Origin: Colwellia polaris
GTDB lineage: Bacteria > Pseudomonadota > Gammaproteobacteria > Enterobacterales > Alteromonadaceae
Reading direction: 5' to 3'
NCBI RefSeq assembly: GCF_002104515.1
Contig: NZ_NBOE01000005.1
Location: forward strand, 62,001 to 126,000
DNA: 64,000 nucleotides
In this document: positions 1 to 64,000 of the stretch, piece after piece
How positions within the stretch are numbered: position 1 is the first letter of the stretch
Layout: each line of letters begins with the position of its first letter
Position numbers and translations under genes: made by a program
The notes under the pieces: model-generated
The model's database searches: none
Seen by the model: only the letters and a program-made list of their open reading frames with translations
What the model was told of the DNA's origin: nothing

Positions 1-35
1 TTTATAATAAACCGTACGACGCTAGTAAACTGCTG

Positions 36-49
36 ATGATAATTATCAT
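36..49. promoter_or_regulatory. 14-bp palindrome, possibly Fur-like operator
   Basis: The sequence ATGATAATTATCAT is a perfect palindrome near the left edge. It resembles the GATAAT/ATTATC core of Fur boxes, but it is shorter than the 19-bp consensus. The gene it might control is probably off the left edge or on the other strand. The assignment is weak. Confidence 0.2.
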
Positions 50-286
50 GGTCAAAATCATCTGTAATAAAGCTTCGATTATAATCGCGTTATAATAGCC
101 AAAAGCAGCAACTTTACTTAATGTCGACTTGAAGGGGTAAAATCAAAGATGCTATTTATTCTGCGATATTGTTATGAGTTTAATAACTAACAACATTAAA
201 ACAGCGGTTAAAAATGGTAACGAGCAGCGTAAGTGTTTACCATATAGTTATAGCGACAAATTAATATTGATTTAACCGGAATTTAC

Positions 287-1255
287 ATGAATTTAGAACA
301 AGCTTTGCTGGCAATAGGTAATGCACATGGTAACGATTTACCTGTTGCAGCGCTCGAAACAGTTAAAAAACACTGGACAGAATTTTACCCACAGTTAGAA
401 AAATTAATTGATCAATTTATTACTGACGAGACATCATTAACTGATGAGCAAAATGCGTTGCTATTTTTTGGCACCTTATTTATTGCCGAATTTAAATATT
501 CGCAAGCTTTAACAAAGTGTTTAACGTTATTTTCACGTAGCGATTCGTTTTTAACGCCTCTTGAAAAAGTATTCGGTGATGCGCTTACTGAGTTAACGCC
601 AACAATCTTTTATAATGTTGCTAACGGGAAAACTCAGGCCTTATCTGATTATATTGTTGCTGGCCATCAAGCTATGTATTGCAAAGCATCAGCAATGGAA
701 GCGGTGTTTGCGCAATATGAAGTAGGTACAATAGATTTAAACGAACTAACCGCACATGTAACACATTGGCTAACAACATTTTTAGCTATGCCAAGTACTA
801 TCAATAGTTTTTTGCTTAGTGCTTTAGCAAATTACTGTATTGATTATCAACTTGATAACTTTAAAGACAAATTTGTTGGCTTAGCTGACAAGAATCTATT
901 TGACGACGACAGATTTAGTCAAGAAGAAGTCGTTGAATGGAATAACCGTTTTGCACGTAAACTGATCGCGTCTGACATTATTCAACCTAACTTTGATGCT
1001 ATTGAAACATTAAGTGAGTGGGCTGAAGATGAAATTTCGAGCCTTGAAGATAACTCATTAGAAGGTTTACTACCTGACGACACTGGCGCTTTTGATGCTC
1101 TAATGGGAGACGGTGGTTTATTGTCTGATATTTTATACGACGAACAAACGATTCTCGACAATAGTGTACCGGTTAGCTCATTGCCTACCGTTGGTCGCAA
1201 TGAACCTTGCCCGTGTGGCAGTGGTAAAAAATATAAAAAGTGTTGTTTACAGTAA
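287..1255 (+). CDS. DUF1186 family protein with C-terminal SEC-C zinc motif
   Basis: A 322-residue soluble protein. The body is a helical DUF1186-type region with no signal peptide or membrane segment. The last 20 residues are a clear SEC-C metal-binding motif (GRNEPCPCGSGKKYKKC, residues about 303-320), the zinc-binding tail also found at the end of SecA and YecA-like proteins. The molecular role of DUF1186 proteins is not known to me; SEC-C tails often mediate zinc-dependent protein contacts. It is a single gene followed by 155 bp before yjdM. The ATG start follows an AT-rich leader with only a weak CCGGAA ribosome site. The family call is fairly sure, the function is unknown. Confidence 0.8.
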   Translation: MNLEQALLAIGNAHGNDLPVAALETVKKHWTEFYPQLEKLIDQFITDETSLTDEQNALLFFGTLFIAEFKYSQALTKCLTLFSRSDSFLTPLEKVFGDALTELTPTIFYNVANGKTQALSDYIVAGHQAMYCKASAMEAVFAQYEVGTIDLNELTAHVTHWLTTFLAMPSTINSFLLSALANYCIDYQLDNFKDKFVGLADKNLFDDDRFSQEEVVEWNNRFARKLIASDIIQPNFDAIETLSEWAEDEISSLEDNSLEGLLPDDTGAFDALMGDGGLLSDILYDEQTILDNSVPVSSLPTVGRNEPCPCGSGKKYKKCCLQ

Positions 1256-1410
1256 ACATAGTAGCTGCATTACCAATACTATATATATCTTTTTACTATT
1301 AAGTCTTTAGTGACAAAGCCTAAGGGTATGTCACTTAAGGTACTCAACTTGGTTAACTCGATTAACACTACCAACCATAACTAACATAACTAAATTAAAA
1401 GTAATAAATA

Positions 1411-1746
1411 ATGTCAAACCCTGCATGCCCAAATTGCCAGTCTAAATACGTATACCAAGATCAACAGTTATTCATATGTCCAGAATGCGACTTCGAGTGG
1501 AACCCCCAAGAAGTTGAGCAAGATGCTGTAATTAAAGTGAAAGATGCTAATGGTGCATTACTTGCTGATGGTGACAAGGTAACAGTGGTTAAAGACTTAA
1601 AAATTAAAGGTAGCTCTCAAGTTATTAAAATTGGCACTAAGGCTCAAATTAGGCGAGTGCTTAATAAAAAAGATCATGAGCTTGACTGTAAGGTTGCTGG
1701 TGTTGGCGAGATGATGGTAACAGCTAAGTTTGTAAAAAAAGCCTAA
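1411..1746 (+). CDS. yjdM: YjdM/PhnA-family zinc-ribbon protein
   Basis: A 111-residue protein of the YjdM (formerly PhnA) family. It has an N-terminal zinc ribbon with cysteines C6, C9, C23 and C26 (CPNC and CPEC pairs), followed by a small beta-rich domain containing the family's KDANG and LKIKGSS segments. Full length for the family. Despite the old name, the family has no established role in phosphonate breakdown. The last 25 bases of the gene plus about 115 bp of downstream sequence (1722-1861) are repeated exactly at 4803-4942, so the gene marks the left border of the accessory zone. Confidence 0.9.
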   Translation: MSNPACPNCQSKYVYQDQQLFICPECDFEWNPQEVEQDAVIKVKDANGALLADGDKVTVVKDLKIKGSSQVIKIGTKAQIRRVLNKKDHELDCKVAGVGEMMVTAKFVKKA

Positions 1747-1861
1747 CTGAAAATATCTATCATCATGTATTTACTTTATAACATTTGTGAAGCTAAAACT
1801 GATATTGAGACTGCATCTTCCTGTTCGTAATTTAGTTTATGTAAGAACTGCAGCAAATTAA
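1722..1861 (+). repeat. 140-bp direct repeat, original copy (yjdM 3' end and downstream)
   Basis: Bases 1722-1861 cover the last codons of yjdM and its 3' flank. They match 4803-4942 base for base by reading; the two copies diverge immediately after a shared CAAATTAA. The offset is 3081 bp and the cassette array lies between them. This copy is the parent because it is joined to an intact gene. Confidence 0.9.
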
Positions 1862-2202
1862 CAAAATTACCAAGACTCTCGTTCCAAATTGAAATTAATG
1901 AACCCTACGCAAACTTTAGATGAGTATCATAAAATAATTTTTTGTTACGTCACAAATGGTACTGTTTTTTTTGTACAGTTCTGTGCGATTTCCTGCTTTC
2001 ATCCAATAAAAAGGAAATATTCTCGTTTATGTCTTTAACATAACGAAATGTTTTATTAGTAACTTATTGTAGATATTGAATAAATCAGGTATGTTTTAAT
2101 TATTGTAAAATATGAAAGAAGGATTTTTTCCTTGTTTAAACAAGGAATTTTTCCTCATAATAAGCTGTTATGTGTACCTGTAATTAGCACCACTGGAAGG
2201 TT
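1862..2202. other. Non-coding stretch before the first cassette
   Basis: About 340 bp with no credible gene. It contains a perfect 20-bp palindrome TTCCTTGTTTAAACAAGGAA at 2128-2147, extended on both sides by imperfect complementarity. It ends with GTTATGT at 2167-2173, which is exactly complementary to the start of the first attC (ACATAAC at 2438) and so marks the left boundary of cassette 1. An attI site and intI would be expected about here in a complete integron, but neither is recognisable. Confidence 0.5.
2128..2147. repeat. Perfect 20-bp palindrome just left of the cassette array
   Basis: TTCCTTGTTTAAACAAGGAA reads identically on both strands and lies 20 bp from the left boundary of cassette 1. 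The flanks (GGATTTTTTCC-like on the left, GGAATTTTTCC-like on the right) lengthen the potential stem. It could be a terminator-like hairpin or a protein-binding site. Confidence 0.5.
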
Positions 2203-2406
2203 ATGGAAACTAATCAAAAGTTAAGCGAAGAAGAGTTCTCACAAATGTTAACTCTCATTAAGCGTCACGCAGTTACAGATATGGATCAATTTTCTACTTG
2301 GAAACTTGATTCTGAACGTGGAGATATTTACGTTTGCTTATCAAACATACCTTTGGCGGCTGATGACAATGTTCATAAAGACTTAAGCCACTTGCTAAAA
2401 GCTTAA
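2203..2406 (+). CDS. Cassette gene 1: hypothetical 67-residue protein
   Basis: A small, charged soluble protein that I do not recognise. There is no signal peptide or membrane segment. The ATG follows GGAAGG with short spacing, as expected for a cassette gene that needs its own ribosome site. The gene sits between the cassette boundary GTTATGT (2167) and an attC beginning ACATAAC (2438); these are complementary, as expected for one integron cassette. The protein is novel-looking, which is typical of cassette products. Confidence 0.65.
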   Translation: METNQKLSEEEFSQMLTLIKRHAVTDMDQFSTWKLDSERGDIYVCLSNIPLAADDNVHKDLSHLLKA

Positions 2407-2437
2407 TATGCAAATAACGAAAGCTTGGTGACCGTAC

Positions 2438-2536
2438 ACATAACAAGGCACTCAAAAGGACAAATAACAGTTGGTTTTTGCTCCTTCGTCGCTTATTTTA
2501 ACCAACTATTATTTGCCTCTTAGTGGGGCGTTAGCA
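2438..2536 (+). repeat. attC site 1 (integron recombination site)
   Basis: It begins ACATAACAAGGC (R'' box) and ends GGGGCGTTAGCA (R' box, cleavage expected between G and TT). The inner arms CAAATAACAGTTGGTT and AACCAACTATTATTTG pair with one unpaired base, and the outer part AGGCACTC...CTTAGTGGGG follows the usual attC layout. The central loop carries TGCTCCTTCGTCGC. Sites 2-5 share the same architecture. Confidence 0.9.
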
Positions 2537-2552
2537 TGCACAAGGAGGCTTC

Positions 2553-2825
2553 ATGAAAATTTGCGAAGATTGCAGTAATAAAATTACTTATGCTAAGTTG
2601 TTTTTTGCTGTTAGGTCTGTGAAATGTTCAGGATGTGGTGCTAAGTACAAAGTTAATATTGGCAGTTATATCGCCTTTATTGTAATAGTTGGCCTCGCCT
2701 TATTAGCAATAGATTATTCTATAGTTGTTTTATCAGGCGTATCACAGGTGCTGTCAATTATTGCTATTTTCGTGTGTATATTTATTGTGGCTCCATTTAA
2801 TCAGAAGCTGGTAAAGTGCAGCTAA
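2553..2825 (+). CDS. Cassette gene 2: zinc-ribbon membrane protein (CXXC...CXXC)
   Basis: A 90-residue protein with an N-terminal pair of CXXC knuckles (CEDC at residues 3-6, CSGC near 26-29) followed by two hydrophobic helices (about residues 37-58 and 62-82). The layout matches the small cysteine-pair/two-TM proteins often seen in integron cassettes (the cxxc_20_cxxc type). The function is unknown; a small inner-membrane protein with a cytoplasmic zinc knuckle is likely. A strong AAGGAGG site precedes the ATG. The stop codon overlaps the first bases of attC 2. Confidence 0.7.
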   Translation: MKICEDCSNKITYAKLFFAVRSVKCSGCGAKYKVNIGSYIAFIVIVGLALLAIDYSIVVLSGVSQVLSIIAIFVCIFIVAPFNQKLVKCS

Positions 2826-2924
2826 CAAGTAGCTTAAGCGGGACAAAATAAAGTTGGCTTTTTGTTCACTACGTTCACTTATTTTAGCCAACATTATTGT
2901 TGCCCCTTAGCTGGGGCGTTATGT
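2820..2924 (+). repeat. attC site 2
   Basis: It starts AGCTAACAAG, overlapping the stop codon of the preceding gene, and ends GGGGCGTTATG. The inner arms AAGTTGGCT and AGCCAACATT pair, separated by a loop with TTCACTACGTTCAC. It has the same architecture as attC 1. Confidence 0.88.
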
Positions 2925-2943
2925 TTACTCAAGGAGTCGAGTT

Positions 2944-3135
2944 TTGCCTAAATATCAAATACCAAAATCTCCAGGTGAATTCCAAATAATCGAATCCTAT
3001 GCAGGCACGCCTTTAATCTGGAATCACAAAAAGGGTAAAGGTAAAGTATCAATCCCTTGTCGAGATTGGGATCACGCAGAAGAAATATTAGAGAAACTTA
3101 AAGAGTTTAAAAAAGGTGGGGAGCTTTGGGTATAG
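2944..3135 (+). CDS. Cassette gene 3: hypothetical 63-residue protein, TTG start
   Basis: A small soluble lysine-rich protein that I do not recognise. The start is TTG, chosen because AAGGAG lies about eight bases upstream (2930-2935) and no ATG is available. The middle has a PLIWNHKKGKGKVSIP segment and the C-terminal half is a predicted helix rich in E and K. The cassette boundaries are exact: its start GTTATGTTTAC (from 2918) is fully complementary to GTAAACATAAC at the start of attC 3. Confidence 0.6.
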   Translation: MPKYQIPKSPGEFQIIESYAGTPLIWNHKKGKGKVSIPCRDWDHAEEILEKLKEFKKGGELWV

Positions 3136-3165
3136 TTTTCTTATAATTTACAGTAGTCTATGTAA

Positions 3166-3262
3166 ACATAACAAGGCAATTCAACGGGACTAAAAACAGC
3201 GGGCTGTTCGCTACGCTCCATTTTAGCCCACTATTTTTAGCCCGTTAATATGGGCGTTATGT
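3166..3262 (+). repeat. attC site 3
   Basis: It begins ACATAACAAGGC and ends GGGCGTTATGTG. The inner arms CAGCGGGCT and AGCCCACTA pair imperfectly around a loop containing GTTCGCTACGCTCC. The R' extension GTTATGTGCCT is complementary to the start of attC 4, which fixes the borders of cassette 4. Confidence 0.88.
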
Positions 3263-3277
3263 GCCTAGGATGGTGTC

Positions 3278-3745
3278 ATGAAATATCTAATATATTCGTT
3301 TCTTATAATATGTTCTTTAAATGCTTTCGCTCAAGATCATAATTGGATTCTGAGAGCTAAAATTGAAACTATGAGAAGTAATGATCAAATTTGGATTAAT
3401 GATAAAGGTGACTTTTATTGGGCTACGTCAATGTTTCATGATTCAATGCCTTGCAGCACTACTCTTAATGAAAGTGAATTAATTGAAGTATCAGCATTAA
3501 TTCAAAGTTTACCTTCGGTGCCATACGAAAGAGATTTCAATAATCAGTGTAAAGATGGCCTTCGCTTCTTTATATTATCTTCATCAAAGCAAGGTGATGG
3601 TACTACTTTAGAAGTTGGTAAAAAATTTCCAGCATCAAAGGACTGTCGGATTAATGCCATAGATAAAGCTTGGGATGATTTAAGTGAAAAGCTATATGTA
3701 TTAACTCAAGAAAAATTCAAATCTTGTAGAGGTGGTTCGTGGTAA
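3278..3745 (+). CDS. Cassette gene 4: exported hypothetical protein
   Basis: A 155-residue protein with a clear Sec signal peptide (MKYLIYSFLIICSLNAFA, cleavage predicted before QDHN), so it is probably periplasmic. The mature part has four cysteines (in MPCSTT, NQCKDG, KDCRIN and KSCRGG) that could form two disulfides. I recognise no family. The cassette is bounded by GTTATGTGCCT (3256) and AGGCACATAAC (3747-3757), which are exact complements, so the gene was acquired as one integron cassette. Confidence 0.65.
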   Translation: MKYLIYSFLIICSLNAFAQDHNWILRAKIETMRSNDQIWINDKGDFYWATSMFHDSMPCSTTLNESELIEVSALIQSLPSVPYERDFNNQCKDGLRFFILSSSKQGDGTTLEVGKKFPASKDCRINAIDKAWDDLSEKLYVLTQEKFKSCRGGSW

Positions 3746-3750
3746 CAGGC

Positions 3751-3851
3751 ACATAACAAGCCACTCAAGCAGGACTTTTAACAGTTGGTTAGGTTCCGCT
3801 TCGCTTCACATTTTAACCAACAATTAAAAGCCTCTTAGTGGGGCGTTGAAG
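3751..3851 (+). repeat. attC site 4, interrupted at its R' box by a MITE
   Basis: It starts ACATAACAAGCC and reaches GGGGCGTT at 3840-3847. The inner arms CAGTTGGTT and AACCAACAA pair. Instead of GTTATRY-type sequence, the CGTT is followed directly by the end of a 176-bp MITE, and the expected CGTTATATAGC continuation appears after the MITE at 4024. Confidence 0.85.
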
Positions 3852-4023
3852 CTGTAGAATTTCTCCAAACTGAAAAATGGCGTATGATTTTTCTGTTAGT
3901 ACAGCCTTTAAAGTTCACTTTTTAGTGGAGTATTGCCTCAGAATGCACATAGCAACGCAATTTGAGGCTTAATTTTTAATAAATTTTGAGGCTGTTTTTT
4001 CTAAAATAGAAATTCTACAGCCT
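3848..4023. mobile_element. 176-bp IS1182-type MITE, copy 1
   Basis: The ends are GAAGCTGTAGAATTTCTCC and, in inverse orientation, AGAAATTCTACAGCCT; 14 bp are perfectly inverted. The element is flanked on both sides by CGTT, the core of the attC R' box. It encodes no protein. Copies 2 (5610-5785) and 3 (6127-6302) have exactly the same length, and copies 1 and 3 are nearly identical. The ends match the end of the IS1182-family remnant at 5087-5605, so this is probably a derivative mobilised by that IS. Confidence 0.85.
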
Positions 4024-4045
4024 CGTTATATAGCACAAGGATGGT

Positions 4046-4465
4046 ATGCGCGTAATTCTAATCTTGGTAATATTCCTCTTATCTAGTTGTTCTAGAGTTC
4101 ACCACGATCCGATTGGAAAGTTTTACTTTTCAGTTGAAAAAATTAGTAAAGAAGAGTTAATTACTGAATTAGATGCGTTTTCGTTAGTACACAATCTAAT
4201 TAAGCAATCAGAAGGTGGAGAGCATCACCTACCAGAAAAATCTGATGTCATTGTTTCTGCCTATTATAAGAATGAAAGTGACATAGCTATTTTGATCAAT
4301 AATTATTTAAATAAAAATTGTTATTTTGCGGCGGCTTATGATTATTCAAAAAATAATTTGGAGGTTGCACGTCAAATTGCAACTCAATTAAATAGTGAAT
4401 TAACTCGGAGGTTTAGTGAACGTATTAGTTTCCACTCAGAACCTCATTGTAAAAGTGCTATATAA
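4046..4465 (+). CDS. Cassette gene 5: putative lipoprotein
   Basis: A 139-residue protein with a lipoprotein signal (MRVILILVIFLLSSC; lipobox LSSC, lipidated cysteine at residue 15). The mature domain is hydrophilic, with an IAILINNYLNKNC segment, and is otherwise unrecognised. AAGGA lies six bases before the ATG. The cassette starts at GTTATATAGC (4025), which is complementary to GCTATATAAC at 4457-4466, the R'' start of its own attC; the rest of that attC is lost where a GACAC-type repeat begins. Confidence 0.6.
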   Translation: MRVILILVIFLLSSCSRVHHDPIGKFYFSVEKISKEELITELDAFSLVHNLIKQSEGGEHHLPEKSDVIVSAYYKNESDIAILINNYLNKNCYFAAAYDYSKNNLEVARQIATQLNSELTRRFSERISFHSEPHCKSAI

Positions 4466-4472
4466 CAAGAAG
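4457..4472 (+). repeat. Remnant of an attC site (R'' box only)
   Basis: GCTATATAACAAGAAG is complementary to the cassette start GTTATATAGC at 4025-4034 and is followed by AAG as in the other attC sites. The remainder is replaced by a repeat beginning AATTAAAAGGACACCC. It is read as an attC destroyed by insertion or recombination. Confidence 0.6.
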
Positions 4473-4590
4473 AATTAAAAGGACACCCATCCTAAATTGA
4501 AATTACTGAACTCTGGACTAAACTAAGAAAATCCCATATCGCTGTTATGTGATTAGATTTTATTTTTAGAGTGAGTGTCATTATTAATTT
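4473..4590. mobile_element. GACAC-type repeat element (REP/RAYT-like), copy A
   Basis: About 117 bp running from AATTAAAAGGACACCC to GAGTGTCATTATTAATT; the ends are imperfect inverses sharing ATTAA and GACACYCA. The interior CCTAAATTGAAATTAC...ACTAAACTAAGAAAA recurs at 6841 and 6946. One relative at 6831-6880 lies just before a MATPRKQ start, a typical N-terminus of REP-associated tyrosine transposases, which suggests the family. No coding sequence. Confidence 0.6.
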
Positions 4591-4755
4591 TCCGATTTTA
4601 AACACCATAAAGTCAACAAGTCCTTACTTGAGGCTTAAACTTGCCAGAAAATTGATGTATTAGTATAGCTTGGGCCTAAAATGTTAATTTCGTTTCTATT
4701 CTTTGTCAAAACTGTCATTTGGTCATGACAAAGAGCAAGATATTATAATATCGAT

Positions 4756-4803
4756 GTTATGTGATTAGATTTTATTTTTAGATTGAGTGTCATTATTAAT
4801 TTA
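4756..4803. repeat. Partial second copy of the GACAC-type repeat (right end)
   Basis: GTTATGTGATTAGATTTT...GAGTGTCATTATTAATTT repeats 4543-4590 with one mismatch. It ends exactly where the displaced yjdM-end repeat starts. The 165 bp between the two copies (4591-4755) hold no recognisable gene. Confidence 0.7.
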
Positions 4804-4942
4804 GCTAAGTTTGTAAAAAAAGCCTAACTGAAAATATCTATCATCATGTATTTACTTTATAACATTTGTGAAGCTAAAACTGATATTGAGACTGCATCTT
4901 CCTGTTCGTAATTTAGTTTATGTAAGAACTGCAGCAAATTAA
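4803..4942 (+). repeat. 140-bp direct repeat, displaced copy of the yjdM 3' end
   Basis: Identical to 1722-1861 and cut off from any gene. It is squeezed between the right end of one GACAC-type repeat (ending 4803) and the left end of another (starting about 4936), as if carried by those elements. Confidence 0.9.
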
Positions 4943-5078
4943 TAATTAACAAAGACACCCACCGTTATTTTTTGAAACTAAAGCCACGCAGGGGCTTTAT
5001 TTTTGGTTGTTTTTGAAGCCAAAGAGGTGATGTAATACCTCGGTTTCTGAAGTATTTAGAATGAGTGTCTCTTTAATT
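4936..5078. mobile_element. GACAC-type repeat element, copy B
   Basis: The left end AATTAATAATTAACAAAGAC continues into ACCCACC; the right end GAATGAGTGTCTCTTTAATT is its imperfect inverse. The interior includes ACGCAGGGGC and AGGTGATGTAATACCTC, a short stem. No coding capacity. It abuts the truncated transposase at 5087. Confidence 0.5.
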
Positions 5079-5086
5079 CTTTCTAT

Positions 5087-5407
5087 TTAAATGACTGCCG
5101 GTTTTGCCCACTGCAAAAGCAATGTATGCGAAAGCCGCCCAAATCAACCGGTCGACAAGTCCAGTTCTTAAAGAACCTGGTACAAAATGTCAGTTACAGT
5201 GACCGAATGAAGGTAAAAATAGACAGCCCCATTGGACGACGGCAGTACAGTAAAAGATTAGGCGCAATCGAACCGGTATTTGGCAATATCACGGTCAATA
5301 AAGGCATGAATAAATTCACTTTGCGTGGACAAGATAAAGTGAATACCCAATGGAAAATGTATTGTCTTGTTCATAATATTGAAAAGTTAAGAAACAATCT
5401 GCATTAG
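5087..5407 (+). pseudogene. C-terminal fragment of an IS1182-family transposase
   Basis: Only about the last 106 residues remain. The fragment opens with the cysteine cluster CRFCPLQKQC read in frame before the first ATG (5126). It continues with the conserved tail containing KVKIDSPIGRRQYSKRLG and IEPVFGNI and ends in HNIEKLRNN, diagnostic of IS1182-type DDE transposases. The N-terminal and catalytic parts are missing; the break coincides with the end of GACAC repeat copy B. A full-length family member has roughly 450-500 residues. The fragment cannot be an active transposase. Confidence 0.85.
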
Positions 5408-5605
5408 AGCCTAAAAGCCCAACATCACACGAAAAACCAGCCTCAAAACGACATAAACCTCTTAATCAACACCCTTAATAAACCTTTAACGATGCAAAAA
5501 TAAAAATCGTCCAAAAACGTAAACGTTTTTGATTGTTAAAAGAAAATAATCCAGTTAGAGTATTTTGATTAAAAATTATATAAAAAACGAGTAATTCTAC
5601 AGGCT
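5087..5605 (+). mobile_element. Right-hand remnant of an IS1182-family insertion sequence
   Basis: It comprises the transposase fragment, about 180 bp of AT-rich 3' sequence and a terminal GAGTAATTCTACAGGCT followed by CGTT (5606-5609). That end is the inverse of the GGGTGTAGAATTACTC start of MITE copy 2, which directly follows, so IS and MITE share terminal repeats. The left end of the IS is gone. Confidence 0.75.
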
Positions 5606-5609
5606 CGTT

Positions 5610-5785
5610 GAGGGTGTAGAATTACTCCAAAGTAGAAAATGGAGGGCGATTTTTGTGTTCATACAGCCGTTAAAAGTCATTTTCTAGTTGGATATTGCCT
5701 CAGATTTCACGTAGCAACGTAATTTGAGGCTTAATTTTTAATAAATTTTGAGGCTGTTTTCTCAAAAAGAGAAATTCTACAGGCT
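5610..5785. mobile_element. 176-bp IS1182-type MITE, copy 2 (divergent)
   Basis: Same length and CGTT flanks (5606-5609 and 5786-5789) as copies 1 and 3, but with many substitutions. Its start GAGGGTGTAGAATTACTCC matches the neighbouring IS remnant better than the other copies do. After the right CGTT the sequence continues AGGT, giving R' box GTTAGGT for the next cassette. Confidence 0.82.
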
Positions 5786-5807
5786 CGTTAGGTTAATAAG
5801 GAAATTT

Positions 5808-6029
5808 ATGAGTATCGTTGGACGAATTGCTCAACTAATTATTGGTATTGTAATAGGTTGGTATGGATTTACACTGGTGTCAGAGGATGGTTCAGATATA
5901 TTCACTTGGATAGCAGTGCTTATAGGTGCAGGTTCGGTTTTGTCCGCCTTGTTTCCTGATATTTTCGACATATCGACTGACCAAGGAGATAGCGGCTCTA
6001 CTAGTGACTCTGGCGGTGACGGAGATTAA
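5808..6029 (+). CDS. Cassette gene 6: small membrane protein
   Basis: A 73-residue protein. The start at 5808 is preferred because AAGGA precedes it; a longer in-frame reading from 5748 would begin inside the MITE. It has two hydrophobic helices (about residues 6-24 and 32-47) and a C-terminal tail rich in Asp, Ser and Gly (SGSTSDSGGDGD). No family recognised. The cassette start GTTAGGT (5787) is the exact complement of ACCTAAC at the start of attC 5, which confirms the cassette borders on either side of the gene. Confidence 0.6.
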   Translation: MSIVGRIAQLIIGIVIGWYGFTLVSEDGSDIFTWIAVLIGAGSVLSALFPDIFDISTDQGDSGSTSDSGGDGD

Positions 6030-6032
6030 TTA

Positions 6033-6126
6033 ACCTAACAAGCTAATTAATAAGGACAAAAAACAGTTGGCTGTTTTCGTTCCTCAACATTTTAGCCAAC
6101 AATTTTTTGCCCATTATTAGGTCGTT
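6033..6126 (+). repeat. attC site 5, interrupted at its R' box by a MITE
   Basis: It starts ACCTAACAAGC and ends TTAGGTCGTT at 6117-6126. The inner arms ACAGTTGGCT and AGCCAACAATT pair. The CGTT is followed by the end of MITE copy 3; the continuation CGTTATAAGG appears after the MITE. Confidence 0.85.
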
Positions 6127-6302
6127 GAAGCTGTAGAATTTCTCCAAACTGAAAAATGGCGTATGATTTTTCTGTTAGTACAGCCTTTAAAGTTCACTTT
6201 TTAGTGGAGTATTGCCTCAGAATGCACATAGCAACGCAATTTGAGGCTTAATTTTTAATAAATTTTGAGGCTGCTTTTTCTAAAATAGAAATTCTACAGC
6301 CC
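6127..6302. mobile_element. 176-bp IS1182-type MITE, copy 3
   Basis: Nearly identical to copy 1 (I see about two differences) and of the same length. It is flanked by CGTT at 6123-6126 and 6303-6306. It lies in the R' box of attC 5 in the same orientation as copy 1. Confidence 0.85.
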
Positions 6303-6317
6303 CGTTATAAGGTAAAA

Positions 6318-6812
6318 ATGACTACTCAGAATATCACTGCTATTGCTATACGATTTTTAGCTATCTGGTTATTAGTTCAGCTCATAAACAACCTTCCGAG
6401 TTTAAGTTTATTGTTTGCAAGCATTGAAAGCTATACGCAAAAAGATGTGCCTCTTGGTGTATATATTTCGATGGTTATTGCTGTTTTTGTTGTTGGTTTA
6501 ATTGCATCATATTTAATGTATAAATCTTCAGAAACTATTTTATCTAAAACCACAAATGAAAATGAAACAAGCAATCAACTTAGTACTACTGATCATAAAT
6601 TTTTAATTCAATTATTAGGTTTATATTTTATTGTTGCATCAATTACTTGTTTGCCTTCTTCATTAAGCTTTATCCAATACTCAGAAGAGGTTAAATTTTA
6701 TAACTTACTCGGTACGTTAGGCTGGATATTTCAATTAATGGTAGGGTTATTTTTAATTGGTTCTCCTAAATATTGGACTCAATTATTAAATAAACTGAGA
6801 GGTAGGGTGTAA
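6318..6812 (+). CDS. Cassette gene 7: four-helix membrane protein
   Basis: A 164-residue hydrophobic protein with four predicted membrane helices (about residues 7-30, 43-66, 92-112 and 130-150) and a hydrophilic Thr/Asn-rich loop between the second and third. No family recognised. It follows the MITE-split attC 5, so it is a cassette; its start GTTATAAGG predicts an R'' box CCTTATAAC. After the stop there is only CCTTA, then a GACAC-type repeat, so its attC appears destroyed in the same way as that of cassette 5. Confidence 0.6.
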   Translation: MTTQNITAIAIRFLAIWLLVQLINNLPSLSLLFASIESYTQKDVPLGVYISMVIAVFVVGLIASYLMYKSSETILSKTTNENETSNQLSTTDHKFLIQLLGLYFIVASITCLPSSLSFIQYSEEVKFYNLLGTLGWIFQLMVGLFLIGSPKYWTQLLNKLRGRV

Positions 6813-6826
6813 TTTCCTTAAAAATT

Positions 6827-6990
6827 AACAGGACACCCACCCTAAATTGAAATTACAGAACACTAAACTAAGAAAACCCCACAACATTATCTCAGGTGAG
6901 TTATGGCTACGCCAAGGAAGCAGAACAAATTAACAGGACACCCATCCTAAATTGAAATTACAGAACTCTGGACTAAACTAAGAAAACACC
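6827..6990. repeat. Two GACAC-type repeats around a RAYT start fragment
   Basis: TTAACAGGACACCCACC at 6826 and TTAACAGGACACCCATCC at about 6931 each begin a roughly 55-bp unit with the CCTAAATTGAAATTAC interior also seen at 4491. Between them lies GTGAGTT and an ATG (6903) reading MATPRKQNKL before running into the second repeat. The units look like the upstream region of a RAYT gene present twice. Confidence 0.6.
6903..6950 (+). pseudogene. N-terminal stub of a REP-associated tyrosine transposase
   Basis: Only MATPRKQ is family-like, the usual opening of RAYT (Y1) transposases. The frame then passes into the next GACAC repeat and stops after 15 residues. The HUH motif and catalytic tyrosine are absent. 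The call rests on a short match and its repeat context. Confidence 0.4.
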
Positions 6991-7112
6991 ACGACAAATA
7001 ATCCGATTAAAGTATCGATATTTCAATGCGCATTGCCGCTTTATGGATAAATCTTTTCATATCAGAGCGATTTAAGCCTGACAATCAGCATGGTTGAAGA
7101 ATTAATGATAGT
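6991..7112. other. Non-coding remnant between repeats
   Basis: No intact gene. The reverse strand can be read for about 25 codons (including RSDMKRFIHKAAMRIE, ending at a stop near 7000) as what may be the tail of a lost protein, but I cannot name it. Confidence 0.3.
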
Positions 7113-7345
7113 TAACCTGAACTCTGGATAAGCAGCACTTGCTCAATACTCCCTTTTAAGCCATTTTCTGCGTTAAAACGTCGATAAATAGCGCGCTATT
7201 CATAAACGTTTTGCCTTGGAAATGGTATAAAATGAAGCATTGATGATATCTATTCGTGATGTTCACCTGGCTATAGCATTTACTTTATTACCTAAGCTTT
7301 TGTTTCACTTGAGTTTCAAGCACTCATTATCCAGAGTTCAGGTTA
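7113..7345. mobile_element. 233-bp MITE (family 2), copy A
   Basis: It begins TAACCTGAACTCTGGATAA and ends with the exact inverse TTATCCAGAGTTCAGGTTA. The outermost TA on each side suggests a TA target duplication. Non-coding. A second copy follows two bases later and a third lies at 27879-28112; a partial one is at 52287. Internal features shared by all copies include GCAGCACTTGCTCAAT and CGTGATGTTCACC. Confidence 0.82.
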
Positions 7346-7347
7346 GC

Positions 7348-7565
7348 TAACCTAAACTCTGGATAAGCAGCGCTTGCTCAATACTCCCTTTTAATCCATT
7401 ATCTGCGTTAAAACGGGGATAAATTGCGTGCTATTCATAAAGGTTTTGCCATTGTAAATGGTATAAAATGAAGCATTGATGGTGTTTATTCGTGATGTTC
7501 ACCTTATTAACCTAAGTTTTTGATTCACTTGAGTATCAAGCACTCATTACTCAGAGTTCAGGTTA
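7348..7565. mobile_element. 218-bp MITE (family 2), copy B
   Basis: In tandem with copy A, separated by GC. It starts TAACCTAAACTCTGG and ends CAGAGTTCAGGTTA. It lacks about 15 bp present in A and C (the CTGGCTATAGCATTTAC part). It is followed by GTTATGTGC, which resembles a cassette boundary, but no matching attC start was found after the next gene. Confidence 0.8.
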
Positions 7566-7620
7566 GTTATGTGCAATATAGATTCAAGCGTACTGAACTC
7601 AAAATATTTAAAGCAGAACA

Positions 7621-8133
7621 ATGAAAATTATTTTACTAACACATGAACGTGAATTGCATAGAGCAACCAACACTGGCAACCTTGCGATAGAGAATACGAA
7701 TAATATCGTTGAGCGTATAGTATGGGAGAGAGTAAATCCGAGTAAAGTTATCACTCAGCTAATAGAAAATAATGAGGCAGCGCTGTTATATTCCAAAGCT
7801 ACTCCTGTAACAGATGTAACATTGACTATCTCATCAGAAGTAAAGTTTGAAAAACCTGTGTTACCACCACTTAATATTGAAGCGTATGAGAATATCATTA
7901 TCATTGATGGAACATGGCAAGAAGCAAAGAAAATATTTAATCAAAGTCCTTATTTAAAAGCTGCGCCGCATTTTACTTTGAAAACAGCAACAAACTCTTT
8001 ATACAAACTTAGAGCCAATCAACTAGAAGGGGGGTTATGCACTGTAGAATGTATAATCGAAGTTTTAAAACTTAAAGGGGAAAATAAAAAAGCAGCCGAG
8101 TTAATAGAAAAGTTTGCCCAATTTAATGGCTAA
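7621..8133 (+). CDS. DTW-domain protein (tRNA-uridine aminocarboxypropyltransferase-like)
   Basis: A 170-residue DTW-domain protein. The family motif DGTWQEAKK is at about residues 97-105, preceded by an NIIIIDGTW strand, and a conserved LEGGLCTVECI segment lies near residue 136. Members such as TapT attach the aminocarboxypropyl group of SAM to a tRNA uridine (acp3U). This protein is shorter than TapT and lacks the N-terminal cysteine cluster, so it belongs to the short DTW subclass and its exact substrate is open. It borders the repeat zone and may have arrived with it. It stands alone; no operon partner. Confidence 0.75.
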   Translation: MKIILLTHERELHRATNTGNLAIENTNNIVERIVWERVNPSKVITQLIENNEAALLYSKATPVTDVTLTISSEVKFEKPVLPPLNIEAYENIIIIDGTWQEAKKIFNQSPYLKAAPHFTLKTATNSLYKLRANQLEGGLCTVECIIEVLKLKGENKKAAELIEKFAQFNG

Positions 8134-8236
8134 ACTTTAATGTATTACATTCATACCTTCGAACGAGTTTAATTGTTCTAATTAACGGTATTGCTATTAA
8201 GGGCGGTTTGTCATGCTAAATATGATGTTAAGATCA

Positions 8237-8518
8237 CTAAATCATCATTTTCAATGCAAAATAAGGCGTAAGGTTAAATATTAAAATACCTAACTTATAG
8301 TTACCCAAATAGTTAAAATACAACGAAGGTAACGCTTTGGCATCGATTCCCATAATATTGCTGTGCAAGTTAGCGGTAAAACGTTTAAACACGATAATTG
8401 CTAGTGCTGAAAACAGGTATACAGCCAAATTAATGACCGAACACCAACCTAAAAAAGTTGTAAGCTCATTGATACTCATTATTGCTAAAATCTCCGTAAA
8501 CATTGTGGAATGTGCCAC
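8237..8518 (-). CDS. DUF6868 small membrane protein
   Basis: A 93-residue inner-membrane protein with two hydrophobic segments (about residues 23-44 and 72-91). The pattern LGWCSVINLAVYLF, then F..NLHSNIMGI and a C-terminal YKLGILIFNLTPYFALKMM, fits DUF6868 proteins of marine gammaproteobacteria. The function is unknown. It is followed on the same strand by a LysR remnant and the sigma factor gene; that association may be meaningful but is an inference from this one locus. Confidence 0.6.
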   Translation of the reverse strand: MAHSTMFTEILAIMSINELTTFLGWCSVINLAVYLFSALAIIVFKRFTANLHSNIMGIDAKALPSLYFNYLGNYKLGILIFNLTPYFALKMMI

Positions 8519-8641
8519 ATAATAAGGCTTTCTTAGGCTGAGCCAATAAAAGCCATTTGATAGTACGTTAAGTTAACTCAACTAAATATATCATATAGTT
8601 TGAAATGGTAAATAATCTGGGGTACTGGGTACAAAAGTTCA

Positions 8642-8767
8642 TCAGCTTGCTCGTAAAATTGAAGATTGGCTGATACCTAAGGTTAATGCGGTATTGCTAA
8701 TGTGTTTTTCGGCTAATAGCTGCTTTAAAATTATCAGTAGATTGAGATCAAGTTGATTTAAATTCAT
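8642..8767 (-). pseudogene. LysR-family regulator remnant (N-terminal stub)
   Basis: From an ATG at 8767 the reverse strand encodes 41 residues starting MNLNQLDLNLLIILKQLL and continuing LGISQSSILRAS before a TGA. This is the start of a LysR winged helix (family consensus LxxLDLNLL...AA..LxxSQxxxS). The rest of the HTH and the whole effector domain are absent, and no continuation was seen in other frames in the next 120 bp. It is a truncated relic. Confidence 0.6.
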
Positions 8768-8801
8768 TATTATCTTTTTATGTTTGTTTTAATAATTATT
8801 A

Positions 8802-9359
8802 CTAGTAACGATGATCATTGGGCTTTATGTCGTTGCTAGTTTTTACTTCATAGTCATAAACCTTGCCATTTTTATCGAGTTTAAAATGGCAACAGCCGTC
8901 AAATATTTCTCTTAATAATAATCTACTTTTTTGCACACGTGACTTTAATGTTGAGTAACTAATACCTAATTGCTCTGCATATTGTTTTTGTGATTGATTA
9001 TTAATGTCAATCGCTGTTAACAAGCGTGCATTTTCACTGGGTAGAGCATTGATAAAAGGTATAATACAGTGAGTTAAATCTCTATTACTTGATTCACTAT
9101 CATCATGAGAGTTTAGTTTAACCTCTTGATATTCCGTGCTTCTATCTTGCTTGCGGTAATAATCAATAATGCTACGGTTTGCGATTTGAAATAGCCAAGC
9201 TTTCACACTTTTTTGCTCTTTTAACGTATGAATATTGTTGTGAGTTTTTATCAATATTTCTTGTAGTAAGTCGTCTACATCAGCTTCATTCGAAACCTTA
9301 GCATGTATAAAACGTTTTAGTGCTGCTCGATAAGCTAGCCAAATCTCTTCTATTTTCAT
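8802..9359 (-). CDS. sigZ: ECF-type RNA polymerase sigma factor, SigZ-like
   Basis: A sigma-70 family protein of 185 residues from the preferred ATG; a GTG 42 bases further upstream is also open. Region 2 has the DVDDLLQEILIKTHNNI helix and the -10-recognition part AWLFQIANRSIIDYYRK; region 4 has QKQYAEQLGISYSTLKSRVQKSR, a canonical helix-turn-helix. The C-terminal extension CCHFKLDKNGKVYDYE is characteristic of the SigZ group. GGAG lies about 11-14 bases before the chosen start. No anti-sigma factor gene is adjacent. Target genes cannot be read from the sequence. Confidence 0.85.
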   Translation of the reverse strand: MKIEEIWLAYRAALKRFIHAKVSNEADVDDLLQEILIKTHNNIHTLKEQKSVKAWLFQIANRSIIDYYRKQDRSTEYQEVKLNSHDDSESSNRDLTHCIIPFINALPSENARLLTAIDINNQSQKQYAEQLGISYSTLKSRVQKSRLLLREIFDGCCHFKLDKNGKVYDYEVKTSNDIKPNDHRY

Positions 9360-9581
9360 TAAGCAGATATTCTCCAGCTTTTTATTTATTATCAGACTCA
9401 CAAGCTTTATTTACTCTGATATTGTCTACATGCTAGCTAAAAGTTTAAAACCGAATTGAAGTATCTCGTTAGTAGTATTTTAGGGCTAGTTTTTTATTTT
9501 TCTATTTAATTATATTCTTTATTTATCGTCTTTTTAAATGTTTGTACGTCTTATGGGTAAATTAATCCTTTGGAAACCATA

Positions 9582-10256
9582 ATGAACTATTTAGACAACC
9601 AAGTATTTAACCTAACCCCGACTTTTAACAAAAACAGTACCCATAAACCCCGAGTACTGATCTTATACGGATCATTACGCGAAACATCGTTTAGCCGTTT
9701 AAGTGCCGAAGAAGCGGGACGAATACTGACAACAATGGGGGCAGAAGTTAAGTTTTTTAATCCTAAAGGTTTACCCTTATTTGATAACAACGACTCTGTT
9801 AATCACCCAAAAGTTGAAGAGCTTAGAACGCTTGTAACTTGGTCTGAAGCACAAGTATGGTCTTCACCCGAAATTCACGGCAACCTTTCGGGTGTAATGA
9901 AAACTCAAATCGACTGGATCCCATTAACACTTGGTGCGGTTAGACCAACCCAAGGTAAAACATTAGCGGTTATGCAAGTTTCAGGTGGCTCGCAAAGCTT
10001 TAATGCTGTTAACAACATGAGAATTTTAGGCCGATGGATGCGTATGCTAACAATTCCTAACCAGTCATCTGTAGCCAAAGCTTATAATGAATTTACTGAA
10101 GATGGCCAAATGAAAGACTCATCCTACAGAGAGCGCATTGTAGATGTAATGGAAGAATTGATGCGCTTTACTTTTTTAACACGTGATAATAGTGGCTTTT
10201 TAACCGATAGATATAGCGAACGCCTTGCTGGTGAAGCTAAAAAAATTGCCATGTAA
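9582..10256 (+). CDS. arsH: ArsH, NADPH-dependent FMN reductase (organoarsenical oxidase)
   Basis: A 224-residue flavodoxin-like protein. It shows the ArsH signatures [12 protein letters not shown] (phosphate-binding loop), [20 protein letters not shown] and [12 protein letters not shown]. ArsH proteins oxidise trivalent organoarsenicals and reduce other substrates with NADPH and FMN. The ATG at 9582 is chosen over an upstream TTG because GGAAA lies six bases before it. No arsR, arsB or arsC is seen nearby, so this is an isolated ars gene. Confidence 0.92.
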
Positions 10257-10568
10257 GAACGTAAAATAGCTTAAAGGGTATTCATCAGTTTTCAACAAAC
10301 AATTCAAATTAACTAAATTTAAATACGTAATACAAAAACGATTGTAGCTTACTTGTTAGATGACAAAATACCCTTTAAAAACTGATATAGCGTTGAGTTA
10401 ATAAGACCGAGCAAGATACCTAAGCCAATATAATTGATGTTTTACCATAACAATTAAGTACACTGTAAAAGATCTATACTATAATATTTAATAATTATCG
10501 ACGTGTTAGAGTTTTTAATAAAACAGTTATTTTTTATTAACATAAGTTTAATTTTAAAGGGATAAAAA
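10257..10568. other. Intergenic region between arsH and the OMP operon
   Basis: About 310 bp without a gene. AAAGGGTATT (near 10275) and its inverse AATACCCTTT (near 10369) lie about 90 bp apart, and ATCAGTTTT also recurs inverted beside them, but in swapped order, so no single long stem forms. AAAGGG at 10555-10560 is the probable ribosome site of the next gene. Confidence 0.35.
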
Positions 10569-11588
10569 ATTATCAAAAGAAAAGTATCTTATTATATTGG
10601 ACTTACTTCATTACTGCTTGTGCCTAATATTGCTTTTGCTAGTCAAAATAACGTGAATTTACTGGGAGAGAATAGCCGTTGGTCATTCGATATAGCAACT
10701 CGCGGCACCCGTAATATTGATCAAAAAAACAATGCTTTTATGCACGTAATTGGTTTAGATTTACATAAAGTATTTAGTGCTAAAACTAACGATATAGGCA
10801 CATTAACTTTTCAGCCCTATGTCGTTAAATTAAATAATGTTAAAAATCCTCCATTTATATTCGATGATGGTAATGACACTCAACTAACCTGGCGAATAGC
10901 AAACTTTAATTACACTGCTTTAGCACAGGGAAAATTTAATATCAGAGCAGGGCATTTTGAGATTCCTTTTGGACTTGAGTATCAAATAGATACTAATGGT
11001 ACTTTACGCCAATTAACAACAAGTGACAGAGGAATAAAAGCCGATTGGGGTGTTTCAATCAACGGGATATTACCAAATGTTGAATACGAAATTGCTATAA
11101 CACGTGGTTCTGGTAATGAAATAGAAAGTGCCGGAAATCCTTATGTATTTTCTGGCCGGGTTGGCTCTGATACTACGAAAAATTTCACTAGTGGGTTTTC
11201 ATGGTTTACGGGTGATGTACTCGTAAAAAATGGTATTGTAAAACATAAAAAAATAGCCTTTGATGCCAGTTATTATTACTTCCAATGGCAATTTATGGTT
11301 GAAGCATCAGCCGGTAAACAAGCTAATAATAGTACACAAAATACCTTTGCTGAGGTAATGTGGAAGAGTCCACAAGAAACATTTTTATCTTATTGGCAAT
11401 TGGGTTATAAAAATACATCAATCAGTGAAAATAACTTAGAAAGAAACGTTTCAAACAGTTATTGGGTCACGGGGATTAAATGGCAAAGCATTAATGGTTT
11501 TAATGTCAGTGCACAATACAAAGATAAATTATCAAATTCATCATCACAAGACTCAATACTGAGCATTCAACTTCGCTACAGAATATAA
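10569..11588 (+). CDS. Outer-membrane beta-barrel (porin-like) protein with apparent ATT start
   Basis: The protein reads as about 339 residues if started at ATT 10569. The first segment IIKRKVSYYIGLTSLLLVPN followed by IAFA is a complete signal peptide, with cleavage before SQNN. The body alternates hydrophobic and polar residues as in a beta barrel, includes GHFEIPFGLEYQ (a feature of phosphate/anion-selective porin-like proteins) and ends LSIQLRYRI, a typical C-terminal strand. The only standard start (GTG 10620) would cut the signal peptide in half. AAAGGG lies eight bases before ATT, and an in-frame TAA at 10563 rules out a longer start. It heads a three-gene operon. Confidence 0.65.
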   Translation: MIKRKVSYYIGLTSLLLVPNIAFASQNNVNLLGENSRWSFDIATRGTRNIDQKNNAFMHVIGLDLHKVFSAKTNDIGTLTFQPYVVKLNNVKNPPFIFDDGNDTQLTWRIANFNYTALAQGKFNIRAGHFEIPFGLEYQIDTNGTLRQLTTSDRGIKADWGVSINGILPNVEYEIAITRGSGNEIESAGNPYVFSGRVGSDTTKNFTSGFSWFTGDVLVKNGIVKHKKIAFDASYYYFQWQFMVEASAGKQANNSTQNTFAEVMWKSPQETFLSYWQLGYKNTSISENNLERNVSNSYWVTGIKWQSINGFNVSAQYKDKLSNSSSQDSILSIQLRYRI

Positions 11589-11606
11589 AACTGAATTGAG
11601 AACATT

Positions 11607-12227
11607 ATGATTAAAAACATCAGCATAGTTACGATATTTATTTTTCTTGAATTAGTATCTACAAGTACATACGCCGCATTTTGTTCATTGAGAGATCCTG
11701 TTTCAGCAATTCAAATGTTATATACCGATGGCTATGAATTTCGCTCGTTAGTTACAACAGTAACAGAAGAAGATAGAGCGAGAGTTAAAATGCAATTGCC
11801 TTTTACTATTCATCAAAGTGAAGTCGGAAAACATACCTTATATGTTGTATATGAAAACGATACTCGCATTGGTTTTTTACAAGCAAGATCTGAGTGGGCA
11901 AAGTGGGGTTTAGTTGAAATAGCCTGGGCAATAAATAACGACCGCAGTATAAAAGGATTTTATTTTCAACGATGCCGAAGCCCTCAATGTAATGATACTG
12001 TTAGCGAACAAATAAATACTGTGTTGAAAAATAAAAATTTTACACAATTAAAAACATTACTGAACGACAATGGAGAGACCCTTTCAAGCTACGGAAAAAC
12101 ACAATTTAACCATGCGCCAGACTTAGCTTTACTAGCAATACGTTCTGCACTAAAAACCTTAGCCATTACTGACTTAAGTTGGGAAAACGACATAAATAAA
12201 TTAGCGTTAATTAACCAGAGCAATTAA
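11607..12227 (+). CDS. Exported hypothetical protein of the GGDEF operon
   Basis: A 206-residue protein with a Sec signal peptide (cleaved after STYA, about residue 23). The mature part contains GKHTLYVVYENDTRIGFLQ and KGFYFQRCRSPQCND; a weak likeness to FMN-binding periplasmic domains cannot be confirmed by eye. Three cysteines remain in the mature protein. It lies 18 bp after the outer-membrane gene, and its stop codon abuts the ATG of the GGDEF gene, so the three are surely co-transcribed. A periplasmic partner of the sensor is a reasonable guess, not shown. Confidence 0.6.
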   Translation: MIKNISIVTIFIFLELVSTSTYAAFCSLRDPVSAIQMLYTDGYEFRSLVTTVTEEDRARVKMQLPFTIHQSEVGKHTLYVVYENDTRIGFLQARSEWAKWGLVEIAWAINNDRSIKGFYFQRCRSPQCNDTVSEQINTVLKNKNFTQLKTLLNDNGETLSSYGKTQFNHAPDLALLAIRSALKTLAITDLSWENDINKLALINQSN

Positions 12228-14231
12228 ATGAGAATTAGAAGTTACCTTGCATTACTTGTTTGTGCTTGTTTACTTGGCGCCTATGCTCTTGAACAAGTGT
12301 TAACACAATATTTTGTTCATGTGCAGACAATGGCTGATAAATATAATAAAAACCTGCTGTGGGCAAAAGATTTAGAAAGAATAGAAATTAGCACTTCACA
12401 ATTTTTAGTATCGTCTGATCTTGTTGTAGGGTCTGGTAATACTTACCTTATTTTCGGCGCAAAAAATATTGGCGATTACCTAACTTCTGAACTGTCAACG
12501 CTGCATGCACAACATCACTTTCCAAGTCTTAATGACAAAATTAGTCATACAATTACGCAAACTACCACAATAAATTCGATACTTGATGCCGTGGGTCAAA
12601 TACCGCCTAGTGCATTAAAAACAGATTTGAGAAATTTATTAGATGAATATGATCCGGTCAGTTTAAGGTTATCTAATAACATAATGTTTTTAACTAAAGA
12701 AGTTAAAAACATTATTTCACAACAAGGCTTAGCACTTGAGCAAGAAAAACAGTTCCAGGCTCAAGTCGTTTGGTTATCCAGAACGGTGTTTTTTCTATTT
12801 ATTATTGTTTTATGGTGGTGGGCTAATAGAAGGATATGTCGTCCTTTAGATCAACTTATTAACTCATCGCATAAAGCGTTGGCCGGAGAAGGTTTTAATC
12901 CAACTATTAATGCACCAACTGAAATTATTAAGCTAAGTAATGACTTTAAAGACCTTACTGAAAGCCTGTTTTATCAAGCCTCACACGACCCTTTAACTGA
13001 GTTACAAAACCGAAGAGCGTTCGAACGCTGTTTAACTGAAGCCTTGCCAGACAATAAAGCCAATTACTTTTTATGCTTTATTGATTTAGATTACTTTAAA
13101 ACGATTAATGACAGCTGCGGGCATGCTGCTGGAGATGATATTTTAATCAAAGTAGCCAACATTTTAAAAAATAATATTCGCTACATAGATACGGTTGCAC
13201 GTTTAGGCGGAGATGAGTTTGCAATTTTACTTAAAGATTTAAATGTAGAAAAAGCCATGAGTATTGCAAATAAGGTAAAATCGCAAATTCACCGCTTAAG
13301 TTATACCTTAGAAAATGAAGTATTCTATTTAAGTGCAAGTATAGGTATTGCACAGAAAACAACACAAACAACAATATCAGAGCTACTGCATTGTGCCGAT
13401 GTTGCTTGTGCTACAGCTAAAAATGCAGGTCGTAACATTGTAAAAACTTATGACATAAATTTTGAATTAGAACAAACCGATACTCCAGATACTATATCGG
13501 TTCATCAGATAAATCAGGCACTTGAAAACGATCTTTTTCTTTTATTTAAGCAAGAGATTATGCCTTTAAAATCGATGAATTCAGGTAAGTATTTTGAAGT
13601 ACTTTTGATGATGAAAAATGCTGCAGGAAAAATTGTTCAGCATACTCATTTCACAGCCATTGCTGATCGTTATCAGCTTAGTATTGATATTGACCGTTGG
13701 CTTATCAATAAAACCTATCAATATTTTACAAGTAATTACGCTGAACTTACTACCGTTAAAACCATTGCAATCAAGCTTTCTAGTCAAGCTTTATTAAATG
13801 AAGATTTTGAAGGGTTTATTGTACAGTTGCTTAAAAATGGTGCTATACCTGCTGATAAGTTCTGCTTTGAAGTTCAAGAGTCAGATGCTATCGCTCACTT
13901 AAAACGAGCCCGAATATTTATGACTAACCTTAGGGCATTAGGTTGTTAGTTTGCTTTAAATGAAGTTGGAAAAGGCCACTACTCTTGTGTTTATATGAAT
14001 GAGTTTCCTGTAAATATAATAAAAATATCTAGCGCTTTAATTAAAAAATTGCCCAACAATAATAAAGCTTATAATACGGTCACGTCCATCTGTGCTAATG
14101 CAACGTTAGCTAATCAACGGGTCATTGCAAAGTCTGTTGATGATGAAAATATGGTTAATTTATTAAATGAATTAGGTGTCGATTTTGTTCAGGGAAACTA
14201 CTCAGCTTACCCTGAGGAACTGTATTTTTAA
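12228..14231 (+). pseudogene. Membrane GGDEF-EAL protein interrupted by an in-frame TAG
   Basis: One reading frame of 667 codons broken by TAG at 13947-13949 (codon 574). Order: TM helix (residues 5-22), periplasmic helical sensor, second TM (about 183-198), HAMP-like linker, GGDEF domain with an intact RLGGDEF motif (326-331), then a degenerate EAL domain. The TAG falls in LGC-stop-FALNE, where family members have a residue such as Gln or Arg in GCxFALDDFG; CAG to TAG is one transition. The EAL part already lacks catalytic motifs (no EAL, LNEVGKG for DDFG). The first 573 residues could still act as a diguanylate cyclase. Confidence 0.8.
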
Positions 14232-14335
14232 TTCAATCTTTGTTCACGCCTCAGCCTCATTATTACCAACACTGATAATACAAAAAGTTATCGAAATTAT
14301 GTTCTAGATCAAAGATGCTAATTTGTTCATATGAT

Positions 14336-14380
14336 AAATATAGTGACAGAGTTTAATCATTAAACTCTGTCACTATATTT
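14336..14380. promoter_or_regulatory. 45-bp perfect hairpin in the leader of the Fe-alcohol dehydrogenase
   Basis: Arms of 21 bp (14336-14356, beginning AAATATAGTGACAG, and 14360-14380) are exact inverses around the loop TCA. The hairpin ends directly before ACGGAGAAT, the ribosome site of the next gene, 12 bases from its ATG. It lacks the GC stem plus T-run of a terminator. It is either an operator or an RNA structure that masks or times translation. Confidence 0.75.
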
Positions 14381-14392
14381 ACGGAGAATATT

Positions 14393-15541
14393 ATGATCTC
14401 AATTTTTTATATGCCTGCATTAAATGTTATAGGTGAGGGCGGCTTAGCAAATGCCGTTACTTACATTACTGAGCAAAAATTTAAAAAAGCATTAATTGTT
14501 ACCGATAAAGTATTGAATAAGCAGGGTGTTGTTGATCTTTTTACTCATTTACTTACAGAGCAAGGTATTGAAAGCATTATATTTGATCGTGTAAAAGCAA
14601 ATCCAACGATAACGAACGTAAATGAAGGCCTTAATACACTAAAACAGTGCCATTGTGATTTTGTTGTATCTTTAGGTGGAGGTTCACCTCATGACTGTGC
14701 AAAAGGTATTGCCTTAGTCGCCAGTAATGGTGGTGAAATTGCCGATTATGAAGGAGTAGATCAATCTAAACTTCCCCAATTACCGTTAATTGCTATTAAT
14801 ACTACTGCCGGTACTGCAAGCGAAATGACACGTTTTGCCATTATTACCGACGAAAAACGTCATGTAAAAATGGCTATTGTTGATAAGCATACAACGCCGG
14901 TGTTATCAATTAACGATCCTAGCTTAATGTTAAGTATGCCTGCATCGTTAACTGCTGCAACGGGTATGGACGCACTTACCCATGCCATTGAAGCTTATGT
15001 TTCAACAGCAGCAACGCCAATTACCGATGCTGTTGCATTAAAAGCTATTGAACTTATTAATGAAAATTTACCTACCGCGGTAACAGAGCCAGAAAATATG
15101 TTTGCTAGAGAGCAAATGGCTTATGCCCAGTTTATGGCTGGAATGGCATTTAACAATGCATCTTTAGGTTATGTACATGCGATGGCACATCAACTTGGAG
15201 GGTTTTACGATTTGCCTCATGGTGTTTGTAATGCGGTGCTTTTACCTCACGTTCAGCGTTATAACGCACAAGTTAGCGCTAAGCGCTTAAAAGATGTGGC
15301 TACTAGTATGGGAGTAGATACTTCTGAAATGTCAGATCAGCAGGGCGCCGAAGCTGCTATTCAAGCAATAGAAACACTTGCAAGAAAAGTGGGTATTCCT
15401 GAAGGACTTGAAATACTAGACGTTAAAGTAAGTGATATTCCATTACTCGCAGAAAACGCGCTAAAAGACGTATGTGGTTTAACAAACCCTAAACAAGCTA
15501 GCCATGCGGAAATATGCGCAATTTTTAAAGCTGCACTTTAG
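14393..15541 (+). CDS. Iron-containing alcohol dehydrogenase (YiaY/AdhB type)
   Basis: A 382-residue group III Fe-dependent alcohol dehydrogenase. It has the NAD-binding [11 protein letters not shown] loop (about residues 95-105), the [13 protein letters not shown] segment, and the iron-binding histidine region [22 protein letters not shown]. The length matches E. coli YiaY and Zymomonas AdhB. These enzymes interconvert short alcohols and aldehydes with NAD(H); the physiological substrate cannot be told from sequence. GGAGA stands before the ATG. It is preceded by an exceptional 45-bp hairpin and stands as a single transcription unit. Confidence 0.9.
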
Positions 15542-15793
15542 TTATTTTCTTAAATTGCCGCAGTAGCAAAGTTCATGCTAATTGAAAAACATACTAAGTA
15601 ACTAAGTAAGGTACTAGGTAATACAATTGTATTACCTAGTACCAGCAAAATAGGTAAGATCGAAAGCATGCCAGTGCCTTAATTACAGAGATTAAGGTAA
15701 ACAATTAACAGGTTAAAAAATAAGGTTGCTGTATTAGTTTTGTAATCACCGTATAATTGCCAACATATTATCAATGGCATTTAAGACCCACAC

Positions 15794-17401
15794 ATGGCAG
15801 CGCAAAAGCATCACTCTGAATTACCCATAAAACACATTTCACTGACTGACGATAATATTCACAATACTGTTCATGAAATAGATAAATCTGCTCCTAAAAT
15901 TATTCTTGCCACCCTTAATGCCCGTTATTTTCACACCAGTTTTGGATTACGGTATTTGTACGCTAACATGCAAGAGCTACAACCGTTTTGTGAAATAAAA
16001 GAGTTCATAATTCAAACGCGAGCTATTGATATTGTTGAACAAATACTTGCGACTAAGCCTGATATTGTTGGTTTTGGTGTTTATATTTGGAATATTGTAG
16101 AAACTACCGATGTGGTTAGCTTACTCAAAGTTATTGCACCCGAAGTTAAAATTGTTTTGGGTGGTCCTGAAGTCAGTTATGAGACAGAACAACAAACTAT
16201 TGTTGCTAGTGCCGATTATGTTTTAACTGGGCCAGCAGATTTAAGTTTCTATCAATTATGTAACGACATTATCAATAATGCGCCATTGGATAGAAAAATT
16301 CTTAACTCGAATCCTGTTGAATTAAAAGAATTAGCATCGCCTTATCAATATTATACCGATGAAGACTTAACGCATCGCTTACTTTATGTGGAAGCATCTC
16401 GAGGTTGTCCGTTCAAATGTGAATTTTGTTTGTCATCTTTAGATAAGAATTCCGTACCTTTTGAGATTGTACTATTTCTTGAGCAAATGGAGATTCTATA
16501 TAACCGTGGTGCGCGTAACTTCAAGTTTATCGATAGAACCTTTAACTTAAACATTAACACCACCATGCAAATTATGCAGTTTTTCTTAGACCGAATGACT
16601 GACGATTTATACCTGCATTTTGAAGTGGTGCCCGATCATCTCCCTAGAAAATTAAAAGAATTGTTAGCGCAGTTTCCACCAGGCAGTTTACAGTTTGAAA
16701 TTGGTATACAAACGTTTAATACCGACGTGCAAAAAAATATTAGCCGTAAGCAAAATAATGCCAAATCTAAAGAAAACTTAATTTGGTTAAAAGACAATAC
16801 CCACGCCCATATTCATGCTGATCTTATTTTTGGTTTACCTGGAGAAACCTTCGACAGCTTTAAAGATAGTTTTAATCAGTTATATCATTGTCGACCTCAT
16901 GAAATTCAAATGGGTATTTTAAAACGTTTAAAAGGTAGCCCGATTATTAGGCATACCGAAGCATTTGATTTACGTTTTAACCCCTTACCACCATTTAATA
17001 TATTAAGTACCGATAGGGTAAGCTTTGCTACCATGCAACGCATTAATCGCTTTGCTCGTTATTGGGACATGATAGGTAATTCAGGGCGATTTAAGTACGC
17101 ATTACCTCACATATTATCCGATGAACCATTTGATAATTTTATGGCGATAACCGAGTGGATTTTTAACAAAACCGGCCAAATACATAAAATTAACTTGAAA
17201 AAACTCTTTGAGTTAATTTCGCAAGCCGTTGAAGCTTTATATCCAGAAAAACATGCGTTGGTAATCGAAAAAATTGAAGAAGATTACGAAGCCGCGAAAT
17301 TGAAGAGTTTATTTAGTAGTTTAAATCTCTATGAGAATAAAAAATTAGTAACGCCAAGTAAAAATAAAGCATTAAAGCGCCAGCAACAACATATGAGCTA
17401 A
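15794..17401 (+). CDS. B12-binding radical SAM protein (DUF4080 type)
   Basis: A 535-residue protein. The N-terminal B12-binding-like domain has KIVLGGPEVSYE; the radical SAM cluster motif is GCPFKCEFC (CxxxCxxC, about residues 204-211), followed by FKFIDRTFNLN and HADLIFGLPGET. The C-terminal region fits DUF4080. Such proteins use a [4Fe-4S] cluster and SAM; the substrate is unknown. It is a single gene between the alcohol dehydrogenase and a convergent mmuM-like gene. The N-terminal 30 residues before PKIILATLNARY are extra and variable. Confidence 0.85.
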   Translation: MAAQKHHSELPIKHISLTDDNIHNTVHEIDKSAPKIILATLNARYFHTSFGLRYLYANMQELQPFCEIKEFIIQTRAIDIVEQILATKPDIVGFGVYIWNIVETTDVVSLLKVIAPEVKIVLGGPEVSYETEQQTIVASADYVLTGPADLSFYQLCNDIINNAPLDRKILNSNPVELKELASPYQYYTDEDLTHRLLYVEASRGCPFKCEFCLSSLDKNSVPFEIVLFLEQMEILYNRGARNFKFIDRTFNLNINTTMQIMQFFLDRMTDDLYLHFEVVPDHLPRKLKELLAQFPPGSLQFEIGIQTFNTDVQKNISRKQNNAKSKENLIWLKDNTHAHIHADLIFGLPGETFDSFKDSFNQLYHCRPHEIQMGILKRLKGSPIIRHTEAFDLRFNPLPPFNILSTDRVSFATMQRINRFARYWDMIGNSGRFKYALPHILSDEPFDNFMAITEWIFNKTGQIHKINLKKLFELISQAVEALYPEKHALVIEKIEEDYEAAKLKSLFSSLNLYENKKLVTPSKNKALKRQQQHMS

Positions 17402-17448
17402 TAGCGCTGTGGTAGTATTTTTCTATGTTCTTAAAAATGATTAAAAAG

Positions 17449-18378
17449 TTAAGTTGTTTTTAGAGCGGTTAATTTTCTAATATGTTCAGCAGATACGCCA
17501 CAGCAACCGCCAACAATAGAGGCTCCCGCATTTATCCATTTAGTTACAAATTTTTGGTATTTTGTTGGTGATACATCATCTCTAATAATCGATAAGCCTT
17601 CATCATTATTTGCTTCGCGTAGTTCACCTATAGGTGGGAAATTATTGGCATAAACACCTAATAGCACCTTATTTTCTAATCCGTTAGCAACTAATGCCAT
17701 TCTAGCGTTAATTAAAGCCGACTCCATAACTTCAACAGCGCTACAATTAAATAATATGGCTGAAATATTTTGCCCCGCTATTTTACTTACCGCTTGATAA
17801 ACAGACTCACCAGAACGAAGTGTTGAGTCTGAATTTATTTCATCTTTTATAGTAAAAGCAATCCAGCAGGGCTTGTTTGTCTTAGACGTATGCTCTTTTA
17901 TCATTTGAGCTTCGGCAATTGAAGATATAGTTTCTGCTAACCAAAAATCTATTAAAGCATCCTGATGTGCTATTAAAGGCTTAATCAACGGCGTTGCATG
18001 TTCAACTGAAAATAGATCTGGGCGATAAGATCCTAAAACGGGAGGAATACAGCCGGCCACTAAAACATCAAAGTTACCGTCAACTTTACTCTTATCAGCA
18101 CAATCCCTTGCCAATGATGCGGCCAAGGTAATTAACTCAGCACCTTGCTCACTAAAATGCTTCTCACCAATATGAAACGGTACTAGAGCATAGGTGTTAG
18201 TGGTAATAATTTCAGCCCCTGCATTAATGAAATTATCATGTACTTGTGAGACATAATGAGGTGATTCAATTAACGCGTGAGCTGACCATTCGGGCTGCTG
18301 AAAGGGAGCACCTATGCGCTCAAGCTCTCGACCCATGCCACCATCAAGGATTATGGGCAATGTAGCGGGTAATTTCAT
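17449..18378 (-). CDS. mmuM: Homocysteine S-methyltransferase family protein
   Basis: A 309-residue single-domain homocysteine methyltransferase. It starts ILDGGMGRELERIG (substrate barrel), has TNTYALVPFH, and carries the zinc cysteines in LFNCSAVEV and GGCCGV near the C-terminus, as in MmuM. MmuM makes methionine from homocysteine with S-methylmethionine or SAM. Family members also include betaine-dependent enzymes, so the methyl donor is inferred. No mmuP transporter is adjacent. Confidence 0.8.
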   Translation of the reverse strand: MKLPATLPIILDGGMGRELERIGAPFQQPEWSAHALIESPHYVSQVHDNFINAGAEIITTNTYALVPFHIGEKHFSEQGAELITLAASLARDCADKSKVDGNFDVLVAGCIPPVLGSYRPDLFSVEHATPLIKPLIAHQDALIDFWLAETISSIAEAQMIKEHTSKTNKPCWIAFTIKDEINSDSTLRSGESVYQAVSKIAGQNISAILFNCSAVEVMESALINARMALVANGLENKVLLGVYANNFPPIGELREANNDEGLSIIRDDVSPTKYQKFVTKWINAGASIVGGCCGVSAEHIRKLTALKTT

Positions 18379-18685
18379 ACTAATACGTAACTTCTGAACC
18401 TAAAAAAATTCAGAATAACCATGTGCTTTATATATAGCAAGTACAGACAGGGCGGTTATTAGCGTTTAACGAAATGATTTATTGAAATTAGCTAAGATAT
18501 GCGATGTTTTAGCAGCTTTTAATAACGATGACCAGCACACATTGCTTTAACTCACAGCCATATTTTTGCTTTAAAAGGCATTAAAAAGCAGTTTACAGTT
18601 GAATTAAATATTGCAGAAACCTATATAATTACTCTAGCTTGTATTTTATAAACCAATTCCCAACAATTTTACATTGAGATTTACT

Positions 18686-19132
18686 ATGTCTGATTCATCT
18701 ATTTTAATCGTTTGCGCTAACTGCTGTACTAAAAATCGATTAGCTCGCGGAAAACTTAACGATAAACCCGTATGTGGCAAGTGTGGTAAAGCTGTGCTTT
18801 CTTCAAAACCTATTGTGGGAAGTGATAACAACTTTAGCCGTTTTGTCACCGGTAATGGTTTACCCGTTGTGGTCGACTTTTGGGCCCAATGGTGTGGGCC
18901 ATGCAAACAATTTGCACCTACCTATGAACAGGTCGCAGGTGAAATGTTTACTCAGGCTTGCTTTGTTAAGTTAGATACTGAGAAAAACCAACAAACTTCA
19001 GGTGAGTATAACATTCGCTCAATTCCAACCTTAATGATCTTTCATCACGGTAAAGAGGTTGCTCGCATGTCAGGCGCTTTACCTAAAGCTCAATTTAAAC
19101 AATGGTTAGCTGAAAATTTACCTGTGGTTTGA
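18686..19132 (+). CDS. trxC: Thioredoxin 2 (TrxC)
   Basis: A 148-residue thioredoxin with an N-terminal zinc domain (C10, C13, C30, C33) and the active site WCGPC at residues 69-73. This arrangement defines TrxC, a cytoplasmic disulfide reductase often linked to oxidative stress. The ATG at 18686 is preferred; a TTG four codons upstream is also open. The cis-proline motif IRSIPTLMIF is present. It is monocistronic. Confidence 0.93.
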   Translation: MSDSSILIVCANCCTKNRLARGKLNDKPVCGKCGKAVLSSKPIVGSDNNFSRFVTGNGLPVVVDFWAQWCGPCKQFAPTYEQVAGEMFTQACFVKLDTEKNQQTSGEYNIRSIPTLMIFHHGKEVARMSGALPKAQFKQWLAENLPVV

Positions 19133-19408
19133 AAGATCGATAATTAATGGTATCAGGTGAATGCTAAAATTCTTGAATTAAGAGGTTACACAAACGCTTT
19201 AGTAAATGACTAACGAATATATTGTTATCGATATGATTTTTTATTGATTGATATAAAAGGTTTGCTGAATGTAATTCTTGTGAGTCTTTATTAAAGGGCG
19301 TTGTTAATCTCAAGATATATAAACAAGATCTGAGAAGAACAACGTCCGAATTTACCTGCTTACTTTACATCAGCACTAAACCAGCATTAAACCAGCACTA
19401 AATCAGCG

Positions 19409-21550
19409 CTATATAGTTTGTTTGGAAGCAGATTCAGGTAGCAAAGAGATAAAAAAGCTCATTTCCAAGGCTTTTTCTCTTAAGCTTTTAAAGCGCCCTG
19501 ATGCACCGCCATGACCTGCATCCATATCAGTTTTAAATACTAACAGGTTATTGTCTGTTTTAAATTCACGTAATTTCGCTACCCATTTCATGGGTTCAAA
19601 GTACTGTACTTGAGAGTCGTGTAATCCGGTGGTTACCAATATATGTGGGTAAGCTTGAGCACTGATATTATCAAGAGGAGAATAGGCTAATATATCTTGA
19701 TACGCTTGATATTCGTTAGGGTTACCCCATTCATCATATTCATTGGTGGTTAACGGAATGCTTTCATCTAACATGGTGGTTAACACATCTAAAAATGGTA
19801 CATGAGCACCTATGCCTAAATACAACTCTGGTGCTTGATTTACTATCGCGCCCATTAATAAGCCGCCGGCACTACCACCTGATGCAAATATTTTGTCTTT
19901 TGCGCCATAGCCTTGTGAAACTAATGCTTTAGTTACATCAATAAAATCGTTAAAAGTATTTTGTTTATACGACATTTTACCTGAGTCGTACCAATGCCGA
20001 CCTAACATTTCTGAGCCACGAACATGGGCAATAACGTAAACAAAGCCTCGATCAAGTAAACTTAAGGTTTGGCTAGAGAAGTTAGGATCTATCGTTATGC
20101 CATAAGCACCATAACCGTATTGAAGCAAAGGGTTGGTGCCGTCTTTTTTAAATTTATCACTACGATATACAAGTGATGCTGGTACTTCAACGCCATCACG
20201 TGCAGTAATAAAAATTCGCTCTGATTTGTATAATTCTTTGTTAAAGTCGCCTAATACTTTTTGCTGCTTTAATAAGGTTCTCTTACCTGTTGCTAAATCA
20301 AATTCAAATAAAGAACCTGGTGTAGTTAAGCTTGAATAATATATTCGTGCGACTGTGCTTTCTGGCTCAGGGTTATCCCCCAAACAGGCAAAGTAACAAG
20401 GGTCGTCAAACAATAAAGGGGTTTCATCACCGATATTTTCGCCTTCAGTGGTGCGTACAATAAAGCGTATTTGGCCATTTTCACGTTCGGTTACTACGAG
20501 GAAGCTTTGAAATATTTCGATACCTTCAAGGAGTACATGATTTCTATGCGGAATTACCTCCTGCCAATTATCCATATTATTGACTAAATCAACGGCTACT
20601 TTCATTAATTTAAAGTTTTTAGCTTTGTGGTTACTTACAATATAAAAGTAATCACCCATTTTATCTGCATGATATTCATGTCTTTCTTGGTAAGGTAATA
20701 AGTCGATAAACTCGCCACTAGGATCGTCAGCACTTAACATTAAACAATGTGTAGACTCAGTAGCATGTAAACAAATATATATTTGAGAATCGTCACGGCT
20801 TTTATCTAAACTCATGTAAAAGCTATGATCATGTTCTTCATATACCAGCACATCATCAGCTTGTTTTGTGCCTAATGTATGTCGGTAAACTTTTGTGCCT
20901 AATAAAGTATCGAGATCTTTTTTAACGTAAAACACCGTTTTATTATCATTTGCCCATACAATTTGGCCTTCGGTTTCCACCAAAGTATCCGCTAAATAAG
21001 TATTGGCGGGCTTGGCCGTTTGGCTTAAGTCTTTAAAATAAATTGTATAAATACGACGACTGTCAGTATCTTCTGCAATAGACATGAGTTGGTCGTTAGG
21101 GCTTATCGACACATCACCTAAGTCATAAAATTCATAATTTTTTGCGCGCTCATTTACATCTAATAACAGCGTTTTGTTTTCACCTGTAAAACTCGTTGCA
21201 CGATAGAAATTAGAGAATTCTTGCTCGCCTTGTATTTCACTGTGATACCAATAGTTACCGTCTTTTGCCGGAACCGTATTATCGTCTTTGACTATGCGTG
21301 CTTTAAGCTCTTCAAAAAGTGTGTCTTGCAATGGTTTTTGTTCGCTCAATATAGCGTCAGCATAATCATTCTCAGCTTTTAGGTGTGCAAGGATATTTTT
21401 GTCATTGCGTTGGTCATCACGCATCCAATAATAGTTATCAACACGTTGATGATTATGCATGGTCATTTTGTGGGGAATTTTTTTAGCTACGGGGGCGATG
21501 ATGTTTTTTACGGGTGATTTTGACAGCGCTGAAATAATAGAAGATGGCAC
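19409..21550 (-). CDS. ptrB: Oligopeptidase B (S9A serine peptidase)
   Basis: A 713-residue prolyl-oligopeptidase family enzyme. The catalytic triad is visible: S560 in GGSAGG, D645 in TGLHDSQVQY and H680 in DAGHGG. The N-terminal beta-propeller begins with DNYYWMRDD. Oligopeptidase B cleaves short peptides after Arg and Lys in the cytoplasm. It has about 25 residues more at the N-terminus than the E. coli enzyme; the GTG at 21550 has GGAG in front, and an internal start at MTMHNHQRVDNYYW is also possible. No signal peptide. Confidence 0.92.
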   Translation of the reverse strand: MPSSIISALSKSPVKNIIAPVAKKIPHKMTMHNHQRVDNYYWMRDDQRNDKNILAHLKAENDYADAILSEQKPLQDTLFEELKARIVKDDNTVPAKDGNYWYHSEIQGEQEFSNFYRATSFTGENKTLLLDVNERAKNYEFYDLGDVSISPNDQLMSIAEDTDSRRIYTIYFKDLSQTAKPANTYLADTLVETEGQIVWANDNKTVFYVKKDLDTLLGTKVYRHTLGTKQADDVLVYEEHDHSFYMSLDKSRDDSQIYICLHATESTHCLMLSADDPSGEFIDLLPYQERHEYHADKMGDYFYIVSNHKAKNFKLMKVAVDLVNNMDNWQEVIPHRNHVLLEGIEIFQSFLVVTERENGQIRFIVRTTEGENIGDETPLLFDDPCYFACLGDNPEPESTVARIYYSSLTTPGSLFEFDLATGKRTLLKQQKVLGDFNKELYKSERIFITARDGVEVPASLVYRSDKFKKDGTNPLLQYGYGAYGITIDPNFSSQTLSLLDRGFVYVIAHVRGSEMLGRHWYDSGKMSYKQNTFNDFIDVTKALVSQGYGAKDKIFASGGSAGGLLMGAIVNQAPELYLGIGAHVPFLDVLTTMLDESIPLTTNEYDEWGNPNEYQAYQDILAYSPLDNISAQAYPHILVTTGLHDSQVQYFEPMKWVAKLREFKTDNNLLVFKTDMDAGHGGASGRFKSLREKALEMSFFISLLPESASKQTI

Positions 21551-21889
21551 TAAGTGCTCCTAATAACTAAAGTAATTTAAACAAGAAAATACAGATAGGT
21601 AAGTTTATCGACCTTTTATATATTTAGTTAGTTATTAATCAAATATATCGATAAATATTAGTGGAGAAATCTTGCCATAAATAAGCTTTGTTAATATTAA
21701 ACGGTAGTTAATATTTTGATACTTTCAGATATATTGAGAATAAAAGTGTTAGTATTTAAAGCATTATTAAACGAGTAACGTTAATTTTAAAGCAATTTTA
21801 AAATCTAAAGCGGGTAGGTTATATAGCAGTTTTACACGCTGAAGCAATAAACATATAACCACAAGTTATCTAGTTACAAGGATTCTTAA
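21551..21889. other. Divergent intergenic region ptrB / mlaA
   Basis: About 340 AT-rich bases between two divergent genes. It must contain both promoters. No gene, repeat or strong hairpin was recognised; no RNA gene seen. Confidence 0.4.
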
Positions 21890-22774
21890 ATGATAAAAAC
21901 AAAAATTCATCAGAGTAGAAATATTAGCAAGTATGTCCCGGGGCTATTAATAATATTAATGGTGTTTACTACAGGATGCACCGCCTCCAATACCAGTCAA
22001 AATGTAAGAAAAACAGACAATGTACCAGCAGTTAAAGGGCCTTACGAGCTTGCTGCCGAGCAAAACATTCCAAGTGTTGTTAGTTATCAGCCTCCAGAAG
22101 ACACATTACGCTTTATTAACGAGCCAATATTTAAGTTCAACGATATAGCTTATCGTTATGTGTTAAGTCCACTTGCTAGTGGTTACGAAAATATTGTGCC
22201 AGAACCAGTTGATAAGAGCATTAGTAACTTTTTTTATAACTTACGCGAGCCACTTTACGCTATAAACCATTTACTTCAAGGCGATATAAGATCATCAGGA
22301 AAAAGTATTGCAAGAGTATTAATTAATAGCACGGTTGGTGTTCTTGGCTTGTTTGATGCCGCTGATAATTTAGTCGATGTAGAAAGAAACAAAACGACCT
22401 TTGGCGATACCTTAGCTAGTTATGGTGTTGGTTATGGTACTTATGTTGTTCTGCCTTTACTTGGCCCATCTGACTTACGCGATACGGCTTCTTTAACCTT
22501 TAACTACTTTGCTCATCCACTTAATTATATAAATGACGATGAAGTAGCTACTCAGCTTCTTTTAGCCGATGGTGTACAAGCACAAATCCCTATTTTAGCT
22601 CAATACCCTAATGTATTGGCCGATGTTGAAAATCCTTACGAGTTTGTTAGAAACTTATACATGCAAAACTTACTACGCGATGGCCAAACTCGCAGGAATG
22701 AGGTGTTTAAAACTGAAGAACAAAAAAAGACATCATTAAACCCTGTCTTAAAGCCTGATACAACAGTGGAGTAA
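21890..22774 (+). CDS. mlaA: MlaA/VacJ-family outer-membrane lipoprotein
   Basis: A 294-residue lipoprotein: signal with lipobox TTGC (cysteine about residue 30), then the MlaA domain with FNDIAYRYVLSPLASGY, FFYNLREP, NSTVGVLGLFD and LPLLGPSDLRD. MlaA removes phospholipids from the outer leaflet of the outer membrane and passes them toward the MlaFEDB system. The next gene, an RND protein, begins two bases after its stop, so here MlaA is probably coupled to an RND-type transporter rather than an adjacent mla operon. Confidence 0.9.
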   Translation: MIKTKIHQSRNISKYVPGLLIILMVFTTGCTASNTSQNVRKTDNVPAVKGPYELAAEQNIPSVVSYQPPEDTLRFINEPIFKFNDIAYRYVLSPLASGYENIVPEPVDKSISNFFYNLREPLYAINHLLQGDIRSSGKSIARVLINSTVGVLGLFDAADNLVDVERNKTTFGDTLASYGVGYGTYVVLPLLGPSDLRDTASLTFNYFAHPLNYINDDEVATQLLLADGVQAQIPILAQYPNVLADVENPYEFVRNLYMQNLLRDGQTRRNEVFKTEEQKKTSLNPVLKPDTTVE

Positions 22775-22776
22775 TA

Positions 22777-25170
22777 ATGTTTAATAAAAATTCAACGATA
22801 TATGCCTATATTACCTGTGTTTTATTTATTTTACTCACGGCTATATTTGCATGGCAAGCACAGAAATTTGAGATAGATGCATCAGCCGATACCTTATTAG
22901 TTGATAACAACAAACACTACATACTAACGCAACTGGCTGATCAACGTTATGGCTCAGAAGAGTTTATTTTGATTGCGTTTAAGCCTAATAATAGTGAGCT
23001 ATTTGCAACCAAAAACTTAAGTGCTGTTTCTAAAATAGGCCACGAAATTGAAACCATAACCCGTGTTAAAGCCGTAAAAAGCATTGTAAACATGCCGATT
23101 TTTACCGCAGCAAAGTCAGTTTCTGCTGATGTTGAAAATTTAACCTGGGAAAATAATAAGTTCAGTAAAGAGACCTTATCACTTAGTTTAAAAAAACATC
23201 CCTTATATGAAGATTTATTGATTAATGAAGATCAAACGGCCATGTCATTGCAGGTTGTCTTTGAAACTGATCCTAAAATAGCACAAATCAGTAATGATAT
23301 TACCAATATTAAACAGCACCTATTAACGCGAGAACTTACAGAAGAGGAAGTTAAGTTACTAACAGAGCTTAAATCTCAACAACAAAAACTCACTAAAAAC
23401 TTAGAGCAAGTAAGAATAGATGAAATTGAAAGTATTCGAGATATTTTAAAACCGTATAAACAAGAAGGTGACTTCTTCCTTGGCGGTAATAATTTATTGT
23501 CTTACGAATTAATTCAAATTATTGAAAATGACTTAGTCCTTTTTGGTGCATTAATTATTATCGTTGTTATCGCTTTACTTTGGTTTTTGTTTAGGCAATT
23601 AAGTTGGGTAATATTACCTATTGTATGTTGTGCCACCAGTGTTGTGATCACCATAGGTTTATTAGCAGCGCTAGCGTTTAAAGTTACAGTAATATCGGCC
23701 AACGTTTTTGCACTGCAAATTATATTATCTTTAGCCATGATAATTCACCTTATTGTGCATTATCAGGAATTGGTAGTTAAACATAGCAACTGGCCGCATA
23801 CAAAGTTAGTTATAACCACTATTAAGCAGAAGTTTAAACCTTGTTTTTATGCTGGATTAACCACCACTATAGGCTTTGGTTCATTAATATTTAGTGGTGT
23901 ACAACCTGTGATCAGTTTTGGCTGGATGATGGTTGTTGCTATGCTGGTTAGTTTTGCTGTTAGCTTATTATTTTTCCCGGCATTGCTTTTAGGTCTGTTT
24001 AAGAAACAAGACTATGTCAAACAGCATAAAACCATTGAAAATAAAATGACCTCAACGGCCAAGTTCGTAAAGCAACAACCCAAAGTAATAATCTTATTTT
24101 CTACGATAATTACCGTTATTGGTGTGCTGGGCTGCTTACAACTAACCGCTGAAAACAGTTTTTTAAATTATTTTGATGAATCGACAGATGTTAGACAAGA
24201 ATTAACCTATATTGATCAAGAGTTTGGTGGCTCTACGCCTTTTGATTTATTGTTTAATATTCCCGATGAGCAAGTTAAAGCAGGCTTAGTTATTTCCGCA
24301 GACACTGTTCAAACTGTAACAGCTATTCAGAATATGTTGGCAAATCAACAAGCAATTGGCGCTATCACGTCAATTGCAGACTTTACTAAAATAGCCCAAG
24401 TTGTTAACGTAAAACCACTGACTGAATATGAATTAACAGCACTTTACAAAAGTTTAGATCCAAACTTACAACAAGCAGTATTTGGTGCTTATTTTTCAGA
24501 AATTGATAACCAAATACGCATATCTATGCGGGTTCAAGACAGCACCGCTAATTTAAACAGAGCTGATTTATTAGCTGAAATACATTTACAGTTGTCAGAG
24601 TTAGGGATTGAAAAACAGCAATACACTTTAACTGGCTTATTTATACTATACCAAGATGTTTTGTCGCGATTGGTTGATTCACAAATATTAACTATCTTGA
24701 TTGTTTACTCTGCGATGGCAATTACACTGATGATTATATTTTCGTCGCTTAAAATCGCGTTAATATCGTTAATACCCAATTTAATTACTACCTCAGTTAT
24801 CATGGGGATATTAGGTATTTTTGCCATACCGTTAGACTTAATGACTATCACGATTGCTGCGGTAGCTATGGGGATTTCAATGGATGACACCATTCACTAT
24901 GTTCATCGGTATTTAGAAGAAACTAAACTCAATAAAACAGATAGTAATGAATGGGTTAAACGAACTAATTTATCAGTGGGTTATGCATTAATCTATACCA
25001 CAACAGTTATTGTTGTTGGTTTTGGATCTTTAATATTTTCTAACTTTGTACCGAGTATGCTTTTCGGTTTGCTCACCAGTATTGCTATGATTGTGGCTTT
25101 GCTGACTGATATAACCACTTTACCGGTATTATTGAGAAAGTTTGTCGACGAAAAAACAGTAAGTAAGTAA
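22777..25170 (+). CDS. MMPL/RND-superfamily transporter
   Basis: A 797-residue membrane protein with the RND plan: one N-terminal TM (about residues 9-26), a large periplasmic loop, a six-helix bundle (about 245-410), a second periplasmic loop and a second bundle (about 625-790). MGISMDDTIHYVHRY near residue 700 is the conserved TM10 motif with acidic residues for proton coupling. It resembles the lipid-exporting MMPL/HpnN group. Co-transcription with mlaA suggests lipid movement between membranes; this is an inference from context. Confidence 0.85.
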   Translation: MFNKNSTIYAYITCVLFILLTAIFAWQAQKFEIDASADTLLVDNNKHYILTQLADQRYGSEEFILIAFKPNNSELFATKNLSAVSKIGHEIETITRVKAVKSIVNMPIFTAAKSVSADVENLTWENNKFSKETLSLSLKKHPLYEDLLINEDQTAMSLQVVFETDPKIAQISNDITNIKQHLLTRELTEEEVKLLTELKSQQQKLTKNLEQVRIDEIESIRDILKPYKQEGDFFLGGNNLLSYELIQIIENDLVLFGALIIIVVIALLWFLFRQLSWVILPIVCCATSVVITIGLLAALAFKVTVISANVFALQIILSLAMIIHLIVHYQELVVKHSNWPHTKLVITTIKQKFKPCFYAGLTTTIGFGSLIFSGVQPVISFGWMMVVAMLVSFAVSLLFFPALLLGLFKKQDYVKQHKTIENKMTSTAKFVKQQPKVIILFSTIITVIGVLGCLQLTAENSFLNYFDESTDVRQELTYIDQEFGGSTPFDLLFNIPDEQVKAGLVISADTVQTVTAIQNMLANQQAIGAITSIADFTKIAQVVNVKPLTEYELTALYKSLDPNLQQAVFGAYFSEIDNQIRISMRVQDSTANLNRADLLAEIHLQLSELGIEKQQYTLTGLFILYQDVLSRLVDSQILTILIVYSAMAITLMIIFSSLKIALISLIPNLITTSVIMGILGIFAIPLDLMTITIAAVAMGISMDDTIHYVHRYLEETKLNKTDSNEWVKRTNLSVGYALIYTTTVIVVGFGSLIFSNFVPSMLFGLLTSIAMIVALLTDITTLPVLLRKFVDEKTVSK

Positions 25171-25213
25171 GTAAGTTGTATAAAATTCACACGCTAATTT
25201 AATATTCCCTTTT

Positions 25214-25257
25214 CTTACACATAACGAAATTAACCAATATAAATCGTTATGTGTAAG
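25214..25257. repeat. Perfect 14-bp inverted repeat after the mlaA-RND operon
   Basis: CTTACACATAACGA (25214-25227) and TCGTTATGTGTAAG (25244-25257) are exact inverses with a 16-base loop. It sits about 45 bp after the RND stop codon, where a terminator is expected, but no T-run follows. It contains ACATAAC and GTTATGT like an attC, but there are no inner arms. Confidence 0.6.
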
Positions 25258-25411
25258 GAGATAGAAGAGGACTAGAATTAATTCGCTAATTTACTCATTT
25301 ATTTCCAGATCAAAATTACAAACAGATTCAAACTGATATAATCCCATTAATAAAGCCTAGTACCTGAAATAATTCAGTTCAAATATTAAATCACCTGGAA
25401 ATATACTTATT

Positions 25412-27091
25412 ATGCGAGTAGCTGTAGCGCAATTTGCCACGTCTTCAAATACCCAAGAAAACTTAGCGACTTGTATTAGAATGATAAAAGAGGCTGCTAA
25501 ATGTAAGCCAGCAATAATTGTCCTTCCTGAATATTGTAATACCCAAGCTGATCAGCAAAATCATCAGCAAGCATGGGATGAAGCGCTTAACCTTAATGGT
25601 GAATTTTTACAGCAAATTGCTGCTTTAGCAAAATTGCATCACTGTAATATCGTACTTAATGTGACGTTAAGAAGAGACTTAGTAAGAAATGAAGTTAATC
25701 CGCTTATTAAATCTAATATTAGTATTACAACTTGTACCTTTGCTGAAACCGGTGAGCTTATTCATCAAGCAGATAAACAAACTTTACAAGCACACGAAAG
25801 TGAATTTTTTATCAATACAAAAACAGTAGACAGTTTATTTACTTCTTCTTTAGGTAAATTAAGTGTTTTAACCGGCACTGAAATTACAAGTTATAAAGCC
25901 AGAGAGCAATCACGCCAAGGTGCAAAATTATTGTGTAATCTACAAAGCACAAAAAGCCAAATACAAAATTCTATATATTCTGCAGCTTGGGCACATGACA
26001 ATAACGTGTTTATTGCCAAAGCTAGCAAGATTAGTGATTGCGGATCTGTTAAATCAAAAGCCATAAACAACGAGGACAGCAGCCAAATAGTTTCATTAAA
26101 TGGTAAGATTTTAGCAACATTAGCCAATGATAAAGAAGGGGTTATTTTTGCAGATATTGATCTGGATAAAGCAGGATTAGAAAAACATCAACGTCCAGAT
26201 GGCACAAACTTTACAAGCCAGCACCGACCTGAGCTATATCAGCAACTTGTTCTAACATCAAAAACACCCGCGTTAGAAACGTTAAAGAGCCAAATTCCTG
26301 AAACCGTTAATGTGGCTTTATTTGCAACATATAAATCCAATGAGCAAGCTATTGAAGATGTTTGTTATTACATTGAAAATAATTTATCAGATATAATTCA
26401 ATTACCTGAACTATTTTTTCTATCTGATAAAACTATTGCAAACAATGCAATACAACGTGTTGAACTAGAAGCTCTTTGCCAAATAATGATTACAAAAGTA
26501 AGCGCTGTACTACGTCCTTTTCAATATGTGTGTACAAGTTTAGTGATTAACGGATCGCATCAAGCGGTACTCATAAATGAAAATGGAATATTCGCAATAC
26601 AGCAACAATTACATTTTTGTAATAGATACCAATGGACAAGCTTAGGCAATAGTCTAAACATAATCGCATTACCTTTAGAGCAGGGGTTTATTAATATTGC
26701 AATGCTTACTGCAGACGATGCAAACATACCAGAATTAAGCAATATTGCCGCGCTTAACAAAGTTAATGCGCTACTTATACCTTTTGATATTCAAACATCA
26801 AGTGAAGTAAACTTTGGTCTATTGACTCGGGCGGCAGAAAATCAAATTTGTATTGTTGCTTCTAGCCGAGAGAAAAGTTTTAGCGAGGAACAAGCTAATA
26901 ATGACATTGAAAAAATTAATCCTGGAAACATAAAAAAAATAAAGCCACAAAAATCAACAGGCTTAGTTGTTGATATTGTAAACGGCAATACAAATAACCT
27001 TGATGGTAAATTGAAGATCAAACAACAACATGGAAAAATTACTAAAGCGCTTATACATCCGCGCGAAACTATTCAAGGTATTTATACCTAA
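25412..27091 (+). CDS. Tandem nitrilase-fold protein lacking catalytic cysteines
   Basis: A 559-residue protein made of two carbon-nitrogen hydrolase domains (about 1-270 and 295-540). Domain 1 keeps the catalytic Glu (LPEY, E40) and probable Lys (K122 in ADKQ), but where the family has ICYD-type sequence with the nucleophile it reads VLTGTEI (about 152-158). Domain 2 keeps LPELF, but Lys is replaced (IQQQLHFC) and the Cys position reads MLTADDAN. Neither domain can work by the standard Glu-Lys-Cys mechanism. A binding or scaffold role is possible. It stands alone. Confidence 0.75.
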   Translation: MRVAVAQFATSSNTQENLATCIRMIKEAAKCKPAIIVLPEYCNTQADQQNHQQAWDEALNLNGEFLQQIAALAKLHHCNIVLNVTLRRDLVRNEVNPLIKSNISITTCTFAETGELIHQADKQTLQAHESEFFINTKTVDSLFTSSLGKLSVLTGTEITSYKAREQSRQGAKLLCNLQSTKSQIQNSIYSAAWAHDNNVFIAKASKISDCGSVKSKAINNEDSSQIVSLNGKILATLANDKEGVIFADIDLDKAGLEKHQRPDGTNFTSQHRPELYQQLVLTSKTPALETLKSQIPETVNVALFATYKSNEQAIEDVCYYIENNLSDIIQLPELFFLSDKTIANNAIQRVELEALCQIMITKVSAVLRPFQYVCTSLVINGSHQAVLINENGIFAIQQQLHFCNRYQWTSLGNSLNIIALPLEQGFINIAMLTADDANIPELSNIAALNKVNALLIPFDIQTSSEVNFGLLTRAAENQICIVASSREKSFSEEQANNDIEKINPGNIKKIKPQKSTGLVVDIVNGNTNNLDGKLKIKQQHGKITKALIHPRETIQGIYT

Positions 27092-27494
27092 AGGCATGAT
27101 TAATTAGTTTTTTTATAAAGTTCTTTAATAAGCTACATTCTATGTTAAGTACCTCTACAGTTACTTAACATATTCATCAAATAAGTTAAATCGAGATAGG
27201 AATTCCTTTACAAAATAGCTTATAGTAGAACAGAGTTGTTGGACGTAGTGCTTAAATTTTATCGCGCTGAAAACGGGTGCAATGACAAATTTTATCGATA
27301 CTTTTACTGCATTTTATCATTTATATCAGCGCAAATATGGCCATTGACGATATGTATATCAACATCAGTCATAAAATTAACTAGTCATTGTTTGATAACT
27401 TTCTCAGACTTAAACGAAAAAGAATACAGAGCTAGCATACCTTAGTTTCATTGTATTCTTACTATACGAGCCACTCAATTTATTGGAGTAAATA
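27092..27494. other. Intergenic region without a recognised gene
   Basis: About 400 bp. A 69-codon open frame (27236-27445) has no ribosome site and an implausible composition and is not called. The stretch ends with TTGGAGTAAATA, the ribosome site of the next gene. Confidence 0.4.
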
Positions 27495-27896
27495 ATGTTA
27501 GAACATGGATCGTTTAACTTGAGTCTCATTGACCAAACTATCATTAGCGAAGCATTTGGTTCTTGGAATATCGAAACAGCAATACGTTGGGCTGATGAGT
27601 TTAAATTACTTGTTGGTCAAATTAGTAACGCACCTTGGGCTTGTATCGTTGATCTATCAAATTTTGAATTGGCTCCTCTAGATGTGTGGGCTTATATAGA
27701 TGAAATTAACCTTTGGTGTAATGTAAATAATCAAAAATACGAAGTCCTTATTTGTAGTTCATCACTTCAAAAAGCTATATTAGAAAAATCAAAAGGGAAC
27801 CTAACCAATGTACAAACACATTTTTGCCTAAATTTAACAGAAGGAAAAAAATTACTCAGTAAGTATGGCGTTATAAATATCCTGAACTCAGGATAA
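27495..27896 (+). CDS. STAS-like hypothetical protein truncated or extended by a MITE
   Basis: A 133-residue soluble protein. WACIVDLSNFELAPLDVW and the alternating strand/helix pattern suggest a STAS/SpoIIAA-like fold; this is a low-certainty impression. TTGGAG precedes the ATG by good spacing. The last residues (LNSG and the stop) are encoded by the terminal repeat of MITE copy C, which begins at 27881, so the native C-terminus has been replaced by the insertion. The original protein may have ended a few residues later. Confidence 0.55.
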   Translation: MLEHGSFNLSLIDQTIISEAFGSWNIETAIRWADEFKLLVGQISNAPWACIVDLSNFELAPLDVWAYIDEINLWCNVNNQKYEVLICSSSLQKAILEKSKGNLTNVQTHFCLNLTEGKKLLSKYGVINILNSG

Positions 27897-28110
27897 GCAG
27901 CACTTGCTCAATGCTCCCTTTCAAGCCATTTTCTGCGTTAAAACGTTGATAAATAGCGCGCTATTCATAAAGGTTTTGCCTTGAAAATGGCATAAAATGA
28001 AGCATTGATAATATCTATTCGTGATGTTCACCTGGCTATAGCATTTACTTTATTACTTAAGCTTTTGGTTCACTTGAGTTTCAAGCACTCATTATCCAGA
28101 GTTCAGGTTA
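27881..28110. mobile_element. 230-bp MITE (family 2), copy C
   Basis: It starts TCCTGAACTCAGGATAAGC and ends TTATCCAGAGTTCAGGT, flanked by TA on both sides. It is closely similar to copy A (7113-7345). It inserted into the 3' end of the preceding gene. A lone terminal fragment AGAGTTCAGGTAA lies just downstream at about 28143-28155. Confidence 0.82.
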
Positions 28111-28212
28111 AATATATAGATCTTTGAGAAAGTACTGCTAATCGAGAGTTCAGGTAAGTTACGTTAACTTTTTTATAACCACACTTTTAATCATGTGTAG
28201 CCACTTAATCAA

Positions 28213-29103
28213 TTAATTTACTTTATTTTGACTAAAATAATACCTGCCTAATATCACCAATAAAATACCACCTAAGACGAGTATTGATGACTCAATTAAA
28301 CGCAGCGTTATCGATTCGCTAGTAAAAATCACTCCGCCTAATGCTGCAATTATGGGAACAAACAATTGCAAAACAGCAGCTTGAGTAACTGACAATCCTG
28401 AAAGTGCTATGTACCATACAAAGTAGCCAATACCAGATGCTATAGCACCAGATAACACTGCTAGCAAAAAGCCGTTTGAGCTAATATGTAAGTTATTAAA
28501 ACTTAGCAGCACTAAAATTAGTATAAAAGGTGAAGTACGTAGAAAGTTAAAAGCCGTATCACTCAGGGCATGTTTAGATTTCCTGCCAAGTAGTGTGTAA
28601 AAAGCCCAGGCCATTCCTGAAACACTCATTAATATAAAACCGGTAAGTGAAGGAGTCGTAATACTCGGTAATATTAAATAAACAAAGCCGATAAAAGCAC
28701 AAGTTAAGCCCAACCATTCTGAATAATGTAGTCGACTGCCAGAAATAACATTGAATAAAATCATAGTTATTTGCACAGCACCAAATAAAATTAAAGCCCC
28801 CGTTCCGGTGTCTAAAGATATGTAGCCAAACGAAAAAGTTACTGCGTAGGTAAATAACATTATTGCTGCTAACCAACTTCCTTTAGCGTTAGCTTTTAAA
28901 CTGCTTTGAGGTTTTGATACATGGGATGTGAACTGCATCAGAATAAATAAAACAATAATGCCTGAAAATAATCTCACACTCGTAAAACTAGTTGCATCTA
29001 TCGCTTCATCGCCAAGTGCTAATCTACAAAACACTGAATTAGCAGCGAAAGCAAAAAGTGCAAAAACTGTGCTTGCTATGATTTTGATATAAGTACTTTG
29101 CAA
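28213..29103 (-). CDS. EamA/DMT-family transporter
   Basis: A 296-residue inner-membrane protein with about ten hydrophobic helices in two repeated halves of five, the EamA plan. Conserved features include FAANSVFCRLAL near the N-terminus and SGIGYFVWYIALS in the second half. Family members export metabolites such as amino acids; the substrate cannot be told from sequence. It is a single gene with an AT-rich upstream region. Confidence 0.88.
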   Translation of the reverse strand: MQSTYIKIIASTVFALFAFAANSVFCRLALGDEAIDATSFTSVRLFSGIIVLFILMQFTSHVSKPQSSLKANAKGSWLAAIMLFTYAVTFSFGYISLDTGTGALILFGAVQITMILFNVISGSRLHYSEWLGLTCAFIGFVYLILPSITTPSLTGFILMSVSGMAWAFYTLLGRKSKHALSDTAFNFLRTSPFILILVLLSFNNLHISSNGFLLAVLSGAIASGIGYFVWYIALSGLSVTQAAVLQLFVPIIAALGGVIFTSESITLRLIESSILVLGGILLVILGRYYFSQNKVN

Positions 29104-29487
29104 GACCTAAAACCTTTTAAAAAAAAATTGCTAGTTAAGCATGCACTATAAATTATTTTAGCTTGTAGTGTTTACAATATTTTTAATCTTAATAGTTCTA
29201 TTTAATCATAGTTATACTGGATAAATTATTATTTGATTTTACTGACATCATTTTGAACAAAAGTGTTAACAAATTAAATTTGATAAAAGGGCACTTACTG
29301 GTCAACACTTGGCTTAATCCAATTTTTTTTAAGATTTGTTACCGATTTAAATAGCGTTTACACAAAACCTACACAAACGATAAGGTATAATTATTTATCA
29401 GTTATTTTTAGAGTTAAGATTATCAGCCAGAAAATTAATAAAGAGTGTGTCGAGTCTACCTCTGTAGATAACATTACAGTTGAGAAT
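29104..29487. other. Divergent intergenic region DMT transporter / EEP protein
   Basis: About 380 AT-rich bases with no gene recognised. GGTATAATTATT near 29383 could be a -10 region for the rightward gene, but a good -35 is not evident. Confidence 0.3.
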
Positions 29488-30543
29488 ATGCAGTTAAAAG
29501 TGGCTACTTTTAATTTATTTAATTATCTAGAGCCGCCTGATGCTTTTTACGAATTTGAACGTATTTACAGTGCAGAGCAATGGAAAAAAAAGCAAAGATG
29601 GATCACTGCTTACCTAGATGAGCACCAGCCCGATATTATAGGTTTCCAAGAGGTTTTTAGTATTGAATCTTTAAAAAATCTCTTGTTAGCAGAAGGTTAT
29701 AATTATTTTGCAGTGGTTGATCAACCTCAAGTAATTGATGATTTTATTTATAAAAGCCCAGTTGTTGCCATTGCTTCTCGATTTCCAATTGTGGCGTCAG
29801 ATGCTGTATTACCAGATAAAGATTTAGCTCAAGCTTTAGGTTTAACGGATAATTTTAGTTTTAGTAGAAAGGTGATCAGAGCAACAATCGATGCACCGCA
29901 TATAGGTCATTGTGATTGCTATGTTGTGCACTTTAAATCAAAACGTTCTATGTTTGATATGGAAGAAAGCGAATTAAAACGTACACCAGAAAAAACAATT
30001 GTTGATACTTTAAAAGCACAAGTTTCTGGCAGTTGGGCCTCAACCATTCAACGTGGTAGTGAGGCTACGTTGCTAATGATAAACATGATAGGGCGGCGAG
30101 AAGTTACCAACAATCCAATGATATTAATGGGTGATTTTAACAATACTCTTAATGACGGTATTTTAAGTCATTTGCTAACAAATTCGTTAAGATTCGTTTC
30201 TGTTATTGACCAAAATGCCTATCTTGCCAAATACTGTTTATATGACGCTTGGGATTTATACAAAACAGCTTTATATAATGAAAATCCATATAGTACTGAT
30301 AATAAAGAGCTTTGTTATAATTCCATGGTTACGCGTAACCCAACACATTACTTTGGAGCCAGTGGATCTGTACTTGACTACATTTTATTATCGTGTGAAT
30401 TTGATGCTAGCTACCATGACAGTTTATACCAAGTAAGTGATTATAATACTTATGACCGACACTTAATAAACCCAAGTTTTGAACGTGATGATCAGAGTAC
30501 CGACCATGGTATTGTCTTAGTTACGTTAACCTTAAGATCATAA
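29488..30543 (+). CDS. Endonuclease/exonuclease/phosphatase (EEP) family hydrolase
   Basis: A 351-residue metal-dependent hydrolase. EEP motifs are in order: ATFNLFNY (residues 6-13), IIGFQEVFS (metal Glu about residue 55), MGDFNNT (about 216) and STDHGIVLVTL at the C-terminus (general base His). No signal peptide is visible, so it is probably cytoplasmic. The family includes nucleases, sphingomyelinases and phosphatases; the substrate is unknown. It stands alone and convergent with the rluE remnant. Confidence 0.85.
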   Translation: MQLKVATFNLFNYLEPPDAFYEFERIYSAEQWKKKQRWITAYLDEHQPDIIGFQEVFSIESLKNLLLAEGYNYFAVVDQPQVIDDFIYKSPVVAIASRFPIVASDAVLPDKDLAQALGLTDNFSFSRKVIRATIDAPHIGHCDCYVVHFKSKRSMFDMEESELKRTPEKTIVDTLKAQVSGSWASTIQRGSEATLLMINMIGRREVTNNPMILMGDFNNTLNDGILSHLLTNSLRFVSVIDQNAYLAKYCLYDAWDLYKTALYNENPYSTDNKELCYNSMVTRNPTHYFGASGSVLDYILLSCEFDASYHDSLYQVSDYNTYDRHLINPSFERDDQSTDHGIVLVTLTLRS

Positions 30544-30687
30544 TAGCTAAACTTTTAAAGCTTGAAAAATGAAGGCAGCAGTTATAAATACTTTCGATAA
30601 ATAATTCGGTGAATAACGCTGCTTCCATCTACTTTTTAAATAGGTTAATCAAAGAATTTACTAGGTTTACCGATAAGTAACTCAGGT

Positions 30688-31341
30688 TTACTGGTTAAGC
30701 GCGGCATCCAAGTTAGCGAGTTTTACAACATCACCAGCCTTTAAACTCTCTAAATGGATGTCGCCAATGCGAACTCTTACCAATCTTAATGTCGCAAATC
30801 CAACAGCAGCGGTCATTTTTCTTATCTGACGGTTTTTCCCTTCACAAAGCGTAATAGAAACCCAACTTGTAGGGCCATGTTTTGCATCACGTATTTTCTG
30901 CCCACGAGCTGGAAGTTCAGGCTCCAAATCTAGCTTAAAAGCTTGGCAAGGCAGGGTGGTATATTGAGTACCTTTAATAGTGATCTCAACGCCATTTTTC
31001 AGTTTTAGTATTGCTTGTTCAGTTATATCGCCATCAACTTGCGCGTAGTATTCTTTTTATATGCCTTTGTCTCTGACTTTGTAGCTCATCATGCCGTTTG
31101 TTGTTAATAGCAATAAGCCTTCAGAGTCGTGATCTAATCGGCCAATCGCCATGGTTTTATCTGGGAAATTAGATAGCTCTCCGAGTAAATGTTTCTTCTT
31201 TCGTGACTCAGGTAAAAACTGGCTTAGAAAACCATAGGGCTTAAATATTTTAAAGTGCTGGTGGTGTTGATTTGACTCAATACGCTCTGTTGAACCGGTC
31301 TGATTCGAGGCGTTGTTAGCTGTTTTGTTAGGGTTTGGCAT
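30688..31341 (-). pseudogene. rluE: RluE-type 23S rRNA pseudouridine synthase with an in-frame TAA
   Basis: The frame runs 218 codons but is broken by TAA at 31059-31057 after MSYKVRDKGI. Downstream it continues in the same frame as KEYYAQVDGDI and ends with KNRQIRKMTAAVGF, so nothing is missing. Motif II AIGRLDHDSEGLLLLT (catalytic Asp) lies in the first part; homologues read KGIEKEY or similar, so GAA to TAA is the likely change. RluE modifies U2457 of 23S rRNA. Either the gene is newly inactivated or the base is a sequencing error. Confidence 0.85.
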
Positions 31342-31555
31342 TAAAGCTTGAACGTAAAGTTTTTGAATGGGATGACATTATATCGTTACTCTAAATCAGA
31401 TGCACGGCTCCTGTAGAGTGGCTTGTTTGAGCAAGTAAATAGGTTGATAATTAAGAAATTAGGCAATTAAAAGATGAAACTTTCACGAACGTGTATTTAC
31501 TAAGTAACTGTTATTATGAGATATTAGACGAGTAAATTACTATTACAATGGAACA

Positions 31556-32146
31556 ATGATGCACAAAGGACAATTAAAAAGCTGGGAGGATGATAAAGGC
31601 TTTGGTTTCATTCAATGTAATGATCTTAAACAAGACACCTTTATACATATATCTACCTTAAAAGCCATGAGTAGAAAACCGAAGGTTGGTGATTTCATCT
31701 ATTTTGAGGTAGAAACACAAGTCAATGGTAAGTCTAGAGCAGTTAATTGTCGCATTGAAGGCGTTGCAGCTAAAGCAAACTCAGCACATAAGCCAAGATA
31801 TCAGCAAAGACACAAGCCTCGTATTCATAGAAATAGCACTGCACCTAAGAGTAAACTTGTTTTAATACTTATTGTAATCGCTATTTTCGTTTTTGTATTT
31901 CAACGCTTGGGCTTAGTAACTCAGTCTTCGCCAGTACAGCATCCGGTCGACACTCCAGCACCTAAGGGTTCATTATTAAATCGTGCTTTCACGGAGACAA
32001 ATTCACAATTCTCTTGTGACGGCCGACAGCATTGCAGCCAAATGACATCACGCGCAGAAGCTGTGTATTTTATTAATCATTGTCCGAACACAAAAATGGA
32101 TGGTGATAGGGATGGAATTCCTTGTGAAAGAGATACGAGATTTTAA
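31556..32146 (+). CDS. Cold-shock domain - TM - excalibur domain protein
   Basis: A 196-residue fusion. Residues 1-68 are a cold-shock domain (GQLKSWEDDKGFGFIQ and DTFIHIS are the RNP-1 and RNP-2-like motifs). A basic linker (HKPRYQQRHKPRIHR) follows, then one TM helix (about 101-117). The C-terminal part has a cysteine-containing excalibur domain ending KMDGDRDGIPCERD, a calcium-binding DxDxDG loop. The domain order implies RNA binding in the cytoplasm and calcium binding outside. Its function is not established. Confidence 0.85.
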   Translation: MMHKGQLKSWEDDKGFGFIQCNDLKQDTFIHISTLKAMSRKPKVGDFIYFEVETQVNGKSRAVNCRIEGVAAKANSAHKPRYQQRHKPRIHRNSTAPKSKLVLILIVIAIFVFVFQRLGLVTQSSPVQHPVDTPAPKGSLLNRAFTETNSQFSCDGRQHCSQMTSRAEAVYFINHCPNTKMDGDRDGIPCERDTRF

Positions 32147-32464
32147 AGTGATTGCATTAGAAGTGCTGCCACAGATAAACTGATTTAGTTTCCCTGGTAA
32201 ATGATTAAAGTAACATCTTACAAAACTTCATATAAATTGATGATCGGTTATCTGATAGAATTGTTTAACCCTAAAGGTCATGAAGTAATCAAGGCTCCAT
32301 TTGGAACCAATTTTAAACTTTACATTTTGGCAGTGATTACGAGATAGAGAGACACAGCATTCACATACCCCACTATGTCCGATACTCTTCAGTATTGGAC
32401 ATAGTGTATATAATGCATTAAACTCGTTTCATTACGATAATCATACTCAGAATGAAAAATTAAA
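32147..32464. other. Intergenic region upstream of the tyrosine recombinase
   Basis: About 320 bp without a gene. Its main feature is the dif-like palindrome at 32371-32406. The remainder shows no repeat or RNA gene that I recognise. Confidence 0.4.
32371..32406. promoter_or_regulatory. dif/loxP-shaped palindrome: 15-bp arms and 6-bp centre
   Basis: The left arm CACTATGTCCGATAC and right arm GTATTGGACATAGTG are inverse copies at 14 of 15 positions, separated by TCTTCA. Arm and spacer lengths resemble tyrosine-recombinase core sites. TATAAT at 32409-32414 follows; the 6-bp centre lies 17 bp upstream of it, at the -35 position, so the site overlaps the likely promoter of the recombinase gene starting at 32465. 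Confidence 0.7.
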
Positions 32465-33706
32465 ATGCGATTAAATAAGCCTGTACCTTTATATCCACCG
32501 TACCTAGATTTGTGTGAATTCGATCTTGAAGATTATCCAGAGTTAAATGATATATTCTGTGCAAACGAACCCTGGTGGCTTGAGCAATTTAATTGGGGAA
32601 AAGTTTTTCTTACTTACATTGGCCGAAATAAATCTGAGCATACTTATGACAGATTTAGAAATGACGTTGAGCGTTTCTTATTATGGTCGTTCATTGAAAA
32701 GCAAAAACCTATAGACCAATTACGTAAATCTGACTTTTTAGAATATGCAGACTTTTGTTGGCAGCCGCCAGTAACTTGGATCGGTACTTCAAATCAAGAA
32801 CGTTTTAAAATAGCTAACGGATATTCCTCAGCAAATGAACATTGGTTTCCATTTAAGATCCAATCGCCAAAAAGTCAAAAAGCTCAATTTGTTATTGATA
32901 AAAAGAAATATCGACCATCACAACAAACACTAACGTCAATGTTTACCGCGATTATTGCTTTCTACAATTATCTGATGTCTGAAGACTTTTGTGTTGGTAA
33001 CCCTGCACAAATTGCTAAAAAAGACTGTCGGCACTTTATCATTGATTCTCAAGTTAAAGAAATCAAGCGTTTAACGACTAGCCAATGGCAATATGTGCTC
33101 GATACTGCAGTTGAAATGGCTGATGAGAACCCTATTTTTGAACGTAATTTATTTGTTATTGCGGCGTTGAAAACGTTATTTCTACGTATATCTGAATTAT
33201 CTGAACGACCTAATTGGTCTCCTGTTATGAGCCATTTTTGGCAAGATGAAGATGAAAACTGGTGGCTTAAGGTATTCGGTAAAAGTAGAAAGCTCCGTGA
33301 TATTACGGTCCCTGTCGATTTTTTACCCTTTTTAGAACGTTACCGGAGTTCACGTGGCCTTATTGGTTTACCCGCGAGTAACGAAAATTCAATATTAGTA
33401 GAAAAAGTACGTGGCCAAGGTGGCATGACCTCACGCCATTTGCGACGTTTGGTACAAAGTGTTTTTGACCAGGCCTATGAAAACATGAGAGTTTCTGAAA
33501 GTGCCAATAAAGCACTCAAACTTAAAGAAGCGTCTTCACATTGGCTAAGGCATACCGGTGCTAGTATGGAAATTGAACGTGGACGCCCTCTTAAAGACAT
33601 TTCTGAAGATTTAGGCCATGCAAGTATGGCAACGACTGATACGGTATATGTACAAAGTGAAAACAAAAAACGTGCAGAAAGTGGTAAGAAACGAAAAGTA
33701 GACTAA
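32465..33706 (+). CDS. Stand-alone tyrosine recombinase (phage-integrase family)
   Basis: A 413-residue site-specific recombinase. The N-terminal core-binding domain includes YDRFRNDVERFLLWSF; the catalytic domain shows R241 (LFLRISELSE), a Lys in GKSRK (about 273-276), H359 and R362 (HWLRHTG), H385 (LGHAS) and the nucleophile Y395 (TVYVQ). All key residues are present, so it should be active. It is longer than XerC/D or IntI (about 300-340). No phage or plasmid genes, excisionase or tRNA target lie next to it. A dif-shaped palindrome lies 59 bp upstream. Confidence 0.9.
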   Translation: MRLNKPVPLYPPYLDLCEFDLEDYPELNDIFCANEPWWLEQFNWGKVFLTYIGRNKSEHTYDRFRNDVERFLLWSFIEKQKPIDQLRKSDFLEYADFCWQPPVTWIGTSNQERFKIANGYSSANEHWFPFKIQSPKSQKAQFVIDKKKYRPSQQTLTSMFTAIIAFYNYLMSEDFCVGNPAQIAKKDCRHFIIDSQVKEIKRLTTSQWQYVLDTAVEMADENPIFERNLFVIAALKTLFLRISELSERPNWSPVMSHFWQDEDENWWLKVFGKSRKLRDITVPVDFLPFLERYRSSRGLIGLPASNENSILVEKVRGQGGMTSRHLRRLVQSVFDQAYENMRVSESANKALKLKEASSHWLRHTGASMEIERGRPLKDISEDLGHASMATTDTVYVQSENKKRAESGKKRKVD

Positions 33707-33888
33707 CAAATAATTTATATAGACAGAAAATATAGTTGTTAATAAATTTCAGTTACTTGAGTATGTTTACATGCTAAGCAGTTCTTTTTATTTACAATTA
33801 ATATCAACTTTTAACATGGGCTACATTGTTTTCACTCTGGTCTTAGCTTAATGTAGTTATTATATTTTGATAAGCAATTGGGGCAAAA

Positions 33889-34761
33889 ATGCGTGATGAA
33901 AGTTCTTACATTCCACCAAAAGTTTGGCAATGGGATACTAGCAGTGGCGGCAATTGGGCAAAGATTAACCGTCCAATTTCCGGACCTACACACGAAAAAA
34001 CATTAACAACAGGTAAACACCCTTTTCAGCTTTATTCTTTGGCTACGCCTAATGGTGTCAAAGTCACTGTGATGCTTGAAGAGCTACTAGCAATGGGCAT
34101 TAAAGAAGCTGAGTACGATGCGCATTTAATAGACATTAGCAATGGCGATCAATTTAGTAGCGGATTTGTAGAGGTTAACCCTAACTCCAAAATCCCTGCG
34201 TTATTAGATGTAAGCAATGGTAAAACACGATTATTTGAATCAGGCTCAATTTTACTTTATCTTGCTGAAAAATTTGATGTTTTTTTACCTAAAAATATTG
34301 AAGCCAAGGCAGAATGTATGTCGTGGCTATTTTGGCAAATGGGTAGTGCACCTTATCTTGGCGGTGGCTTTGGTCATTTTTATGCTTACGCACCTGATAA
34401 AATTGAATATTGTATCAACAGATTTTCAATGGAAGTTAAACGTCAGTTAGATGTTCTAGATAAGCATTTAGAAAATAATCAATACATCTGCGGTGATGAA
34501 TATACAATTGCAGATATTGCTATTTGGCCTTGGTATGGTGCGCTTATGTTAAATCGATTATACGATGCAGCTGAATTTTTAAATGTGACTTCTTATAAAA
34601 ACCTTATGCGTTGGGCTAAAGAAATAGACAGTCGCCCTGCCGTTAAGCGCGGCGTTATGGTTAATAAAACCTGGGGAGAATTATCCACTCAGCTACATGA
34701 AAGACATGAAGCAAGTGATTTTATAAATAAAACCCAAGATAAATTAACCGATGACAAATAA
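33889..34761 (+). CDS. yghU: YghU-type glutathione-dependent disulfide-bond oxidoreductase
   Basis: A 290-residue glutathione transferase-fold protein. The N-terminal extension IPPKVWQWD...GGNWAKINRPISG and the thioredoxin-like part (PFQLYSLATPNGVKVTVMLEE) are characteristic of YghU, which reduces disulfides using two bound glutathiones. The C-terminal helical domain has NQYICGDEYTIADIAIWPWYG. Full length for the family. It is monocistronic, ending at a bidirectional terminator. Confidence 0.92.
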   Translation: MRDESSYIPPKVWQWDTSSGGNWAKINRPISGPTHEKTLTTGKHPFQLYSLATPNGVKVTVMLEELLAMGIKEAEYDAHLIDISNGDQFSSGFVEVNPNSKIPALLDVSNGKTRLFESGSILLYLAEKFDVFLPKNIEAKAECMSWLFWQMGSAPYLGGGFGHFYAYAPDKIEYCINRFSMEVKRQLDVLDKHLENNQYICGDEYTIADIAIWPWYGALMLNRLYDAAEFLNVTSYKNLMRWAKEIDSRPAVKRGVMVNKTWGELSTQLHERHEASDFINKTQDKLTDDK

Positions 34762-34807
34762 CCCGCTAATATAGTGAATTTATTTTACGGTTAGAATAAG
34801 CAGATCA

Positions 34808-34836
34808 AAAAAGAGCGTATTTATACGCTCTTTTTA
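34808..34836. terminator. Bidirectional intrinsic terminator
   Basis: AAAAAAGAGCGTAT and its inverse ATACGCTCTTTTT form a tight stem with A and T runs on either side. It lies between convergent yghU and the EAL-HDOD gene. Confidence 0.85.
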
Positions 34837-34850
34837 GTTAATTTAAGTAA

Positions 34851-36062
34851 TTATATACCTAACGATTTGCACCAATTACTCGCATTTACAAACTCTTTAT
34901 GAATAAAGTTAGCATCAAGTCTATATAAATCAGTGAGTTGTTGAATGTTCTCACCGTTACCAGTAATGTAATTTGTCGTTAATTCTAATAGCTCACCCAA
35001 CAAACCAGCATGATTTACTAAAGCATCTACAATAGGTTGCGCTAATGGCATAGTTTTTACTATTTCGTCGATTGGCATACTTAAAATAACTTCTATTGAG
35101 CTTAACAAACCAGTAATAAAAGCAAAGTCTTTAATTTCAACAAATGCACTTTCTGAGGCAAGCGATGCCATTAATCTAGCGGTGATTAACGATTGTTTGG
35201 AAACTTCACTAAATTTATTTGTGGTTAATTTAGATAAAGCAAGTATGGTAACAAACTGCTTTAATTTATCTTCACCTAAATAAGCTGCAGCTTGTTTCAA
35301 AGAAGTAATTTCTATTCGTGTACCGGTTGATACGTTGTTGACCAATTTTAGTAAACCTAAAGTTAAGTTTACATCGTGGCCAATAATTTCTGCTATATGG
35401 TCAAAGTCTAAAGGCTTATTAAATGTTTCACTGATTAAATGTAACATTTGCGATTTTATTGGCGCTAAACTTTGTCCTTCAATAATTTCAGGCTCGTGGT
35501 AGAAAAAACCTTGGTAGTAATCAAAGCCAACTTCTGCCAATGATTGTAATTGGTAGTTTGTTTCAACTTTCTCGGCAATGAGTTTGATGTTAAAAGGTTT
35601 AATGCGCTCAACAATAGGCCGAATACGTTTTGCATTTGTCACTTCAGTATCAATTTTTATCATTGAAATATAGGGGAATAAACTATCCCACTTATCATCA
35701 AGATCATATTCTGAGAGTGCTATTTGGTAGCCTTTGTCATGATAATATTTAACTATTTTTAATAAACGTTCTGTCGCTGATTGATGACCAACAAGTTCAA
35801 TAACTATGCTCGCTTTATCAAACATCAATGGATACTTGTTTATTAAACACTTTTCTGTAAAGTTTAGAAAAGCTAATTTACCTAAGCTGACAGAGAGAAT
35901 ATCGCCTTGAAAATGATTCTGAATAATGAGCTTTGACGTTGCAATATCTTGGTCAATTTCAGGAAATTTATTATTTGGGCTATCTCTAAAGAGTAGCTCG
36001 TAACCAACCGTTTGATGATTTCTGTCGAGTATAGCCTGACGGGCGATATAACTTATTTTCAT
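34851..36062 (-). CDS. EAL-HDOD domain signalling protein
   Basis: About 403 residues from the preferred start MKISYIARQAILDRN; a start 17 codons upstream is open but not typical for the family. The first half is a degenerate EAL-like domain (YELLFRDS, IKLIAEKVE, GFDYYQGFFYHEPE); the second half is an HDOD domain (LLKLVNNVSTG, TSLKQAAAYLG). Proteins of this layout (YuxH-like) act in signalling, usually without phosphodiesterase activity. The substrate or partner is unknown. It stands alone. Confidence 0.87.
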   Translation of the reverse strand: MKISYIARQAILDRNHQTVGYELLFRDSPNNKFPEIDQDIATSKLIIQNHFQGDILSVSLGKLAFLNFTEKCLINKYPLMFDKASIVIELVGHQSATERLLKIVKYYHDKGYQIALSEYDLDDKWDSLFPYISMIKIDTEVTNAKRIRPIVERIKPFNIKLIAEKVETNYQLQSLAEVGFDYYQGFFYHEPEIIEGQSLAPIKSQMLHLISETFNKPLDFDHIAEIIGHDVNLTLGLLKLVNNVSTGTRIEITSLKQAAAYLGEDKLKQFVTILALSKLTTNKFSEVSKQSLITARLMASLASESAFVEIKDFAFITGLLSSIEVILSMPIDEIVKTMPLAQPIVDALVNHAGLLGELLELTTNYITGNGENIQQLTDLYRLDANFIHKEFVNASNWCKSLGI

Positions 36063-36205
36063 AGGTAGATTATTAATATTTTTATTGTATTTAAAACATA
36101 CCTTATTATGCATGTTTTTGAAAAGCTATTTAAGAGGAAATAACGCAAGTTTTTGATTTTTATCTATGCTACTGAATAAAATGTTTAATAAGCGCGTATC
36201 TGCAA

Positions 36206-36664
36206 TTATTTTGATAATATTATTGCATGCTTTTTAACTTTTAAAGTAAGTAATTCGCCATAGTGAATATCTTCTATGTAGGGTGCTAATAATTCTAATT
36301 GATTAGCCGGCTGAAAATGTTCAGTTTTAGTTTCAATTTGTGGCTGATATATAAATGCTGGTATTTCATTACTGCCTTTTAAGATAAAACACCGTAAAAA
36401 TTTAAAATTTTCTGCTGGCATATCAGTATGCCATTTTACTTGCTTAAATAAGTAGTCGTGTTGATTTAACGTAATGCACTTCACAAAAAACTTAGCGTTA
36501 ATTGTCGCGGGATAAAACGCTTCAATACTTAAGCCCAGTGCTTTAAATTTATCCACTTGAGCCTTAATCGTTCCGTCAGGAAACCTAGCATCACCTGCTT
36601 TACCCGAAGCAACTTGATGTCCTTTAACAACAATAAAATTAAACATTTCTATTTGAGATGACAT
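36206..36664 (-). CDS. Conserved hypothetical protein
   Basis: A 152-residue soluble protein that I cannot assign to a family. It starts EMFNFIVVKGHQVASGKAGD, followed by RFPDGTIKAQ. It is mostly beta-strand in appearance and has no signal peptide or TM. A good start at MSSQIE is the only ATG near the frame opening. Coding is supported by length and amino-acid composition; it is the only long frame in the region. Its neighbours on either side are single genes, giving no functional hint. Confidence 0.6.
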   Translation of the reverse strand: MSSQIEMFNFIVVKGHQVASGKAGDARFPDGTIKAQVDKFKALGLSIEAFYPATINAKFFVKCITLNQHDYLFKQVKWHTDMPAENFKFLRCFILKGSNEIPAFIYQPQIETKTEHFQPANQLELLAPYIEDIHYGELLTLKVKKHAIILSK

Positions 36665-36839
36665 GATATCGAACTATACCAGCATGAAAGACCTAACACC
36701 AAATAGGTGAATAAATTATTATCTTTAAATGCCCTACCTATGTTAATTCTACTTTCTGTTAGTTCAAAACCAGCTAATAGGGAATGTAAATCAGCTTTAC
36801 ATTTTTAAATTTAAACATAAAGCTTTAACGCGCTAGGTA

Positions 36840-38039
36840 TTAGTTAACAATTTTTGATGCAATATTGTATTTTCCATCGATATTTTCAACATCCTTTAAT
36901 CCTAGCGCACGTGAAATTATTGGCAAAACATGAATATTTTCAAATGGCTCTACTTGTTTATCTGTTGAAAAATCGGGGCCTGTGGCAATAAAAATAGCAT
37001 CAATATCTCGATTGAACATTGGATCATAACCATGTGTTTCAGCTGTATCGTAGTGTTTTTTACTCCTAAATATGTAACTAGGGCTAGCTTCTACAATTGC
37101 ATTAGGTATCACAGAATTTTTCCGGTTAAAGTGCCAGTGCGCAGGGTAATCTTCATATATATACAAGCGATAACTAGGATCACTAGTATTAGACTGCTTA
37201 CTTTTAAATAAGTTAATACTTTGTGTTAATTCTGCTTCATTATCGCTGTACAAATATAGTTGTGTTGAACCGTTTATCGCTTTCACATTACCGACAATAT
37301 TTTCCTCCCAATCAATAACATGATGCTTTTCAATTTTAGTCATACCATGATCAGAGACGATAACTATATTCACTTGGCCATTAAATTCTTGATTAATTTG
37401 AGCGACAAAGTTAGCCAGTAAATCATCAAGTTCATGAATTGCCGTGATCAGTTGCGGTGAATTTTCTCCATATTTATGTCCGGCATCATCAATGCTTGCA
37501 AAATAACCAGCAATAAAATTTGGACGTTCAACTGCAGGTAAACGTAACCAGCTAATTATCTGATCAAGTCGTTGCTTGTTAGGCGTAGAGTGTTTGTAAG
37601 GAAAATAATAACTCGGCGTTTGATTATTAATGGGGGTTTCTGATTCTGGCCAAAAGTAAACTGCTGATTTATTGCCCTGCATTTCATTGATATGCCATAA
37701 AGGTTCAGCGGTTAACCAACGTTGGTCGTTTTTACCATCACCTAGTTTATATACTTGCTCTATTTCTCGGTGATAAAATGCATTATGAACAATGCCATGA
37801 TTTATTGGGTAAACTCCGGTAATAATACTCAAATGATTAGGAAAGGTTTTACTTGGATAAACCGGTAATAACGCTTTAGCGCTAGTGCCCTGCTCCATAA
37901 GTTTCATTAATGTTTTTGGCTTATATTGCGTGATATAGCGTTGAGCAAAACCGTCTATAGATAATAGGACTAAAGGGACTTTAGCCAAGGCGACTGAAGA
38001 GCTTAAACAGCACAGAAAAATACTCGCTTTTAAATACAT
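36840..38039 (-). CDS. Exported nucleotide pyrophosphatase/phosphodiesterase (alkaline phosphatase superfamily)
   Basis: A 399-residue protein with a signal peptide (cleaved after ALA, about residue 19). NPP family features: LLSIDGFAQRYI with metal-binding Asp, PVYPSKTFPNHLSIITG with the nucleophile Thr, FASIDDAGHKYG, IVIVSDHGMTKI and TAETHGYDP, which supply two zinc sites. Such enzymes cleave phosphodiester or pyrophosphate bonds of nucleotides outside the cytoplasm. It probably serves nutrient phosphate recovery. Monocistronic. Confidence 0.9.
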   Translation of the reverse strand: MYLKASIFLCCLSSSVALAKVPLVLLSIDGFAQRYITQYKPKTLMKLMEQGTSAKALLPVYPSKTFPNHLSIITGVYPINHGIVHNAFYHREIEQVYKLGDGKNDQRWLTAEPLWHINEMQGNKSAVYFWPESETPINNQTPSYYFPYKHSTPNKQRLDQIISWLRLPAVERPNFIAGYFASIDDAGHKYGENSPQLITAIHELDDLLANFVAQINQEFNGQVNIVIVSDHGMTKIEKHHVIDWEENIVGNVKAINGSTQLYLYSDNEAELTQSINLFKSKQSNTSDPSYRLYIYEDYPAHWHFNRKNSVIPNAIVEASPSYIFRSKKHYDTAETHGYDPMFNRDIDAIFIATGPDFSTDKQVEPFENIHVLPIISRALGLKDVENIDGKYNIASKIVN

Positions 38040-38142
38040 TTATAAGGCCGAAATTAAATGAGTTTTATGGAAACTAATTTAATTTATAAACTCATTTTTT
38101 ACAAGCGAGGAGTATTTGGATGTCTGATAATAATATGAAGAT

Positions 38143-38178
38143 AAATAACTAACGCGTAATATGTCGCATTAGTTATTT
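38143..38178 (-). terminator. Putative terminator of the phosphoribosyltransferase gene
   Basis: AAATAACTAACGCG and CGCATTAGTTATTT pair at 13 of 14 positions around an eight-base loop, 28 bp after the stop codon on the minus strand. The stem is AT-rich, so strength is uncertain. Confidence 0.55.
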
Positions 38179-38205
38179 ATTATAGTTTTCTAGCAAATAC
38201 TAAGC

Positions 38206-38763
38206 TTACTCGAATAGATCTAATATATTAACGAGATCTTTTTTACCATTAGAAATTTCGTCTGGTGTTAAACCTGATAATTCATGTGGGAATACTAACC
38301 AATCTTTTGACTCATGAATAAAATAATCAGGAACCAAATCGACTTTTGAGTTGGTTGGTTTATACCAAGGACAAGCAATTCTGACATCTTTTGGCATATT
38401 ATTACGCGTTAATTTTTTCATTTGTGTTATTAACGCTTCAATACTACGACCTGAGTCAAAAACGTCATCAACAATTAGTAAACCATCATCGGCATTTGCG
38501 TTTTCAATAATGTAATGCAAACCATGAACTTTGATTTCTTTACTTTGTTGATTAATACCATAATAAGAAGATGTACGAACAGCTATATGGTCAGTTTCAA
38601 CTTTTTTAAAATCAAAGTACTCTTGAACCGCAATACCAATAGGTGCGCCACCGCGCCAAATACCAACAATAAACTGTGGTCTAAAACCGTCTTCAAATAC
38701 TTTCGCTGCAACACGAAATGAATCTTCAAGTAACTCTTGAGCCGTGATAAATCGCTTTTCCAT
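38206..38763 (-). CDS. Purine phosphoribosyltransferase (hypoxanthine-guanine type)
   Basis: A 185-residue type I phosphoribosyltransferase. The PRPP loop LLIVDDVFDSGRSIEAL (about residues 95-111) is intact; FIVGIWRGGAPIG is the pyrophosphate-binding loop. The fold matches HPRT/GPT-like enzymes that salvage purine bases using PRPP. The C-terminal hood includes PDYFIHESKDWLVFPHE; WLVFPHE recalls xanthine-guanine enzymes, so base preference is open. Single gene. Confidence 0.85.
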   Translation of the reverse strand: MEKRFITAQELLEDSFRVAAKVFEDGFRPQFIVGIWRGGAPIGIAVQEYFDFKKVETDHIAVRTSSYYGINQQSKEIKVHGLHYIIENANADDGLLIVDDVFDSGRSIEALITQMKKLTRNNMPKDVRIACPWYKPTNSKVDLVPDYFIHESKDWLVFPHELSGLTPDEISNGKKDLVNILDLFE

Positions 38764-38923
38764 TGATGGGCTAGCCTTTTTCTAATTAATGTATCGTAAA
38801 AACATTATAACGTGTTTTTCATTAAGCTGAGTACCCTTGTTATTAATTTTATGTTTTATCGATTAATTATTAAGCGCTAAATAATGTATTTTTAAAATAT
38901 ATAAATGTTAACGATTTAGTCTT

Positions 38924-40102
38924 TTAATGAACGCGTTTTAGTATATTGAGTTTTACTAGGTATTGATTATCAAGTTGAGGTACTTTATTTTTAGCAATTG
39001 CTTTCTTTATATACTGTTGAGCTTTAATCTTGTCATCTAGCATGTAATGTACTTTAGCTAAGCCAAAATAAAACTCATGCACATTATTGTTCAGTTTTAT
39101 TGCTTTTTTATAGTGATTTATTGCTTGTAAATAATAGCCTTTATGAAAATTTTCATCGCCAAGTAATGCATAATAATAAGGGTTATTTGCACGTTTTTGT
39201 ATAATATGACTGTCAATTAACCTAGCTTCCTCGGATGCACCTCGGCTATGTAAAAGTTTACTTAAGTTCTCCATAGCGGTTAAGTTCGCTTGATTTAGGT
39301 ATATTGCATGTCGATACGTTGATAGTGCAATTTTATCTAATCCTTTCATACGATAAAGAATGCCTAAGTTACCCCAAGCTGATGAAAAACCAGGATCAAC
39401 CTCTGTCGCTTTTTTCAAATAGGCATAAGCAGCTACATAATTATTGTTTACAAGTGCATTTGCTCCTTTGTTATTATAAAACATAGCAATAACGGTATTT
39501 TTATTAATTCGCTTTTTAGGAAAGACCTTTTTCTTCACATAAGGATCAAAGTCAATTTCGATGCTTTGTCTATCAAAAAATAATAAGGTATTCGGTGATT
39601 TATTTTGTAATACAGATAGGTTTATATGCCCTGTTAACATATTCGCTTCGCCATTTCTTACCCAGTACTCCGGCACTTCAATACTTTGAAATACCACATC
39701 TAACTGAGCCTCTTTAGCAATAGCGTAAGCCATTATCGTTAAAGATAAACAATTAGCCTCTTTATTTCTAAATGCTTGTGAAGCAATGACATTAGCACCC
39801 GATTTATAGGCTAAATTTATATTTTCTGCGCCAAAAAATTGATTGATTAGTTTTGTTGCTTTTGTTTGAGGATCACGCAGTAGACTAATGTTTTTAGCCA
39901 TTAGTTTCATTTCGTCATTTAAAGCAAAAATCTCCAGTTCCGTTTCAATGGCGATGCGTTTATACCCTTTGAATTTTTTATCGACTGTCACTGGTGCATG
40001 TTTATTTGCGATATATTTACTTTGAATTTTGTGAGTAGATTGGCATGCAGATAAACAAAGGCTGAACATAGCCAGAAATGAGATTTTAAGTGCTATTTTC
40101 AT
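38924..40102 (-). CDS. TPR lipoprotein with transglutaminase-like segment
   Basis: A 392-residue lipoprotein (lipobox LSAC, cysteine about residue 19). After a helical region it has NKEANCLSLTIMAYAIAKEA and later TGHINLSVL, which look like the Cys and His parts of a transglutaminase-like fold. Residues about 210-385 carry TPR-like repeats (AWGNLGILYRMKG; YYYALLGDENFHKGYY; FYFGLAKVHYMLDD). An envelope assembly or scaffolding role is likely. Activity is not shown. Confidence 0.75.
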   Translation of the reverse strand: MKIALKISFLAMFSLCLSACQSTHKIQSKYIANKHAPVTVDKKFKGYKRIAIETELEIFALNDEMKLMAKNISLLRDPQTKATKLINQFFGAENINLAYKSGANVIASQAFRNKEANCLSLTIMAYAIAKEAQLDVVFQSIEVPEYWVRNGEANMLTGHINLSVLQNKSPNTLLFFDRQSIEIDFDPYVKKKVFPKKRINKNTVIAMFYNNKGANALVNNNYVAAYAYLKKATEVDPGFSSAWGNLGILYRMKGLDKIALSTYRHAIYLNQANLTAMENLSKLLHSRGASEEARLIDSHIIQKRANNPYYYALLGDENFHKGYYLQAINHYKKAIKLNNNVHEFYFGLAKVHYMLDDKIKAQQYIKKAIAKNKVPQLDNQYLVKLNILKRVH

Positions 40103-40331
40103 TTGAGCTCCTAATAAAGATACTACCGGACCTTATATATAAGCATAGACAAAATCTTAAAAAATAGCCCAATTTACAACCAGCACTTGCCTTAAAAAGC
40201 CCTTTTATTTGTGAAAATAATGCAAATAACCAATAACTAACTGAATTAATTACAAAATGAGACAGAAATAATTATCATTCCCTGTTATTCTTTAAAGTAA
40301 TTTAATCGTAAAATTTTGTGGCCATAAATAT

Positions 40332-41228
40332 ATGAAAAAAACACTCGCCGGATTTTTCACCGGAAGTGCTATAGCGGTTGTCATAATTGTAGCGACCAAT
40401 AGTTATAAACTTTATAAAAACAAATATGCCACTATAGATCCTCAGCTTAAGGAAATATCAGGTATAGAGTTCGATGTGCATAAAAACCTTTGGGCCATTA
40501 ATGATGGCGGTGATGATCCTAATTTATACCTCATTAATGATAAAGGCAGTGTAGAGAAAACGATAACCGTTACAAACGCTAAAAATATTGACTGGGAAGA
40601 TATGACTCAAGATGATTTTGGTCATTTCTTTCTCGGGGACTTTGGCAATAACGATAATCTAAGAAAATGGCTAACCATTTATAAAATAGAAAATCCTATT
40701 GATATAAAAGGCGACACTACCCAAGCAGAAATTATAAAGTTTAAATATCCAGAACATGTAAACTTCCCACCAAAGCCCAGTGAAATGGAGTTTGATGTAG
40801 AAGCATTTGTTTTTTATAAAAGGCACTTATACCTTTTCACAAAAAATCGCATGGTACCTTTTAATGGCATAACTAATTTATATAAAATTGGTGATCATGC
40901 TGCTAATTATGACGCGAAAAAAATTAGTAAGTTTAAAACCTGTACTTTAGCAATAAAACTGTGTTGGATAACATCAGCTGCACTAAGCCCTGATAAGAAA
41001 AGATTAGCATTGTTAGACTCACAACGAATTTGGTTGTTTGAAAACTGGCAAGGTGACGATTTCTTTTCAGGCGATAAATACCGAATTGATTTAGGTATTG
41101 TCACTCAAAAAGAAGCCATTACTTTTCTAGATGAAGAAACTATTATTTTTACTGATGAAGAATTTCATGGTATTGGTAGAAATGTTTACGAAATTAACCT
41201 CAATGAAGTTGAAAAGCATAAGCTTTAA
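40332..41228 (+). CDS. Hypothetical protein with N-terminal anchor, propeller-like
   Basis: A 298-residue protein with one N-terminal hydrophobic helix (residues 5-22), either an uncleaved anchor or a signal. The body has repeated beta motifs such as LWAINDGGDDPNLYLIND, FFLGDFGNNDNLR and IWLFENW, like a six-bladed beta-propeller of the SdiA-regulated type. LKEISGIEFD at the start of the domain supports this. No catalytic residues were identified. Single gene facing gst. Confidence 0.55.
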   Translation: MKKTLAGFFTGSAIAVVIIVATNSYKLYKNKYATIDPQLKEISGIEFDVHKNLWAINDGGDDPNLYLINDKGSVEKTITVTNAKNIDWEDMTQDDFGHFFLGDFGNNDNLRKWLTIYKIENPIDIKGDTTQAEIIKFKYPEHVNFPPKPSEMEFDVEAFVFYKRHLYLFTKNRMVPFNGITNLYKIGDHAANYDAKKISKFKTCTLAIKLCWITSAALSPDKKRLALLDSQRIWLFENWQGDDFFSGDKYRIDLGIVTQKEAITFLDEETIIFTDEEFHGIGRNVYEINLNEVEKHKL

Positions 41229-41282
41229 TAGTGACTAGGTTCGATTAGTTGAATACTAAGACATCGTTAATTAATTCAGCAT

Positions 41283-41312
41283 TTACGCACTTTTAGCTAA
41301 AAAAGTGCGTAA
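41283..41312. terminator. Terminator-like stem between convergent genes
   Basis: TTACGCACTTTT and AAAAGTGCGTAA are perfect inverses around AGCTAA. It lies between the propeller-like gene and the glutathione transferase gene and may serve both. Confidence 0.75.
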
Positions 41313-41334
41313 TAATTTTGTTTATTAGAGTGCA

Positions 41335-41940
41335 CTAGTTATCTTGCCCCATCGAAATAAACCCCTTTTGCCCTCTAACCCGCGAAATCCAAGCATTAAT
41401 AGCGGCAAAGTTTGATAGATTAAAGCCCCCTTCATTGGCAACATGTGTATATGCAAATAATGAAATATCGGCTGTAGTTAACTTATCACCAACTAAATAT
41501 TCACTACGTTCAAGTTGTTGGTTCATTAAATCTAAGGCTTTATAGCCACCTGCTTGTTTTGATAAATACTCGTCACGCCTATTATTAGGCAAGCCTAGAT
41601 ACTTTTCTATAAAACGTGCAACGGCGATATAGGGTTCATGGCTGTATTGTTCGAAGAATTGCCATTGTTGCACTTTAGCTAAAGAAAATGGATCTACTGG
41701 TAATAAATAGCTGCCATTTGCCAAATAATTAATAATAGCGTTTGATTCCACTAAACACCGACCATCGTCAAGTTCAAGCAACGGAATTTTACCACTTGCA
41801 CTTTTGTTTAAAAAACTAGGCGTTTTATTATCGCCTTTGAGAATGTTTATAGGCTGGTATTGGTATTCAATATTAAGCAAAGCACAAGTTAATTGTACCT
41901 TATAGCAGTTCCCAGACTGACTATCACCGTATACCTTCAA
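41335..41940 (-). CDS. Glutathione S-transferase family protein
   Basis: A 201-residue protein with the two-domain GST layout: N-terminal MKVYGDSQSGNCYKVQLTCALL (possible Ser/Cys active site near residues 7-12), the cis-Pro region SGKIPLLELDDG and CLVESNAIINYLA, then a helical C-terminal domain with LVGDKLTTADISLFAYTHVA. These are clear GST signatures. Substrate unknown. Its start is divergent from fpr, 101 bp away. Confidence 0.87.
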   Translation of the reverse strand: MKVYGDSQSGNCYKVQLTCALLNIEYQYQPINILKGDNKTPSFLNKSASGKIPLLELDDGRCLVESNAIINYLANGSYLLPVDPFSLAKVQQWQFFEQYSHEPYIAVARFIEKYLGLPNNRRDEYLSKQAGGYKALDLMNQQLERSEYLVGDKLTTADISLFAYTHVANEGGFNLSNFAAINAWISRVRGQKGFISMGQDN

Positions 41941-42041
41941 AGCAATCTCCTTTATTCAATAAATGGTTAGGAAAAATAATGACCGAGTTCTATAGTTAAT
42001 CATATAACGGTTTATATTTATATATACATAGGACCACTATC

Positions 42042-42812
42042 ATGATTATCCCTAAAGGCTTTGTTAAGGGCGAAGTAGTCAAGCTTAAGCAATGGACACA
42101 CAATGAGTTTTCTATCACAGTAAATGCCAATATTAGCTCTTATACTGCAGGACAATTTACAAAATTAGCTTTATTAGACAGCAATGGTGAATGGCTAAGG
42201 CGAGCATATTCATTTGTAAACTCTCCTAATCATAAAGCTGGACCAAGTAATATGGAGTTTTTAATTATTAACGTACCCAATGGCAGTTTAAGCCCAAAAC
42301 TCGCAAAGTTAACAATAGGAGATGAGGTGTACGTAGGAGATAAGCCCAGTGGGTTTATGACACTTGCTGAGATCCCAGCCAAGGTAAGTGAACTGTGGTT
42401 ACTTTCAACGGGTACTGCCATCGGTCCATTTTTGTCTTTGTTAGATGAAAATGAAACACAAACGAGATTTGAAAAAATCGTATTAGTACACGCAGTGCGA
42501 ACTAAAGCGGAATTGGTCTATCAAACGTTAATTAAAAAACTTCTACAACGTTATGCTGGAAAATTACGTTATCTCCCTATTGTTTCCAGAGAACAACACC
42601 CTGACATAATGTCAGGACGAATTCCTGAACTATTAAAAAATAAGAGATTAATGCAAGCAATAAATATTTATCCACAAAAGCACAACAGCTTTTTTTACTT
42701 ATGTGGCAACCCGGCAATGGTACATGACACGAGAGATATTTTAATCGAATTAGGATTTGAAAAACATTTAAGACGCTCACCTGGGCAATTTAGTTTTGAA
42801 AATTACTGGTAG
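42042..42812 (+). CDS. fpr: Ferredoxin/flavodoxin-NADP+ reductase
   Basis: A 256-residue FAD-binding reductase. FAD motif LRRAYSFVNSP (RxYS type), NADPH-binding LLSTGTAIGPFLSLL, and YLCGNPAMVHDTRDIL are all present. The C-terminus ends SFENYW, the aromatic tail that stacks on FAD in bacterial Fpr. It exchanges electrons between NADPH and ferredoxin or flavodoxin. Full length. Divergent from gst. Confidence 0.92.
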   Translation: MIIPKGFVKGEVVKLKQWTHNEFSITVNANISSYTAGQFTKLALLDSNGEWLRRAYSFVNSPNHKAGPSNMEFLIINVPNGSLSPKLAKLTIGDEVYVGDKPSGFMTLAEIPAKVSELWLLSTGTAIGPFLSLLDENETQTRFEKIVLVHAVRTKAELVYQTLIKKLLQRYAGKLRYLPIVSREQHPDIMSGRIPELLKNKRLMQAINIYPQKHNSFFYLCGNPAMVHDTRDILIELGFEKHLRRSPGQFSFENYW

Positions 42813-43600
42813 GCTTATAATTAATATTTAGCGTTTACGGTGGCCATTTACAAATGTTGCAACAGGCTAAAAAATAACGTCTAAAAAACAAAACGGAATA
42901 GATTTCGTTTTAAAATAAACATCAAAAACAGCGTAGTTTACAGTTTGCTTATTGCTCAGTTCACCTCAAAATTTCTCTTACTAATTTGCTATGTTATACC
43001 CAAACTTTTTACTGAATTCTGCATCTTCAAAAGGCTTGGGTATTTCCAATAAACAAGGCTTAATCTTTAGCGATTTTAATCAAAATTTGTCTTAAATAAT
43101 GATGTTTATTTAGCTACTAACTGAGATGAAATACTGAGCTGAACTACTTAAATAAAGTTTATCTATTTTGCATGTTTATCAGCTTTTTTTCGGGTATTTG
43201 AATAACCAAACATAGCCAGTATAAAGTGGTTAAAAGTAAAATTTGATGTATGTATTACTGCATTAATCCCTCAGCATACCTCACTAAAAATATAAACAAT
43301 TTAGTCATTAAATATACCTGATAACTCTATTTCATTGGCATGAATCTATAGGCTGATTTTATAGAAATATTGTCCAAACAAAAATATTCATTAAAAAATT
43401 TTATCTATTTTTAAAACCTTTAATTGTAAGTGAATAGTCACTTCATATAAAATTCAGAGTTGTTGGAGTTATTTAACCGTGAGAGCTAGGGGTTGTCAGA
43501 GTTATTGAGCACAGAGATATAATAACCCCTAGAGTTATCTGGTTGTTGTAATTTAGAGTTACTGGGGTTAAGCTATAAAAAGGAATGATTAAGGAGTTAA
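42813..43600. other. Long intergenic region fpr / hicB
   Basis: Nearly 790 AT-rich bases with no supported gene on either strand. AAAACGGAA and TTCGTTTT near 42890-42915 may form the fpr terminator. The right end (43486-43532) carries the hicB promoter/operator. A lost gene, possibly hicA, may have occupied part of this space, but no remnant is readable. Confidence 0.4.
43486..43532 (+). promoter_or_regulatory. hicB promoter with inverted repeat operator
   Basis: CTAGGGGTT (43486) and AACCCCTAG (43524) are perfect 9-bp inverses. Between them lie TTGTCA (43493-43498) and TATAAT (43518-43523), spaced 19 bp. Short AGAGTT motifs recur at 43456, 43498, 43531 and 43555. The HicB product has a ribbon-helix-helix tail, so autoregulation here is plausible. 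Confidence 0.5.
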
Positions 43601-44008
43601 TTGATGAAATATCCGGTTTTGGTTTCACGAAATAACCAAGAGAATAATTACTTATTTTCTGTTGTAGATTTACCTGGTTGCCAAGTTAAAGCATCAACAA
43701 TGGATGAAGGTTTTTTGTTGTTAAATGAGGCGATGGTTTCGCACTTAAAAATACTTGTTGAATATGGTGAACAAGTACCTCATGCAAAGACAATTGAAGC
43801 GCACATGTCTGTGTGTTCTGACCCCTCTCCAATTTGGGGAATATTAGATTTTGATATCGTTCCGTATATGGGGAAAAGTCATAAAATTAATGTCACCTTA
43901 CCTGAGTTATTAATAAAGCAAATTGATGATCGGGTGGCTAAATCATCTGAGTATAAAACCCGGTCGGGCTTTATAGCGATGGCCTGCTTAACGGAGCTAA
44001 CGAATTAA
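43601..44008 (+). CDS. hicB: HicB-family antitoxin-like protein (orphan)
   Basis: A 135-residue protein. The N-terminal HicB domain reads YLFSVVDLPGCQVKASTMDEGFLLLNEA; the C-terminal part KINVTLPELLIKQIDDRVAKS...SGFIAMA is a ribbon-helix-helix DNA-binding domain. HicB neutralises the HicA mRNA interferase and represses its own operon. No hicA-like frame (about 60 codons with a central His) is seen on either side, so it is an orphan or a stand-alone regulator. AAGGAG precedes the ATG. Confidence 0.8.
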   Translation: MMKYPVLVSRNNQENNYLFSVVDLPGCQVKASTMDEGFLLLNEAMVSHLKILVEYGEQVPHAKTIEAHMSVCSDPSPIWGILDFDIVPYMGKSHKINVTLPELLIKQIDDRVAKSSEYKTRSGFIAMACLTELTN

Positions 44009-44140
44009 AAAGCTTTTAATATAATAGTGAATAACGGATCGAAAAAATAACAATAATCTAAGGTAAAGGTATTAAGTCAGACATTTGCTTTGGTATTATA
44101 GGCATAACAAATTCAATTTATAATTTTGAAGGTAAAGACA

Positions 44141-44875
44141 TTGTCGATAGAAAATTCAAACCTTTTGCTACTGAGCAGCTCTCGAGTTGGCTCAACAGAA
44201 TATTTAAATCACGCGTTAGAAATGATTAAAACTAAGCTTAATGGAGTAACCGAACTGTTATTTATTCCTTACGCTGGAGTTTCATTAAGTTATGATGAAT
44301 ACACTGCTAAAGTGCAAACGGCATTAAATGAGATAGGGATTAAGGTAACAGGTATACATGAATGTGATGACCCTGTTCTTGCCGTTAATAATGCGCAAGC
44401 TGTTGCTGTTGGTGGTGGTAATACTTTTCATTTGTTACATCAGTTGTACCAGAACGAGTTAATTGAATCTATTCAACATAAAGTGTCAACGGGCATGCCT
44501 TATATAGGTTGGAGTGCTGGGTCAAATATTGCGGGGCTAACTATTCGTACAACCAATGATATGCCGATTATTGAGCCAAAAAGCTTTAACGCCCTACAAC
44601 TTGTAGATTTTCAGCTAAACCCACACTATACCGAGCATAACCCTGCAGGACACAATGGTGAAACGCGTGAACAACGTTTAGCAGAATTTATGGTGTTAAA
44701 CCCTTCAACCCCCATTGTAGCGATTGTTGAAGGCAGTGCATTAGATATTAAGCAAGATACCATGAGATTAACTTCGGGTTTATCTGGCCCATTATCACAG
44801 GCGAATGGATTTGTGTTTAAATCAGGCAATAAATCTGTAATAACCACCGAAGATAGTTTAAACCACTTATTATAA
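44141..44875 (+). CDS. pepE: Peptidase E (alpha-aspartyl dipeptidase)
   Basis: A 244-residue S51 serine peptidase. Nucleophile Ser in GWSAGSNIAG (about residues 128-137), AVGGGNTFHLLHQL and FQLNPHYTEHNP are family motifs. PepE cleaves dipeptides with N-terminal Asp. The TTG at 44141 is chosen because GAAGGTAA sits six bases before it, and MSIENSNLLLLSSS is the usual family start; a TTG five codons earlier is also open. Confidence 0.9.
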   Translation: MSIENSNLLLLSSSRVGSTEYLNHALEMIKTKLNGVTELLFIPYAGVSLSYDEYTAKVQTALNEIGIKVTGIHECDDPVLAVNNAQAVAVGGGNTFHLLHQLYQNELIESIQHKVSTGMPYIGWSAGSNIAGLTIRTTNDMPIIEPKSFNALQLVDFQLNPHYTEHNPAGHNGETREQRLAEFMVLNPSTPIVAIVEGSALDIKQDTMRLTSGLSGPLSQANGFVFKSGNKSVITTEDSLNHLL

Positions 44876-44897
44876 ACCCTATAAATTATTTTAAGCT

Positions 44898-44947
44898 GAT
44901 ATAACTTTCATACGTTATGAATAATTTTAAACTATGAAAGTTATATC
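44898..44947. terminator. Perfect 15-bp inverted repeat between pepE and bioD
   Basis: GATATAACTTTCATA and TATGAAAGTTATATC are exact inverses around a 20-base loop, 22 bp after the pepE stop and 59 bp after bioD on the other strand. It is probably a shared terminator or mRNA end structure; no long T-run follows. Confidence 0.5.
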
Positions 44948-45006
44948 GGGTTTATACAGAACATTGCTATATAGCAAGTAATCGCACGTTGCTTAAAAAA
45001 TGGTGA

Positions 45007-45684
45007 TTAATTAAGTGCAGTAAATAATGAAATATCTATTCGTTTGGCAGCAGTACTAATATCGTTATCAAAAGGTAATTCAGCTAGTTTAGGAACGGGT
45101 AATAATTGCGTTAGTTCATTAATGTTTTCTGATAAATATGGCATATTTTCTGTACAATTAGCTATCCAACCTAAGCAAGGTAAGCCATCGGCTATTATAG
45201 CTTGATAAGACAAAACAGCATGGTTTAAACAACCCAGTTTCATATTAACTACCAATATCACACCTTGAGCACTAGCTTGTACAAACTCAGATAAAAATTT
45301 TCCCTGCCCAAGTGGCAAGCGCCAACCTCCGGCACCTTCACAAACAATTACGTCAGCATTTAAATCAATTATTTCATTGTAGCCATCCTCAATGTCATGA
45401 ATACTGATCGACTTTTGTAAAGTTGCAGCAGCTATATGAGGGGCTATTGGTTGTTCAAACGCTATGGGATTAACTTGCGAAATTGTTTGGTCGCAATTGG
45501 ATTGCTTAAGTAACAACATAGCATCTTCATTAACCAGAACGTTATTAATTAACTCGCAACCGGCGGATATAGGTTTGTAAACCGCAACTTTTTTACCCGC
45601 TGTAACCAACGCTTGCACAATAGCTTGTGCGGCATAAGTTTTACCAGCATCTGTATCCGTTGCAGAAATGAATATTTTTAACAT
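45007..45684 (-). CDS. bioD: Dethiobiotin synthetase (BioD)
   Basis: A 225-residue ATP-dependent carboxylase that closes the ureido ring of dethiobiotin from DAPA and CO2. P-loop TDTDAGKTYAAQ (residues 8-19), KPISAGCE substrate loop and VCEGAGGWRLPLG are the family motifs. It is the last gene of bioBFCD, 48 bp after bioC. Full length for the family. Confidence 0.93.
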   Translation of the reverse strand: MLKIFISATDTDAGKTYAAQAIVQALVTAGKKVAVYKPISAGCELINNVLVNEDAMLLLKQSNCDQTISQVNPIAFEQPIAPHIAAATLQKSISIHDIEDGYNEIIDLNADVIVCEGAGGWRLPLGQGKFLSEFVQASAQGVILVVNMKLGCLNHAVLSYQAIIADGLPCLGWIANCTENMPYLSENINELTQLLPVPKLAELPFDNDISTAAKRIDISLFTALN

Positions 45685-45732
45685 AGTGACTAGCTCTATA
45701 GCTTAAAATTTATAAAAGTAGGGTTAAGTGCG

Positions 45733-46518
45733 TTAATCACTTAACTTTACAACCACACCAGAAAACGCTTTGTAAGTTGCTGGGTATATTCCAGAAGGCT
45801 CTATAAAGTCTTGATAACTTTTAGTCATTCTTTGCCACTTGTCTTTACCCGCAAGGCCTTTAGCCCGCTTTTTAGGAACATGGTTGGCACCTAAGCTTTT
45901 TAATTCATGGGCAAGATGTAAAACATTTTCATATTCTAAAATGACATCTTGTTGCTTAGTATCGAGTAACTTACGATCTGGCCCGCTTAATAAAGGTCTA
46001 ATTTCACACTCAGGTTTAAAGTCAATTACATGTTGGTCATTATCTACTTGCGCCCAAGCCGATTTCAATTCAAATAAAGTACCATCAATTAAAGTACTAA
46101 AAACAAATAAACCACCAGGCTTTAGTACCCGCATAACTTCATCTAGTACTAAATCGAGTGGATCACACCATTGGATCATCAAGTTCGAATACACTAAATC
46201 TATACTTTTATCTTGTAACGGTATTTTATATGCATCGGCTTCTAACCAATAAATAGTATTATCCCGATTGTCTTTAGCATAATTTAACATTTTTTTCGAA
46301 ATATCTAAGCCAATAACTTGCTGATAACGACTGGCTAAAAGCTCGGTAAAAAAACCTGTGCCCGCGCCTAAATCTAATGCAGTTAAATCGTTACGATTAG
46401 GCAACCATGGCATTAAATGTTTGCCACAATAACGTTGTAAACGTGCAGAAGTGTCGTAAGAACTACTAGCAGAACCAAAAGATTTTGCTATCTTAAAACG
46501 ATTCGTCTTTTCAGACAT
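45733..46518 (-). CDS. bioC: Malonyl-ACP O-methyltransferase (BioC)
   Basis: A 261-residue SAM methyltransferase. Motif I LDLGAGTGFFTELL, VIGLDISKKML, and DLVYSNLMIQWCDPL (the BioC-type post-I segment) are visible, as is the N-terminal IAKSFGSASSSYD. BioC methylates malonyl-ACP so it can enter fatty-acid elongation toward pimeloyl-ACP. Its start overlaps the bioF stop by one base (TAATG). No bioH is seen in the window, so the ester-cleaving partner is encoded elsewhere. Confidence 0.93.
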   Translation of the reverse strand: MSEKTNRFKIAKSFGSASSSYDTSARLQRYCGKHLMPWLPNRNDLTALDLGAGTGFFTELLASRYQQVIGLDISKKMLNYAKDNRDNTIYWLEADAYKIPLQDKSIDLVYSNLMIQWCDPLDLVLDEVMRVLKPGGLFVFSTLIDGTLFELKSAWAQVDNDQHVIDFKPECEIRPLLSGPDRKLLDTKQQDVILEYENVLHLAHELKSLGANHVPKKRAKGLAGKDKWQRMTKSYQDFIEPSGIYPATYKAFSGVVVKLSD

Positions 46519-47681
46519 TATGTTATAACCTCATTGATACAATCAGCTAAGTAATTGATATCTTTATCTTCGTGACTCGCAGTTACGGTTACGCGTAACC
46601 TTGAGCTTTTATTTGGTACCGTTGGTGGGCGTATAGCAGTCAGCCAAATCCCCTTTTCTCTAAGCTTTTTACAAACCTCAAGCGTAGCAATTTCATCACC
46701 AATAACTATGGCATGAATTGATGAAGAATTTGTTATTAATTGTATTTTGTCACTGAGTTTTGACGCCAGTAATTGACTTAGTTCTGCAATTTTTTCTCTT
46801 CGCCAATGCTCATGTTGAATAATGGCAATACTCTTTTTAGTTGCCCACGCTAACGCTGGCGAAATAGCGGTTGAATAAATATAGTGGCGTGAGAAATTAA
46901 CCAGGTAGTCAGCCAACAATTCATCACAGGCGACAAATGCACCACTCGTTGCAATACTTTTACCAAAAGTACCCATGACAATATCAACTTTGGCGATACT
47001 ACTACTGCCTTGCCCTTTGTCACCAATAACACCAATACTATGTGCGTCATCTAAATAAAGTAGCGCCTGATGTTGCTGTGCAATTTTGGCAAGATTAGCA
47101 ACATCAGCTTGGTCTCCATCCATGCTAAACACACCTTCAGAAACAATTACGCTATTTATATTGGTGTCGTATTCTGTTGCTAATGCTTGTTGCTGCGTTA
47201 AAAATCGCTGGAGTTGTGCGGTATCGTTGTGTAAAAAACGTTTTACTTTAGCATCGCTTGTTAAAGCACCATCAATTAAGGATGCATGGCTGAGTTTATC
47301 TAAATAAAGCTGGCAGCTTTCATGCCCTAGCGCATGCATTAATGCGTTATTTGCTGAAAAGCCACTTGCAAAGAGTAAACATTTAGGTTGGTTGAGCCAA
47401 TCACAAATATCATTTTCTAATGCTTGGTGCGCATAAGAATAACCGGTAATTAAACTAGAGCCACTAGCACAGGCACCAAAACGCTCAGCGCCTTCGGTGA
47501 GTGCTTGGTTAATTTCTGCATGATGATTTAAACCAAGATAATCATTTGATGAAAAATTTAAATAACGTTTATCATCAATAGTGACATACCGCCCGCTTTG
47601 CTCAGCTACATTTTGGCGTACACGATAACGTGCACGCTGTTTTTGCTGTGCTAAATTGGCGGATAAAAACTCAAACGCCAT
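46518..47681 (-). CDS. bioF: 8-amino-7-oxononanoate synthase (BioF)
   Basis: A 387-residue PLP enzyme condensing pimeloyl-ACP with alanine. It has SNDYLGLNHH, GSSLITGYSYAHQALE, DDAHSIGVIGDKGQG and the PLP lysine in MGTFGKSIATSGAF. It lies 5 bp after bioB and overlaps bioC, in a tight operon. Full length. Confidence 0.94.
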   Translation of the reverse strand: MAFEFLSANLAQQKQRARYRVRQNVAEQSGRYVTIDDKRYLNFSSNDYLGLNHHAEINQALTEGAERFGACASGSSLITGYSYAHQALENDICDWLNQPKCLLFASGFSANNALMHALGHESCQLYLDKLSHASLIDGALTSDAKVKRFLHNDTAQLQRFLTQQQALATEYDTNINSVIVSEGVFSMDGDQADVANLAKIAQQHQALLYLDDAHSIGVIGDKGQGSSSIAKVDIVMGTFGKSIATSGAFVACDELLADYLVNFSRHYIYSTAISPALAWATKKSIAIIQHEHWRREKIAELSQLLASKLSDKIQLITNSSSIHAIVIGDEIATLEVCKKLREKGIWLTAIRPPTVPNKSSRLRVTVTASHEDKDINYLADCINEVIT

Positions 47682-47686
47682 ACAGG

Positions 47687-48790
47687 TTAATTGACAGCGT
47701 TATAAAATAAATCACTGTTTTGTTGGTCAACAACAGCGGTTTTAAGCTTAGCTTCGTCAATCTCTGAACTTGCGATAGTTTCCGTGTTAATGCCTAAACG
47801 ATCAAACAACATCATATCTTTGTTCGCTTCTGGGTTACCAGTAGTTAACAATTTACAACCGTAAAATATAGAGTTAGCACCAGCTAAAAAGCACATTGCT
47901 TGCATTTGTTCATTCATAGCATCACGCCCTGCTGACAAGCGAACATGACTTTTTGGCATCATAATACGTGCTACGGCAATACAACGAATAAATTCAAAAT
48001 GGTCTAAATCTGCAACATCAGAAAGTGGCGTCCCTTCAATTTTAACTAACATATTAATAGGAACACTTTCAGGCTGTGGAGAAAGGTTAGCCAGTTGTGC
48101 TAATAAAGAAGCGCGATCTTTACTTTCTTCACCTAAACCTACAATACCGCCACTACAAACTTTCATGCCAGAGCTACGTACATTGCTTAAGGTGTCTAAA
48201 CGATCTTGGTATGTGCGAGTTGTAATAATTTGATTATAATGCTCAGGCGATGTGTCTAAGTTATGGTTGTAATAATCTAAGCCTGCATCTTGTAATTCAT
48301 CAGCTTGTTCTGCTGAGAGCATGCCAAGTGTCATACAAGTTTCAAGCCCTAATGCTTTAACACCTTTAACCATTTCAACAACAGCCGGCATATCTCTTGC
48401 CTTTGGATTACGCCACCCTGCACCCATACAAAAACGTGTTGAACCTTGGTCTTTAGCTATTTGTGCAGCTTCAAGTACTTTTTGCACTTCCATTAACCGT
48501 TCTTTATCTATGTCTGTTTTGTAGCGAGAGCTTTGCGAACAATATTTACAATCTTCGGGACATGCCCCAGTTTTAATTGACAATAAAGTACTAACTTGTA
48601 CTTCATTAGGGTTAAAGTTTTCTCGGTGTATAACTTGGGCTTTAAACATCAAATCATTAAATGGCATTTCAAACAGCGCATTTACCTCTGCTGCTTGCCA
48701 ATTATGGCGTACTTCACTGTTACCTTGGTTGCTATTATTAGCGGCTGTATTGGTAGAAGATTGACTTACCGCTGATGTTTGCTGTGTCAT
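47687..48790 (-). CDS. bioB: Biotin synthase (BioB)
   Basis: A 367-residue radical SAM enzyme inserting sulfur into dethiobiotin. The [4Fe-4S] ligands are C77, C81 and C84 ([10 protein letters not shown]); RxSAGR-type RLSAGRDAM and CMTLGML are also present. A Ser/Asn/Gln-rich N-terminal extension of about 25 residues precedes HNWQAAEV; it is likely unstructured. First gene of bioBFCD, with a divergent promoter shared with bioA. Confidence 0.95.
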
Positions 48791-48811
48791 AATTATTCAC
48801 TCGTTTTGAAA

Positions 48812-48863
48812 TTGCATCTAGCATTATTAACGGGTAGTCTATGCGTCAACTGCAATATGTCAA
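48812..48863. promoter_or_regulatory. Overlapping divergent promoters of bioA and bioBFCD
   Basis: Rightward: TTGCAT (48812-48817), 17-bp spacer, TAGTCT (48835-48840). Leftward: TTGACA (complement of 48858-48863), 16-bp spacer, TAGACT (complement of 48836-48841). The two -10 boxes occupy the same base pairs on opposite strands, so one bound repressor, presumably BirA, could block both. A clear BirA palindrome was not identified. Confidence 0.55.
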
Positions 48864-48889
48864 CTAATTTACTTAATCAAACCTTACAT

Positions 48890-50194
48890 ATGAACAATAA
48901 ACAAACAGAATTACTCGAATTTGATAAAAACCACGTTTGGCATCCCTACACTTCTATGTCGAAACCATTACCCTCTTATTTAGTTGAATCAGCGAATGGT
49001 GTTCATATAAATTTAGCCAGTGGCGAAAAAGTTATTGATGGTATGTCTTCTTGGTGGTCAGTATTGCATGGTTATAATCATCCAGAATTGAATCAAGCAT
49101 TAATTAATCAAACTGAAAAATTTTCTCATGTTATGTTTGGCGGCTTAACGCATGAACCTGCTATTACGCTATCAAAAAGCTTAATCGAAATAACACCACC
49201 TGGTTTGAATAAAGTGTTTCTAAGTGATAGCGGCTCTGTCGCTGTTGAAGTAGCATTAAAAATGTCGTTACAATATTGGCACAGTAAAAATAAGCCTGAA
49301 AAGCATAAAATACTCACCGTTAAAAATGGTTACCATGGCGATACTTTTGCCGCTATGTCGGTTTGCGACCCGGTAAATGGCATGCATCAACTATTTGAAC
49401 CTGTGTTAATGAAAAACTTATTTGCACCTGCTCCCTCTATAGCTTTTGATGAGCAATGGGATGTTAAAGATATTGAACCACTCGCTGAAATGTTTGCCAA
49501 ACATCACCATGAAATAGCAGCCTTTATTATTGAACCTATCGTGCAAGGTGCGGGTGGTATGCGTATATACCACCCAAATTACTTAAAAGCCTGCCGTGCG
49601 CTTTGCGACCAATATAATGTTCTATTCATCGCCGATGAAATTGCTACCGGCTTAGGCCGCACCGGAAAACTATTTGCTTGCGAGTGGGCGGATATTAGCC
49701 CAGATATTATTTGTTTAGGCAAAACACTAACAGGCGGTTATATGACACTTGCTGCCACCTTATGTACAGATGAAATAGCTAACACAATAAGTAATGGTGA
49801 AGCTGGCTGCTTTATGCACGGACCTACATTTATGGGCAACCCACTTGCATGCGCTGTGGCTAACGCCAGTTTAACTATATTAAAACGTAATGAATGGCAG
49901 CAACAAATTGCTGATATTGAAAGTACATTTCAACAGCAGTTGTTACCCTTAAAAACTCATAATCGAGTTGCAGAAATTCGAATTTTAGGTGGTATAGGTG
50001 TCGTTGAGGCAACAGAAAATGTTGATATGGCAGAAATACAAAAACGTTTTGTTGAGCTAGGGGTTTGGATTCGCCCATTTGGCAAGCTTATATATATTAT
50101 GCCGCCTTTTATCAGCAATGAAGCCGAATTAACTACTCTGATAAAGGCAATCTCTATCGTGCTAGATGAAGATAAGTGTTTTATTCGAAACTAA
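48890..50194 (+). CDS. bioA: Adenosylmethionine-8-amino-7-oxononanoate aminotransferase (BioA)
   Basis: About 434 residues from ATG 48890; an ATG at 48857 and a farther frame opening at 48779 (inside bioB) exist, but homologues begin close to LLEFDKNHVWHPYTSM. PLP lysine in CLGKTLTGGYM; SDSGSVAVEVALK and FIADEIATGLGRTG are further motifs. It transfers an amino group from SAM to KAPA to give DAPA. It is divergent from bioBFCD, as in E. coli. No strong ribosome site is visible. Confidence 0.93.
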   Translation: MNNKQTELLEFDKNHVWHPYTSMSKPLPSYLVESANGVHINLASGEKVIDGMSSWWSVLHGYNHPELNQALINQTEKFSHVMFGGLTHEPAITLSKSLIEITPPGLNKVFLSDSGSVAVEVALKMSLQYWHSKNKPEKHKILTVKNGYHGDTFAAMSVCDPVNGMHQLFEPVLMKNLFAPAPSIAFDEQWDVKDIEPLAEMFAKHHHEIAAFIIEPIVQGAGGMRIYHPNYLKACRALCDQYNVLFIADEIATGLGRTGKLFACEWADISPDIICLGKTLTGGYMTLAATLCTDEIANTISNGEAGCFMHGPTFMGNPLACAVANASLTILKRNEWQQQIADIESTFQQQLLPLKTHNRVAEIRILGGIGVVEATENVDMAEIQKRFVELGVWIRPFGKLIYIMPPFISNEAELTTLIKAISIVLDEDKCFIRN

Positions 50195-50286
50195 TATCCC
50201 CTGATAATGAATAAACTAAGCAGTTAATACATTTAAGAAAATAATTAAATGATTAAATGATTAACTGCCACTTACCTATTTAATCT

Positions 50287-50664
50287 TTAAATTATTTTAG
50301 ACTCAGCAATTTGAACTAAAATAAAGCTTACCCAGGCGATAGTTATAATAAGTAATAACAATATATTAAAGTGCTTACTATCACTTTTTCGGCGACTACG
50401 ATACTTATCTAAAATCAAACAAAAATAACTACTTAGTGCACTTAGCCATAACACAATATATAAATAGCCAGTTAAAGGTGTTAACCAGAATTTCCGAATT
50501 TCAATATCATGGTAACGTAATATGCCGTAATCCGACTCAGGTGCTGCGTAGTAAGAAACTATTAAAGCGAAAATAAATAAGCCCCAACCAACGATGGCTA
50601 AAAATCTCAATAAATAAGTCCAAAAATCAGCAGTATTCCTTCGCTCTTCTCTCGTATTTTTCAT
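50287..50664 (-). CDS. Hypothetical membrane protein
   Basis: A 125-residue protein with three hydrophobic helices (about residues 16-39, 62-84 and 99-118) and a charged N-terminus MKNTREERRNTADFW. No family recognised with certainty; similar small proteins occur in marine gammaproteobacteria. Convergent with bioA and divergent from asnS. No signal peptide cleavage predicted. Confidence 0.65.
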   Translation of the reverse strand: MKNTREERRNTADFWTYLLRFLAIVGWGLFIFALIVSYYAAPESDYGILRYHDIEIRKFWLTPLTGYLYIVLWLSALSSYFCLILDKYRSRRKSDSKHFNILLLLIITIAWVSFILVQIAESKII

Positions 50665-50808
50665 ACTTCATACCGCCTTTTATCTCTAATTGTCATTTTT
50701 CTTTTTATAAAGACAAGATTTAGCAATTTTTACTTGTTAAACCTTACAAGCAAGGTAACATATCAATCCTTAAAATTAGAGAACATTTTTGACAAAAAAG
50801 AGGTTTAA

Positions 50809-52209
50809 ATGTCAGTCATTGCAATTACTGATATCTTGGCAGGAAAATATCCTGTTAATGAATCAATTACTATCCATGGTTGGATCCGCACACGTCGCGA
50901 TTCGAAAGCAGGTATCTCATTCTTAGCAGTTCATGACGGTTCATGTTTCGACGCTATTCAAGCAATTGCTCCGAATAACTTGGATAATTATCAGACTGAT
51001 ATCTTAAAACTTACCACGGGCGCTGCGGTTAAAATTACCGGTATCTTGGTAGAATCTCCAGGTCAAGGTCAGTCGTTTGAATTACAAGCAGAGCAAGTTG
51101 AAGTATTAGGTTTAGTAGAAGATCCTGATACTTACCCTATGGCAGCAAAACGTCACAGTATTGAATTTTTACGCGAACAAGCACATTTACGCCCTCGCAC
51201 TAATATAGGCGGTGCAGTTACTCGTGTTCGTAATACCTTAGCGCAAGCGGTACACCGTTTTTTACATAGCAAAGGTTACTTCTGGATCAGCACACCATTA
51301 ATTACCGGTAGTGACTGTGAAGGTGCTGGCGAGATGTTCCGCGTTAGTACCCTAGATATGGAAAACTTACCGTTAAACGACCAAGGAAAAGTCGATTATA
51401 ATCAAGACTTTTTTGGTAAAGAAACGTTCTTAACTGTTTCAGGCCAACTTAACGTTGAAACTTATTGTTGTGCCCTTTCTAAAGTTTATACTTTTGGACC
51501 AACATTCCGTGCTGAAAACTCTAACACTACTCGACATTTAGCTGAGTTTTGGATGATCGAGCCTGAGATCGCTTTCGCTGAATTATCAGATGCCGCTGAC
51601 TTAGCTGAAGAAATGCTGAAATATGTTTTCCAAGCTGTACTTGAAGAACGCGCTGACGATATGGCTTTCTTCCAACAACGCGTTGATAAAACAGTTGTAG
51701 ACAGATTGAACTCTGTTATTAATAACGACTTTGTACGTTTAGATTACACCGACGCTATCACTATATTAGAAAACTGTGGTAAAAAGTTTGAAAACAAAGT
51801 TGCTTGGGGGGTTGATTTAAACTCAGAACACGAGCGTTACTTAGCTGAAGAACACTTTAATGGCCCCGTTGTTTTACAAAACTACCCGAAAGATATTAAA
51901 TCTTTTTACATGCGTTTAAATGACGATGGTAAAACCGTTGCTGCTATGGATATTTTAGCTCCGGGTATTGGTGAAATTATTGGTGGTAGTCAACGTGAAG
52001 AACGATTAGATGTGCTTGATAAACGTTTAGCAGAAATGAATTTAGATCCAGCAGATTACAGTTGGTATCGTGATTTACGCCGTTACGGTACTGTTCCACA
52101 TTCAGGTTTTGGTTTAGGTTTTGAACGTTTAGTTGCTTATGCAACAGGTATGCAAAATGTACGTGACGTGATCCCTTTCCCTAGAACACCAAATAATGCG
52201 GCATTCTAA
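50809..52209 (+). CDS. asnS: Asparaginyl-tRNA synthetase
   Basis: A 466-residue class IIb synthetase that charges tRNA-Asn. The N-terminal anticodon-binding OB fold ([20 protein letters not shown]) is followed by motif 2 [22 protein letters not shown], listed here in part, and motif 3 [12 protein letters not shown]. The length equals that of E. coli AsnS. AAGAGG precedes the ATG. It is monocistronic and closed by a strong terminator. Confidence 0.97.
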
Positions 52210-52244
52210 TCTCGATTAATACCAATTAATGTTATTTCGACATT

Positions 52245-52272
52245 AAAAAACCCTCTTTATAGAGGGTTTTTT
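52245..52272 (+). terminator. Intrinsic terminator of asnS
   Basis: AAAAAACCCTCT, loop TTAT, AGAGGGTTTTTT, about 35 bp after the stop codon. Textbook stem plus T-run. Confidence 0.93.
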
Positions 52273-52286
52273 ATTAAGCTAAATAA

Positions 52287-52341
52287 ACTGAACTCTGGAA
52301 AAGCAGCACTTGCTCGATGCTCACTTTTAAGCACTTTTCAG
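52287..52341. mobile_element. Partial MITE (family 2), left end only
   Basis: ACTGAACTCTGGAAAAGCAG and the following AGCACTTGCTCGATGCTC match the first roughly 55 bp of copies A-C. The rest of the element is missing. It lies just after the asnS terminator. Confidence 0.7.
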
Positions 52342-52388
52342 TGGAACATTATCTCGATTGAAAACTTATTTAATGTTGATCTACTACG

Positions 52389-52937
52389 TTAAAAATAACT
52401 AACGTATTCTTGAAAATCTTTGCTGGTTTTTAATGGTAAGTCTTTAGCTGCTTCACCAATATATAAAAAACCAACAATTTCTTCATGAAGTTCAATATTT
52501 AAACGCTCTTTAACTAACGGATGATAACTCATTTCACCTGTGCGCCAAACCGAACCAAGGTCTAAACATGTAGCGGCCATTTGCATGGCATGTACTGCAC
52601 AGCCCGCTGCTATTAATTGCTCTTGTTTAGGCACTTTAACATGTTGATGAAATTTTGTACTTACGACAATAATTAATGGTGCTCTAAATGGCATTTTAGC
52701 CGCTTTTTCTATTTTGGCTTCATCAGCACCACCAGTGATAACAGCAGACTTAAATGCCTTACTTAACTTAGTTAAGCCATCATCTTTAATAACGGTAAAT
52801 AGCCAAGGTGTTAACCCTGCATGGTCTGGAACGCGCATTCCCGCCTTGAGAATATTATCAATAACCTCTTGTTCTGGTGTATCACCGTGTAAATGAGGAT
52901 TAGATTGGCGAGTATGTAAAAACTCTAATACATTCAT
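52389..52937 (-). CDS. ydjA: YdjA-type nitroreductase
   Basis: A 182-residue FMN-dependent nitroreductase. FMN contacts are in RQSNPHLHGD, RVPDHAGLTPWLF, and SVWRTGEMSYHP. The short length and DHAGLTPW fit YdjA, a minimal nitroreductase. In E. coli ydjA lies beside sppA and ansA; the same neighbourhood is kept here (ydjA divergent from sppA), which supports the assignment. Confidence 0.9.
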   Translation of the reverse strand: MNVLEFLHTRQSNPHLHGDTPEQEVIDNILKAGMRVPDHAGLTPWLFTVIKDDGLTKLSKAFKSAVITGGADEAKIEKAAKMPFRAPLIIVVSTKFHQHVKVPKQEQLIAAGCAVHAMQMAATCLDLGSVWRTGEMSYHPLVKERLNIELHEEIVGFLYIGEAAKDLPLKTSKDFQEYVSYF

Positions 52938-53276
52938 AAATTCTTAAATTCCTTTAGTTTGGTATCCTTGGAGCCAAAATTAACTGGTAAATAAAACGAA
53001 AAAAGGACTGACTTCCTCCTATATTACCGGCATAAATAAGTTTCTAACTGCCTGTAATAATATAGGTTAAATCATATTTGTCATTAAATAATATAGCTAA
53101 AATTTATATTTAATTTAGCTTCAACTTTACCATTAATAATACAATTATTCATAATGATATCAGTACAAAAATAGAGAAATTCTTTCTAAATAACATTTGG
53201 ACAAAATTAGTTACATTTGCGACTACTTAATTACAATAATATTCAGTAGCATGTAGCATATATAATACAAAACGTT
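52938..53276. other. Divergent intergenic region ydjA / sppA
   Basis: About 340 AT-rich bases with no gene recognised. CCTATATTA near 53018 and TAATAATATAGG near 53055 are partial inverses. It must contain both promoters; no clear consensus elements were identified. Confidence 0.35.
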
Positions 53277-53291
53277 TTGCAGACAAGCTTT

Positions 53292-55154
53292 ATGAAAGAA
53301 AATAAAAGTATGGTAGCTCGAATCACCTTCGGTTTTTTTAGCCTACTTAATACCTCAAGAAAAATTATTATTAATTTAGTGTTTTTTACCGTGTTGTTAA
53401 TTTTAATACTCACTTTAACTGGTGGTGAAGAAACCATAGTGGTGAAACCAGGTTCGGCATTAGTATTAAACATTACTGGCGATGTGGTAGAGCAAAAGCA
53501 TGAAATAGATCCAATAGATGCTTTTGTCAGTGAGGCACTCGAACAACCTGATACCGCGCCAGAGGTACTATTAGCCGATATAATATCGGTAATAAAGCAC
53601 GCTGAAACAGATAACAACATTAGTATGATCGTGTTAGATCTAAAAAATATGAGCGGCTCAGGCATTACTAAATTAAGTGATATTGCCCAAGCGCTAAGCC
53701 AATTTAAAGATAGCGGTAAAAAAATTATTGCTGTTGGCGAACAATACAGCCAAAACCAATATTATCTCGCCAGTTTTGCGGATGAAGTTTGGTTAAACCC
53801 TAAAGGCTGGATGTTATTAGACGGCTATGGTCGTTACCAACTTTATTTTAAATCTGCATTAGACAAGCTATCTATAAGCCAACATGTATTTCGCGTTGGC
53901 ACTTATAAATCAGCCGTAGAACCTTATATTAGAGATGATATGTCTGATGCTGCAAAAGAAGCCAATCAATTATGGTTAACTGATTTATGGCAACAATATA
54001 AATTTGATGTTGCTCAACAACGAAATTTCGATGTCAGCAATTTTGACGAAGATGTTGATGTGCTCGTAGCAAAATTAAAAGCGGCAAATGGCAATATTGC
54101 TGAATACGCATTAGCGAACAACTGGGTTGACGCATTAAAAACAAGAGAACAAATTAACCAAGAGTTAATTGGTATGTTAGGTAGTGATGGTGAACAAGGT
54201 TATAAAAAAATAGCTTTTAACGATTACTTAAATGTTATTCAAAATCCATTTGCCACACAGATTTTTAACGGCGATAAAGTTGCGGTGGTTGTAGCCAAAG
54301 GCACTATTTTAGATGGTGAGCAAAAACCTGGCACCATAGGGGGTGCTTCAACTGCTGCACTGCTTCGCAAAGCAAGAATGAATGAAGAAGTAAAAGCTGT
54401 TGTATTAAGGGTTGATAGTCCGGGTGGCAGTGCTTATGCGTCAGAAGTTATTCGACAAGAAGTTGAATTATTAAAAATGGCAGGAAAACCTGTTGTAGCC
54501 TCTATGGGCACTTATGCTGCCTCAGGTGGCTATTGGATTTCAGCACCAGCTGACAAAATATACGCTTCCCCTACTACAATAACGGGTTCAATCGGAATAT
54601 TTGGTTTTTTTATGACCTTTGAAAATACCTTAAGTAAATTAGGCATTTATACTGATGGTGTTGGCACTACAGACATTGCCGGTTTTGGTTTAACCCAAGA
54701 ACTAACCCCGGGTATGGCAAGCATAGTGCAATTAAACATAGAGCGCGGTTACCGTGACTTTATTGAATTGGTTGCGCGTAATCGAAATATGAGTACTGCA
54801 GAAGTTGATGCCATAGCACAAGGTCGAGTATGGTCAGGCAAAAAAGCGATGGAACTTGGTTTAGTTGATGCTTTAGGTAATATTGATAACGCAATTGAAG
54901 CTGCTGCAGAGCTTGCCGGCTTGCAAGATTACAATACAATGCTTATTGAAAAAGAAAAAAGCTCAAGAGCATTATTTTTGCAGAGTTTATTTGGTCAAGC
55001 GCTAACTTACTTAGGTGAGACAGAAACTAAACAGCATAGCGAAAACAGTATTACAAAAATTATCAGCCAGTTATCACTTGAGTTAAAGCAGCTGGCTCAA
55101 TTAAATGATCCTCAAGGCATTTATTCTTTCTGCTTGGCGTGTGACATTGACTAA
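53292..55154 (+). CDS. sppA: Signal peptide peptidase SppA, 67-kDa type
   Basis: About 620 residues. One N-terminal TM (about residues 22-42), then tandem S49 domains. The general base Lys is in VGTYKSAVEPY, and the nucleophile Ser in YASPTTITGSIGIFG; VDSPGGSAYASEVI is the conserved turn. SppA digests leftover signal peptides at the inner membrane. ATG 53292 is preferred over a TTG five codons upstream. A 424-base frame on the opposite strand is a shadow. Followed by ansA. Confidence 0.92.
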   Translation: MKENKSMVARITFGFFSLLNTSRKIIINLVFFTVLLILILTLTGGEETIVVKPGSALVLNITGDVVEQKHEIDPIDAFVSEALEQPDTAPEVLLADIISVIKHAETDNNISMIVLDLKNMSGSGITKLSDIAQALSQFKDSGKKIIAVGEQYSQNQYYLASFADEVWLNPKGWMLLDGYGRYQLYFKSALDKLSISQHVFRVGTYKSAVEPYIRDDMSDAAKEANQLWLTDLWQQYKFDVAQQRNFDVSNFDEDVDVLVAKLKAANGNIAEYALANNWVDALKTREQINQELIGMLGSDGEQGYKKIAFNDYLNVIQNPFATQIFNGDKVAVVVAKGTILDGEQKPGTIGGASTAALLRKARMNEEVKAVVLRVDSPGGSAYASEVIRQEVELLKMAGKPVVASMGTYAASGGYWISAPADKIYASPTTITGSIGIFGFFMTFENTLSKLGIYTDGVGTTDIAGFGLTQELTPGMASIVQLNIERGYRDFIELVARNRNMSTAEVDAIAQGRVWSGKKAMELGLVDALGNIDNAIEAAAELAGLQDYNTMLIEKEKSSRALFLQSLFGQALTYLGETETKQHSENSITKIISQLSLELKQLAQLNDPQGIYSFCLACDID

Positions 55155-55324
55155 GTAAATCGTCAATATACGTTTAACAATAGCCTCGAAATGTCAGGGC
55201 TTTTTTTTAATTTAATCATGCTTTATCTAGAAAGCTTATTAACACTGTGTGATACAATTATTTGTAATAATAATCCTACTTTGACCAATTTCTAATTAGG
55301 TCACTTTATCATAAGACTTACGCC

Positions 55325-56329
55325 ATGAAAAAACGTATATATATCGCTTATACCGGCGGTACAATTGGTATGAAACCAAGTAAAGATGGATACATTCCAC
55401 AGAAACAGCATTTAACTGACGCAATAATGAAAACGCCTGATTTTCATCGAGAAGAGATGCCAGAATTTACAATTAATGAATATCACCCATTAATTGACTC
55501 ATCTAATATGTCACCTACTGACTGGCAACACATCGCCAACGATATAAAAAAACATTACGATGATTACGATGGCTTTGTTGTACTTCATGGAACCGACACC
55601 ATGGCTTACACCAGCTCGGCTTTGTCGTTTATGTTAGAAAATTTAAGTAAGCCTGTTATTGTTACCGGGTCACAAATACCATTTAGCCAATTACGCTCTG
55701 ATGGTAAAGAGAATTTACTCAACGCACTATTCATTGCTGCTAATTTCCCTATAAACGAAGTTGGTTTGTTTTTTAATAATAAACTCTTCAGAGGTAACCG
55801 AAGTATCAAAGCTTATGCTGATGGTTTTAATGCTTTCGATTCACCTAACTTGCCGCCTTTACTTGAGGCTGGTATTAACATTAAGTTAATCGAGGGTAAA
55901 ATAACTCAGCCTATTTCTCAGCCATTAAAATTAGCGCAAATTACGCCACAGCCCATAGGTGTGGTTCATCTGTACCCAGGCATATCTGTTGAGTTAATTA
56001 AAAACATTATTAAGCAGCCGGTTAAAGCTTTAATTATTCGAAGTTATGGCGTAGGAAACGCACCGCAAAACCAGGCAATGTTAGATTGTTTAAAACAAGC
56101 TAACGATAATGGCATTGTTATCGTTAATTGTAGTCAGTGTATTAAAGGTACAGTGAATATGAAAGGTTACGCAACAGGTAACGCGCTAAGTAAAATTGGT
56201 GTAATTAGCGGAAATGATATGACCTTAGAAGCAACATTAACCAAACTTCATTACTTATTAAGTAAAGACTATAGTCATGAGAAAATTTGCCAACTATTAG
56301 AAGTAAGTTTACGCGGCGAATTAAGTTAA
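55325..56329 (+). CDS. ansA: Type I (cytoplasmic) L-asparaginase
   Basis: A 334-residue asparaginase. Both catalytic threonine motifs are present: YTGGTIGMKPS (residues 9-19) and HGTDTMAYT (about 90-98). No signal peptide, so cytoplasmic AnsA rather than periplasmic AnsB. It hydrolyses asparagine to aspartate and ammonia. It lies 170 bp after sppA in the conserved sppA-ansA order. Confidence 0.94.
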   Translation: MKKRIYIAYTGGTIGMKPSKDGYIPQKQHLTDAIMKTPDFHREEMPEFTINEYHPLIDSSNMSPTDWQHIANDIKKHYDDYDGFVVLHGTDTMAYTSSALSFMLENLSKPVIVTGSQIPFSQLRSDGKENLLNALFIAANFPINEVGLFFNNKLFRGNRSIKAYADGFNAFDSPNLPPLLEAGINIKLIEGKITQPISQPLKLAQITPQPIGVVHLYPGISVELIKNIIKQPVKALIIRSYGVGNAPQNQAMLDCLKQANDNGIVIVNCSQCIKGTVNMKGYATGNALSKIGVISGNDMTLEATLTKLHYLLSKDYSHEKICQLLEVSLRGELS

Positions 56330-56367
56330 CGCATAACAACTTTTATAAGCGCTATCAATTTCAAGTG

Positions 56368-56395
56368 ATCAGCTGTCCGTTTATGGACAGCTGAT
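56368..56395. terminator. Hairpin between ansA and the DUF349 gene
   Basis: ATCAGCTGTCC and GGACAGCTGAT pair perfectly around GTTTAT, 38 bp after ansA. The T-run is missing, so termination may be weak. It could serve both convergent genes. Confidence 0.6.
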
Positions 56396-56428
56396 AGTTA
56401 AAGATCAGTTTAAATTTTAATTGATGTA

Positions 56429-59308
56429 TTATTGAAAGATAGGTTTAACTCTATCTAATAAAACAAGATCGTTCTGCTCAAACTTTCCTAACATTAACCA
56501 ATGTGAAAATTTATCTTCTAAATCAATTGGCGTTCCCGACAACATTTGAGTCTGCATTAAATTTACCTGCACTTCCATTCTACTTTGTTGTAATTCACTA
56601 GGAGAAGGAATACCAGATAAAATTTCTAGCTCTAAGGTTGCCGTTTTCCGATCTGCCACAATATCTTTATTGGCTAAGTCTTTTAATTTCTTTTGCCAAA
56701 ATGTACTTAAATTCTGGAATTCATCTTGCTCGGTGAACTCAGTTTTATTGGTAACGCCTTGTTCAAGTGTTGCAAATAAATGTAACCATTGCTGTTTCTC
56801 ATTCGCTTGTTTACAGTCAGCTATTTTCTTAGATAAAGATTTATCTTTAGCAATAATTTGTTTTTCTAACTTAAGCAACTTAGGTTTTTGTTGCATTACT
56901 TCAAGCTGCAATGTTTCTAATGCTTGTTTAAAATCTTGTAAGTCAGGTAATTGATCAACTTGTGAATATTGCGTTAGTAAGGTTTGTAAACTTAACTCTA
57001 ACTCAGTCGCTTTAGCTGTACTTACCGATTTTTCAAGCGCTGATTGTTGATCGCGTTTAGCAAAAATATCATCATTAATTTTTCTAAAGTTTTGCCAAAG
57101 TTTATTTTCAACTTTATGGCCGGCATAACCAATACTACGCCATTTGTTTTGCAACGCTTTAACTTGGTTAACCGCGGAAAAAACATCGTCTTGATCTAGC
57201 AATTGTTTAGCTGAACTAATGAGCTGCTGTTTCAGTTGCTTGTTTTGTTCATGAAAAACTTTAATGGCTGATTTAACTGGCTGCAACGTGTTATTAAACT
57301 GTTGATTTATTTCCTGATAAAGGGCGCGATCAACTTGCCCTGCACTTTGCCATTGTTTAATCAGTTGATTTAGTTCAAGTTCTAAAGACTTAAAGTCTAC
57401 CGTTGAAATTTTATCTGAACCTTGATCCGAACTTTGATCTACAGATTCAACAGGTAAAGTGTTAGCAAGCAAAGTAGCTTGTTCGAGGTAAGATTGACGT
57501 GTTTGCAAATGTTGCGCACGTAATTTTTCTTGTTCTGCAAAAAATAAACGACATGGCGCAAAAGCTGCTTCACAAAGTTGATTAAACTCGGTATTTAATT
57601 GTTGTTCAGCTTCATCGTCAGCATGACCTAAACTATTCCAAGTTTTACGGTATTGCTTCACCTTTTCAGCTTGCTCGTTTGGATTATCAAGAGGTGTTTC
57701 AACAATAATTTTTATATCAGTTAACAACTGTTGCTTGCGCGGAGTTGCAATATAATGTTCCCAATCAGCCAACTCGGTAATTTTTTCATTAATCGCATCA
57801 TAGTCTTTTTGAATGCGGTTTTTTTGTTGTTCAGATAAAGCATTAAACAATTGCGTTGCTTTTTTGAAAACACCAAACGCGGCATTGTATTTACCTGAAG
57901 CAATTAGTCTTTTAACATCGTGCAGTTTTTTCTGCGCTACACCAAACTCTTGCTTTTGAATTTGTTGCAAAGGTTTAACAGCTTGACGCCATTTACGTTG
58001 TATTTCACTGGCGGCATTCTTAATTGAGTCAGGCAAAATGCCTGCCGCGTTTTTCTCAACATCTTGCCAATTGCTTAACCAATCTTGATATACCGGCAAA
58101 CGTTCATTCATTTCTAATACCGAGGTAGGCATAGATAACTGTGAAATTTTTGATATTAAATGTGTAGCGTCACTTACAGATTGGGCAATTTCAGGTAATT
58201 TTTGTAGCTTTTGTTGTTGTTGACAAATTTTAGCAATAAAACTATTTTGCTCTTCTTTGGCTAACGGCGAAGCTATAATTTCACTGGTTAATTTATCGAA
58301 AAGCGTTTGATATTGCTGCTCTTCAATATGATCATTCTCAAAAATACTGGTCGTTAGCGTTTGATCAATAATCGTTAATGTTTTATCAAAATGAACGCGT
58401 GACTTTTCTTGGCTATCAAGTAACTCTCTAGCAATTTCAGCTTGGGCATGTTGCTCAGCTTTTGCGGCAAAAAGTTTATCAAGTTGCACAGTAATGGTTT
58501 TATGTTTGGAAAGCAGAACGCTATCTTGCAAAGATTCAAAGTTGGCAAACTCTGTTATTAATGTTTGCCATTCAACATTTAAGTTAGTGCGTTTTTCTAG
58601 ATATACTTGATAGTCGTATTGATCTTTTAATGCTTGTAGTTTAGCTAAAACTAAATCTATTTTTTTACGCAATACAATCGGTTGATCAATACTAAATTGT
58701 AATTTCGCTATCTTCTCATTTAACTGCTGTGTTATTACGCTAAGTTGAGATTTTTTCTTTAATTTTTCTAAGGTATCTAAATCATCAACTTTATTAAGAA
58801 TATAGCCTTGTACTTCTTCACTTTGCTTTTGACTAAATAAGTTAAGCAGTAGTTGTGGCTTTATCGCTAACTTACTTGTTTGGTCATTGTGCTGTGATTT
58901 ACTGGCTATTTTTTCAAATAATGTAATGATCAAAGCCGTTTCTTCTGCCGTTTTTAACCAAGATTCAAAAAAACTAAAATTGTTCGAGTTTTCAATAAAG
59001 GCGAGCTTCTCTGCTTCAGAAATTTTAATTTCGTCTTCATTCATTAAAATGCTAGCAACTTTTTTTGCTGCATATTGCTGCACTTTTAATAAGGTATTTT
59101 CTTGGCTATGTAATAACCAAGATTGATAGTTATTAAGCTTTATAAGTGCAGCACGACGTACATTTTCACTTTCATCATTAGTCGCAAGATCTTGAATAAC
59201 CGCTAACTGTTCTGGTTCATTTATTGATAAGCTTGAATTAATTGCTTCTACACGTACGCTAGTATTTTTATGTTGCCATTTCTTTTTTAAAAACTTAGAA
59301 AAAATCAT
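56429..59308 (-). CDS. DUF349-repeat coiled-coil protein
   Basis: A 959-residue, highly charged, Gln/Lys-rich cytoplasmic protein. Several DUF349 repeats are visible in the C-terminal two thirds (for example KQYRKTWNSLGHADDEAEQQL, one base unit of W...G pattern; KALQNKWRSIGYAGHKVENK; LIKQWQSAGQVDRALYQ). The N-terminus has HEAT-like segments (VEAINSSLSINEPEQLAVIQ). The function is unknown. Its start overlaps the yeaC stop by four bases, so they are translationally coupled. Confidence 0.85.
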   Translation of the reverse strand: MIFSKFLKKKWQHKNTSVRVEAINSSLSINEPEQLAVIQDLATNDESENVRRAALIKLNNYQSWLLHSQENTLLKVQQYAAKKVASILMNEDEIKISEAEKLAFIENSNNFSFFESWLKTAEETALIITLFEKIASKSQHNDQTSKLAIKPQLLLNLFSQKQSEEVQGYILNKVDDLDTLEKLKKKSQLSVITQQLNEKIAKLQFSIDQPIVLRKKIDLVLAKLQALKDQYDYQVYLEKRTNLNVEWQTLITEFANFESLQDSVLLSKHKTITVQLDKLFAAKAEQHAQAEIARELLDSQEKSRVHFDKTLTIIDQTLTTSIFENDHIEEQQYQTLFDKLTSEIIASPLAKEEQNSFIAKICQQQQKLQKLPEIAQSVSDATHLISKISQLSMPTSVLEMNERLPVYQDWLSNWQDVEKNAAGILPDSIKNAASEIQRKWRQAVKPLQQIQKQEFGVAQKKLHDVKRLIASGKYNAAFGVFKKATQLFNALSEQQKNRIQKDYDAINEKITELADWEHYIATPRKQQLLTDIKIIVETPLDNPNEQAEKVKQYRKTWNSLGHADDEAEQQLNTEFNQLCEAAFAPCRLFFAEQEKLRAQHLQTRQSYLEQATLLANTLPVESVDQSSDQGSDKISTVDFKSLELELNQLIKQWQSAGQVDRALYQEINQQFNNTLQPVKSAIKVFHEQNKQLKQQLISSAKQLLDQDDVFSAVNQVKALQNKWRSIGYAGHKVENKLWQNFRKINDDIFAKRDQQSALEKSVSTAKATELELSLQTLLTQYSQVDQLPDLQDFKQALETLQLEVMQQKPKLLKLEKQIIAKDKSLSKKIADCKQANEKQQWLHLFATLEQGVTNKTEFTEQDEFQNLSTFWQKKLKDLANKDIVADRKTATLELEILSGIPSPSELQQSRMEVQVNLMQTQMLSGTPIDLEDKFSHWLMLGKFEQNDLVLLDRVKPIFQ

Positions 59309-59592
59309 ATATCTGAAAACCTAGCAATGTCATTGCTGTCTAACGCTGAAGGGAAATCTGAACGAAGTTCACGTTTTGTTTTAATGATCATTTCACCTTC
59401 TGAGCTAATAGAAAGCGTTTGATCTGAATTTAAATGTTTAGCTTGATATGCCATGGTAATTTGTAAAGCACTTAATTGCTGTTCTTTCGCCACAACTGTA
59501 CCTTCTGGCCATTTGCCAGTTTCAGCTGCGCATTTTAAACGTAAATACATATCTTCTGACATAGTGTCAACTAACTGCATGATATCCATCAA
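59305..59592 (-). CDS. yeaC: YeaC family protein (DUF1315)
   Basis: A 95-residue soluble protein. The family pattern MYLRLKCAAETGKWPEGT and AYQAKHLNS is clear. Function unknown. It is directly upstream of and overlaps the DUF349 gene (ATGA-type overlap), indicating a two-gene operon. Confidence 0.88.
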   Translation of the reverse strand: MMDIMQLVDTMSEDMYLRLKCAAETGKWPEGTVVAKEQQLSALQITMAYQAKHLNSDQTLSISSEGEMIIKTKRELRSDFPSALDSNDIARFSDI

Positions 59593-59616
59593 TATCTCTT
59601 TATAAAATTAGGTTAA

Positions 59617-59946
59617 TTAAGCTTTGCTGCGTTTGGCTAAAATAAGTCTGACTCGGGTAATAATGTAAAGAATAAAACCTAAAATAGTGCTGGTAATTGC
59701 TGCTACATACTGCCAAGTGCCTGGTTGGGCATCTTGCCAATATAGAAAAAGAAAACCACCACAAAATAGTAACATGGCGATAAAAGAATGCGTCATCAAT
59801 TGTTGCGATTTTTCTACGGCACTTACACGTTTTATATTCGCTATTTTTTCAGCATCTAAGGTTGTTAAATCAATTTGGCAATGCTCACAACTTTTTGCTT
59901 TATCTGATATTTTTTTCTTACAACTTGGACAATTTATTACGGCCAT
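59617..59946 (-). CDS. Zinc-ribbon membrane protein
   Basis: About 109 residues. An N-terminal zinc ribbon (CPSC near residues 6-9, CEHC near 21-24 counting from MAVINC) is followed by two TM helices (about 52-70 and 78-97). The start MAVINC is preferred, seven bases after AGAGG; an ATG two codons upstream is too close to it. Function unknown. 24 bp upstream of yeaC, so probably co-transcribed. Confidence 0.75.
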   Translation of the reverse strand: MAVINCPSCKKKISDKAKSCEHCQIDLTTLDAEKIANIKRVSAVEKSQQLMTHSFIAMLLFCGGFLFLYWQDAQPGTWQYVAAITSTILGFILYIITRVRLILAKRSKA

Positions 59947-59980
59947 TTTCATACCTCTGTTTCGATACTTTATTTTACCT

Positions 59981-60010
59981 AAAAAAAACGCCCTTGCGGG
60001 CGTTTTTTTT
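59981..60010 (-). terminator. Intrinsic terminator of the AGCS symporter gene
   Basis: AAAAAAAACGCCC and GGGCGTTTTTTTT pair around TTGC, 14 bp after the symporter stop on the minus strand. It is symmetric, so it would work in both directions. Confidence 0.92.
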
Positions 60011-60023
60011 CAGTAATTAACAA

Positions 60024-61520
60024 TTATTTTTTATTTCGCTTTTCAAAACGATCTTCCCAGAAATCGGCATTTTCTATTTCGAGACTTTTTGGATCAAAAG
60101 TGTATTCTTCAACACCCGAATTTTTTTGTCTTTCGTAATCTTTTAATGCTTTAATCGCAGGTTTAGATATAAAAAATATCACCAAAATACCAATAATATT
60201 TAACCAAGCCATCATGCCAACACCAACATCGCCCATACCCCAAGCAATATCAGCAGCTTTAACGGTGCCATAAAATGTTGCCACCATAATTAACAATTTT
60301 AATAAAAACGTTAAGGCAGGAAAGTTAAATGTGCGTTTTATGTAAGATACATTATTCTCTGCAATAAAGTAGTACGCTAAAATAGTAGTGAAAGCGAAAA
60401 AGAATAATGCGATAGCAATAAACGGTTTACCAAAGCCGGTTAACATACTTTCTACCGCAATTTGGGTATAAGCAGGACTGTTAGCCGCAATGTCGCCAGC
60501 AATGTTTTGTACTATAAAACTTCCCGAGCCTTGTAGTTGTACATTGTATGATTGGGTAATTAAAATCATAAAAGCAGTTGCGGTACAAACGAACAAGGTA
60601 TCAATATAAACTGAAAATGCTTGTACTAAACCTTGTTGAGCTGGATGATCAACTTCGGCAGCAGCGGCAGCATGAGGACCAGTACCTTGCCCTGCTTCGT
60701 TTGAATAAACTCCACGTTTGACACCCCAACCAATAGCGGCACCTACACCAGCCATAGGAGAGAATGCATCAGTGATGATCAACATAAATACATCGCCTAA
60801 ACGATCTATGTGTAAGAAAATCATCACACAAGCAATAATAATGTAGGCTAATGCCATAAATGGCACAACCACTTGGGTGAAACTTGCAATACGTTTAACA
60901 CCACCAAAAATGATAAAACCAAGTATTAACACAATAAACACAGCAGTATAAAGCTTGGTCATTTCAATTGGACCAATTGCAGTTTCTACAATATTACCAG
61001 TACCAAACACCATAGTAACGGCAACACCTATACTGTTAGATTGCACCGTTGGTAACAAGGCCCCACAAGCAATAATGGTAGCAAGAGCGAATATCCAAGC
61101 ATACCATTTTTGTCCCATGGCTTTTTCAATGTAATAAGCAGGACCACCACGGTATAAACCGTCTTGCTCTTCTTTATAAATTTGTGCATTTGTAGATTCA
61201 ATATAAGCGGTAGCTGCACCAAAAAATGCAACAACCCACATCCAAAATACCGCTCCTGGGCCACCAAAGCCTATGGCAGCTGCAACACCGGCAATATTAC
61301 CTGTGCCAACACGGCCCGATAACGAAACCGCTAGTGCTTGAAATGAAGATATACCCTTCTCTGAACTTTTACCGGATATCAGCAAACGCCACATTTCACG
61401 AAACTGTCGAACTTGCACAAACCGAGTGATTACAGAGAAAAATAATCCAGTACCCAAGCAAAGATAAATCAATGCTGGGCTCCAGATAATGTTATTTAAT
61501 GTATTTACAATTTCTTGCAC
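60024..61520 (-). CDS. Sodium:alanine (AGCS family) symporter
   Basis: A 498-residue inner-membrane transporter with about 11 helices. The family signature SGRVGTGNIAGVAAAIGFGG is at about residues 67-86, and GVKRGVYSNEAGQGTGPHAA is the second conserved block. AGCS proteins import alanine or glycine with sodium. The hydrophilic C-terminal tail (FDPKSLEIENADFWEDRFEK) is usual for marine members. Single gene with its own terminator. Confidence 0.94.
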   Translation of the reverse strand: MQEIVNTLNNIIWSPALIYLCLGTGLFFSVITRFVQVRQFREMWRLLISGKSSEKGISSFQALAVSLSGRVGTGNIAGVAAAIGFGGPGAVFWMWVVAFFGAATAYIESTNAQIYKEEQDGLYRGGPAYYIEKAMGQKWYAWIFALATIIACGALLPTVQSNSIGVAVTMVFGTGNIVETAIGPIEMTKLYTAVFIVLILGFIIFGGVKRIASFTQVVVPFMALAYIIIACVMIFLHIDRLGDVFMLIITDAFSPMAGVGAAIGWGVKRGVYSNEAGQGTGPHAAAAAEVDHPAQQGLVQAFSVYIDTLFVCTATAFMILITQSYNVQLQGSGSFIVQNIAGDIAANSPAYTQIAVESMLTGFGKPFIAIALFFFAFTTILAYYFIAENNVSYIKRTFNFPALTFLLKLLIMVATFYGTVKAADIAWGMGDVGVGMMAWLNIIGILVIFFISKPAIKALKDYERQKNSGVEEYTFDPKSLEIENADFWEDRFEKRNKK

Positions 61521-61588
61521 TAGAGACTCCTAATAATTATTATTTTTTTTAAAGTATATCTGTTGTAATTAATTTTTATATTTAAGTA

Positions 61589-62716
61589 TTATCGTAAATC
61601 ATCTACTACATGATAAATAGCGGTAAGAAAGTCACGCCCGAACAAGCTACTGCGCTCGTCTGACCAACCCACACTAAAATCAGGTAATAAATCATTGTCT
61701 TTAAATGGCATTTCAACGGTGTAAGCTAAACATTTAAATTGCTCACCTACCCAGTTTGCTGCAACCGTTAAATTCGCTTTACCTGGTTCGTCTTTATCAT
61801 AACCTTCGTCATCTTGAAATTCAGGGGTAATAGCTAACAATACATTTTTAAAATTATCTTCAAGATCTTTAATTCGAGCATTATAAGAAGGAACACCTTC
61901 GCTGCCGGCAACAAAGTTAAACGGTAGTGCTTCATCGCCGTGAATATCTAAATGCATATCTACGCCAGTTTCGAGCATTTTTTCTCTAACAAGATAAACT
62001 TCAGGGCTATTTTCCATGGTTGGTGTTTGCCATTCGCGGTTTAAATTAATCCCGTTAGCATTAGTGCGAAGGTGCCCACGAACCGAACCGTCTGGATTCA
62101 TGTTAGGCACTAAATAAAATACAGCGCTATTGAGCAACGAACGCGCAACACCGTCGTCTTCATCTAATAAACGATCAATAAAACCTTCCATAAACCATTC
62201 AGCCATAGATTCACCTGGATGCTGACGCGCAGTTATCCAAATAACTTTTTTACCTTCGCCCTCTTCACCCACTTTTAATAGCGACATATCACGGCCATCA
62301 AGGGTTTGTCCTAACACTTGTAATTGGCAATCAATATCTAATTGAGCACTGTGAATTAAATCTTGATGACGCTCGTAACTATATGGCGCAAAGTAAGCAA
62401 AATAAGTTGAGTCATATTCAGGGGTAAAAGTTATTGAAAGGTTTTCACCATCAAACGATGTAGGAACACGAAACCAATGTTGGCGGTCATAAGATGCAAC
62501 CGCTTGATAGTCTTTCCATCCTTCTACATAAGCAGATTTACCAGCATTAGTTAAATGCATTACATGTTCTGAATGTTCGGTATTATGAAGTTTGAAATGA
62601 AACCATTGATAAAATTCTGAATTATGGTCTTTTTTAATGGCTAACTGAATATTGTTTGGGGTTTCTGCTGAGATAACATCGATATTACCTGAATCGAAGT
62701 TTGAAGATATTTGCAT
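61589..62716 (-). CDS. M14 zinc carboxypeptidase (cytosolic carboxypeptidase-like)
   Basis: A 375-residue protein. The N-terminal beta domain (about 1-130) is the CCP-type accessory domain; the peptidase has zinc ligands in ARQHPGESMAEW (His and Glu) and DIHGDEALP (His), and NPDGSVRGHLRTNANGINLN with the substrate Arg. The catalytic Glu is likely in YTVEMPFKD. Bacterial relatives are related to the tubulin deglutamylases; the natural substrate is unknown. Cytoplasmic, no signal peptide. Confidence 0.88.
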   Translation of the reverse strand: MQISSNFDSGNIDVISAETPNNIQLAIKKDHNSEFYQWFHFKLHNTEHSEHVMHLTNAGKSAYVEGWKDYQAVASYDRQHWFRVPTSFDGENLSITFTPEYDSTYFAYFAPYSYERHQDLIHSAQLDIDCQLQVLGQTLDGRDMSLLKVGEEGEGKKVIWITARQHPGESMAEWFMEGFIDRLLDEDDGVARSLLNSAVFYLVPNMNPDGSVRGHLRTNANGINLNREWQTPTMENSPEVYLVREKMLETGVDMHLDIHGDEALPFNFVAGSEGVPSYNARIKDLEDNFKNVLLAITPEFQDDEGYDKDEPGKANLTVAANWVGEQFKCLAYTVEMPFKDNDLLPDFSVGWSDERSSLFGRDFLTAIYHVVDDLR

Positions 62717-62781
62717 AAAGTGATCTGCTCATTAATTTTATGATGGCAATAGTGTACACAAACACTTAAAAGATCAGAAGT

Positions 62782-63267
62782 CTAAAGAGTCCTTAAATAC
62801 AACCCTATTTCAGTTGAATAGCCTAAAGATCGAGCAACAACCGTGTTTTGGCCATCTAAAACATAATAACTCGGGTAACCTTGCACCTTAAAGTCAGCTT
62901 TTACTCTTTCATTACCGAAAGCAACCGGAAAGGTTAATTGGTGCTTTGAAGTGAAAGCTAGCACCTCGTCATCATCAACAAAATCTAATGCGACAGCAAC
63001 AACATTTATTTGAGGATTTTTTTGATAAATATTCTGTAAGTTATCAATACTCATATTACAAATTTGACACCAAGGAGCAAAAAAATAAACAATGGTTTTT
63101 TTCCCGTTAGCAGTCAAAGCAATATCTGTATTGGCAGTGGTTTTAAGGTTATGTACATTAGGCACAACATCATCGCTGCTTGATAACATATCAGTTTCTC
63201 GCAGCATAGAAATAGCATTAAAAATTAAGAAAAACACCAACGCCTGTAAAAGTAAGCTTCGCAACAA
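62782..63267 (-). CDS. Membrane-anchored thioredoxin-like protein (TlpA/ScsD type)
   Basis: A 161-residue protein with an N-terminal TM helix (about residues 3-20) and a periplasmic thioredoxin fold. Active site CQIC in FFAPWCQICNMS (about residues 71-74); cis-Pro region VQGYPSYYVLDG. Such proteins reduce or shuffle disulfides in the periplasm. Slightly short, lacking the insertion typical of ResA. 65 bp downstream is the M14 gene. Confidence 0.85.
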   Translation of the reverse strand: MLRSLLLQALVFFLIFNAISMLRETDMLSSSDDVVPNVHNLKTTANTDIALTANGKKTIVYFFAPWCQICNMSIDNLQNIYQKNPQINVVAVALDFVDDDEVLAFTSKHQLTFPVAFGNERVKADFKVQGYPSYYVLDGQNTVVARSLGYSTEIGLYLRTL

Positions 63268-63603
63268 AGTGATTTAATCCTGTAAAATCATTGAGTACTT
63301 AATGAGACCGGATAAAGGCTTTTATTATTCAAGATAAATAAAACTATTTTGTAACTTTGATTTTATTAAGTCATTAAGTTTTAATCACTCATGATTTAAT
63401 GAGCAAGTTAACTTGCCATTCACCCAATACACCTTTGAACCATACAGGTTTTATGATGACAGCAAATATGAAAATCGGTATTAAATACCAAGCGGCACTG
63501 AACATCATATTTAGATAAATTGATAATTCCAGTTAATCTTATAATAAAAATAAACAGTATCTCCGCAAACACTTGCCCATAAATACAAGACAATATCAGA
63601 TAC
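63268..63603. other. Intergenic region containing a gene relic
   Basis: About 336 bp. The only recognisable content is the NERD-protein stub at 63389-63508. A 65-codon minus-strand frame overlapping it (63420-63617) has poor composition and is not called. Confidence 0.4.
63389..63508 (-). pseudogene. Stub of a NERD-domain (nuclease-related) protein
   Basis: From ATG 63508, 39 residues read MMFSAAWYLIPIFIFAVIIK, then PVWFKGVLGEWQVNLLIKS and TGA. The TM helix followed by WFKGxxGEWQVNLLIK is the usual start of NERD-domain proteins. The nuclease-related core and zinc fingers are missing, and the 110 bp beyond the stop do not continue it. A truncated relic. Confidence 0.6.
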
Positions 63604-63948
63604 TTACGTTGGTTCAATATCTAAAAACCCAAGATATGCACTAACGAACTGTTCCATGTTATCTATCAACTCTTCATCCATATACTGATATTCATCAGGG
63701 ATATCTAACACTTGAATATCTTTATATTTAACTAATTTGGTGAACTCAGCTTTAAGTCTACTTTTATGCTTTTCTTCCATCACAAAGATAATGTCAGCCC
63801 ATAGAATGTCTTTTGCATTTACCGTTTTCCTGGCACTTGCACTAGTACCTGCTGATCTCACATTTAGTTCCGCGTGATTTTTAAATATTTTTTCTCCTGT
63901 AGGGCTACGCCACTGATTTTTACTACAGATGAATAGGATGTTTCTCAA
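63604..63948 (-). CDS. Low-molecular-weight protein tyrosine phosphatase-like protein
   Basis: A 114-residue protein with the active-site loop ICSKNQWRSP (C-x5-R type, Cys about residue 8) and SAGTSASA as in LMW phosphatases. The general-acid Asp region reads VLDIPDEYQYMD. It is shorter than classical LMW-PTPs (about 150) and belongs to the short branch of uncertain substrate. It lies at the right edge of the window; TGTTCCTTCC upstream carries no clear ribosome site. Confidence 0.8.
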   Translation of the reverse strand: MRNILFICSKNQWRSPTGEKIFKNHAELNVRSAGTSASARKTVNAKDILWADIIFVMEEKHKSRLKAEFTKLVKYKDIQVLDIPDEYQYMDEELIDNMEQFVSAYLGFLDIEPT

Positions 63949-64000
63949 TTAATGTTCCTTCCATATATACTGCTTCTAATGAATCGAAAGTTCTGAATGA

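Follow-up and report, generated by a model that had tools for sequence, protein, structure and literature searches.

MITEs and an IS1182-type parent element that appear to insert nearly always at one exact point of integron attC sites in marine bacteria

The window analysed here is a stretch of 64,000 nucleotides from Colwellia polaris (GCF_002104515.1, NZ_NBOE01000005.1, positions 62,001-126,000 of the forward strand), and all coordinates in Table 1 are window positions. It holds a cassette array with attC sites, three copies of a miniature inverted-repeat element (MITE) and the remnant of its parent insertion sequence (IS). Integrons are a main cassette-shuffling device of bacteria, and it is their attC sites that are occupied here. 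These sites were called with a model (R1) built from 30 attCs that carry no element.

Table 1. Elements, attC sites and cassette in the window
Feature	Position	Strand	Details
Element-free attC, same array	2438-2537	+	attC model
Element-free attC, same array	2820-2925	+	attC model
Element-free attC, same array	3166-3263	+	attC model
attC before copy 1	3755-3847	+	R1 match 3751-3852, 90.4 bits; R' box GTT, then copy 1
MITE copy 1	3848-4024	+	177 bp; ends GAAGCTGTAGAATTTC / GAAATTCTACAGCCTC
Right-hand GTT of copy 1	4025-4027	+	left GTT 3845-3847; next cassette begins GTTATA
Parent-IS remnant	5081-5606	+	transposase C-terminus (ORF 5126-5407); right inverted repeat 5589-5606
MITE copy 2	5610-5786	+	177 bp; tandem behind right end of IS remnant and GTT 5607-5609; right GTT 5787-5789
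Cassette downstream of copy 2	5790-6036	+	relatives in L200 and L199
attC before copy 3	6037-6126	+	R1 match 6033-6131, 90.5 bits; R' box GTT, then copy 3
MITE copy 3	6127-6303	+	177 bp
Right-hand GTT of copy 3	6304-6306	+	left GTT 6124-6126

Over 176 positions, copies 1 and 3 have 98.9% identity; copies 1 and 2 agree at 147 of 177 positions. The preliminary description had placed the three copies correctly but gave their length as 176 bp, which the symmetrical ends extend by one base. It had also read the flanking repeat as CGTT; the repeated triplet is GTT, since the C before the right-hand GTT falls inside the inverted repeat (GAG...CTC). The elements have the traits of a MITE, being short, with terminal repeats, devoid of a transposase (the longest listed open reading frame wholly within the MITE encodes 31 aa), present in many copies and accompanied by an autonomous relative with the same ends (L042). 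Ten matches, fragments included, were found in each of the genomes G000 and G006, although a close transposase was not found in the latter. The plasmids searched gave no match to the MITE, and no sigma-70-like outward promoter of the MITE was found at 3700-4120.

The attC model matches in front of copies 1 and 3 both end 4 bases past the first base of the element, which is the exact junction and bears out the position first proposed for these two copies. Copy 2 is not at an attC, being preceded by the right end of the IS1182-type remnant and a GTT. In the genome of the window, attC matches number 30 (E up to 0.01) and CGTT sites outside attCs roughly 34,700, a figure scaled from 161,548 bases; the attC position of copies 1 and 3 is thus more than chance. 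A comparison with an empty site, as had been suggested, was also possible: the cassette downstream of copy 2 has an 84% identical relative that directly follows an element-free attC in another genus (L200, G067). A second relative, 86% identical, lies behind a MITE remnant in G005 (L199).

An intact parent is found in a congener (L042, 2918-4778), where an element of 1861 bp with inverted repeats, the same ends as the MITE and a transposase of 509 aa stands directly behind an attC. Hence, the attC habit belongs to the autonomous IS as well and not to the MITE alone. The IS1182 origin guessed for the MITE agrees with this parent. Its transposase scores 257.9 bits with the IS1182 model NF033551, by far the best of the four models listed, and the element is called 'IS1182-type' because this score misses the cut-off of 270. 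DDE_Tnp_1_6 (98.9 bits, cut-off 25.1) and DUF772 (54 bits, cut-off 23.1) are also matched. A putative DDE triad, D142/D303/E465, assigned from motif context, is invariant in 11/11 aligned transposases, those with a stop or frameshift having been left out (A2). The hairpin at the right end of the element led to consideration of an IS200/IS605-type insertion, in which the element would bring its own GTT as a cleavage site, but the transposase is of the DDE type and one pair of flanks reads ATT/ATT.

The survey beyond the window used three sets of elements, two of which were gathered regardless of flanks, namely by transposase (37 loci) and by the bare inverted repeat (395 genomes); a reversed-pattern control of the latter search gave 0 matches. 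In three genomes with many matches to the inverted repeat (G006, G139 and G259), copies were read among the matches listed, and this limit applies to the counts of pairs and of left-type ends below. Loci L097-L101 duplicate set A and were not rescanned, sets B and C have some insertions in common, and the counts of 93, 73 and 61 were taken on non-redundant flanks. Pairs are the nearest convergent ends as joined by script; 29 of the 80 are at least 300 bp long, and one (L009, 17804/19694) joins two broken copies.

Among the matches listed, an attC abuts one end (within 2 bp) in 68 of the 80 elements with both ends, and both ends in none; after removal of redundancy by the 60-bp flank, the proportion is 61/73. 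Left-type ends, a tally that treats model-positive ends as left ends by definition and excludes a chance end-motif match (L089, 6214), lie at an attC in 121/143 cases by the model, with about ten more divergent attCs recognised by eye. The association would have been chance had most copies lain outside attC sites with unrelated flanks, and these counts are the reverse of that. The junction is exact to the base in 117 of the 121 model-positive ends. No attC of opposite orientation adjoins an element end among the 264 ends scanned, and in the set found by transposase all 28 model-positive ends lie on the strand of the transposase, at its start side. Most insertions are thus at attC, in one place and in one orientation, so that the elements are attC-specialised by their behaviour. 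The evidence consists of the products of transposition, known from their sequence, with ten attCs called by eye. As judged from these products, the MITEs and their parent IS in marine bacteria seem to choose a single exact position of the attC in nearly all insertions.

The flanking triplets are GTT/GTT in 54/61 pairs and ATT/ATT in one, and a purine follows the right-hand triplet in 60/61. Unequal triplets occur in six of the 61 pairs, including TTT/GTT (L134) and L009, where the ends belong to two broken copies. L134 fits a GTT carried by the element equally well. The right end of L204, looked for to see whether an ATT target is doubled, was not found. Four left ends at three sites are not recognisably at attC (L076; L144 and L147, which are one site; L167), and two further left ends are damaged. 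L076 was set aside as a clean off-target insertion, as its flanks read as two different genes and its empty site is therefore not reconstructable. A relative in Catenovulum (L208), outside the counts, seems to face attC with its other end: the end facing an attC-like sequence, seen by eye, lies 3' of the transposase, contrary to the usual arrangement, and the attC model gave no match there.

These data are best explained if the MITEs derive, as non-autonomous forms, from IS1182-type insertion sequences of a clade that has specialised on the attC sites of integrons, a reading that is held with high confidence and with which the breadth of genera carrying the elements agrees. It is very improbable that the units are integron cassettes, or parts of cassettes, inserted by IntI. 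Such an origin would give the position, the orientation and the GTT on both sides for free; the orientation is indeed constant, the cassette boundaries are exact, and an integrase above the TIGR02249 cut-off is present in 9 of the 10 genomes checked. However, a cassette needs a 3' attC, and because none of the 61 non-redundant elements has an attC in its last 120 bp, at the right end, the elements are not cassettes moved by IntI. Moreover, the units bear terminal inverted repeats, their full-length form has an IS1182-type transposase, and the right-end hairpin, by reading, has no AAC partner of the GTT. Even harder to credit is an unselective insertion with survivors at cassette borders. Cassette arrays are mostly silent DNA and so tolerate insertions, but selection cannot fix an exact base and an orientation, and other intergenic DNA is equally tolerant. 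The attCs that were hit are, among the matches listed, scattered over the chromosome (G006, G259, G139), and six loci with distant IS1182-type relatives (G002, G006, G012, G014) have no attC match at all.

For the attC-specialised clade, it may be asked what the transposase reads. The 100 nt before the element have a mean folding z of -2.5 at 93 targets versus 0.06 at 116 right flanks, and in this the attC targets resemble the hairpins or palindromes reported as targets of some IS1182 members. One rival, which opposes the structure-reading step alone and not the attC habit, holds that the enzyme reads a short motif in double-stranded DNA (about GGCGTT, CTTA lying upstream) that is fixed in the R'/L' boxes, and that the hairpin has no role. 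It is a serious contender, if a somewhat doubtful one. The joint (C..TTA....GGCGTT) is rich in information; scored with a 16-bp joint matrix, not one non-attC site in 161,548 bases reaches the median of the targets. Against it, 14/93 targets score below 12, a level that some 329 or more sites per genome outside attC equal, whereas the positive-scoring insertions found outside attC were L076 (10.4) and L144/L147 (4.7) alone, two half-attCs being set aside. Between target bodies the median identity is 58%, and IS1272, of the IS1182 family, is reported in excerpts of PMC5678879 and PMC4923244 to target hairpins without a sequence consensus. This suggests that recognition extends beyond the 16 bp of the joint, and reading of the hairpin by the element, as proposed at the outset, is plausible. 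A longer sequence may be read instead, since one attC class with a common CTTA....GGCGTT accounts for most targets.

The proposed course of insertion begins with a DDE transposase that would join the element at the GTT of the R' box, a triplet that contains the cleavage point of the integron integrase, and that would both make the insertions and mobilise the MITEs. Its recognition of the attC probably goes beyond the joint. The GTT would be doubled on insertion, with the same left end towards the attC. The attC in front would retain its hairpin together with an R' box that can still be read (GTT followed by the GAG of the element). The element would thereby open the next cassette and could travel with it.

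Group II introns are made up of a ribozyme and a reverse transcriptase, neither of which was found in the IS or the MITE. The group IIC-attC introns, described in part in PMC8876359, likewise are mobile elements that settle at attC hairpins. Insertion sequences at a fixed place at one end of attC are also known from the IS1111-attC group, such as ISKpn4 and ISPst6 (PMC12444791 and PMC11187229, in excerpt, citing Tetu & Holmes 2008 and Post & Hall 2009). That group, according to the excerpt of PMC11187229, uses a DEDD transposase together with an RNA guide, and its repeats are sub-terminal, whereas here the transposase is DDE, with IS1182 and DDE_Tnp_1_6 as the best models and not the IS1111/IS110 type, the inverted repeats are terminal and GTT lies on both sides. 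The staphylococcal IS1272/TnSha1 share the IS1182 family and hairpin targets, but in the same excerpts (PMC5678879, PMC4923244) they remove all or part of hairpins of many sequences without duplication, whereas here the attC is chosen and kept and the GTT is doubled. The best reading is an attC-specialised clade of IS1182-type elements that parallels IS1111-attC but uses another enzyme, and it looks like an independent, unreported group of attC specialists. Further, we suggest tentatively, at a little under even confidence, a structure-guided DDE specialist that reads the folded attC, cuts at the exchange triplet of IntI without disabling the attC, and so has itself and its MITEs carried as passengers on the following cassette; this would be a third independent parasitism of attC after those of IS1111-attC and the group IIC-attC introns.

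A conventional DDE transposase with a near-absolute attC preference would be a natural probe for the time and place of attC folding in the cell. It would also account for the MITE leaders of cassettes in marine arrays and would show attC targeting to have evolved convergently with a different type of enzyme. Whether the hairpin targeting reported for IS1272 is a general IS1182-type trait, narrowed to attC in one clade, becomes testable as well.

More distant IS1182-type copies, namely ISPmo1, ISPpu20, a Sulfurimonas copy and copies in the genus of the window, belong to the same transposase family at about 25% identity to the parent transposase, and most of those read have a CTGT end motif. None of those read adjoins an attC, the ISPmo1 copy L213 having an attC match about 60 bp away. 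ISPmo1 beside intI1 in two P. putida plasmids was likewise dismissed as an attC case, as its ends are not at attC. The two plasmids perhaps represent one event, because they are 100% identical over 2,352 bases.

The 177-bp element with inverted ends is present in three copies in the window, has no gene of its own, and is surrounded by an array of small cassettes. The preliminary description had given it 176 bp and flanks of CGTT; symmetrical ends yield 177 bp and GTT instead, as the C preceding the right-hand GTT is the final base of the inverted repeat (CTC). It had rightly placed the starts of copies 1 and 3 immediately after an attC; copy 2 adjoins not an attC but the right end of a decayed insertion sequence (IS), whose residual ORF encodes the C-terminal part of a DDE_Tnp_1_6 transposase. 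The covariance model R1 finds five attCs in the window, in which no integron integrase exceeds the model cut-off (a weak match has 24.4 bits against 265); another contig of this genome encodes a full-length one (463.1 bits). Further repeats lie between the cassettes, and the end of one gene recurs within the array (see table).

R1 comprises 30 sequences, 100 positions and 25 base pairs, and was trained on element-free attCs only because circularity was to be avoided; a match ending four bases inside an element means that the element starts straight after the GTT of the attC. It was run over three sets of loci: set A, from the genus of the window, found by the MITE (17 genomes searched, 6 matching) or by a transposase fragment; set B, 37 loci found through the transposase in named genomes and selected regardless of flanks (Colwellia, Psychromonas, Pseudoalteromonas, Psychrosphaera, Thalassotalea, Marinomonas and others); and set C, 87 flank-blind loci from a search of 395 genomes of the family with the inverted repeat alone, in which 39 genomes had a match. 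The same pattern read backwards, as a control, matched nowhere in 395 genomes. The elements fall into length classes of 145-147, 175-178 and 199-201 bp, and the IS are mostly 1.76-1.91 kb.

When flanks were tabulated as attC or elsewhere, as the preliminary description had proposed, 68 of the 80 elements with both ends had an attC on their own strand ending within 2 bp of one end, none had one at both ends and 12 at neither; after merging identical 60-bp flanks, 61 of 73 paired elements retained an attC at one end. The junction was exact to the base in 117 of 121 model-positive ends, and a separate check for attCs in opposite orientation within 12 bp found none at 264 ends. In set B, oriented with the transposase on the + strand, all 28 model-positive ends were +; hence the attC faces the start side of the transposase. 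The attC habit is real and general among these hosts.

Left-type ends, the type that meets the attC, numbered 143, of which 121 were R1-positive (93 non-redundant) and 22 had no match. As we read the latter, four follow the right end of another element in tandem, ten lie at divergent attCs judged by eye (two with a partial or shifted R1 match), two retain the 3' half of an attC alone, two are damaged and next to another repeat, and four have no recognisable attC. Within the last group, L144 and L147 represent one site in two genomes; it directly follows a gene's stop codon and may be a short attC; L076 is apparently flanked by two different genes, one per side. Outside these counts, a relative of about 62% identity in Catenovulum adriaticum (L208) has the 3' side of its transposase facing a sequence that resembles an attC by eye and has no R1 match; this relative may break the orientation rule.

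Sixty-one non-redundant pairs are anchored at an attC. Of these, 54 have GTT as the triplet on either side of the element, one has ATT on both sides, and in six the two triplets differ; we take the GTT to be a 3-bp target duplication. One unequal pair (L134, TTT/GTT) is equally compatible with the element bringing its own GTT, and another (L009) combines two broken copies. A purine directly follows the right-hand triplet in 60 of the 61 pairs, as expected if the remainder of an R' box (GTTRRRY) follows there. R' and R'' are boxes of the attC, and the integron integrase cuts at G/TT. After insertion the attC reads GTTGAG, and its R' box therefore retains GTTRRR.

Most targets agree well with a 16-bp joint matrix (leave-one-out median 20.2 bits) because CTTA....GGCGTT is common to them, and no non-attC site in 161,548 bases reached the median target score. 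However, the score falls under 12 bits in 14 of the 93 targets, a value reached by about 329 non-attC sites per genome, and 8 of 93 below 9 bits, with about 1,179 such sites; hence the enzyme seems to read more than the joint, at least for divergent attCs. The non-attC insertions scored 10.4 (L076), 4.7 (L144) and far below 0 (L167). Target-side regions fold more strongly than their shuffles (mean z -2.5, n=93, 62% below -2; right flanks 0.06, n=116), which is a property of attCs in general and does not by itself prove use of the fold by the enzyme.

The parent is intact in a congener, where an IS with the end motif of the MITE and a 509-aa transposase lies downstream of an attC (R1 92.7 bits) with an exact junction. 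Its transposase is best matched by the IS1182 family model (257.9 bits, slightly below the curated cut-off of 270) and exceeds the Pfam cut-offs for DDE_Tnp_1_6 and DUF772. D142, D303 and E465 are invariant in 11 of 11 aligned transposases, and we take them for the putative catalytic triad. The genome of the window yielded fragments of the parent transposase and none intact. G006 carries MITEs and has no close transposase; three of the same sequence at separate attCs suggest recent spread. Elsewhere, right-end-only MITE fragments precede cassettes at the expected place of an attC, for which deletions or MITE ends replacing the attC are both possible.

The element might itself be an integron cassette; this was rejected, as none of 61 elements has an R1 match in its last 120 bp, near its own 3' end. 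The cassette downstream of copy 2 is present in 3 of 390 genomes, the window's own included. In another genus (G067), an 84%-identical relative of it directly follows an attC with nothing between, an arrangement which shows the boundary to be precise. In G005, an 86%-identical relative is preceded by a MITE remnant, which shows that the two can stay together, through inheritance or through movement.

Judged from sequence, these elements very probably constitute an insertion sequence clade specialised on attCs, whose transposase is an IS1182-type DDE enzyme; confidence is slightly lowered because of the Catenovulum case. The clade that has this habit ranges from close relatives to a Spongiibacteraceae MAG fragment of 49% identity (L092, where the attC was called by eye); Pseudoalteromonas piscicida L206 belongs to it, with an exact junction and an R1 score of 56 bits. 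Among plasmids, 1,542 records match the transposase, five at 60-80% identity and the remainder below 60%. No copy read of ISPmo1 (two sites), ISPpu20 or a Sulfurimonas element, all of about 24% identity, adjoins an attC; near one ISPmo1 copy (L213), R1 gives a match of 23 bits (E 0.00045) ending some 60 bp off the element. On two Pseudomonas putida plasmids ISPmo1, of the IS1182 family, adjoins intI1 and not an attC. Six loci with distant IS1182-type relatives (G002, G006, G012, G014) gave no attC match. At L228, one such element seems to be placed within a palindrome, its ends and flanks forming a 51-nt inverted repeat (71% complementary), in agreement with the palindrome preference reported for IS1182-type elements.

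IS1272 and TnSha1 of the IS1182 family are reported to target hairpins, which are wholly or partly deleted without duplication (PMC5678879, PMC4923244); the IS1111-type ISKpn4 and ISPst6 use a guide RNA and target one end of attC sites (PMC11187229), and group IIC-attC introns use attC hairpins (PMC8876359). In the open-licence literature, titles, abstract beginnings and passages of some papers gave no description of an attC-directed IS1182-type element, which as far as these searches show is unreported.

Features of the window and of surveyed loci (L, loci; G, genomes)
Feature	Location	Remark
MITE copies 1, 2 and 3	window 3848-4024, 5610-5786, 6127-6303	
Residual transposase ORF	window 5126-5407	upstream of copy 2
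Gene with repeated 3' end	window 1411-1746	3' end and downstream DNA (about 1722-1880) repeated at 4803-4942
Further repeats	window 4475-4610, 6820-6990, 7100-7570	GGACACCCA..CCTAAATTGAAATTACAGAAC plus longer pair
Integron integrase	C12:601742-602689	other contig
Intact IS	L042 2918-4778	G014, 1861 bp
Three MITEs	L046 7242, 8848, 10192	G006; identical over aligned 184-186 bases; different attCs
Right-end-only MITE fragments	L009 19650-19698, L014 9608-9655, L010 18949-19105, L056 about 1718-1760	
Left ends in tandem	window 5610, L046 9028, L066 2037, L136	
Left ends at divergent attCs	L063, L068 365, L070, L092, L121, L135, L140, L142, L151, L161 518	L063, L142: R1 partial or shifted
Left ends at attC 3' half	L052 6252, L104	
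Damaged left ends	L049 5036, L055	
Left ends, no recognisable attC	L076, L144, L147, L167	
Catenovulum relative	L208 1669-3126	
ISPmo1 at intI1	L209, L212 768-2460	
Inverted repeat at distant element	L228 1248-1298, 3030-3080	G002
IS91-type junctions	L231 714, L232 706, L233 673, L234 3536, L235 727, L236 778, L237 3083, L238 1114, L239 2290 and 5391, L240 2045, 6192 and 9178, L042 2825	G006, G014, G142
attC with two elements	L042 2822-2922	G014

A further element was noted while integrase matches were being placed, encoding a tyrosine recombinase (300 aa) and an IS91 transposase (361 bits, cut-off 125). Its end GAACGAAGC adjoins the opposite end of the attC, after CTTGTT, the reverse of R'' AACAAG; at its other end TTTGTT recurs in the eight copies read there. 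A limited literature search gave no description of it. Of 14 junctions examined, 13 have an R1 match at an identical 3-base offset and one (L240 9178) has none. In the congener, one attC is occupied on both sides, by the IS91-type element at R'' and by the IS1182-type element at R'.
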